Shown: in pieces, positions 1 to 31,336 of the stretch
Numbering within the stretch: position 1 is the first letter of the stretch
Layout of the letters: each line of letters opens with the position of its first letter
From: a virus
Virus record (IMG/VR): IMGVR_UViG_3300023176_003651
Coordinates: 1 to 31,336 of that record
Strand: one strand, 5' to 3'
DNA length: 31,336 nt
Translations under genes and position numbers: made by a program
The notes under the pieces: model-generated
Database searches by the model: none
Told to the model about the DNA's origin: nothing
What the model saw: the letters and a program-made list of their open reading frames with translations, nothing else

Positions 1-2390
1 CTAACATGTCCTGGCATGTTTGCTTTGCCTTGTTTTTGTTCAAGGCGCTGATAGTGTCCAATCTTGTTTGCACGTTTGGGCGAACCCTTCTCCCAACCCG
101 GACGTTGTTCAAACTCTTTGCGGAACTCAGTAATACGTTCAAGGATTTCTTTTTCGGTCGTTTCTTGTAGTACCATCATCAGCACTTCACTTAGAAATTC
201 TTGCATAAACACAGGAGTATCTGAACGTCTCAAGTCTAAGCCCATTGCTTTAACCTTGCCTGGTTTACCATCTGTGTCTGAACGAAAGCCTTCTACGTCA
301 TACACTAATGCCGCATAGCGTTTCTTTGTAATATACAATCCGCTTTCAGCAACAATCTCTCTACCTGCCGCAATAACATCTGAACGGCTTTTTGGACAGT
401 GAAATGCACGACCCATAAAGTCTATAAATGTACTGTTTGCTTCTTCTGCTACTTGATCATACAATGTAATAACATTGTCTTTCGACCAAGGAATGTTTCC
501 GTTATCGATTTCATTGCGTAGTGTTGGATATGCACTAAAATATACAGAGTCAGTATCACCGTAGATAACACTTTCTCCTACGTGATCATATGTGCCTGTG
601 ATAACTTTGTTCACTTCTGCACTCATGTGCTTAACAATAGTACGTCCAGTAAGTGTAGTTGATTGTCCTATCCTTTTGTCAAAAAATCTACAGCCAGGAT
701 TAAGAATGGCCCCGTAAAGAGAGTTAAGATTAATTTTCTTAACAAGTTGTCGCTTGTCCCAAAATGCAATCTCAGTACTGTTTCCAGCGTCTTTCGCCTT
801 TTTAAGCATAGCTTGTAGTTCTTTTCGTTCTGCATACCACCTCTTTAGAATACCAGGAATAACACCTTCAAATTCTGTTGTAAATATTGTACCGTTTGCA
901 CTTAGCATCCACGGCATTTGACTGTCAAAGATCAGTTGATATATTTCTGCACCGCTTAGTACATCTGAGCGTCCATCTTCCCAATCAACTGTAAGTGCAA
1001 CGTCTTTGCGTTTTTCCATAACTGCTTCATATTCTTCTGTACTAAAGCGGCCTTCCCAGCTGCCTGCAAAACTCTTCTTTTTAAGAGTCATGTCTTCATG
1101 TACACGACCTTCTGATATCTCAGGACGAATCTGTCCTACAATAGTTTCTGGAGCCATGTTCAACGCACGAATTACACTTGGATACAGTGAGTTCAAGTCC
1201 ATTGAACCAATCCACTTGTGCAAGCCTTTTTTCGGAAATGCAACATAAGCACCTGCTGCCTGTGTGTTTTCGTCGTCACGTTTTGGACGATTAGGAACTT
1301 GTAATCCTCTGTGATGTGCTTCGTTGATGATAGCTTGTTCTGTAACAGCAACAGCACCCATAGTTGTTTGTAGTAGCACAGTGTTTGCGTGTGCTAGTTC
1401 GTTTGACAAGTCGATAAAACGTAGTTTCTTATCAAGTTTATCTAGTAGTGCAACGTCTTGTCTGTTATATTCAATAAATGTTTCAAAGTCGTTGTTGTAT
1501 AACTGATCCAATGTACCTTCATAAACTGTTTTACGTTCACCTACTTCTAGTTCACCAATAGCATCCAGTCGATATGTATGACGTTCTTCGTATGTATACT
1601 TTCGATATAGTTCAAGACTGTCTAAATGCACACGACCTACAAAGTCATATGTTTCTGACATCTTTCCAAACTTTTCATACTCACGCTTCTTGGGCATTTG
1701 ACCCCACAAACAAAACTTACGTGTATCATCGTTGCTTAGTACACGTTTAATTCTGTTTACAGTGTACGGAACATCGTATCCTTCACTGTTCCAGCCGCTG
1801 TGGATATCAGCATCTTCAAGTAAATCAAGGAAAGTTTGGAGCATTTGACGTTCGCCGTTACCGTCTTTGTCATTCGTAAACAGTATTACGTTATCACCCC
1901 AACGCTCTTTACACATAGCCTGTGCTTCTTCGAATGGCATACCTTTGGGCGGAACAGCAAGTGTAATCAACGCACTGTCTAACCACTGCATACAAACTGT
2001 AATAGCAGTAATAGGCATAAACGGATCTTCAACTGGAGCAAACCCACGCTCTGGATCAAAGTCCGTCTCAATATCCCAAAACAATATGTTTAGTTTAGGT
2101 GCATCTTGATTGAGGTAGTTCTCACTCAAACACTGGAAGATTGGATTGATATCGCTTTCAAAAAGATTCTTGCCTTTGTTAATAGCAACTTCTTTGCGAA
2201 AGTCTTTTGTGTTCTTACACACAATGCGAGTTAAAGGATCTCCGTACACACTCTTGTACTTGCCTCGTGGATCCTCATAATAAAATGTATATTTTGCTTG
2301 GTATTCGTGGAAATGTCGCTTTCCATCTCGGCGTTCGACTACTCGAATAATATCCTGATCGCGATCAAAGAAAGCGTCTACGTAACTCAA
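1..2390 (-). CDS. 43: T4-type family B DNA polymerase (gp43), 3' end cut by window edge
   Basis: Replicative DNA polymerase with 3'-5' proofreading exonuclease. I translated it by hand on the minus strand: about 796 codons are visible before the window edge, close to the whole protein by family length. Exo I is seen as DIETDF (D106, E108) and Exo II as GWNSEGYDVPY. Polymerase motif A is DLNSLYPS (D398), motif B is KKINLNSLYGA, and motif C is YGDTDS (D612, D614), so all catalytic carboxylates are present and no frameshift is evident. The only start that fits is TTG at 2390, with GGAG 6 bases upstream and an in-frame TAA further upstream; the next in-frame ATG lies beyond Exo I. No intron or regA-like gene is seen beside it. 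Confidence 0.96.
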   Translation of the reverse strand, partial: MSYVDAFFDRDQDIIRVVERRDGKRHFHEYQAKYTFYYEDPRGKYKSVYGDPLTRIVCKNTKDFRKEVAINKGKNLFESDINPIFQCLSENYLNQDAPKLNILFWDIETDFDPERGFAPVEDPFMPITAITVCMQWLDSALITLAVPPKGMPFEEAQAMCKERWGDNVILFTNDKDGNGERQMLQTFLDLLEDADIHSGWNSEGYDVPYTVNRIKRVLSNDDTRKFCLWGQMPKKREYEKFGKMSETYDFVGRVHLDSLELYRKYTYEERHTYRLDAIGELEVGERKTVYEGTLDQLYNNDFETFIEYNRQDVALLDKLDKKLRFIDLSNELAHANTVLLQTTMGAVAVTEQAIINEAHHRGLQVPNRPKRDDENTQAAGAYVAFPKKGLHKWIGSMDLNSLYPSVIRALNMAPETIVGQIRPEISEGRVHEDMTLKKKSFAGSWEGRFSTEEYEAVMEKRKDVALTVDWEDGRSDVLSGAEIYQLIFDSQMPWMLSANGTIFTTEFEGVIPGILKRWYAERKELQAMLKKAKDAGNSTEIAFWDKRQLVKKINLNSLYGAILNPGCRFFDKRIGQSTTLTGRTIVKHMSAEVNKVITGTYDHVGESVIYGDTDSVYFSAYPTLRNEIDNGNIPWSKDNVITLYDQVAEEANSTFIDFMGRAFHCPKSRSDVIAAGREIVAESGLYITKKRYAALVYDVEGFRSDTDGKPGKVKAMGLDLRRSDTPVFMQEFLSEVLMMVLQETTEKEILERITEFRKEFEQRPGWEKGSPKRANKIGHYQRLEQKQGKANMPGHV

Positions 2391-2446
2391 ATTTTTCTCC
2401 TCTGTTGCTTATTGGCCAACTTAACCATCTACATGCCCTGTGGGCG

Positions 2447-2665
2447 TTATAACACTAGTCCTGCTACATATATAATAGTTAGTCCTGTATTCATAACTAC
2501 TAAACTTTTTTCTTTCCAAAGCACACCTACTAATGTCCACATACTATTACTTATAATAAACGCATAAACATAAAAAGGATACACATTAAATGCTGCTAAT
2601 ATTGCGGCCGCAAGTAAACATCCTGTGCTAAGCCATGCTAACCATTGATAAGGTTTTACCACCAT
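2447..2665 (-). CDS. small integral membrane protein, unknown function
   Basis: A 72-residue protein with three hydrophobic stretches (about residues 8-26, 29-45 and 54-71) separated by short polar turns. That predicts a small three-helix membrane protein that would sit in the host inner membrane. It overlaps the upstream membrane-protein gene by 10 bases, so the two are probably translated together. I do not recognise a catalytic motif. The size and helix count recall half-transporter (SemiSWEET or PnuC-like) units, but no signature residue supports that. Confidence 0.65.
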   Translation of the reverse strand: MVVKPYQWLAWLSTGCLLAAAILAAFNVYPFYVYAFIISNSMWTLVGVLWKEKSLVVMNTGLTIIYVAGLVL

Positions 2666-2937
2666 TGTGCAGCTACTCCATACCCAAATATATTAACACA
2701 ACTAAAGTACATTGTCAAGAGCATAACCCATGCAGCACCCCTTCGAAATGCTGCATAGGCTTGCGTTATACTACCAATAAAAAATCCTGGATATACAACA
2801 AGCATATTAGGGCTTCCTGCATTAAATGCAAGTGTAAGGCTTGCACTTACTGTAAAAATGAAACTTACTAATTCAAAATAAAATGCAGTTCTGTCACTAG
2901 AATAACTTGTTATCCAAAAACTTTTTATACTGTTCAC
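2656..2937 (-). CDS. small integral membrane protein, unknown function (GTG start)
   Basis: A 93-residue protein with three predicted membrane helices (about residues 18-38, 45-62 and 68-88) and a polar N-terminus. The start is GTG at 2937, preceded by AGGAT at suitable spacing, and it overlaps the dsbA stop by four bases (GTGA), which implies coupled translation. It sits between dsbA and a second small membrane protein in one operon leading to gp43. Function is unknown; a role in altering the host membrane early in infection is inference only. Confidence 0.65.
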   Translation of the reverse strand: MNSIKSFWITSYSSDRTAFYFELVSFIFTVSASLTLAFNAGSPNMLVVYPGFFIGSITQAYAAFRRGAAWVMLLTMYFSCVNIFGYGVAAQWW

Positions 2938-3194
2938 TTGTCATATCCTAATGTTGCAACAAGCGTTTCGAGATCTTCATGTGCATCTGCATGCATATCC
3001 CAATCTCTATTTTTTGCAATTTTAATTGCTTTATTAATTAAGCTCGGCTTAATATCTAATTCTTCTGCCACAGCCTTAACTGTATCCTTAAGACCTGCTT
3101 GAAGATCTTCTACTTCCTGCATGACAGTCACACCTTCGCGAACGAGACGTTCTAGTTTTGCTTTTTCTTCAGCACCATAAGTACGATCACTCAT
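2934..3194 (-). CDS. dsbA: DsbA-like double-stranded DNA-binding protein
   Basis: An 86-residue, highly charged helical protein that resembles T4 DsbA in length and layout: a charged N-terminal helix, a central DELxI-like segment (ELDIKPSLINKAIKIAKN) and an acidic C-terminal helix. T4 DsbA binds dsDNA near late promoters and stimulates late transcription. ATG at 3194 has a full AGGAGG 5 bases upstream, so strong translation is expected. It is driven by the near-consensus sigma70 promoter at 3206-3249. It shares GTGA with the downstream membrane-protein gene. The match is from recalled family sequence, not a database search. Confidence 0.7.
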   Translation of the reverse strand: MSDRTYGAEEKAKLERLVREGVTVMQEVEDLQAGLKDTVKAVAEELDIKPSLINKAIKIAKNRDWDMHADAHEDLETLVATLGYDK

Positions 3195-3205
3195 AGTATC
3201 CTCCT

Positions 3206-3249
3206 TTGAGTTTAAATTAATTATAGTTGATTATTTGTTCTTTGTCAAG
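3206..3249 (-). promoter_or_regulatory. sigma70 promoter in direct repeat copy 1, driving dsbA
   Basis: On the minus strand this reads TTGACA (3248-3243), a 17-base spacer, then TATAAT (3225-3220): both boxes match consensus exactly. Transcription should start near 3213, just before the AGGAGG of dsbA. The whole 44 bp is identical to 3524-3567. The -35 box overlaps the stop codon of the upstream gene. The perfect match suggests early expression by unmodified host RNA polymerase. Confidence 0.85.
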
Positions 3250-3496
3250 CTACCTTTTTATATTGGTCATACCAATACTTCGAAGAGTCTCGAAGTGTTT
3301 CATTTGCTTTTCTTATATATTCGAGTGTTTCAAGCAAAGTTGTTTTACGGTGTTCATCGACCGAGTCATCATATTTAAAATGATCCTCGATGATTTCTTG
3401 AACAAAGTTAATATAAGGACATGTGTTAGGTGGAACCTTGGGTGCTTTGTCCTTACAAGATTTAATACGATTATCTTTTGCAGAAACTCTAGGCAT
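3245..3496 (-). CDS. conserved-looking hypothetical protein
   Basis: An 83-residue soluble protein with a basic N-terminus, a PPNTCPYIN segment and a charged helical C-terminal half. I chose ATG at 3496 because GGAG lies 6 bases upstream; an in-frame TTG at 3508 overlaps that ribosome site and is less likely. The gene is a single early unit behind its own promoter at 3524-3567, and its stop lies inside the next promoter. The xVPPxTCPxI pattern recalls small hypothetical genes of T4-like phages. No function can be assigned. Confidence 0.65.
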   Translation of the reverse strand: MPRVSAKDNRIKSCKDKAPKVPPNTCPYINFVQEIIEDHFKYDDSVDEHRKTTLLETLEYIRKANETLRDSSKYWYDQYKKVA

Positions 3497-3523
3497 TTGA
3501 TTCTCCAAGTATAGTATACTCTG

Positions 3524-3567
3524 TTGAGTTTAAATTAATTATAGTTGATTATTTGTTCTTTGTCAAG
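3524..3567 (-). promoter_or_regulatory. sigma70 promoter in direct repeat copy 2
   Basis: An exact 44-bp copy of 3206-3249, offset by 318 bases. TTGACA is at 3566-3561 and TATAAT at 3543-3538 with a 17-base spacer, giving a predicted start near 3531. It drives the hypothetical gene at 3496-3245. It overlaps the 3' end of the upstream gene, as copy 1 does. Confidence 0.85.
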
Positions 3568-3743
3568 AACTTTTTATGGTAGGCTTCGTCAAAACCTTCT
3601 TCATGATAGCAGTTTTCATGATTACCCCAAAGTCTTTTAAAATAACCGTCATAACATGCTCTTATAGTATCTTCTGTAGAATTTAAATGTCCCTTTACCA
3701 TATAAAAAATCCTACACATTTCTTTATGACTTGGGTTGGTCAT
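3549..3743 (-). CDS. small hypothetical protein
   Basis: A 64-residue protein beginning MTNPSHKEM. ATG at 3743 overlaps the stop of the upstream gene (ATGA), which is why I prefer it over a longer reading starting at 3830 that would lie inside the neighbour. The protein is rich in His, Tyr and Cys (three Cys: CRIFY, ACYDG, NCYHE), suggesting a compact or metal-binding fold, but the spacing matches no family I know. The last bases lie in promoter copy 2. Confidence 0.55.
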   Translation of the reverse strand: MTNPSHKEMCRIFYMVKGHLNSTEDTIRACYDGYFKRLWGNHENCYHEEGFDEAYHKKFLTKNK

Positions 3744-4345
3744 TTCACATATGCTCCAATTCGTCCATGTATATCTGGATAATCTCTGTACATGTAACCT
3801 TCGGGAGGATCTATTTCTTGTCCTTCCCAAACTGGAATGAAATGTTCGATACCTCCGTTAAAATCTTCGTTTTTACGCAAATGCACTTCTATTAGATTGC
3901 CGTTTATAAATTCACAATTTATCCATTCGTACTTACTTCCTAGATTAGTTAATACACTAGGAAATGGAATGTGATCATTTACTTTAATCCATTCGTTCCA
4001 TTGGGTGAAAGTATCATTATCTTTTTTACCTTCTACACATAAACGTTGTATACCCCAATTGTAATCTATACTGAGATGTAATCCTTCAAACCATTCGCAC
4101 CAAAAATGACCTACTGGTAAGTGCATAGTCTCTTTGACCAACCATACCTGTTTAGCACCTAGTCCTAAGCCGAGCATATTAACGCATGGGCGGACAATAT
4201 AAAGCCCGGGTTCAGGAACATCTTGTCCTACCGGGCCACATACATATCCTAATTTTCTTGAAAGTATTAATTTATCCATAACCCAGATATCATCTGGGTC
4301 AACTGTTTGCCATACTAAATCTTCTGCTGTGTCATTTATAATCAT
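3740..4345 (-). CDS. hypothetical protein, possibly ATP-grasp-like
   Basis: A 201-residue soluble protein rich in Trp and aromatics. The middle (about 45-75) has a RPCVNMLGLGLGAKQVW stretch, then EWFEGLHLSIDY, and near 143-157 YEWINCEFINGNLIEVHLR. The order of a glycine-containing loop, an acidic strand and an E-x-N/E-x-H strand loosely recalls the C-terminal half of ATP-grasp ligases, but a complete ATP-grasp domain would need more N-terminal sequence. It overlaps the upstream gene by 14 bases and has no clear Shine-Dalgarno site, so it is probably translationally coupled. The ATP-grasp idea is weak. Confidence 0.55.
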   Translation of the reverse strand: MIINDTAEDLVWQTVDPDDIWVMDKLILSRKLGYVCGPVGQDVPEPGLYIVRPCVNMLGLGLGAKQVWLVKETMHLPVGHFWCEWFEGLHLSIDYNWGIQRLCVEGKKDNDTFTQWNEWIKVNDHIPFPSVLTNLGSKYEWINCEFINGNLIEVHLRKNEDFNGGIEHFIPVWEGQEIDPPEGYMYRDYPDIHGRIGAYVK

Positions 4346-5048
4346 TCAGCGCTTTTAATAATTGTTCTTTGATAGATTCCTGTTTTGCACGTTTTGTTGC
4401 AACAGCGTACATCACACTTTCAGCATCATCACCATAACGTTTTTCGAAATCACTTTTGTGTTTTTTAAGTTTTTTTACATTAGCTTCACGGCTGCGTTTT
4501 TCTCCGCCAGTAAGTTCTCTTTCTCCTATAGGAGCATCTAAAGTAGGCCAGCCTCCAGAGGGCCTTTCCTGTCGAACTAAAAGTTTCATAAGTAGGTCTT
4601 GTACCATTCTGGTCCACACCTCTAAAATCCCGTCATGCAACCCTAACTCTGCTCCACACCTCTGAATTTTATCTCTAGCTTCGCCTACTGTGCTTGAAGA
4701 ATCAAAGTGATCTTCACCTACTAGTTTATCTTTTAAAGGATGTGGTTGTTCGCCTGTGGTACTCGGCTTGCTTGTGCTGGGCATAGGATCAGAACCTTTT
4801 GCTTGTCCTGCACTACCAGTATGTTGTTTTTCTGTTACACCTGCAAGTTTTGCAAAATCTGATAAACTATCAATACCTAATGGCATTGATCCTTGTGGTA
4901 CTTCTACACTTTCTTGCACGTAATCTTTAGTAGGAGCAACACTTTCTTGCGTCTTACCGGCCATTGACATAAGAGCTTCTCTGTCTGCTATAGGATCACT
5001 TGGAAACAACCCCTTCATCATTTCGCTCATTTTATAAAAATCTGTCAT
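4332..5048 (-). CDS. hypothetical protein with RYG/ATK C-terminal motif
   Basis: A 238-residue protein. The N-terminal half is low complexity and Ser/Pro/Gly-rich, and includes DSLSDFAKLAGV, a version of the LxxLAG(I/V) element also seen in the 9100-9315 gene. The C-terminal 65 residues carry ELTGGEKRSREANVKKLKK, FEKRYGDDAESVMYAVATK and a basic tail, a module I recall from several T4-like marine phage proteins of unknown role. GAGGG precedes ATG at 5048. It follows the 76-residue gene with no gap. Modular architecture and neighbours suggest a virion-associated or internal head protein; that is inference. Confidence 0.65.
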   Translation of the reverse strand: MTDFYKMSEMMKGLFPSDPIADREALMSMAGKTQESVAPTKDYVQESVEVPQGSMPLGIDSLSDFAKLAGVTEKQHTGSAGQAKGSDPMPSTSKPSTTGEQPHPLKDKLVGEDHFDSSSTVGEARDKIQRCGAELGLHDGILEVWTRMVQDLLMKLLVRQERPSGGWPTLDAPIGERELTGGEKRSREANVKKLKKHKSDFEKRYGDDAESVMYAVATKRAKQESIKEQLLKALNDYK

Positions 5049-5049
5049 A

Positions 5050-5280
5050 TCACCCTCTACTCATTACTAATTTAATTGCGGTGTCTAAATCTTTTTTTGT
5101 AAAATGGCCTCCTAGCTCTTTATTAACATTTCTATATAACCACTGTGTGCCATGTCTTCTAAGATTTTTATCTACCCATGGGACTAATATAGTATCCATA
5201 TCGTCGCCAAATCCATGCCATAAGGTTTTACCTAATTTTGAAAGCCAAGATTCGTCTTCGTATAGTTCTTGTATCTTCAT
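5050..5280 (-). CDS. hypothetical protein with capsid-targeting-like N-terminus
   Basis: A 76-residue basic protein starting MKIQELYEDE. The leader carries an L-x-E site of the type cut by the T4 prohead protease (gp21) and resembles leaders of neighbouring genes. The remainder (WLSKLGKTLWHGFGDDMDT, then Arg/Lys-rich helices) is unrecognised. It overlaps the upstream gene by four bases (ATGA). A small basic packaged protein would parallel the T4 internal proteins, but this is inference from the leader and size. Confidence 0.6.
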   Translation of the reverse strand: MKIQELYEDESWLSKLGKTLWHGFGDDMDTILVPWVDKNLRRHGTQWLYRNVNKELGGHFTKKDLDTAIKLVMSRG

Positions 5281-5789
5281 TTTCCGCTAGGCACACATTT
5301 GTCTTTGCCATTTTCTGTACCAGCAAATTTGTAACCTTTCCAGCAAGCCTTGCCGTCAGATCCTTGTTCTTTACCTGCATTGTTTTTTGCCTCTTCAATT
5401 GCTTCTTGTGGAAGAGTGCGCCAGCTAGGATTTCCACAATCTGGACAAATTGTGCTGTTAGATTTTTCTGCTAATTTTTTTGAAAGTGTTTCTTTATAGT
5501 TTGCAGATTCTGTAGACATTTGCTGCATCATCGATCCGCCATCACCAAATTTCATGTCGTAATCTAGAGAATGAAATACACTAGACATGTAATCTGCTGC
5601 TTTAGTAATTTTTGCTTGTTGCCAGCCTTCAATACCTTCTGCTTCACTAACTGTTTTTAGCATATCATGTAGCTGTATAGCATACTTTGCAATTTTGTAT
5701 AAATCAGAACGTGCCATTTGGACTTCGTGATCCATTTCAGCACGATGTGCCATATCTCCTAGGCCTTCTTGTATTTTTTTCATTCTCAT
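5277..5789 (-). CDS. conserved marine T4-like protein with Cys-rich C-terminus
   Basis: A 170-residue protein. Residues 10-95 form a charged helical region (MAHRAEMDHEVQMARSDLY, YAIQLHDMLK, KITKAADYM) that I recall as a recurring module in T4-like marine phages. The C-terminus has CPDCGNPSW, CWKGYKFAG and KDKCVPSG: four Cys that could bind zinc or form disulfides. The N-terminus MRMKKIQEG contains an I-x-E candidate protease site. ATG at 5789 has AGGAGTG upstream, and a late box lies at 5811-5817. Function is unknown; a virion or internal head role is inferred. Confidence 0.7.
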   Translation of the reverse strand: MRMKKIQEGLGDMAHRAEMDHEVQMARSDLYKIAKYAIQLHDMLKTVSEAEGIEGWQQAKITKAADYMSSVFHSLDYDMKFGDGGSMMQQMSTESANYKETLSKKLAEKSNSTICPDCGNPSWRTLPQEAIEEAKNNAGKEQGSDGKACWKGYKFAGTENGKDKCVPSGK

Positions 5790-5810
5790 TGAAACACTCC
5801 TATTATAGTG

Positions 5811-5817
5811 TATTTAT
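5811..5817 (-). promoter_or_regulatory. T4-like late promoter box ATAAATA
   Basis: Minus-strand GCATAAATACAC, 22 bases before ATG 5789, overlapping the stop of the upstream gene. It leaves room for a short leader with its AGGAG site. One of ten such boxes in this window. Confidence 0.6.
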
Positions 5818-6710
5818 GCTTTTTTTCTTCTTCTTCTGTTTTTCTTAGAGCCTGCTCTAGTAATTGTACCTGGTCCTCCGTTTACAAAACCATTGCCGCC
5901 TCCAGCAAATGCGCCTCCTATGCTGCCAGCACCTGTGGCTCCTGATGTCATTTCTAATATACCTTCTTCGGTAGTGTTTGCACCAAGATCTCTTTGAGCT
6001 TCAGCACCTGTATTATGCTGGGTTGTTATATTATCAACTTGTTGACTTGAAAGTTTTTTTCCAGCAGCACTAGCCATATTACGTGCTTTATCAAGAGCTG
6101 CTGCGGCCTTTATAGTTAAATGACCGGCCTGGCCAACTTCAATACCGTTTTTATCTCTTATAGTAAGATCTTGAGCTACATCTACTCCGGGTTCAATCTC
6201 ACCAGCCTTAACTGCTTGTGCTAGCCATCTTCTTGCAGCCTTTAATTCGTGCCACATCATTTTGTATGTAGCACCACCGCCTAGTTCAAATCCCCAACCT
6301 TTTCTAAAATATTGATTGATTAGGTTTTTGTATTCCTCTTCAGAATTGGACATTTCTTCACCTACATCTTGACGTCCGGCACCTGCATCAACGGCCATCC
6401 TTCTTGAATCTGCCGCAGCCTGTTTCATTGCCGGTAATCCTGCTTCTATGTCTTTAATTGCTTGTACGAACTTTGGTGCTTCAGGATGATTAGGATTGCT
6501 TGCAACTAGAGATTTTAATTGTTTTAAAGTTTTTTGCATGAAGTCGTACAATCCAGAACCTATATCCATTCTTGCTATACTATTATGTACTCGTTCCATA
6601 TCGTTAGCAGCACCGCCTATATCTCCTGCTTTAGCTTTTGCAACCATTCCTTTTGCTGCTTGTGCTATTTCCTGTTCTGTAGTTTCTCTTAATACTTCAA
6701 ATACTTTCAT
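5814..6710 (-). CDS. Ala/Gly-rich protein with capsid-targeting-like N-terminus
   Basis: A 298-residue protein starting MKVFEVLRETT, whose leader has an L-R-E candidate gp21-type cleavage site. Residues 12-110 are Ala-rich helices, the centre has an aromatic patch (YFRKGWGFELGGG), and the C-terminus contains EGILEMTSGATGAG followed by a Gly-rich stretch and a poly-Arg/Lys tail (KKNRRRRKK). The strongly basic end suggests contact with packaged DNA. A GGAAG lies upstream of ATG 6710. No enzyme domain is recognised. The EGILE element could be a second cleavage site. Confidence 0.65.
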   Translation of the reverse strand: MKVFEVLRETTEQEIAQAAKGMVAKAKAGDIGGAANDMERVHNSIARMDIGSGLYDFMQKTLKQLKSLVASNPNHPEAPKFVQAIKDIEAGLPAMKQAAADSRRMAVDAGAGRQDVGEEMSNSEEEYKNLINQYFRKGWGFELGGGATYKMMWHELKAARRWLAQAVKAGEIEPGVDVAQDLTIRDKNGIEVGQAGHLTIKAAAALDKARNMASAAGKKLSSQQVDNITTQHNTGAEAQRDLGANTTEEGILEMTSGATGAGSIGGAFAGGGNGFVNGGPGTITRAGSKKNRRRRKKA

Positions 6711-6831
6711 TATACTGCTTCCAATATGTGTTTCGTTCGTTGGTACTTGCCTTACGTTCTTCGTGTTCTTTGTATTTATCGACGTAGTGCTTTAACTCTT
6801 CTTCCGTCCACTCTTCATGTTTGCGCACCAA
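6697..6831 (-). CDS. candidate 44-residue overlapping gene
   Basis: A short reading frame that bridges the only 81-base gap in this block, overlapping the 3' end of the upstream gene and the 5' end of the downstream one by 14 bases. It would start with TTG at 6831, with AGGA 7 bases upstream, or GTG at 6828. The product is very charged and helical (EEWTEEELKHYVDKYKEHEER), unlike random out-of-frame sequence. The late box at 6773-6779 lies inside it. It is too short to be sure of. Confidence 0.35.
   Translation of the reverse strand: MVRKHEEWTEEELKHYVDKYKEHEERKASTNERNTYWKQYNESI
6773..6779 (-). promoter_or_regulatory. T4-like late promoter box CGATAAATA
   Basis: Minus-strand GTCGATAAATACAAAG, about 60 bases before ATG 6710. 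Its extended CG-ATAAATA form matches the boxes at 19928, 27492 and 30289. It lies within the candidate mini-gene, so chance occurrence is possible. Confidence 0.5.
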
Positions 6832-8816
6832 TGATACATCCTCGCTCTCTCGCCACTGCTATTTTTAGCTTTTTTACGTAGTGCAGTTACACTACCATTG
6901 CAACTAGCACCTGCACGTTTTACACGCCCTGGTCTGCTTTTACCCTTTTTTTTACCGTCAGCAAAGTTTTCTTTTACACTTTCTGGAACATCATCACGCC
7001 AAGTTAAATCCTTAGGATCAGCAATAACTGCACGTATCTTATCTGCACCTGCTTTTAAATGTGCAAAGTATCTATGATGCCCGTCAACAATAAGCCATTT
7101 ATCTTCATGCTGCACAATTACAATAGGTTTTATTTTTTTACCTGCCTCTATCGCTTTTACTAGGTTATCCATGTTAGTTTTGCTTACAGGATCATCCATT
7201 TTATCAGCAGGTTCAAAAGGTGTAAGTTTAGATACGTCTACTCTTTTTACTGGTTGTTTTTCATAATATTCGTCGTCAACGTCTGAGCCTTGATATTCAG
7301 GATTAGTCCACATAGTAATTTCTGCGCCTTCGTTTTTCTTACGTCCTGCACAATGAGCCTTTTGACTGAAGCCTTTTGGATTCGAACAGTTGATTGAACG
7401 CTTATACTTTGCACTCCATTTTTCTGTAAGTTTTAAAAAGTCTTCTATTGGCAAATCTCTGCCTGTTTTATTTCTAAAGTTATGCCTTACGTATTGCATA
7501 ATTTTATTAAATTCTTCTCTACTTAATTTTCCTGCTCTAAAATCTCTTGAAGTTGTACGAATCATTGCCTTTGCATTATCTAATGCTCTGGGTAAATTCA
7601 TTTGTTGAGCTCGTGCTATTTCGTCTGGAGTCCTTGTTCTTTTAGATGCTGCTATTAAATCATCTATAGGACCGCCGTGGTCGTTAGCAGGTCTTTGGGT
7701 ATTTGCTCTTTGTTTTTTTAATTTGTCTAACGCTTGTCTAACTGCCTTTAGACCGTATCTTTTAACAAGTTCTCTAACTGTTGTACCAGCTGCATACAGT
7801 GCAGCAATTACAGCAGGATGTTCTACAATAATAGACTCGCTAACAGGCTCTTGCATATGTTGTTTTAAATTTTGTGCGGTTCTTTCGAATTTATGATCTT
7901 TGTGTTTGAAACCTACTCCGCCTGCTGCTTCCCATTTTTGTATATTTACGCCATAATCGTCTATTAGTATATTAGGTGTTCCATCTTGTTGTGTAGCAAA
8001 TGTTTCTTTGTCATGTCTAATAAGCACTTCTTCTGGAGGGAAGAATTGTAAGTGTTTTTCTATCCATTCGCGTTTGTGAGGCTCTGAATTAGGATCCCCC
8101 GGTAATGGACTACTTAATATTGTGTAAGATCCTTTCACGTCTTTGATCAAATTTAAAAGATTTTTTGCATTTGAAGTTAACGGTAAATCTAACCAAAAAT
8201 TTTCAGTTTGTTTGATTTTTTCAAGTGCAGCCGGGATATTTTCTTGTCCTATGTCTCTCCAGTCGTCTTTGCCCATTAATTTACCCCATTCGGTAAAAAA
8301 GTCTGCTAACACTCCATCCATATCTACATAAATCTTTGTAGAATTTGCAACTTCTTGAGCTTCAGTTGATAATATATCTTGTGCAGTTTTCTTTGCACGA
8401 GCACCGTCTGGGTGGTTAGGATTTATACTCACAACTTCGCCATTCATTAATTCTGAAAAGTTTGCTGCTTTTCCTAGCCTATCCAACACTTGATGTAATT
8501 TGTCTTGGGCATCGTAGCCTCCACTTTCATATCCAGGTTTACCTCTAAGCTCAACTCTATTTTTATTTTTAGGTTTTATGTGTAATGTATCAAAATCTTC
8601 GCCACGCTGAAATTGTAATTTAATACCTTCTGTCAATCCTAAATTAAAAAGTACGTTTGTTGACTTACCTTTTACTTTAGAACTTAATGTAGGAGGACGG
8701 CCGTCTTTATCTACAGTATTACCAAACTTTTTTGCTTGTCGTGGGATTTCGTTAACACCAACGTCTGTTGTTGTGTTTACGCCTTTAACAATTCTACCCC
8801 ACTCTAAAAATCTCAT
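6792..8816 (-). CDS. HAD phosphatase - ParB/Srx-like fusion with Cys-rich segments
   Basis: A 674-residue multidomain protein. Residues 160-325 form a HAD hydrolase: DMDGVLADF (D165, D167), ILSS as motif II, and ILIDDYG (D286, D287) as motif IV, similar to 5'(3')-deoxyribonucleotidases. Residues 335-470 are helical and basic. Residues 476-494 hold CSNPKGFSQKAHCAGRKK. Residues 527-600 look like a ParB/sulfiredoxin-type nuclease fold (KPIVIVQ, then VDGHHRYFAH). The last 45 residues hold SCNGSVTALRKK and YHWCANMK. It starts MRFLEW, overlapping the upstream stop by four bases. I know of no characterised protein with this order; the setting suggests a packaged protein. Confidence 0.75.
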   Translation of the reverse strand: MRFLEWGRIVKGVNTTTDVGVNEIPRQAKKFGNTVDKDGRPPTLSSKVKGKSTNVLFNLGLTEGIKLQFQRGEDFDTLHIKPKNKNRVELRGKPGYESGGYDAQDKLHQVLDRLGKAANFSELMNGEVVSINPNHPDGARAKKTAQDILSTEAQEVANSTKIYVDMDGVLADFFTEWGKLMGKDDWRDIGQENIPAALEKIKQTENFWLDLPLTSNAKNLLNLIKDVKGSYTILSSPLPGDPNSEPHKREWIEKHLQFFPPEEVLIRHDKETFATQQDGTPNILIDDYGVNIQKWEAAGGVGFKHKDHKFERTAQNLKQHMQEPVSESIIVEHPAVIAALYAAGTTVRELVKRYGLKAVRQALDKLKKQRANTQRPANDHGGPIDDLIAASKRTRTPDEIARAQQMNLPRALDNAKAMIRTTSRDFRAGKLSREEFNKIMQYVRHNFRNKTGRDLPIEDFLKLTEKWSAKYKRSINCSNPKGFSQKAHCAGRKKNEGAEITMWTNPEYQGSDVDDEYYEKQPVKRVDVSKLTPFEPADKMDDPVSKTNMDNLVKAIEAGKKIKPIVIVQHEDKWLIVDGHHRYFAHLKAGADKIRAVIADPKDLTWRDDVPESVKENFADGKKKGKSRPGRVKRAGASCNGSVTALRKKAKNSSGERARMYHWCANMKSGRKKS

Positions 8817-9103
8817 TTTTTTCTAAACTTATCTCTTAATCTCGGATTTTGATTTTGCATACTTTTTTGTATGTCTTTTTGTACTTGATTTGGATCTATA
8901 CCTGCGGCTCTGCTTAAACTGTCAGCATCAGCTTGTGTTTTGTTAATTTTGTCTTGCATGCCTTGGCCTACAACATTCATACGATCGACCATACCTGCAT
9001 CTGATGTTTTACTTTTTAGCAATGCGGCTTGTTGTTGTTTTCTTAAGGCTGCTTGTCTGCCAGTCAATGTAGGTGCATCTTCTAGTATTTCAAATATTTT
9101 CAT
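8813..9103 (-). CDS. small protein with capsid-targeting-like N-terminus
   Basis: A 96-residue protein starting MKIFEILEDAPTLTG, very like the leader at 6710, with an I-L-E candidate gp21-type cleavage site. After the leader the protein is Gln/Lys/Ala-rich, probably helical, and ends in a basic tail (RLRDKFRKK). Size, charge and leader resemble T4 internal head proteins. It shares ATGA overlaps with both neighbours. No other domain is recognised. Confidence 0.65.
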   Translation of the reverse strand: MKIFEILEDAPTLTGRQAALRKQQQAALLKSKTSDAGMVDRMNVVGQGMQDKINKTQADADSLSRAAGIDPNQVQKDIQKSMQNQNPRLRDKFRKK

Positions 9104-9315
9104 TTCTTACGTCCTCTAAATTGTACAGGACCAGTCATGTAAGGTTTTGAAAACCATAAACGGAACCAGTCAGGATCTCCTGGACGTATATTCATTTCAC
9201 GTTCTTGTTTGCGACGAGCTGCTGCGGTTTCGCTGGGATTTTCGTCTAGCACATATTCTGTGTAGCCTTTGAATTCGTTAATACCTGCAAGTTTACGTAG
9301 CTCATCTAGATCCAT
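9100..9315 (-). CDS. small hypothetical protein with LxKLAGI leader
   Basis: A 71-residue protein starting MDLDELRKLAGINEF. The DELRKLAGI element recalls the LxxLAG motif of the 4332-5048 gene and may be a variant packaging or docking leader. The rest is charged and ends PVQFRGRKK after a Trp/Phe-rich stretch (DPDWFRLWFSKPY). It overlaps the upstream nucleotidyltransferase gene by 14 bases and the downstream gene by four, so it is part of one translated chain. Function unknown. Confidence 0.6.
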   Translation of the reverse strand: MDLDELRKLAGINEFKGYTEYVLDENPSETAAARRKQEREMNIRPGDPDWFRLWFSKPYMTGPVQFRGRKK

Positions 9316-10051
9316 ATTTCTTCACTTTCTTTTCGTCTGAACTATGGCCAAATGTTTTATGTACAAGTTTGTCTAGTTTGCGGTGAAATTCATCTTCTTC
9401 TTCATCACTTGCATCTTCGCCTACAGGTGCTTCTGGATCGCCCAGTGCCTTGTTAAGCAGTTGCGTGGCTGTTTGTGCATTCCCTGGATACATTAGTTCG
9501 GCGGCCTGTAATTTGTCTTCGTCTGACATTTCTGGCCATGCTGCTCGTAGCTCACTAGCACTTTTAATACTCATACCACTAAAGTCAAAATCAATAGTAG
9601 GTCCATATGCTAGATACCCATGTGTATCTGCTGTTTCTAAATCTCCATCTTTATAAGAAATTAAATATCCCATATTACCGTCACTTTTACGAACTTGATC
9701 TGGTAAAGGGTGGCTTGTTTTATCTTTTTCACTGCGTACAAATACAAGTGCTGTCTTTGATGCGTCACCTATAATATCGTTATATGATAAAGCATTAAAA
9801 GGTGATTTGACTTGTATAAATCTATTAGCAGGTACTCCTGCCATTTGTGCAAGTTTTATCTTTACATCAAAGGGAAAAGGTCTTGTAGTAGTATCGTTAG
9901 TAGCTGCAACATACACATTCTCTCTACCAAATGTTTCTACAGCCCAATCATACAAACTTTTGTGTCCTGGATGAAATGGATGAAATCCTCCCGGCATAAC
10001 TGCTACTACTTTCTGTGCAGGCGCCTCCTCAAATAGTTCGCGGAGTCTCAT
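9302..10051 (-). CDS. HxGH-type nucleotidyltransferase with capsid-targeting-like N-terminus
   Basis: A 249-residue protein. After a leader MRLRELFEEAP comes VAVMPGGFHPFHPGHKSLY, the HxGH signature (H27-H30) of the cytidylyl/adenylyl-transferase fold, with SIKSASELR (162-169) standing for the distal (S/T)xxxxR motif. Such enzymes join a nucleotide to a phosphorylated or carboxylated partner (NMN, pantetheine-P, glycerol-P). The substrate cannot be read here. The last 50 residues are acidic then basic and look disordered. Start ATG 10051 overlaps the upstream stop (ATGA). The leader has an L-F-E candidate cleavage site, and T4 Alt, which is injected, begins similarly as I recall it. Confidence 0.8.
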   Translation of the reverse strand: MRLRELFEEAPAQKVVAVMPGGFHPFHPGHKSLYDWAVETFGRENVYVAATNDTTTRPFPFDVKIKLAQMAGVPANRFIQVKSPFNALSYNDIIGDASKTALVFVRSEKDKTSHPLPDQVRKSDGNMGYLISYKDGDLETADTHGYLAYGPTIDFDFSGMSIKSASELRAAWPEMSDEDKLQAAELMYPGNAQTATQLLNKALGDPEAPVGEDASDEEEDEFHRKLDKLVHKTFGHSSDEKKVKKYGSR

Positions 10052-10383
10052 TTGTACTCTCCGTTTTTAATTTGCTCCATTTCCTCTGAGAATAGTTTAT
10101 CTATTAGGGCATCTCTATCAGGTTGTTTAAAAATATCTTCGGACGCTCTTCCTAATTTATATTTTTTACAGTAGCTGTCTATACCCTTTTCAACCATAGG
10201 TAATACTACACTTCTGTCTAAAGACTTTCCTGATGAGTGTAGGTCTGCCATTTTTGCCATTGTAGGATAATATTCTTTCCTGTAAAATTGCGGATCATTT
10301 CTCATATATACTGAAGCATCATCTACAATATCAAAATTTAAATCAGTGTTAACTGGCGTATGAAATTCGGCTATTTTTACCAT
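10048..10383 (-). CDS. conserved hypothetical protein
   Basis: A 111-residue protein beginning MVKIAEFHTPVNTDL. ATG at 10383 is chosen because GGAG lies 9 bases upstream; an in-frame TTG at 10398 sits beside that site. The segment DASVYMRNDPQFYRKEYYP is distinctive, and I recall it in T4-like marine phages without assigned function. It overlaps the upstream gene by seven bases and the nucleotidyltransferase by four. The mixed helical sequence has no catalytic motif that I can name. Confidence 0.7.
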   Translation of the reverse strand: MVKIAEFHTPVNTDLNFDIVDDASVYMRNDPQFYRKEYYPTMAKMADLHSSGKSLDRSVVLPMVEKGIDSYCKKYKLGRASEDIFKQPDRDALIDKLFSEEMEQIKNGEYK

Positions 10384-10934
10384 TTGCGACAACTCCAATA
10401 TCTTGCTTTATGACGTGGCCCTGGATTGTCACAATTGTGTCTTGCACGAAAACTTCTTCGTCTTGCTGGACTAGATTTTTTTATACGCATGTTAGGGTCA
10501 CCAAAGTTTACTTTTACTACGTTACCTTTTGGGTTACGGACATATACTTTAAACTTCTTAACATCGCCTCGCATTGGTTTGCCGAGCTTAACCTTGCGTC
10601 CTTGATACTCTGCTTCATCCAAATCTTCATCTTCGTTATACCACATAACGCCAAATTCTTCGTAAAAATCATCACCGTCATATGTTACTTCTGCAATTTC
10701 TTCACCGCTTTCGCCTATGTAAATATCAAAATCTTCATAACCTTCTGAAAACAAATAGTTTGCAAGTTTATTAGCATATTCATCTGCTTCTGATTCTTCT
10801 AGTTCTCTCGGTAATGGAATTTGCATAACTGTTGTATCTTGCTCAGTTTCAAAGGTTTCATACAAAGGAAAGATACTCTCGTCTAGCTTATTTGTTTCTT
10901 GTTTTTCCATTACTACAGTTACATAGTGTTGCAT
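10377..10934 (-). CDS. acidic protein with RARHxC...YWSC tail module
   Basis: A 185-residue protein. Residues 1-110 are strongly acidic (EESEADEY, YNEDEDLDEAEY). Residues 110-150 form a basic beta-rich segment (GRKVKLGKPMRGDVKKFKVYV). The end reads RRRSFRARHNCDNPG then KARYWSCRKW. This tail, with two Cys, aromatics and many Arg, is a module I recall at the ends of several T4-like marine phage proteins, and it parallels the Cys tails of the 6792-8816 gene. AAGGA precedes ATG 10934, and a late box lies at 10983-10989. Probably virion-associated; function unknown. Confidence 0.7.
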   Translation of the reverse strand: MQHYVTVVMEKQETNKLDESIFPLYETFETEQDTTVMQIPLPRELEESEADEYANKLANYLFSEGYEDFDIYIGESGEEIAEVTYDGDDFYEEFGVMWYNEDEDLDEAEYQGRKVKLGKPMRGDVKKFKVYVRNPKGNVVKVNFGDPNMRIKKSSPARRRSFRARHNCDNPGPRHKARYWSCRKW

Positions 10935-10981
10935 AGCTATTCCTTAATGATTTAAATTTGTATTTTTACAGATCCTTATAA

Positions 10982-11626
10982 CTATTTATCTAAGTTTGGA
11001 CTATAGACAAGTTTGTCAACCCTGCAAGATTTTCCTAACATCAGATTTACCAACCCTAGGATTTTTTCATCTCTTACATAAAAATAAAATCCTTTGACGT
11101 ATCCGTTATTTGATATTTCTTCTAAGCAAGTATTGCCAGCTTTTGCTAATGAAGGATTGTTCCTAATCCACTTACTTAGACTAGGATCTACTTTTGCTGG
11201 CAAAGTAATTTTGTAAGTATATTCTGACGGATGTTGTATTATAATTGTATTTTTTGTTAAAGGTACTCTTGGTTTATATATAGCATAAGCGTTTTTGACT
11301 AACTTGCCTATTTTTTCGAGCCAATCTAAATCATGCGAGTAAAGTTGGATACTGGGATTTTCAACCCTTATTTTGTAATCATCTCTTTTTGTAAATTCTC
11401 TATATAGTATTTTACATTCTTCAAATGTTGAAATATCATATGTTTTTTGTCGGTAAGAGCCTCTTATCAAAGGCTCTCCCTTTTCATACAATAATTGTAG
11501 GCTATCTAATTCGTCTCTAGCAAAATTAAACTTTTTTTCTCTAAAGATATATCCTAAAGAATTATGAAAAACTAATTTATAGGGATATACATCATAGAAT
11601 AACTTTGTAGTCTCAAGGTACTTCAA
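10982..11626 (-). CDS. conserved hypothetical protein downstream of clpA (TTG start)
   Basis: A 214-residue basic, Tyr-rich protein starting LKYLETTKLFYDVYPYKLVFH. The start is TTG at 11626, with GGAAG 6 bases upstream and a 14-base overlap with the clpA stop. A longer reading from 11662 has a hydrophobic N-terminus and would overlap clpA further, so it is less likely. Short motifs such as FHNSLGYIFREKKF and LYSHDLDWLEKI look conserved, and I recall similar unannotated genes in marine phages. No catalytic signature is visible. Its position suggests co-regulation with clpA, def and dnaJ. Confidence 0.65.
   Translation of the reverse strand: MKYLETTKLFYDVYPYKLVFHNSLGYIFREKKFNFARDELDSLQLLYEKGEPLIRGSYRQKTYDISTFEECKILYREFTKRDDYKIRVENPSIQLYSHDLDWLEKIGKLVKNAYAIYKPRVPLTKNTIIIQHPSEYTYKITLPAKVDPSLSKWIRNNPSLAKAGNTCLEEISNNGYVKGFYFYVRDEKILGLVNLMLGKSCRVDKLVYSPNLDK
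10983..10989 (-). promoter_or_regulatory. T4-like late promoter box GATAAATA
   Basis: Minus-strand TTAGATAAATAGTTATAAGG, in the 47-base gap before the gene starting at 10934 and overlapping the upstream stop. It heads the long chain of overlapping genes running down to about 5050. Confidence 0.6.
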
Positions 11627-13853
11627 CAAGTTCTTCCTTTTCGATATCAAGAACAAGTTCATTATCGACTACATTTATATTTAACTTTCCACCGTTTTTC
11701 AATGTACCAAACAGTAGTTCTCTAGAAAGAGGACGTTTAATATCTTTGTCGATTACTCTTTGTAAAGGACGAGCACCCATTTTGCGGTTAAAGCCTTTGT
11801 CAACTAAGTAATCTAATGCTTCATCACTTACTGTAATAGTAACACCTTTTTCTGAAACCATTTGTTTAAGTTCTAAAAGGAATTTACCTACAATTTTAAG
11901 CATAACTTCTTTACCAAGTTTAGCAAAGGTAATAGTGCCATCTAAACGGTTGCGGAATTCGGGTGCAAAAAACTTTTTCAAATCAGTATCTTCATAGTCT
12001 TTGTCTACATCTTCGTCAAATCCTATAGCACTTTTTTCAGCTTCCTGAGCTCCTAAGTTTGTTGTAAGAATTAGAATACAATTACGGGCATCTGCTTCCT
12101 TACCATTCGAACCTGTTACTTTACCATTGTCCATAACTTGCAGTAATATTTGTGAAACGTCTGGATGAGCTTTTTCAATTTCATCTAGCAGTAGTACACA
12201 GTTAGGATTTTCTTGTAGTTTAGTGATAAGCAATCCATTATTTTCTTCGTATCCTACATATCCAGGAGGAGAACCAATTAATTTAGCAACAGCATGTTTT
12301 TCTTGATACTCACTCATATCAAATCTTACTAGTTCCACACCAAGTGCTTTTGAAAGTTGTTTTGCTGTTTCTGTTTTACCTGTACCTGTAGGACCCATAA
12401 ACACAAAACTACCAATAGGTTTGTCTCCGGGTTTTAAGCCTGCTTGTGCGACAAGAATTTTATCTACAATACTTTCAATAGCTTCGTCTTGACCGTAAAC
12501 AACTCCCTTTAGATTCTTTTCAAGATTAGCAAGATTTTCTGTTTCTCTTTCAGCAACTTGTTCTTCAGGTAATTTAATAGCCTTTGCTAATTCAAACTGT
12601 ATTTCTTCTTTGTTAACAATTTTATTTTCTATTTGACCTTTTAGATTAAATCTAGAACATGCTTGATCTATAAGATCGATTGCTTTGTCTGGTAGCTTTT
12701 TATCACTTTGATATTTTACAGACAAATTAACTGCTGCTTCAATCGCTTCGTCAGTAATAATTGTATTATGAAAGTCTTCGTAATATTTTTTAATACCTTG
12801 TAAAATATCTTTTGAAACTTCTTTTGAAGGTTCGTCCACAGTTACACGTTGGAATCGACGCATTAACGCACGATCCTTTTCGAAGTACTTGCGATATTCT
12901 TCCCAAGTAGTTGATGCAACAACTTTAAGATCGCCTTTAGTAAGAGCAGGCTTCAACATATTAGCTAGATCGTTTGCACTATTACCTCCACCAGCACCAG
13001 CACCGTTCATCATATGTGCTTCATCGATAAACATAATTGTTTTACCCTTTTTACGCAAACCAGCAAGAACTAGTTTTAATCGTTCTTCAAAGTCGCCACG
13101 ATACTTGGAACCTGCAAGCATACTGCCTATATCTAAATTATAAACTTCATATTCTTTCAAAAACTCAGGAACATTTTCGTTGACAATATTCCAAGACATC
13201 CCTTCTGCAATAGCAGTTTTACCTACACCAGGGTCGCCTACTAGTAGCACATTGTTTTTACTGCGTCGGCCTAGTGCTAGGGCAATACTGTCTAGTTCTT
13301 CCGACCTACCAATTACAGGGTCAATCTTATTACGTTTCACTTGATCATTTAAGTTTGTGGTAAATGCCCGTAGTGCCTTTTGTGCAGCACCTGACATTTC
13401 CTCCTCTTCAAGGCTTTCTTCAATTTCGTTGTTGAGGTAATCACTAAGTTTTTGTTTATCAACGCCGCCCTTTTCTAAAAAATAGAATGCGTGTGTTTTC
13501 TTTTCTGATAAGATACTAAGTGCTACATCAACAAGATCTATAGTATTTCGTCCTTGGAAAAGAACTTGTGTAAATGCTCTATTAAGAACACGTTCTACGG
13601 ACTGTGTTTTTTTAGGTTTGTGTTTGGTTGTTTCTATTGTAATATCATCAAGGTTATTGCGTAGATAGTGTTCTAAATTTGCTTTAATATATTCTACATC
13701 TGCACCATACCCTTTTAAAATATTAAAAAAGGTGTCAGCACACATCATACTAAACAGTAAATGTTCTAATGTAACATATTCGTGTTTTAGTTTTTTTGCA
13801 TCTTTAATTGCTTTATCAAAAACAAGTTGTAATTCTTGACTAGGCTCTACCAT
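11613..13853 (-). CDS. clpA: ClpA-like AAA+ unfoldase
   Basis: A full-length 746-residue ClpA homologue (bacterial ClpA is about 758). It has a Clp_N double repeat (2-140) and an acidic linker (143-153). AAA1 has Walker A GDPGVGKT (206-213) and Walker B FIDEAH (275-280). AAA2 has GPTGTGKT (487-494), LLLDE (554-558) and a GSPPGYVGY pore-loop region. The C-terminal domain includes GARPLQRVI. A tripeptide IGF (610-612) sits where ClpA carries its ClpP-docking loop, so it could use host ClpP. Both ATPase sites look intact, and no M-domain is present, as in ClpA rather than ClpB. No phage clpP is in the window. It overlaps def by 14 bases. Confidence 0.95.
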   Translation of the reverse strand: MVEPSQELQLVFDKAIKDAKKLKHEYVTLEHLLFSMMCADTFFNILKGYGADVEYIKANLEHYLRNNLDDITIETTKHKPKKTQSVERVLNRAFTQVLFQGRNTIDLVDVALSILSEKKTHAFYFLEKGGVDKQKLSDYLNNEIEESLEEEEMSGAAQKALRAFTTNLNDQVKRNKIDPVIGRSEELDSIALALGRRSKNNVLLVGDPGVGKTAIAEGMSWNIVNENVPEFLKEYEVYNLDIGSMLAGSKYRGDFEERLKLVLAGLRKKGKTIMFIDEAHMMNGAGAGGGNSANDLANMLKPALTKGDLKVVASTTWEEYRKYFEKDRALMRRFQRVTVDEPSKEVSKDILQGIKKYYEDFHNTIITDEAIEAAVNLSVKYQSDKKLPDKAIDLIDQACSRFNLKGQIENKIVNKEEIQFELAKAIKLPEEQVAERETENLANLEKNLKGVVYGQDEAIESIVDKILVAQAGLKPGDKPIGSFVFMGPTGTGKTETAKQLSKALGVELVRFDMSEYQEKHAVAKLIGSPPGYVGYEENNGLLITKLQENPNCVLLLDEIEKAHPDVSQILLQVMDNGKVTGSNGKEADARNCILILTTNLGAQEAEKSAIGFDEDVDKDYEDTDLKKFFAPEFRNRLDGTITFAKLGKEVMLKIVGKFLLELKQMVSEKGVTITVSDEALDYLVDKGFNRKMGARPLQRVIDKDIKRPLSRELLFGTLKNGGKLNINVVDNELVLDIEKEELVEVP

Positions 13854-14349
13854 TTAGTTTTTTCCTCTTTTTTAACTTTTTATACGCCATGTCTAGTTTT
13901 AATCTAGACACTCTATCTGTAAATTTTATTCCGTTTAGATGATCATATTCATGTAAAAAACATCTAGCATCTATACCTACAAACTCTAGTATACACTCTT
14001 TTGCATCTAAGTCAAGAAACTTAGCTACCAATCTTTTTGGTCTTTGTATCTTTAGTTCTAATCCTGGAAAACTAAGACACCCCTCTCCTTTAACTTCTTT
14101 TTCTTCACTTACTTCTAATATCACTGGATTAATTACAGCAAAAGGTTTAGTCACTTGTTTATTGTTTAAAGGACGCATTACAAATATTTGTGCATCAATG
14201 CCTACTTGATTACCACTTAATCCTATGCCATTATTTTCCATCATAATTTTAGCCATGTTGCCGCTTACTTCGACAGCATCTAATTCTTCAAAATTAAATT
14301 CTTTTAAACTTTTGTCAAGCCATTTGTCAGGAGCGGTTATCAATTTCAT
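13840..14349 (-). CDS. def: peptide deformylase
   Basis: Removes the N-terminal formyl group from nascent proteins. The 169-residue protein has all three family motifs: GIGLSGNQ (41-48), GEGCLS (88-93, metal ligand C91) and HEYDH (133-137, metal ligands H133 and H137, catalytic E134). Unlike many phage deformylases, which are C-terminally short, it keeps a basic C-terminal helix. ATG 14349 has AAAGGA 8 bases upstream. It overlaps dnaJ by 23 bases and clpA by 14, so the three are one unit. Confidence 0.96.
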   Translation of the reverse strand: MKLITAPDKWLDKSLKEFNFEELDAVEVSGNMAKIMMENNGIGLSGNQVGIDAQIFVMRPLNNKQVTKPFAVINPVILEVSEEKEVKGEGCLSFPGLELKIQRPKRLVAKFLDLDAKECILEFVGIDARCFLHEYDHLNGIKFTDRVSRLKLDMAYKKLKKRKKLNGRA

Positions 14350-15169
14350 TTTTAATTTCCTTTAGTTTGTTTAAAATTTCTTCATTATCAATTTTTGGAG
14401 TTACGCCCTCAATTTTTACATAAAAGTTTCCTGATCTATTAGTATTTACATTAGGAACACCATGACCGGGTATGTTAAAGGTAGTACCTGATTTTGTACC
14501 TTTTGGTACAGTGAGTTCTAATTGTTTTCCTAACGGAGTTGTTAATTCTACTGAAGTTCCTAGTATTAAATCTAATAGATCAACTTTTAGTGTGTAATAA
14601 ATGCTGTCATCTGTTCTTTTGTATAGTCTATGTTCTTTTACTTTTATTTTTAATAGCAAATTGCCTCTTTGTAAATGCTTATGAGTGTCATCTCCATATC
14701 CTGCAAATGTAATAGTATCGCCTGATTTAATTCCTTTTGGAATATTTACATTTATAATTTGTTCTTTATTGTTTGGTAGTCTGTATGCTATAGCAACATC
14801 TTTACCTGTAAATACATCTTCAAACTCTAATGTGTAAGAAATTCTAATGTCTTTGTTTTTTACAGGCCTTCTTGGTTGTTGAAATCCTCCACCCATACTA
14901 TATTGAGCAAACAAATCCTCAAATGCACCCATATTATTAAATGGATTTTGCGTAGAATAAGATCGCTGTCTATATTGCGGTTGCGGATTATCGTAGGCAG
15001 CTCTTTTTTGTGGGTCTTTTAAAGTTTGGTATGCTTCATTTACTTTTTTAAATTGTTCTTCATCACCGCCTCGGTCAGGATGGTGTTGCATACTTTTCTT
15101 TTTGTATGCTTTTCTTAATTCTTCATCGGTAGCATTTCGGGAGACGCCCAACGTCTGGTAGTAGTCCAT
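14327..15169 (-). CDS. DnaJ/CbpA-type Hsp40 co-chaperone without zinc finger
   Basis: A 280-residue type II J-protein. The J domain spans 1-63 with HPD at 30-32 and a KAYKKKSMQHHPDRGGDEE helix II/III. A Gly/Phe/Gln-rich linker (64-105: NPFNNMGAF, SMGGGFQQP) follows, then two C-terminal substrate-binding barrels (about 108-180 and 185-270: IPKGIKSGDTITFAGYGDD, VPKGTKSGTTFNIPGHG). The cysteine zinc-binding repeats of true DnaJ are absent, as in CbpA. It should stimulate a host DnaK; no phage DnaK is in the window. No strong ribosome site precedes ATG 15169. It heads the dnaJ-def-clpA chain. Confidence 0.93.
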   Translation of the reverse strand: MDYYQTLGVSRNATDEELRKAYKKKSMQHHPDRGGDEEQFKKVNEAYQTLKDPQKRAAYDNPQPQYRQRSYSTQNPFNNMGAFEDLFAQYSMGGGFQQPRRPVKNKDIRISYTLEFEDVFTGKDVAIAYRLPNNKEQIINVNIPKGIKSGDTITFAGYGDDTHKHLQRGNLLLKIKVKEHRLYKRTDDSIYYTLKVDLLDLILGTSVELTTPLGKQLELTVPKGTKSGTTFNIPGHGVPNVNTNRSGNFYVKIEGVTPKIDNEEILNKLKEIKNEIDNRS

Positions 15170-15186
15170 ACTACTACTTAGCAGCC

Positions 15187-15585
15187 TTATTTGTTAGATT
15201 TACTAGATCCGGTGTATAAACCAAACCATGCTGCTCCAGCACCTACAACAACTGAAATAAGTCCGCTTTGTTCCATACTCGGTGCTGGAAGTTCCATGTA
15301 CCAAATAACAGTTTTATAAAGCAATATGATGTAAACTGTTAAGAACAATCTTGGAAAGATCCTCCAAGCATCAACGGCTCTTGCCATATGTATTATTTTT
15401 GCATACGGATTAGGACCTAAGTCTTTTACGCTAGTATCTACTTCTAGGTCTAGTTTCACTTTTTTTGTAGCAGTACCATCACTTGCTGGAACTACTACTT
15501 CTGCTTCATAGTTTGTAGGAGCAGGCTTTGCTGCTGGTGTTGCTGCTGGTGTAGCGTCTAAATCTTCAAGTTTTTTTCTTGGCAT
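15187..15585 (-). CDS. putative holin
   Basis: A 132-residue protein: a 60-residue Pro/Ala-rich polar N-terminus, then two membrane helices (about 76-96, RLFLTVYIILLYKTVIWYM; and 107-124, SGLISVVVGAGAAWFGLY) and a short polar tail. A hydrophobic hairpin with a Gly/Ala-rich second helix near endolysin and spanin genes is typical of the putative holins of T4-like marine phages. GAGGGG precedes ATG 15585. It would form inner-membrane lesions that time lysis. The call rests on topology and context. Confidence 0.65.
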   Translation of the reverse strand: MPRKKLEDLDATPAATPAAKPAPTNYEAEVVVPASDGTATKKVKLDLEVDTSVKDLGPNPYAKIIHMARAVDAWRIFPRLFLTVYIILLYKTVIWYMELPAPSMEQSGLISVVVGAGAAWFGLYTGSSKSNK

Positions 15586-15600
15586 TTTATTTCCCCTCGA

Positions 15601-15867
15601 TTACCAGAATTTTAATTTCTTTGCTGCGCCTGAAATAGCATCACCTGCGGCAGATGCTCCATCTGAAATGGCGCTGCCCATTGTATTCAAGCTTTCACCC
15701 ATTGCATCCCAAGTGGATTTGCTGCTCAGTTCCTTTAGCATGTTGTCTCCTACACATTCCCATTCAGCAGGATCATATACTTGACCGCCACATTTATACT
15801 GTTTGCTTTCATCAGCAAATGCAGTAGTAGATGCTATAAGCATCATTGCGATTAACAATTTCTTCAT
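15601..15867 (-). CDS. small exported protein in lysis cassette
   Basis: An 88-residue protein with a clear Sec signal peptide (MKKLLIAMMLIASTTAFA, cut expected before DESK). The mature 70 residues have two Cys (YKCGG, ECVGD) that could form a disulfide, then a Gly/Ala/Ser-rich amphipathic stretch (GSAISDGASAAGDAISG) ending in KKLKFW. The small-residue spacing recalls membrane-active glycine-zipper segments. Its place between holin and spanin genes suggests a periplasmic lysis or superinfection function, which is inference. It shares ATGA with the upstream gene. Confidence 0.6.
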   Translation of the reverse strand: MKKLLIAMMLIASTTAFADESKQYKCGGQVYDPAEWECVGDNMLKELSSKSTWDAMGESLNTMGSAISDGASAAGDAISGAAKKLKFW

Positions 15868-16148
15868 TTTTTCTTTCCCTCTAGTTTAGCAAGACGTGCT
15901 TCTAGCTCGTCAATTTTGTTGGTTATTTTGGGATATTTTACACGCCAAGCATTAGGATCGTTTTGCAACCAAGTCCACCCCCAGCGTATTGCTAGGTATT
16001 CTAATGTTGCATCGAATTTCTTTACGCCCCATGTTGCCATTCTAGTATCTTTAAACCAGAACAAAAATGCAGCACCTAGTAATGAACCTGCGATGCTAGT
16101 GTAAATCCAAAGACGGTCGCCCGCCATCTGCTGTATCATTTCCCACAT
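15864..16148 (-). CDS. small membrane-anchored protein in lysis cassette
   Basis: A 94-residue protein with one membrane helix (about 13-32, LWIYTSIAGSLLGAAFLFWF), an aromatic central part (IRWGWTWLQNDPNAW) and a C-terminal charged coiled coil (KITNKIDELEARLAKLEGKKK). GAGAGGG precedes ATG 16148, with a late box at 16174-16180. It could be a holin partner (antiholin-like) or a membrane anchor in the lysis system. I recall similar unannotated genes in marine T4-like phages but no tested function. Confidence 0.6.
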   Translation of the reverse strand: MWEMIQQMAGDRLWIYTSIAGSLLGAAFLFWFKDTRMATWGVKKFDATLEYLAIRWGWTWLQNDPNAWRVKYPKITNKIDELEARLAKLEGKKK

Positions 16149-16162
16149 AGTATCCCTCTCTT

Positions 16163-16642
16163 TTAACTATGTGTATTTATTTCAGACCAGCGCCTAATTC
16201 CCAATGCTTTTTTAGGATCATACAAATCATAACGCACTTGGTTTGCTTGGTTTCCACCTAAAATTATGTAACTTCCGTCTTTTGCACGACCTACATAAAA
16301 TCCTACGTGTCCCTTCCAACCTTCGCGCCCTCTAGGAAATATAACCAAGTCACCTCTTTGTATATCTTGCGGATTTATAGGACTACCCCAATCTAAAAAA
16401 CTACGGGCCATTAGAGGATTTTTACTAACACTTCCGGAACCTGGAATGCCTTCCATTTCTAGTATAGCATTTACAAACGCTGCACACCATTCTGTGCGTA
16501 CAGGATCTACTCCTACTAGTTCTGTAAGCTCTGTTCTGTTTTGACGTTCATGTAAGCCGATATACTCTACTGCTTTAGCAGTATGATCAGGCGAAACTTT
16601 AACACAGCCTGCAACAAGCGTTATGAGTAATAATCGTTTGAT
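16163..16642 (-). CDS. NlpC/P60-CHAP-type peptidase lipoprotein (TIGR02594-like), apparent ATC start
   Basis: A cysteine peptidase of the murein-endopeptidase type. The obvious ATG at 16456 would drop the catalytic Cys. Reading further upstream in frame gives KRLLLITLVAGC, a lipoprotein signal with its lipobox Cys, then EWCAAFVNAIL (catalytic C53), GHVGFYVG (H112) and GGNQANQVRY. This full coding potential runs back to 16642, but no ATG, GTG or TTG exists in frame between the upstream stop and residue 63. The codon in the expected start place is ATC (16642-16640), seven bases after the upstream stop and with no ribosome site. Likely role: peptidoglycan cleavage during lysis, anchored in the outer membrane. 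The start is unresolved: a non-canonical codon, a mutation or a sequence error. Confidence 0.7.
   Translation of the reverse strand: MKRLLLITLVAGCVKVSPDHTAKAVEYIGLHERQNRTELTELVGVDPVRTEWCAAFVNAILEMEGIPGSGSVSKNPLMARSFLDWGSPINPQDIQRGDLVIFPRGREGWKGHVGFYVGRAKDGSYIILGGNQANQVRYDLYDPKKALGIRRWSEINTHS
16174..16180 (-). promoter_or_regulatory. T4-like late promoter box ATAAATA
   Basis: Minus-strand TGAAATAAATACACATAG, 26 bases before ATG 16148, overlapping the 3' end of the NlpC/P60-type gene. It leaves a leader containing the GAGAGGG ribosome site. Confidence 0.55.
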
Positions 16643-16646
16643 ATAA

Positions 16647-16653
16647 TATTTAT
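16647..16653 (-). promoter_or_regulatory. T4-like late promoter box ATAAATA abutting a start codon
   Basis: Minus-strand CAAATAAATATTATATC. The A of the presumed ATC start is the fifth base after the box, so a transcript would begin at or next to the start codon. The box overlaps the upstream stop. Confidence 0.45.
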
Positions 16654-17105
16654 TTGAAAGGATTTAATCTATCAAGAGTAGATTCTTGTGGAGCGTTATT
16701 TTGCGCCTCTACTTCTGCCTGAGCCCCCTCGATTTGGCTATTAGCATTTTCTAGTGCTTGCTCTGATTCTTCATAGTAGTTTCTATATGCTTTAATTATA
16801 GCATTTTGTTGTTGTATGTATGCCATAATGTCGCTGTAGTTTAATGAAAGTATTTCGTATCCTTCATCAGTCAAACCGATAAGCACAGGATCTTTTTTAT
16901 CTTTGAGTAATTGTGCAAATACTTCTTCTGCGTTTTCTTGATTGATAATTACCCATTCTAAATCTTTTAGTCTTAGTTCTTGTGCAGGCGGAAGTATAAG
17001 ATTAGGTTTGTCAATAGGTTTAGCACTAATTTCTATACGCTGTGGCTGTGAAGCACAACCTGTTAATAGTGCAAATCCTAGTAGTGCTACAAATACTGTT
17101 TTCAT
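16650..17105 (-). CDS. putative outer-membrane spanin lipoprotein (Rz1-like)
   Basis: A 151-residue lipoprotein: signal MKTVFVALLGFALLTGC with lipobox LTGC and Cys17 as the lipidation site, followed by Pro/Ser-rich then charged helical sequence ending in a coiled-coil-like region (ESEQALENANSQIEGAQAEVE). ATG 17105 has GGAAG 5 bases upstream and shares ATGA with the upstream i-spanin-like gene; an upstream in-frame ATG at 17123 would put charged residues before the signal and is rejected. Gene order and topology fit the outer-membrane half of a two-component spanin that disrupts the outer membrane in the last lysis step. Confidence 0.65.
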   Translation of the reverse strand: MKTVFVALLGFALLTGCASQPQRIEISAKPIDKPNLILPPAQELRLKDLEWVIINQENAEEVFAQLLKDKKDPVLIGLTDEGYEILSLNYSDIMAYIQQQNAIIKAYRNYYEESEQALENANSQIEGAQAEVEAQNNAPQESTLDRLNPFK

Positions 17106-17599
17106 AGGTTCTTCCTTTTCCAAGCATCACTTTGTATATCTGGATTAAAGTTTGGATTAGCATCTCTCCAACACTCAGGATTTATTTCACTTGGTTTTGT
17201 TGCTTCAAGTTCTTTTTGTGTTAGTTCAGCACCACTGTATATTTCCATACAACGCTGTGCATTTTTTGTTGCGTTATTGAGTATTTTTTCTGTAAGTCCA
17301 GGCTTAGCAACTGCACTAGCACCAATGTCGTGCCTGCTCAACCTATTCTCTAGTGACCTGTTACGCTCACTAATTGCTTGAAACTCTGCTTGTAGTTTTT
17401 GATTTTCAACTTGCATTGCTTCAAAAGAAGCCCTTTGCGATGCTAGAGCTTCTTCATTTGTTTGTACGGCTGTCTCCAACTTAGCATTGTTTTCTGTTAG
17501 TATAGCAATGCGCTCTTGAGTATCTTGATAATAGAGATATCCTGCACCTGCCATGCCTGTCATTAAAAAGAAAAATACGATTGCTAACTTGGCACCCAT
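17102..17599 (-). CDS. putative inner-membrane spanin (Rz-like)
   Basis: A 165-residue protein: N-terminal membrane anchor (about 4-24, LAIVFFFLMTGMAGAGYLYY), a long coiled coil (26-92, LTENNAKLETAVQTNEEALA and following) and a globular end with two Cys (RCMEIYSGAELT and NPECW) in a pattern I recall from marine phage Rz-like proteins. It lies directly after the endolysin gene and overlaps the lipoprotein gene by four bases, as i-spanin/o-spanin pairs do. It should span the periplasm and act with the lipoprotein. Confidence 0.7.
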   Translation of the reverse strand: MGAKLAIVFFFLMTGMAGAGYLYYQDTQERIAILTENNAKLETAVQTNEEALASQRASFEAMQVENQKLQAEFQAISERNRSLENRLSRHDIGASAVAKPGLTEKILNNATKNAQRCMEIYSGAELTQKELEATKPSEINPECWRDANPNFNPDIQSDAWKRKNL

Positions 17600-17604
17600 A
17601 CCAC

Positions 17605-18462
17605 CTACCCCAGTAATTTTCCCAATGTTTTGGGTCCTACTATGCCATCAGCTGTTAGTCCATTTGCAGTTTGCCATTCTTTTACAATGCGCTCTGTACC
17701 TGGACCAAAGATACCATCTGCTGGAGAAATATCAAGTTTTTCTTGTACCTCTGCAACTAATGGTCCTCTGCTGCCTTTGCGTATAGTTTGGTTTAGATTA
17801 AGTTCCTTTTCTTCTTCAGGTTCGTAGTCTCCACCTAATACGTCTAATGCATGTATATAATGTTTCTTGCGATCATCAAGACCTATAGTACCACCGTTAA
17901 TACGTTTTGTTGCACCAACAATGTCTTGATCATCGCAATAACTGTTTAAGCCATTTGTGTCCCAGAACCAGCAAGCACTATCTAATGCACCTTTTTTGGT
18001 GCGCACATAGTCTACTGCTTCTTCTGGTGACATGTCGACCGCTTCACCAAATTTTGTGTAATTGTATCGTCCAGTAAGCTGAAGTATGCCGCCTCCGCGG
18101 AAACGCCAACCGTCGCCGCTATCCACGTCTCCATTGTCCATTCTGTTGGCGTAAATAACGTTCGCAATTTTTTCAGGTTGTCTATGATATTCATTTGCAT
18201 CTCTCCCTGCTCGCTTGAAGTACTTAGGGAAAATTGAATTTAATGCTTTTGCGCTATAATTCAAGTTTTCGCTTAATACTCTAAAGCCTCCGCTTTCGTG
18301 TCCACACTGTGCAACAAACATTGCTACACGCTCAATTGTGTCCACTTCCCATAGTGGAAGAATTTCGCACATTGCTTCGTACCAATCTTCCCAATCATCT
18401 CTATGGATTAACTCCTCAGCCATCCACGGCTCGAAGTTAAACTTAAAATGTTCTTTGGCCAT
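17605..18462 (-). CDS. endolysin: GH19-type muramidase/chitinase fold with peptidoglycan-binding domain
   Basis: A 285-residue enzyme. The GH19-like domain spans 10-205: FVAQCGHESGGF carries the first catalytic Glu (E56), LSENLNYSA the second (E65), and DGWRFRGGGILQLTGRYNY is the strongly conserved substrate-cleft strand. Residues 226-285 form a PG_binding_1 domain (GPLVAEVQEKL, DGIFGPGTERIVKEWQ, ADGIVGPKT). ATG 18462 has AAGGA 8 bases upstream; a GTG at 18507 in frame would extend into the overlapping mini-gene. It cleaves the glycan backbone of host murein. No signal peptide is present, so it needs the holin for release. Confidence 0.9.
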   Translation of the reverse strand: MAKEHFKFNFEPWMAEELIHRDDWEDWYEAMCEILPLWEVDTIERVAMFVAQCGHESGGFRVLSENLNYSAKALNSIFPKYFKRAGRDANEYHRQPEKIANVIYANRMDNGDVDSGDGWRFRGGGILQLTGRYNYTKFGEAVDMSPEEAVDYVRTKKGALDSACWFWDTNGLNSYCDDQDIVGATKRINGGTIGLDDRKKHYIHALDVLGGDYEPEEEKELNLNQTIRKGSRGPLVAEVQEKLDISPADGIFGPGTERIVKEWQTANGLTADGIVGPKTLGKLLG

Positions 18463-18607
18463 CTTTGATTTCCTTGTTTTCGCACGAATTGCATCTACAG
18501 CAATCACAAACTTTTAGTTGATAAGAAGATTCATTATAATCTACTTGTTCACGATAATATGGTATACCGCAATGAGAGTCGTGTCCGCAATTTTTACACT
18601 TGTGCAT
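18443..18607 (-). CDS. 54-residue Cys-rich (zinc-ribbon-like) mini-protein
   Basis: Read by hand from ATG 18607 to TAA 18443; it overlaps the endolysin start by 20 bases. It holds eight Cys in two clusters: CKNCGHDSHCG near the N-terminus and CDCCRCNSC at 34-42, separated by a Tyr-rich linker. This is a plausible zinc-binding pair of knuckles and very unlike non-coding sequence. No ribosome site exists, but a late box at 18613-18619 ends 5 bases before the ATG, so it may be translated from a leaderless mRNA. Function unknown. Confidence 0.65.
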   Translation of the reverse strand: MHKCKNCGHDSHCGIPYYREQVDYNESSYQLKVCDCCRCNSCENKEIKDGQRTF

Positions 18608-18612
18608 AAAGA

Positions 18613-18619
18613 TATTTAT
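18613..18619 (-). promoter_or_regulatory. T4-like late promoter box ATAAATA abutting a start codon
   Basis: Minus-strand TTTAATAAATATCTTTATG. The A of the ATG at 18607 is the sixth base after the box, which is where a T4-type late promoter would start transcription. Confidence 0.55.
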
Positions 18620-19332
18620 TAAATTCGTTTTAGTACTAGTGTTTTTCCGGCATTTTCGAATGTCAATTTATTGCCGTATTTTGTAATATTATAATCGCCT
18701 ATGTATTTTGATAAGAATATAACTTCAGCAAAATCCCAAGGATTAAAACTTTCGACTATTCTGTTTAGTACGTCTTCTTTATCACCAAAGTCTAAAAACT
18801 CAAATTGTACAGGATCTGCAAATGGTTTTTTAATTGTTAATGTGTCTAACAATAACTCTATATTATCTACATAACTTCTGTTAAAAAAGTTTTTGTAATT
18901 ATCCATATTAGACTCGTTTACTTTAAGACCATAGTCATCCGGATTAAGAGGAACCATACTATCTAAATCCTCTAGTGTTACAGGTTTACTTTTCCAATTT
19001 TTATAGTAACGGAATTTGAAATCTTCTACTTGAGCTAATTTACCTACACCGTCGATGATTTCCATAATTTGTTCATTAGATTCTTTATTACGCTCTAATT
19101 CTACAAAAACTTTATATGTGCCATCACTTTGTTCGCCGCTTGTTGCGTCAGCATCAAGTACGTAACTGTAACCACCTTCTAAAAATTTTACTAAATCATC
19201 TGCAGGCGCCTTATCTTTAACACTAAAACTTAGTGTGATAATATTTTTGTCATCGCCCATTTTAGATGCAAACGAGTCAATTTCAAATACATTATAAATT
19301 AAATCTTTAAGGTCTCCGTTTCTTAAGCCCAT
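18619..19332 (-). CDS. conserved T4-like marine phage protein, unknown function
   Basis: A 237-residue protein starting MGLRNGDLKDLIYNVFEIDSF. Residues 30-110 form an alternating hydrophobic/charged alpha-beta region (IITLSFSVKDK, YKVFVELERN, FKFRYYKNW). I recall this family as widely shared among marine T4-like phages without a proven role. It overlaps the next upstream gene by one base (TAATG), and the pair is probably one late transcript from 19928-19934. No catalytic motif, signal or membrane segment is visible. Confidence 0.75.
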   Translation of the reverse strand: MGLRNGDLKDLIYNVFEIDSFASKMGDDKNIITLSFSVKDKAPADDLVKFLEGGYSYVLDADATSGEQSDGTYKVFVELERNKESNEQIMEIIDGVGKLAQVEDFKFRYYKNWKSKPVTLEDLDSMVPLNPDDYGLKVNESNMDNYKNFFNRSYVDNIELLLDTLTIKKPFADPVQFEFLDFGDKEDVLNRIVESFNPWDFAEVIFLSKYIGDYNITKYGNKLTFENAGKTLVLKRI

Positions 19333-19901
19333 TAAACTGCTCCTTCAGCTGGCGCTGCTCCAGCGTCTACAGGTGCAGGCGCTGCACCAGCATCAAATGG
19401 TTGTGCTATTGTGTCTGCGGGTTGCGGTGCCATTTCTTGTGCTTGAGAATCTTGTGTCATAGGATCTGTTTGTAAGTCTTCTATTTGATTGTATCCACCA
19501 TATATATCAACAATAAGTTTTTTTGGCATCTTAATTTCAACTAGCCATACAGCTTCTCTATCTAATTTGCCTTTTTTTGTGCCCGGACGAATATCATCTG
19601 GTTTTTTAATTTTTCTAGGTACAATTACATAATCTTTTTTAAATCTAATTTTACAGTCATAATCAAGAAGACGTTTGCCTCCCATTGGATCAGGCATATC
19701 TTTTCTTGGCCACATAAAAACACAAGTTACAAAATGACGACTGATTTTAGGACCAGCTGCAAGCTCGCCATCTTCCCAGTTTTTGTATACATACAAATCT
19801 AGTTCGTCTAAAACCCTTTCAAAATCTTTTAAAACTTGAAAAGATGTTGAAGAATCATAAACTTGTTCAACGTTTTTAATAATGTCGACTACATCATGCA
19901 T
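19332..19901 (-). CDS. conserved T4-like marine phage protein, unknown function
   Basis: A 189-residue protein starting MHDVVDIIKNVEQVY. The first 140 residues hold well-formed conserved blocks (SFQVLKDFERVLDELDLYVY, HFVTCVFMWPRKDMPDPMGG, VIVPRKIKKPDDIRPGTKKG, IKMPKKLIVDIYGGY). The last 45 residues are a Pro/Ala-rich repeat-like tail (DAGAAPAPVDAGAAPAEG). I recall the family in cyanomyoviruses and pelagimyoviruses as unassigned. AGGA precedes ATG 19901, and a late box lies at 19928-19934. A structural or assembly role is likely from late expression but unproven. Confidence 0.75.
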   Translation of the reverse strand: MHDVVDIIKNVEQVYDSSTSFQVLKDFERVLDELDLYVYKNWEDGELAAGPKISRHFVTCVFMWPRKDMPDPMGGKRLLDYDCKIRFKKDYVIVPRKIKKPDDIRPGTKKGKLDREAVWLVEIKMPKKLIVDIYGGYNQIEDLQTDPMTQDSQAQEMAPQPADTIAQPFDAGAAPAPVDAGAAPAEGAV

Positions 19902-19927
19902 ATTAAAATCCTATTTCTTTATATAGT

Positions 19928-19934
19928 TATTTAT
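19928..19934 (-). promoter_or_regulatory. T4-like late promoter box GCGATAAATA
   Basis: Minus-strand AAGCGATAAATAACTATA, 26 bases before ATG 19901, in the 126-base divergent gap between this gene and phoH. This is the extended form CGATAAATA. Confidence 0.65.
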
Positions 19935-20027
19935 CGCTTTTTGCTCAGATGGTAAATACTTTTGTAGGGCAAAGTGTTCTACGGGACATACTACCCTGCA
20001 ACATTCCATAGCTCATAGGAGGACTTA

Positions 20028-20747
20028 ATGGGTGCAAAAAAAGCGTCTCGTAAACAGAGACAACAAAACTTTTCTAATGTAATCAACATTAACACTTTTC
20101 AAAAAAAACAACATGTCCAAATAATTCCAAGGAATAAAAATCAAGAACAATATGTACTAAAACTTCTAGACGAAACTAAAGATATTGTCTTTGGTATAGG
20201 ACCTGCTGGAACTGGTAAAACACTGTTAGCAGTGCAAGTTGCAGTAAAGTTGTTTAAAGAAGGCTCAATTGATAAAATAATAGTAACAAGGCCTGCTGTT
20301 TCAGTAGATGAAGATCTTGGTTTCTTGCCAGGAACTTTAGAACAGAAAATGGCTCCTTGGACAAGGCCTATTTTTGATGTGTTAAGAGAATATTTTAATG
20401 CACGAGAAATTGAAGGCATGATCGAAGAAGGCATAATAGAAATTGCTCCTTTAGCATATATGCGAGGGCGTACTTTCAAACAATCCTTTATACTAGCCGA
20501 CGAAATGCAAAACGCAACACCTAATCAAATGAAGATGTTACTAACACGCTTAGGCGAAGGCTCAATGATGGCCGTTACAGGCGACTTGGCACAGGCGGAT
20601 AGGCTACAAGATAATGGTTTAATAGACTTTACTAAACTGTTAAAACAAGCAAATTATACTCATTTGGACATAGTCCACTTTGGTCAAGGAGATATAGAAA
20701 GACATGACGCAGTAAAAGAAGTACTCAAGGTATACGGAGACGCATAG
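20028..20747 (+). CDS. phoH: PhoH-like ATPase
   Basis: A 239-residue P-loop ATPase of the PhoH family. Walker A is GPAGTGKT (58-65), Walker B FILADEMQNA (154-163), then GDLAQADRL, and RPAVSVDEDLGFLPG (88-102) is a family signature. PhoH proteins are widespread in marine phages; an RNA-associated role is proposed but the phage function is unsettled. It is the only plus-strand gene here, set in a divergent gap with its own AGGAGG 5 bases before ATG 20028. I see no convincing plus-strand promoter. It ends at a hairpin terminator shared with the convergent oxygenase gene. Confidence 0.93.
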   Translation: MGAKKASRKQRQQNFSNVININTFQKKQHVQIIPRNKNQEQYVLKLLDETKDIVFGIGPAGTGKTLLAVQVAVKLFKEGSIDKIIVTRPAVSVDEDLGFLPGTLEQKMAPWTRPIFDVLREYFNAREIEGMIEEGIIEIAPLAYMRGRTFKQSFILADEMQNATPNQMKMLLTRLGEGSMMAVTGDLAQADRLQDNGLIDFTKLLKQANYTHLDIVHFGQGDIERHDAVKEVLKVYGDA

Positions 20748-20776
20748 TTTTAGGGGCATAACGCCCCTAAAATTTT
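20748..20776. terminator. intrinsic terminator between convergent genes
   Basis: A 10-base-pair stem TTTTAGGGGC / GCCCCTAAAA (20748-20757 and 20763-20772) with a 5-base loop, followed by TTTT on the plus strand. It directly follows the phoH stop and overlaps the minus-strand stop of the oxygenase gene, so it may end both transcripts, although the T-tract is better on the plus strand. Confidence 0.8.
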
Positions 20777-21324
20777 ACTGACATAATTTTATCTCTAATA
20801 TTTTCAAACGAATCTCCGTATAAAGAGATTCTTAAGTTATAACGAGTACCGTGGTTGCTGTTGTCTACCATGTGCATGGTTGATGTGTTTATCAATGCTG
20901 CTTTATAATTTTCTAAAGTATATATCTGTCCATTATAGTCAAATAGTGTCGGTGCCCGTTCAGTATTCCTAAAATCATACATAAAAGCGGCTTGTGGTGA
21001 TCCTGCTGCTCCGGCGCCGTCAATATGCCATTGTAAAACTTTATCTGCTTTAGTAATGAGTATAAAACAGTTATACCTAAGATTTAATCCAAAGTCAGAT
21101 AGAAATTTTTCTGCAATAGCATTAAGTGTATTATTTTTATATTCTATTAATTCTAAATTTTCATTAATATATTCTTCATGTCCATAAATTGTAGTTATTT
21201 TTGGACTAGTCTTAGCATTATCTCTATACAAGATATTATCTGTATACTTTTTAAAGTGTTGATAATATTCTTCTATTTTTGAGTCATCTAAAATATAATT
21301 GTTTAATAAAGTATAAGGTAGCAT
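20767..21324 (-). CDS. probable 2OG-Fe(II) dioxygenase
   Basis: A 185-residue protein. LQWHIDGAG supplies an HxD pair (H100, D102), TSTMHMVDNS the distal His (H151), and GTRYNLRISLYG an Arg (R161 or R165) for 2-oxoglutarate. The order and spacing match the double-stranded beta-helix fold of Fe(II)/2OG hydroxylases. Substrate unknown; phage members modify proteins, nucleic acids or small molecules. It starts at ATG 21324 with no ribosome site but a late box ending 4 bases upstream, so a leaderless late mRNA is likely. It lies downstream of thyA. Confidence 0.65.
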   Translation of the reverse strand: MLPYTLLNNYILDDSKIEEYYQHFKKYTDNILYRDNAKTSPKITTIYGHEEYINENLELIEYKNNTLNAIAEKFLSDFGLNLRYNCFILITKADKVLQWHIDGAGAAGSPQAAFMYDFRNTERAPTLFDYNGQIYTLENYKAALINTSTMHMVDNSNHGTRYNLRISLYGDSFENIRDKIMSVKF

Positions 21325-21328
21325 AAAT

Positions 21329-21335
21329 TATTTAT
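21329..21335 (-). promoter_or_regulatory. T4-like late promoter box ATAAATA abutting a start codon
   Basis: Minus-strand ATTAATAAATAATTTATG. The A of the ATG at 21324 is the fifth base after the box, and no Shine-Dalgarno sequence intervenes. Confidence 0.55.
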
Positions 21336-21340
21336 TAATA

Positions 21341-22195
21341 CTATACAGCCATAGGTGCTTTTATACTATCCATAGGTTTATAGTTTATTAACTTATAATC
21401 ATCAACCGTTGTTTCTAAAATTCTTTCTAGGTTAGAAAATGGAGGTAATTCTAGTGTAGGTAGTTTTTTTGGTCTACGCTTAATTTGTTCGTTTACTTGT
21501 TCAACATGATTATTGTAGATATGGCAATCACCACCTGTCCAAATAAATTCTCCAACTTGGTTACCTGTAATTTGCGCAATCATATGTGTTAACAAACTAT
21601 AACTTGCAATATTAAATGGAACTCCTAAGAACATATCAGCACTACGTTGATATAATTGACAACTTAATTTATTATTTACAACCCTAAACTGTGCTAATGT
21701 ATGACATGGAGGCAACGCCATTTTTTCTATTTCAGCAGCATTCCAAGCACTCATAATAATACGCCTGCTGTCGGGCTGAGTATTAATTTGATCTATAATT
21801 TGGGCAATTTGATCTACGCCACCAAAGTTACGCCATTGTTTGCCATAAACTGGACCAAGCGATTTAATTAAACTTGTATTAGTATACCCTAAATCTTTTC
21901 CTTGTTTATCTGCGTTAGCTGTCCAGATAGTTGTTTTATCTGCAATATTTTCTCTTGTATCATTGTATAAAATTTCTGCTAACCTGCGCTCATCTGTGCC
22001 GCCTTCTAAAAACCAAAGCAATTCACTTACAACACTACGCCATGCAAGTTTTTTAGTTGTAACAGCAGGAAAGCCTTTTGATAAATCAAACCGCATTTGA
22101 TAACCGAATACACTTTTAGTTCCTACGCCAGTCCTGTCGTTAACGTTTTCCCCATTTTTTAATATAAATTTAAGTGCATCTATATACTGTTTCAT
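21341..22195 (-). CDS. thyA: thymidylate synthase (ThyA/T4 td type)
   Basis: Makes dTMP from dUMP with methylene-tetrahydrofolate. The 284-residue protein has all main motifs: DRTGVGT (20-26), GPVYGKQWR (114-122), SRR (143-145), LPPCHTL with nucleophile C164, and QRSADMFLGVPFN (183-195). The C-terminus ends MAV as in the family. It is uninterrupted, whereas T4 td carries a group I intron. ATG 22195 overlaps the small membrane-protein gene by four bases. With dihydrofolate reductase just upstream it forms a self-sufficient folate-dTMP cycle. Confidence 0.97.
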   Translation of the reverse strand: MKQYIDALKFILKNGENVNDRTGVGTKSVFGYQMRFDLSKGFPAVTTKKLAWRSVVSELLWFLEGGTDERRLAEILYNDTRENIADKTTIWTANADKQGKDLGYTNTSLIKSLGPVYGKQWRNFGGVDQIAQIIDQINTQPDSRRIIMSAWNAAEIEKMALPPCHTLAQFRVVNNKLSCQLYQRSADMFLGVPFNIASYSLLTHMIAQITGNQVGEFIWTGGDCHIYNNHVEQVNEQIKRRPKKLPTLELPPFSNLERILETTVDDYKLINYKPMDSIKAPMAV

Positions 22196-22350
22196 TTATC
22201 ATCCTTTCTAATTGGCATATCATAATAGTCTGTTATACCATGTTTTTGTCTTTCTTTTTTCTCACTTATCAAAACATTAGACATCCACGCTACCCAGCCT
22301 GCAATAGCTACCACAATTATTCCAAAAATAGATTGTAATAACTCACCCAT
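22192..22350 (-). CDS. 52-residue single-pass membrane protein
   Basis: Read by hand from ATG 22350 to TGA 22192. It has one membrane helix (about 4-27, LLQSIFGIIVVAIAGWVAWM), then a basic, charged tail (SEKKERQKHG, DYYDMPIRKDDK). It overlaps the stop of the dihydrofolate reductase gene and the start of thyA (ATGA), filling the gap between them exactly, which supports it being real. Function unknown; possibly anchors or regulates a neighbouring enzyme, but nothing shows this. Confidence 0.6.
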   Translation of the reverse strand: MGELLQSIFGIIVVAIAGWVAWMSNVLISEKKERQKHGITDYYDMPIRKDDK

Positions 22351-22834
22351 TTGTTTTTTTCCAAATTTCAAATTTTACTAAGTCGTTTTTTTCTTCCCAA
22401 GTTTTTTTAAATAGTGATCTAATCTTACCTATTTGTAAAAAAGTATCGCACTCATAGGTGCCCGGAATACGACTGATGTAAAACTCATCAATAATACCTA
22501 GTGTTTGCTCAATAATGTTAGGGCCACCAATTATCCAAATAATAAGTCCTGGACAAGTGTCTTCTAGTTCTTTAATTTCTTTGATTAGATCGCCACTGAT
22601 ATAAGCATCTGCACCTGAATAATCTTCTTTACGACTAGTTATTAGTACGTTTGTTCTTTTGGGTAATGGTTTTGGCATGTCTGGAGCATCCCAAGTAGTT
22701 GACCCCATTACAACAACATGACCTGCTGTGTTGTCTTTAAACCATTTAAGGTCTTTTGGATTGTGTGGCCAAGGTAGTTTGCCATCCTTGCTTACACCAC
22801 CGTGATCATCACACGCTAAAATTGCTTTAATCAA
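22343..22834 (-). CDS. folA: dihydrofolate reductase (T4 frd type)
   Basis: Regenerates tetrahydrofolate for ThyA. The 163-residue protein begins [22 protein letters not shown], containing the Met20-loop region and LPW, then PKDLKWFKDNT (active-site acid D28), VVMGSTTWDAP, RTNVLITSR and IIGGPNIIEQ (the GG NADPH site). TTG at 22834 is the start, with AAGGAG 7 bases upstream. It overlaps the neighbours by eight bases on each side, so expression is tied to thyA. Confidence 0.94.
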   Translation of the reverse strand: MIKAILACDDHGGVSKDGKLPWPHNPKDLKWFKDNTAGHVVVMGSTTWDAPDMPKPLPKRTNVLITSRKEDYSGADAYISGDLIKEIKELEDTCPGLIIWIIGGPNIIEQTLGIIDEFYISRIPGTYECDTFLQIGKIRSLFKKTWEEKNDLVKFEIWKKTNG

Positions 22835-23021
22835 AGGGCCACTCCTTCACGCCTTTTAAATTGCTAACACGATTTTGTAAAAAAGAAATAGTTGTATGTA
22901 TATGACCCGTGTCGTGCGGTTGAAGTAAAGTTTTATAGTATTCTATTTCTTCTTCTAAAACTTCCAATCGCACAAGATCATTAATAAGTTTTTTATTAGT
23001 CGCCTTTGCCTGGATTTTCAC
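22827..23021 (-). CDS. small coiled-coil hypothetical protein (GTG start)
   Basis: A 64-residue protein, mostly one charged helix ([23 protein letters not shown]) and a shorter helix ([11 protein letters not shown]), ending KEWPFD. GTG 23021 has GGAG 7 bases upstream. It overlaps the ferredoxin gene by 26 bases and the dihydrofolate reductase gene by eight. No function assigned; a helical hairpin adaptor is plausible from sequence only. Confidence 0.55.
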
Positions 23022-23349
23022 TGAAGTGCTCCTCTAATTTGTTTGGATACATATTCCAGTCGTCTGCATCTGCAGGTACGTCTTCAGGCCGTTTTACAGT
23101 AATGTTAGGCCATAGTAAACTGTACTTCCTATTAAATTCTTCCCACATCACACTTGTTTCTGGTTTTAGACTTTGATCTGCGACGATTGCATCAACAGGA
23201 CATTCAGGCTCGCAAACTCCACAATCAATGCACTCATCAGGATTAATTACAAGCATGTTTTCGCCTTCATAGAAACAGTCTACTGGACATACTTCTACAC
23301 AATCCATGTGCTTACATTTAATACAATTATCATTAACAATATAAGTCAT
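22996..23349 (-). CDS. fdxA: FdxA-type two-cluster bacterial ferredoxin
   Basis: Low-potential electron carrier. The 117-residue protein has [14 protein letters not shown] (C9, C12, C17, C21) and [12 protein letters not shown] (C40, C43, C46, C50) inside the hallmark [14 protein letters not shown]...INPDECIDC sequence of proteobacterial FdxA (7Fe/8Fe type). A C-terminal extension ([16 protein letters not shown]) also matches that family. It shares TAATG with the upstream gp44 gene and lies in the replication operon, not with other redox genes. This differs from the plant-type ferredoxins of cyanophages and points to a proteobacterial origin. Confidence 0.93.
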
Positions 23350-24266
23350 TATAGCCTCGCAAGTTGTATAAGAGTTGCAGCCAAATTAATTTCTGGATCT
23401 GCAACAAGTGTGTGATCAACTAATCCTTGTTTAATAATTAGAACAGCATTGTCTTGTTGTTGTTCTTCTTCTCCAAACAATTCTATGTTTGTATATAGCC
23501 AACGATAAATTTCTTCCATCTCTTCTGGACGGACAGTGCCGCATAAAAGTTTACGGGCATCTTGAACTTTTCCAGCCTTGAAAAGTTCCACCATGTCCAA
23601 CTTCCAATCCTGTTCCCCACTATCCCCTTCGTGGGGGGCAAGCAACTGTCCGTCCTGCGAATTCATTTGCACCATGTTAATACACTTACGCAAGTCAGGA
23701 TAGGTTGCTTTTACATAAGTGTCAAGTGTGTCTAAATCAGGAGTAATACCTTCGGTTATACAAATTTCTGCAACTCTTGCTGTAAACTCTGTCTGGTCGA
23801 TTTTGGCAATATGGAAGCCTTGACAACGACTGTGAATAGCAGGAATAATCCTGTTAGGATAATTGCAAGTAAGTATGAAACGGGCAGTAGTATGATATTC
23901 CTCCATAACGCCTCGAAGTGCTGCCTGTGCGTTTGGAGATAAGTAATCAGCCTCATCTAGTAGTACCACTTTAAAGTCGCCAAATGGAATCATTTGTACG
24001 AAGTTTACAATTTTATCACGAACATCATCTACTGAGTTTGTTCGCGATGCGTTAATTTCTAAAATATCAAGATCATTTACTTCCAACTCATTAAAAAGTA
24101 ATTTAGCAAGAGTAGTTTTGCCAATGCCAGCATTGCCACTAAAAAGAAGATGCGGAATCGTTTTGTCTTTGATCCATGTTTTAACTTGTTGTTTTTGTGC
24201 TTCATCTCTAAATACATAACCGTCCATAGTCTTTGGACGATACTTCTCTACCCATAGTTCTTTCAT
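23349..24266 (-). CDS. 44: sliding-clamp loader ATPase subunit (gp44)
   Basis: An AAA+ clamp-loader subunit that places the sliding clamp on primed DNA for gp43. The 305-residue protein has [14 protein letters not shown] at the N-terminus (family signature), Walker [10 protein letters not shown] (44-52), Walker B LLDEAD (102-107), sensor 1 TCNYPN and the SRC motif HSRCQ (145-149) with the arginine finger. ATG 24266 has AAGGAG 8 bases upstream. It is driven by the strong promoter at 24291-24319 and is the first gene of the gp44-fdxA-DHFR-thyA chain. The partner gp62 and clamp gp45 are not in the window. Confidence 0.95.
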
Positions 24267-24290
24267 TCACATTACTCCTTGCAATGTTTT

Positions 24291-24319
24291 ATTATATGTT
24301 GAATTGTAAAAGAAGTCAA
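24291..24319 (-). promoter_or_regulatory. sigma70 promoter upstream of gp44
   Basis: Minus-strand TTGACT (24319-24314), a 17-base spacer, TATAAT (24296-24291); predicted start near 24284, before the AAGGAG of gp44. One mismatch in the -35 box. It overlaps the end of the HAD gene. Confidence 0.8.
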
Positions 24320-24900
24320 GCATTTTCTGCTGTGATAAGATTAAATATTTCTTGCCAATTTTGTACTCTTATTGCACCATCATATTCTCTATTATAAGGA
24401 TGATCTACAATAATTGGTTTATGACCTGCACGTTTACCTGCCTCACAATTTTCTGGCTTATCTTCAATCCACCAGTGTCCTGGTTCGTATTCTTTAAGAA
24501 TATCGTCTTTATCTGCACCGGTTTCTATACAGCGGACTCTACGTATAGCACCTCTACCAAACCATCGCTCTAGATTATATCTTCGTAGTTCTCCTGCCCA
24601 ATGATCTGCACTCAGACTAGTTATACACTCTATGTGCCAATTGTCGGATGCAAATTTATGAATAATATCTACGCTGTCTTTAAGTGGTTTTAAATAACCA
24701 ATCCAAGCACACTCATTAAATTGTTGGACTAGTTTGTCTGCTGTTAATGGATTTAAGTTGTATCTGATAGACTGTTTATACACATCTTTGTCATATACTT
24801 TATATCCTTTTTCTTGCATCCAAGCATCAAATGCTGTTTCCCAATCCAGGAGCACACCATCTACATCCGCAAGAATCTTGCGGTCACGTTCATAATCCAA
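24316..24900 (-). CDS. HAD-family phosphatase, 5'(3')-nucleotidase-like (TTG start)
   Basis: A 194-residue HAD hydrolase. Motif I is ILADVDGVLLDWE (nucleophile D12, acid D14), motif II CITS (92-95), motif III around K131, and motif IV WWIEDKPENCEAG (D147). A helical cap (20-75) follows motif I. Nucleotide-context neighbours (MazG, ThyA, DHFR) suggest action on a nucleotide monophosphate, but substrate residues cannot be read. TTG 24900 has GAGG 5 bases upstream and lies one base after the mazG stop. Confidence 0.8.
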   Translation of the reverse strand: MDYERDRKILADVDGVLLDWETAFDAWMQEKGYKVYDKDVYKQSIRYNLNPLTADKLVQQFNECAWIGYLKPLKDSVDIIHKFASDNWHIECITSLSADHWAGELRRYNLERWFGRGAIRRVRCIETGADKDDILKEYEPGHWWIEDKPENCEAGKRAGHKPIIVDHPYNREYDGAIRVQNWQEIFNLITAENA

Positions 24901-24901
24901 T

Positions 24902-25261
24902 TTAGCCTCTTATAAATTTAGCAAGTTGTGGCGGTTCCCAACCTTCCGGCTTGAGTACCTTGCCGTCTTCTCTTTTGCGTACTTTGCCTGTGTCCGGATC
25001 GATCTTTGCAAAGTTTGTATCCATTACTTCTTTCCAGGCACCTTCTCCGTCATAGCCGCCAGCACGAATAGCACCCATGGTAACAACTAAAATATCGATC
25101 AGTGCATCAAGTTGTTCTACACGATCATCTGCTGCTATAGCATCTGCAAGTTCAGTGTATTCCTCTGCAATAAGACCGAGATACATATCATAGTTTGCTT
25201 CTGATGGCTCTTGATCACACGCTATGTGAAAAGTGTCAATATCTTTAAATGGATTTGTCAT
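24902..25261 (-). CDS. mazG: MazG-like nucleotide pyrophosphohydrolase
   Basis: A 119-residue all-alpha NTP pyrophosphatase. Metal-binding acids appear as EEYTE (33-37) and EQLDALIDILVV (49-60, with D52 and D56), followed by AIRAGGYD and a conserved EVMDTNFAKIDPDTGK. It converts (d)NTPs to (d)NMPs; in phage it may clear damaged or non-canonical dNTPs or lower ppGpp, roles that are debated. ATG 25261 overlaps the upstream small gene by 17 bases. Confidence 0.88.
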   Translation of the reverse strand: MTNPFKDIDTFHIACDQEPSEANYDMYLGLIAEEYTELADAIAADDRVEQLDALIDILVVTMGAIRAGGYDGEGAWKEVMDTNFAKIDPDTGKVRKREDGKVLKPEGWEPPQLAKFIRG

Positions 25262-25421
25262 TTATGCCTCTTCTTTTAAGTTCTTGTTTTATTTCATCTT
25301 CTGCGTTCATTATCTTATAACGCATTTCAACATCTTCTGTTATATGATAAACAGCATCTAGTTTTTTAAGTTTTGCTTTTAGACTAGGTGTTGACAAATG
25401 CACTAGGATCGATTGTTGCAT
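25245..25421 (-). CDS. small hypothetical protein between gp31-like and mazG
   Basis: A short helical, charged protein (LKAKLKKLDAVYHITEDVEMRYKIMNAEDEIKQELKRRGI, split here by no domain border). The end is fixed at 25245, but the start is uncertain: ATG 25421, ATG 25430 or a longer GTG reading from 25478, all overlapping the co-chaperonin gene and none with a clear ribosome site. The 58-residue form from 25421 is given. No function recognised. Confidence 0.45.
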   Translation of the reverse strand: MQQSILVHLSTPSLKAKLKKLDAVYHITEDVEMRYKIMNAEDEIKQELKRRGINDKSI

Positions 25422-25791
25422 GTTCGCCATCTGAATACTCTGCACCGATTCGTAATCCTGTATTAGGTGGAATGTCACTCCATGCTAAAACACTTTCAGC
25501 TTCTACCATGCGAATTTCTAAATCTACATCGTTATCTTCTAGTAGCACACTTCTAGTCCATCTTCCGTGTTCTACCAAAATCCAATCGCCTACATTATAT
25601 GGATCATCATTATCTGGTCCTTTTGCATAGACTTTGCCCCATCTTGGATAGATGCCTCTAGTTTTACCATCGTCACTAGAGATAATTAATCCACTAGCAG
25701 TCTTTTGCTCGCCAAAATCCATGTCTGTGACAAGCACACGATTACCAATAGCAGTCAGTTTGCCTTTTATTTTATTAAGGTGTATAGCCAT
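25384..25791 (-). CDS. 31: GroES-family co-chaperonin (gp31 analogue)
   Basis: A 135-residue protein with the GroES barrel pattern: AIGNRVLVTDMDFGEQKTASGL, then VYAKGPDNDDPYNVGDWILVEHGRWT. The stretch after TASG (LIISSDDGKTRG) corresponds to the mobile loop that docks on GroEL. T4 gp31 replaces host GroES for folding the major capsid protein; marine T4-like phages carry divergent versions such as this. The C-terminal 40 residues are extra relative to GroES. Confidence 0.82.
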   Translation of the reverse strand: MAIHLNKIKGKLTAIGNRVLVTDMDFGEQKTASGLIISSDDGKTRGIYPRWGKVYAKGPDNDDPYNVGDWILVEHGRWTRSVLLEDNDVDLEIRMVEAESVLAWSDIPPNTGLRIGAEYSDGEHATIDPSAFVNT

Positions 25792-25800
25792 TTTTTCCTC

Positions 25801-26118
25801 TTATTTCTTCACAAAGTTTCCGTCATCGTCTTCTTCCCATTCTGCAATTTCAGCAGCAGTGGGCTGAGTACTTTGAGCTTGATCCTTTTTGACAGCCATT
25901 TCTGGTTTAACTTTGCTTTGTGTTTCGTAATAATCTTTAACTACATCTTCTCTTTTACGAACAATTTTACCACCTGCTCCTAGCTCGTCGCCTCTTGCAT
26001 TAACTTTAGCATTACCTACAGCAGGAGTAAGCTCGTTACGTTGTCTCAGTAAATCCATATCGATCTGTTTACCATTCATTGATCTATATACTTTACGTCC
26101 TGTTTGTTTCATTGGCAT
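25801..26118 (-). CDS. conserved T4-like marine phage protein, unknown function
   Basis: A 105-residue polar protein starting MPMKQTGRKVYRSMNGKQ. The block IDMDLLRQRNELTPAVGN, then VNARGDELGAGGKIVRKRE, is one I recall as strongly conserved among T4-like marine phages with no proven role. The C-terminus is low complexity and acidic (EWEEDDDGNFVKK). ATG 26118 with AAGGAGG 8 bases upstream is chosen; a longer reading from 26166 lacks a site. It may be a virion or assembly protein. Confidence 0.75.
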   Translation of the reverse strand: MPMKQTGRKVYRSMNGKQIDMDLLRQRNELTPAVGNAKVNARGDELGAGGKIVRKREDVVKDYYETQSKVKPEMAVKKDQAQSTQPTAAEIAEWEEDDDGNFVKK

Positions 26119-26144
26119 TGTACATACCTCCTTTATATTACTAC

Positions 26145-26666
26145 TTATCTTAAGAACTCTCTCCAATCCAGGTCATATTGGATTGAATTGATTCTATGAA
26201 CACCTATTAAGTATAACACATAACTTGCTACACTTGATCCACGTCCTACACCCCACACAATGTTATTCTCACGCATAAAGTCTACAAGATAAACCATATA
26301 GCGTAACAAGTCCGTCATACCACGTCTGTGAAATTCATGTAATTCTGCAAATGCTCTTTGTTGTTCTATGTCTGATTCACATTTGTTTATTACATATTCT
26401 TCTACATTAAGGCGTTTATATTCATCAGGCATAAACCATTCACCCTGACATACACCGTCAAAAGTCTTTTGATCTACATCTAATGGGATATACTTTTGCA
26501 GTTTAGGAAGGCCTTGTTCTTCCATTGCTGTGTTAAACTTGTCAACATCGTCGTTTGCATCACACAACACCACGTGTACTTTATCCGCATGACCTGAATA
26601 GATCATATCGATTAAATCTCGATTAGAGAATCGTGGGATACCTAAGTCGTCTGTTTTCATTAGCAT
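26145..26666 (-). CDS. DNA polymerase III alpha-like fragment protein
   Basis: A 173-residue protein whose C-terminal half matches the start of the DnaE polymerase (palm entry) domain: a helical region FHRRGMTDLLRYMVYLVDFM, then WGVGRGSSVASYVLYLIG (the GRGS-ASY nucleotide-binding signature, 141-148), then INSIQYDLDWREFLR. The catalytic Asp pair of DnaE, which lies further on, is absent, so it cannot polymerise by itself. I recall such short DnaE-like genes in marine T4-like phages. It starts at ATG 26666 with no ribosome site, right at the predicted transcription start of the promoter at 26673-26701. Confidence 0.72.
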   Translation of the reverse strand: MLMKTDDLGIPRFSNRDLIDMIYSGHADKVHVVLCDANDDVDKFNTAMEEQGLPKLQKYIPLDVDQKTFDGVCQGEWFMPDEYKRLNVEEYVINKCESDIEQQRAFAELHEFHRRGMTDLLRYMVYLVDFMRENNIVWGVGRGSSVASYVLYLIGVHRINSIQYDLDWREFLR

Positions 26667-26672
26667 ATATGC

Positions 26673-26701
26673 ATATTAACTGATATTAATCAGATTGTCA
26701 A
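26673..26701 (-). promoter_or_regulatory. sigma70-type promoter with dyad in its spacer
   Basis: Minus-strand TTGACA (26701-26696), a 17-base spacer, TAATAT (26678-26673); predicted start at 26666, the first base of the ATG. The spacer holds an inverted repeat CTGAT-4-ATCAG (26680-26693) that fills most of the space between the boxes and could be an operator. The -10 box matches consensus at 4 of 6. Confidence 0.65.
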
Positions 26702-26912
26702 GACCATTTTCGCCATTTTGTTCAAGATTTTTTATTCTTTGTTTTGCTTGTCTTGATCGCATTTCTTCCTTGTACATTTCTAATATGTTAGAAATTTGTG
26801 TCTGTACATCCGGATTGTGAGACATAAAGAATTTTCTAGATAGTTCTACAATCTTTTGTTCTATTTCATTATCACTAAGTTCGTTGAAAGAATCTACTAG
26901 AGGATTAAACAT
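26676..26912 (-). CDS. conserved small T4-like phage protein
   Basis: A 78-residue helical, charged protein beginning MFNPLVDSFNELSDNEIEQKI and ending in a Lys/Arg/Glu-rich helix (EEMRSRQAKQRIKNLEQNG). I recall close relatives in cyanomyoviruses without known function. It shares TAATG with the upstream structural gene, so it may be transcribed late with it, while its 3' end carries the early promoter for the DnaE-like gene. Confidence 0.68.
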   Translation of the reverse strand: MFNPLVDSFNELSDNEIEQKIVELSRKFFMSHNPDVQTQISNILEMYKEEMRSRQAKQRIKNLEQNGENGLDNLINIS

Positions 26913-27472
26913 TAGTCAAAAAGTCCATGATATTGTCCAAATACAATCAAACCACCGTTGACAGTCCAAAAATCTACAATTACAGGATTAGTTTGCGAAC
27001 TCACTTGAAATGATACAGGCCAGCTAGTACCTGTTTTGATTTCGCCAGGGTTAGCAGACCATGTTATTGTTCTAGGTGTACCGTCTTCATTTGATGTAAT
27101 CTGTAAACGAATTCTACCCATTTTACCTGCATCCGGCCAGTCAGCAAGTGTTAAAGTAATGTCTCCACCAATTTGCAGGGTTTGATAGTTTCCATTCTCG
27201 AAACTTATGTTTTGGCTAGCAGTAATGTTTCCTGTGGAGTAAATTTTTTCAGTGACTTCTATAAAGTCAGCTTGTCGTATTTCATTGCCTGCAAAATTAT
27301 TTGCACTATCTTTTCTTGCAGCATTATCCTGCAAGTCAGTTATTTCTGATTTAGCTGTTGCTAAACTGTTTTTTATTGTACTAAAGTTATCACGAAACCC
27401 TTGTGAGTCATTGTCCTGACCTGCTATTGGGTATTCTGCATCAATATCTGTCGAATTTATATTACTAGCCAT
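26912..27472 (-). CDS. virion structural / tail-fibre-associated protein
   Basis: A 186-residue protein starting MASNINSTDIDAEYPIAGQ. The N-terminal block DNDSQGFRDNFSTIKNSLATAKSEITDLQDNAA is a recurring virion module in marine T4-like phages: a short helical coiled region followed by a beta-rich domain (ITLTLADWPDAGKMGRIRLQIT, RTITWSANPG, VIVDFWTVNGG). The same QGFRDNF/VAFNKVNANFSEL-style start is seen in the gene at 30298-31011. AGGAG precedes ATG 27472, with a late box at 27492-27498. Probably part of the distal tail or fibre. Confidence 0.72.
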   Translation of the reverse strand: MASNINSTDIDAEYPIAGQDNDSQGFRDNFSTIKNSLATAKSEITDLQDNAARKDSANNFAGNEIRQADFIEVTEKIYSTGNITASQNISFENGNYQTLQIGGDITLTLADWPDAGKMGRIRLQITSNEDGTPRTITWSANPGEIKTGTSWPVSFQVSSQTNPVIVDFWTVNGGLIVFGQYHGLFD

Positions 27473-27491
27473 TATTATTTCTCCTGCATAT

Positions 27492-27498
27492 TATTTAT
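27492..27498 (-). promoter_or_regulatory. T4-like late promoter box CGATAAATA
   Basis: Minus-strand ATATCGATAAATAATATG, 19 bases before ATG 27472, leaving space for a short leader with AGGAG. It fills a 31-base intergenic gap. Confidence 0.7.
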
Positions 27499-27503
27499 CG
27501 ATA

Positions 27504-30269
27504 TCAAATGTTGAACTTATAATTAGCGAAAACGATATATTGTTCTTCAGAATTGCCAGTCGTACTGTCAATTATATATCTATCAATATCCATGTTAAAT
27601 TGAGCAAAATCGATATCTAAATAATCTATTGTGTTTTTGATTATACTTGCTTTTCCTGGCTTGCAATATACCAATGGAATAGCATTTACAAAACCTAGTT
27701 CGTTTACACTTCCAGTTTGCGGTGTTCGCATCCACAAAGGTAAGTAATTTTTTTCTGTTTCGCCTAGTTCCTTGATTGCATCACGCATATGACTAATGTT
27801 AGATATGTATCTAACTACATCATTGCCTCCGTCTATTGTTATTGCATCCGAGTCAACTGTAATGACGTTTGCGGGTGTAGGTCTAAGTTTCATAGTCTTA
27901 GGCTTGCCTGGAATTAGTGTTGCAGAAACTACTGAATTGTCTTGTAGTATTACATCAAACGTGCTTCCTACTTGATAGTTTACTATACCGCTTCTAGTCA
28001 ATATAGGCAATGCTTTATAAAAAGTTAAATCTACTTCGCCTTCTGCTCTTGTAGTTATTTTTAGTGTAGCAGGATCAGAATCGTATAGTTCGTCTTCAAC
28101 AGTATATTTAACTTGATTAATTAATTGTTTGCTGTTTACAACATTAATTTTTTTCTTTACGTCTCCATTTTTAGATTCGTAAGGATCTATAACTTCTAAA
28201 TATACAACTTCATAAACAATATCATTTGTACCTGGTGTTTTAGCAACCGCAGTTTTTACATCGCCGATAATAAACTTTTTCCGTTTATGATTTTTTGCTG
28301 CTGCTGCAACATAATGACTTATTTCTTTGGTTTCTATGCCAGCATACATTAGCATTTTTATTTCTGTTTGAAGTCCAAAATTAGGATCGTTTGGTCTATA
28401 GATGTATTCTGGTAAAAATACATCCGGATTGTTTACTATATTAGAAAACTCTACCCTACTGCTTTCTTTTAAAAACGGTTTAGCAAAAATATTACTGTAG
28501 AGTTTATCATCAGGATCACTAACGACTATATTAAATTGTCTTTGTATAGCACTGTAACCAAATTGATCCTGGGCTTTAATTGTAAATTTGAAGTTTCTAT
28601 CTATTGAAGTAGTATTAGCATCGAGTAGTAATTGTTGGTTATCGAATACTGTTAATCCAGGTTTATCACTTGTTCCAAAACTGTTTATTTTACCTATCAG
28701 CTCGCCATCATAAGAAAGAGATATTCCAGGTGGAAGTGTTCCACTTTCTAGCGTGTAAATTAGTCTTGCATTCGGAACTGTAGTTTCTGCTTGTACTGCT
28801 AATGTACTAACATAGTTAGAACTTATACTACCTAGATTCTCAGGAGTTAGCCATCTTATTACACTATCTACCTCACCTAGTAGTTTAATTGTAAATGTTT
28901 TTGCTTTTTCAGCTATTTCTGTAGAAGTAATACTTACTGTACCAAGATCAATCGATGTACCTTTGGTTAATGTTTTATGTAAAACTTTGTCTAATACAAC
29001 AGTATCAAATTCTGAGTTAGTTGTGTTTATGCTTTGTACTTTGTAAGCAAACCCATCTATATTAAAATTTTGTCCTACTGCTCTATTGGCGTGTTCCCCT
29101 AGTTTGTTAAGTTTCAAGTTTAACGAATTAACAGGTGTGTCTTCAAAAACAAATTGTAAAAACTGAATATTTTCTTGATCTATTTCAAAACGTCTTGCGT
29201 TTACTGTAAACTTGTATTCTTTTGTTACTGCTGGTTGGTAGGGCGTGTAGCCTGCTATTTCACCTGTTATTGTATCTAGTGCTAGTCCTGGCGGTAATTC
29301 GCTGTCGGACCCGTCATCATTTTTTGACTCTAGGTTATAAGCAACAAGGCCTGTTAGTGTGTTAGGATCTATGATATCTAAAACTAGTGTAATATAGTTG
29401 TTAGCTCGTCTATAACCAAAATCTCTAGGAGTAATCCAAATAGGAGTTCGTAAATTGGTAACATCGGCAGTAAATATGCCTGTTCCTACTTGCATTATAG
29501 TTGTGTCTGATCTAAAAAAGTCGTCACCTACAACATAAATTCTAAATGTACGTTTTTCTATTGTATCACCGTCACTAACGCTTACTGTAAATTGATAAAA
29601 CCTATTTAATTTTTTTGGCGTTTTGGTCGGTACAGATAACCCATAAAGTGTTATATCATAAAAATAACTATCGTAGCCATTATTGGGACGAACAGCAAAG
29701 TCAAATGGAGTTTTTCCTTGCGCATCATAAGGGCCTGTGTCATATTCACCTGTATTAATATCTTTTTCTAACGATAATATAGGATCTACTATTCCTACAA
29801 GTCTACCATCTCGCGTTAATTGTACACCCGGCGGTAACTCTCCGTCTCTACTTCCTATCCAATATTCTAAAGTTTGTCCTGCACTGGTGTCTGCATCTAT
29901 TACTTCTAATTGAAAATCAACTGGCGCACTATCTAAAATAAAGTATTGTCCTTCTAAACCAACAGGTAATAAATCTTCCTCTGTAATCCAAACAGGTTTA
30001 TCTGGGCCTTGCACCTCAATTACAAATGTTCTATCTTCTAGGATCGGACCTAATGTAGCTCTAATAACAAACTTATAGTTTGTATCTCTAGGAACTTGAT
30101 ACGGAGTGCCTACAAGTTGATTACCACTTAACCTCATACCGTCTGGTAAGCTGCCACTTATAAAAGTAGTAACAGCTGATAAATCTGAAAGCGGCAAACT
30201 TACTGTAGTAGTTTGTCTTTCTTGTAATGTTGCTAATTTTATACCTGACGATTTAGTCCATAAACTCAT
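27504..30269 (-). CDS. large Ig-like-repeat virion adhesin / tail fibre protein
   Basis: A 921-residue beta-rich protein with four copies of a He_PIG/cadherin-like element: SLPDGMRLSGNQLVG (40-54), ELPPGVQLTRDGRLVG (144-159), ELPPGLALDTITGEIAG (324-340) and TLPPGISLSYDGELIG (511-526). Each is followed by a strand of the type YKFTVNAR or FKFTIKAQ. Several repeats are preceded by a PxWITxxxLG-like segment (VWITEEDLLPVG, IWITPRDFG, RWLTPENLG). The C-terminal third (600-921) is unrelated and probably virion-attaching. No signal peptide, as expected for a virion protein. Late box at 30289-30295. Likely binds the host surface. Confidence 0.78.
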   Translation of the reverse strand: MSLWTKSSGIKLATLQERQTTTVSLPLSDLSAVTTFISGSLPDGMRLSGNQLVGTPYQVPRDTNYKFVIRATLGPILEDRTFVIEVQGPDKPVWITEEDLLPVGLEGQYFILDSAPVDFQLEVIDADTSAGQTLEYWIGSRDGELPPGVQLTRDGRLVGIVDPILSLEKDINTGEYDTGPYDAQGKTPFDFAVRPNNGYDSYFYDITLYGLSVPTKTPKKLNRFYQFTVSVSDGDTIEKRTFRIYVVGDDFFRSDTTIMQVGTGIFTADVTNLRTPIWITPRDFGYRRANNYITLVLDIIDPNTLTGLVAYNLESKNDDGSDSELPPGLALDTITGEIAGYTPYQPAVTKEYKFTVNARRFEIDQENIQFLQFVFEDTPVNSLNLKLNKLGEHANRAVGQNFNIDGFAYKVQSINTTNSEFDTVVLDKVLHKTLTKGTSIDLGTVSITSTEIAEKAKTFTIKLLGEVDSVIRWLTPENLGSISSNYVSTLAVQAETTVPNARLIYTLESGTLPPGISLSYDGELIGKINSFGTSDKPGLTVFDNQQLLLDANTTSIDRNFKFTIKAQDQFGYSAIQRQFNIVVSDPDDKLYSNIFAKPFLKESSRVEFSNIVNNPDVFLPEYIYRPNDPNFGLQTEIKMLMYAGIETKEISHYVAAAAKNHKRKKFIIGDVKTAVAKTPGTNDIVYEVVYLEVIDPYESKNGDVKKKINVVNSKQLINQVKYTVEDELYDSDPATLKITTRAEGEVDLTFYKALPILTRSGIVNYQVGSTFDVILQDNSVVSATLIPGKPKTMKLRPTPANVITVDSDAITIDGGNDVVRYISNISHMRDAIKELGETEKNYLPLWMRTPQTGSVNELGFVNAIPLVYCKPGKASIIKNTIDYLDIDFAQFNMDIDRYIIDSTTGNSEEQYIVFANYKFNI

Positions 30270-30288
30270 TTAATGATCCTCTGCAATG

Positions 30289-30295
30289 TATTTAT
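30289..30295 (-). promoter_or_regulatory. T4-like late promoter box GCGATAAATA
   Basis: Minus-strand TAGCGATAAATACATTG, 19 bases before ATG 30269, with GAGG in the leader. It fills the gap between two structural genes. Confidence 0.7.
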
Positions 30296-30297
30296 CG

Positions 30298-31011
30298 CTA
30301 TAGAGGATCTGTAAAGGTTCCGTAGTCTGATGTTAATCCTTCTGGACTTGTAAATGTACCATAGTCTATTGGTGTGAAATATAGTAAAAGTTCGAACGTA
30401 GTTAGTGTATTTGTGTCAATAGACCCATAATCTGTGTCAATGAGTGCTTCACGTACATTTTGTGTATAGTATCGCATGTCTAAACCATACACTAAACCTG
30501 TTAAATCTCCTACAAAAGAACTAGCAGTAATAGTACCTGCACCACTTATATTATAAGTATTAGCATTAAGATTGCCGCCTAACGTAGGTGATGTATCTTG
30601 AACAACTAGATTGTTTCCATCCACTGCAAATGTCACAGTATGTCCTGAAATAGAAGTGTCAATATTTTGACCTCCTAATAAATTAATAGCGTCAGTACCA
30701 GTAAATGCTAAAGATCCTACATCGGAGTTAAAAGTAATATTGCTTATAGCGTCGGCTGTGATAGTTATTTCATTGTATGTGTTAGACAAATTAATATTGT
30801 CACCTGCAACTAAACTTTTAAATTGTAAGTAATTAGTATCTTTTACATAAAAAATTCCTGTACCAGCACCTATATTTTGTCCGTCTGCCCCTGGTAATAT
30901 TCTTTGATCTAATTCTGAAAAGTTTGCATTAACTTTATTAAATGCAACACGGAGATCATCACCTGTTCCGTCGTTTGCAATAGTCCCTATGTTTATGCTT
31001 TGAATTGCCAT
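30298..31011 (-). CDS. tail-fibre-type structural protein
   Basis: A 237-residue protein starting MAIQSINIGTIANDGTGDDLRVAF. NKVNANFSELDQRI is a common T4-like fibre N-terminal element. It is followed by Asn/Gly/Thr-rich beta repeats (DNINLSNTYNEITITAD, GGNLNANTYNISGAGTI) typical of trimeric fibre shafts. Near the end DYGSIDTNT, DYGTFTSPEG and DYGTFTDPL form a short repeat. GGAG precedes ATG 31011. No late box is seen right upstream, so it may share a transcript with the next gene. Confidence 0.7.
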   Translation of the reverse strand: MAIQSINIGTIANDGTGDDLRVAFNKVNANFSELDQRILPGADGQNIGAGTGIFYVKDTNYLQFKSLVAGDNINLSNTYNEITITADAISNITFNSDVGSLAFTGTDAINLLGGQNIDTSISGHTVTFAVDGNNLVVQDTSPTLGGNLNANTYNISGAGTITASSFVGDLTGLVYGLDMRYYTQNVREALIDTDYGSIDTNTLTTFELLLYFTPIDYGTFTSPEGLTSDYGTFTDPL

Positions 31012-31022
31012 TTATGTCTCCG

Positions 31023-31336
31023 TTATAAGTTTGCCAGTACCCATGCTTTAAATGCTGCATAGTCGCCTGCACCGTCTTGTAATGCTGTTTTCAAATCTGC
31101 AATTTTTACATACCCTGGTATTTCACCATTTACACCATCTACTAATAGTGTTGAATCATCTGCAAACACACTGCCAATTACATCACCTGTAACGCCTTCA
31201 GCAGCTACAATATTTCTGTTTGCATTGATTACTTGTCCGGCGCCTGCAGAAAGATTTAAATTTGCTGATGCAACAATTTGTATAGGACCCGGACCAGTAG
31301 AGCCACCATTTGAAATAGTTAAGTAACTGTCACTTG
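31023..31336 (-). CDS. structural / tail-fibre protein, 5' part outside the window
   Basis: The last 104 residues of an open frame running in from the window edge and ending at TAA 31025-31023. The sequence is Ser/Gly/Asn-rich and beta-like (SYLTISNGGSTGPGPIQI, NLNLSAGAGQVINANRN) and ends KTALQDGAGDYAAFKAWVLANL, split by no stop. That C-terminal pattern is one I recall from marine T4-like fibre proteins. It lies 11 bases before the next fibre gene. Confidence 0.65.
   Translation of the reverse strand, partial: SDSYLTISNGGSTGPGPIQIVASANLNLSAGAGQVINANRNIVAAEGVTGDVIGSVFADDSTLLVDGVNGEIPGYVKIADLKTALQDGAGDYAAFKAWVLANL

Follow-up and report, generated by a model that had tools for sequence, protein, structure and literature searches.

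The T4 internal proteins IPI, IPII and IPIII, together with Alt, carry a capsid targeting sequence that is processed by the prohead protease gp21. Within it, residues 4 and 7 matter for targeting and residues 8 and 10 for processing, which is blocked by Asp at the P1 position (PMC9026906). Head proteins of the giant phages phiKZ and SPN3US have propeptides with several sites that are cut after Glu by a prohead protease, mainly within segments that are discarded. Polyvalent proteins of phages and conjugative elements combine several unlike domains, including ParB-like ones, in each injected chain, and their processing into units by a built-in peptidase domain has been proposed (PMC5512222). Virion proteins reported for the cyanophages S-CREM2, S-SCSM1, S-CBWM1 and S-SZBM1 include NMNAT-like proteins (described in virions of four cyanophages), kinases and a SAM hydrolase, in reports that state their presence and name no targeting leader (PMC9602691, PMC10665884).

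The window analysed here is the whole of a 31,336-base IMG/VR fragment, which by gene content belongs to a T4-like marine myovirus. One block of its genes, on the minus strand, had been predicted to share N-termini resembling capsid-targeting sequences. All seven of the listed starts are present as described: MKIQELYED (5280), MRMKKIQEG (5789), MKVFEVLRE (6710), MRFLEW (8816), MKIFEILED (9103), MDLDELRKL (9315) and MRLRELFEE (10051). The claim that most of them place (L/I)-x-E within the first 10 residues holds in the strict sense for five (LYE, IQE, LRE, ILE and LFE). The remaining two are atypical: the site in MRFLE/W is F-L-E, and that in MDLDELRKLAGINE/F (INE) does not come until residues 12-14 (a slash marks the putative cut throughout). 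The genes form an overlapping chain, as claimed, in so far as most overlap by 4-14 bp, with gaps at 5790-5813 and 6711-6791 that interrupt it. The bodies behind the leaders are indeed unrelated, and at least 20 unrelated bodies with leaders occur in 41 relatives. The near-identical relative L001 has the block as well.

The block would work like the T4 capsid-targeting system, of which it is a candidate member on a fragment that does not include the protease. The two are alike in a short leader beginning with Met and a basic residue, an (L/I)xE end at residue 8-10, unrelated cargo and Glu as the sole P1 residue. They differ in that the block leader is two residues shorter and has [D/E] at residue 5, and in that the block has many more putative cargo genes, several of them with enzyme domains, and sites between fused domains. 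Its bodies are without homology to the IPI-III and Alt families, none of which was found for any block gene in Pfam and PHROG scans. An NMNAT-like nucleotidyltransferase is common to the block and the cyanophage virions, and leader-bearing cargo has been detected by mass spectrometry in S-CREM2; the cyanophage sequences are distant from those of the block. The protein encoded at 6792-8816 shows the trait of polyvalent proteins, with NT5C, ParB_N-like and other unlike domains in one chain; however, no peptidase domain was found in the block with Pfam and PHROG, and its sites are of the prohead protease type. Sites cut after Glu are also the likeness to the giant-phage head proteins, but those of the block would lie between cargo domains that are retained.

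The explanation proposed here, which as a whole is given a probability of about 0.8, is that the block encodes phage-head cargo. A leader of 8-10 residues, M-[K/R]-hydrophobic-x-[D/E]-[L/I]-x-E/, would draw each cargo protein into the prohead core, where gp21 would cut after the Glu and take the leader off. In-frame fusions such as 6792-8816 would be cut by gp21 at hydrophobic-x-E/ junctions inside the prohead, and the mature pieces would stay with the DNA until both enter the next host. These pieces would comprise an NMNAT-like nucleotidyltransferase, an NT5C-type nucleotidase, a ParB-like domain and small basic or Cys-rich modules. Judged from sequence comparison, a head-targeting role of the leader is very likely, and cutting between the modules is fairly probable. 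The original prediction had likewise read the block as a set of head-packaged proteins, and comparative evidence (leaders, Glu at P1, leader swapping, gp21 and gp23 in relatives, S-CREM2 virions) supports this, with the qualifications that two of the seven leaders are atypical, that gp21 is absent from the fragment, and that packaging, cleavage and injection in the window virus are deduced, with T4 as the precedent for delivery. That account covered the leaders and overlooked the internal sites of the fusion protein.

Table 1. Features of the putative cargo block in the window, with candidate cleavage sites.
Feature	Coordinates	Strand	Basis or remark
NMNAT/NadD-like nucleotidyltransferase, 249 aa, leader MRLRELFE/EAP	9302..10051	-	Pfam CTP_transf_like; 40 loci
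Leader of the nucleotidyltransferase gene, residues 1-8	10028..10051	-	Conservation across relatives
71 aa protein, MDLDELRKLAGINE/FKGY, different leader type	9100..9315	-	37 loci
96 aa basic protein, pI about 10, leader MKIFEILE/DAP (9080-9103)	8813..9103	-	
674 aa putative multidomain cargo fusion, leader MRFLE/W	6792..8816	-	Pfam, predicted structure
Candidate cut site GLTE/G, residue 63	8628..8636	-	Domain edge in predicted structure
Candidate cut site LSTE/A, residue 152, upstream of nucleotidase	8361..8369	-	Weak: P3 is Ser
NT5C nucleotidase domain, residues 162-299	7920..8333	-	Pfam NT5C 5e-7; PHROG match
Candidate cut site IIVE/HPAV, residue 332	7821..7829	-	Low-confidence linker 322-332
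Candidate cut site KLTE/KWS, residue 465	7422..7430	-	Homologous body separate in L023
ParB_N-like domain, residues 544-604	7005..7187	-	Pfam ParB_N 3.3e-5; PHROG ParB-like 4.9e-10
Candidate cut site SVKE/NFADG, residue 616	6969..6977	-	NFADG junction set
298 aa basic protein, pI 9.3, leader MKVFEVLRE/TTE (6684-6710)	5814..6710	-	
170 aa protein, leader MRMKKIQE/GLGDMAH (5766-5789), C-terminal Cys module	5277..5789	-	35 loci
76 aa protein, leader MKIQELYE/DES (5257-5280)	5050..5280	-	
238 aa gene without leader, adjoins block	4332..5048	-	
PIGE/RELTGGEK before C-terminal module of 238 aa protein	4521-4529	-	Matches L024 gene

The leader pattern was compared between gene starts and internal positions, and across relatives, which are 41 related viral loci fetched with the nucleotidyltransferase gene as probe. 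The strict motif occurs at 3/43 ATG starts of the window versus 0/150 internal ATGs (p=0.010), a test with some circularity, as the motif was taken from the earlier reader's list. The corresponding tests in the relatives G005 (4/237 vs 2/1173, p=0.009) and G002 (5/332 vs 1/1319, p=0.0016) are independent of that list. In all three, matches at starts concentrate in the cargo block, and a profile trained on two families only gave a similar start enrichment. With the trained profile, leaders were not enriched genome-wide in the cultured Sinorhizobium phage Phosso, the capsid protein of which is 71-74% identical to that of G005. A set of 79 distinct N-termini was selected by residues 1-6 only; it has 53 Glu and no Asp at residue 8, against a mixture of 47 Glu and 21 Asp at residue 5. 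Since an amphipathic or acidic peptide free of cleavage constraint would be expected to tolerate Asp, the Glu-only residue 8 fits a protease site, and Glu at P1 is also what the T4 prohead protease has been reported to require (PMC9026906).

The alignment of N-termini across related phages, which had been suggested as a check, shows that leaders recur in the 41 relatives and that the nucleotidyltransferase leader is kept at the protein level. Its pN/pS is 0.29 over codons 2-8 and 0.21 over codons 4-8, with a pS of 0.75; M1, R4 and E8 are invariant in A2, [LI]xE is kept in 27/27 distinct upstream segments of the family, and the predicted structure places the leader in a short separate helix. 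In the 71 aa family, [IV]NE/F is retained by most relatives and lost in L008 and L013. The 170 aa family has Glu before GLGDLA in all N-terminal and fused copies; a tblastn search with 5277-5789 gave no match in cultured phages. The 96 aa and 76 aa proteins are restricted to the window and L001, and residues 121-213 in the middle of the 298 aa protein are common to L002:13752. The C-terminal module of the leaderless 238 aa protein matches a stand-alone gene of L024 that begins MRIHEFTE/RKMTGAEK. The nearby minus-strand gene 10048-10383 and its family have conserved starts, MVKI.EF or MRIDEF...Q, that resemble the targeting half without xE; this family is possibly an uncleaved leader variant.

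Virion data come from a cultured relative, the cyanophage S-CREM2, for which a mass-spectrometric proteome with coordinates has been published; its authors note that co-purification is possible for virion proteins (PMC10665884). A T4-like leader is found in 5/28 of its non-structural or unknown virion proteins, 0/24 structural and 0/167 non-virion proteins (p=2.5e-5), a count based on annotated starts and on a pattern (MKxFxxFLTE-like) that was modelled on the T4 leader after these N-termini had been viewed. The bearers are a SAM hydrolase (MKDFDSFLEE), ORF13 (MKDLHSFLTE), a kinase (MKRFDAFLTE), ORF136 (MQTFSMFFSE) and a cytidylyltransferase (MKNFSSFLTE). The exact window-type pattern has 0 matches in S-CREM2, where the leaders are of the longer T4-like form. 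Cultured marine relatives show a continuous series of leaders: in Methylophilales phage Melnitz, a nucleotidyltransferase has MKKFSEIIE/A and a nucleotidase MKSIVEVTSINE/E; S-SM2 has MKTLKQFLKE/T, S-SRM01 has MKSFKQFISE/S and Pelagibacter phage HTVC008M has MIPFILKE/G. No description of leaders of this kind in marine phages was found in an open-access literature search.

The search for a gp21 homologue called for by the original prediction found neither gp21 nor gp23 on the window, which is a fragment, and succeeded in the relatives G005 and G007, which carry the block together with both genes. Neither was found in 9/11 relative records, among them G002 (275 kb, L048-L061, block present), where both the family and the protein search gave no gp21 or gp23. 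The relatives' gp21 (in G005 at L046:10186-10809) keeps a T4-like core and can be aligned over 140 residues with 5jbl, a structure of the T4 protease. In G005, the alignment of gp23 with mature T4 gp23 runs from residue 43 on, with KYLSE41/S42 just upstream. This capsid protein would thus be cut after LSE41, where T4 gp23 is cut, at a predicted site of the same type as in the leaders. Members of the 71 aa family have the motif LAG[IL]N at their start, and the G005 scaffold protein gp22 ends in it (...DMKRLAGLN; L046:10822-11910), hinting at a shared core-binding motif.

New in this analysis, the same h-x-E/ site is present at internal domain junctions of multidomain cargo. Module starts were located by comparing the fusion proteins of the block with one another. 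Near 272 internal module starts, [LI]xE was observed 83 times, versus 36.0 +/- 5.1 at random positions (reached in 0/300 trials), and the control motifs did not rise ([LI]xD 52 vs 53; [KR]xE 39 vs 35). The signal peaks sharply at the module boundary. In ten recurring modules, Glu is at P1 in 65/65 distinct internal junctions, with a hydrophobic residue at P3 in 85% (background 30%), at P2 in 20% and at P4 in 9%; these modules were chosen after the pattern had been seen, and the random-position and peak tests are less biased. Examples are SLIE/ALGEIA, HFLE/ALGEIA, SILE/WGRIV, KIIE/GYKLQLERD, SVKE/NFADG and ELGE/AKDTHCSDKCCG. Of 24 distinct NFADG junctions, 16 have [LIVF]xE (p=5e-14); tblastn with this module gave no match in cultured phages. 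Some module boundaries are without a site, and with boundaries collapsed to 20 families the p-value is only 0.035, a test that is weak because the BLAST families chained.

Within the 674 aa protein, the predicted structure consists of separate domains joined by low-confidence linkers. The candidate sites at residues 5, 63, 332, 465 and 616 fall in such linkers or at domain edges, and its other [LIVF]xE occurrences (23, 122, 176, 349) lie in or at helices. The edge at residue 63 recurs as GLAE/GYKLQLERD in L005 and GLTE/GYKLQLERD in L007. Residue 152 aligns with the leader junction MRVHEIFE/NLGEIA of the stand-alone nucleotidase of L002, and the body after residue 465 is a separate gene in L023 with the leader MRWLEVTE/KWS. 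The retention of h-x-E/ sites at domain junctions suggests that cargo polyproteins are cut apart in the prohead.

Three other explanations were weighed. The shared N-termini could reflect a translation-start preference (Lys or Arg at codon 2, A-rich starts, overlapping ATGA junctions) or chance, given that MK and MR starts are common among phage proteins and that the window alone reaches only p=0.01. A signal in the DNA at gene starts is ruled out by synonymous sites that vary while the peptide stays, and start preference would explain neither the constancy of residue 8 (Glu) and residue 6 ([LI]) nor the same pattern at internal junctions distant from any start. Chance and start-codon bias fail on three counts, namely the internal-ATG control, the contrast between Glu and Asp, and the codon variation, so this explanation is very improbable. 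Somewhat less remote, and still improbable, is a leader without a head-targeting role that binds a different partner (a chaperone, the tail or a membrane) or marks the protein for degradation. The window virus is known by sequence alone, and the short helix predicted for the nucleotidyltransferase leader is a form frequent in binding peptides; against this, Glu as the only P1 residue with a hydrophobic P3 is the prohead protease consensus, a like site is present in the gp23 of G005, and the leader proteins of S-CREM2 are located in virions.

More weight, although it is unlikely, is given to the possibility that leaders are cleaved as in T4 while the internal h-x-E sites are decaying, uncut leader remnants, so that the fusions are packaged whole. 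A recognisable leader does stand at two junctions, L039 MKQNELSE/K and L015 MKDVNE/G (in a third, L031, the start may have been misassigned), and the weakness of the family-collapsed test also leaves room for it. Yet M[KR] occurs at leader distance in at most 3 of the 65 junctions, and P4 to P8 are not leader-like while P3 and P1 are fixed. Remnants are also disfavoured by the absence of [LI]xD enrichment at module boundaries and by the 674 aa protein, where linkers or domain edges hold most of the junction sites and helix-located sites are elsewhere.

The leader behaves as a movable module. The GRIVKGVNTT body is preceded by different leaders depending on the phage (MRFLEW, MKVYELYEGV, MKIYDLDEAV, MKLFEFLKED, MKISDLTED, MKLRELFEY and others), and Phosso encodes a 64-residue protein, MRYAEILKLLE/DGKVVKGVNTT. 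In L002 the NT5C nucleotidase has its own gene, with the leader MRVHEIFE; in the window and most relatives it is a domain within a longer protein. G002 also has a second cluster of leader genes (L058:2263-7517), which includes very basic proteins with KYRC(N/S)SG(P/I)RK motifs.

The expectation that some of the cargo would be enzymatic agrees with Pfam, PHROG and fold matches, which point to a nucleotidyltransferase and an NT5C nucleotidase. The former has an HxGH motif, its best fold-search matches are NadD/NaMN adenylyltransferases (from a predicted structure of moderate confidence, pLDDT 72), and its HPGH and SASxLR motifs are invariant in A2. The modules of the 674 aa fusion are, in order, GRIVKG, NT5C nucleotidase, basic helical, Cys, ParB_N-like and a basic C-terminal Cys module; its ParB_N Pfam score is slightly below the curated cut-off. 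The remaining block proteins are small, mostly basic and without assigned function. Cys-rich basic modules recur at the C-termini of the unrelated 10377-10934, 6792-8816 and 5277-5789 proteins (ARHNCDNPGP..YWSCRKW, MYHWCANMKSGRKK, KAHCAGRKK, CWKGYK..CVP), and KAHCAGRKK is also found in cyanophages.

Marine T4-like phages have mostly unannotated genes. With a leader recognisable in the sequence itself, part of these could be assigned to a class that is packaged and delivered at time zero, each with a predicted mature N-terminus. Cutting at the internal sites, if it occurs, would mean that prohead proteases free working cargo domains from polyproteins, a role beyond scaffold clearance, and would explain the heavy shuffling of modules in block genes. 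That marine T4-like phages in general carry head cargo as polyproteins of enzyme and DNA-binding modules with one leader, cut in the prohead and injected as a set with freely shuffled modules, has a little better than an even chance. An NMNAT-like enzyme entering with the DNA would bear on the phage answer to NAD-depleting defences.

Two further genes were noted. The window encodes, at 22996-23349 (minus strand), a 117 aa ferredoxin-looking protein with two CxxCxxCxxxCP-like clusters, encoded between the genes for the clamp loader and dihydrofolate reductase. Although annexins are not expected in phages, an 833 aa block protein of a relative (L003:4533-7031) combines annexin repeats (PF00191, 4e-16) with a peptidoglycan-binding domain.
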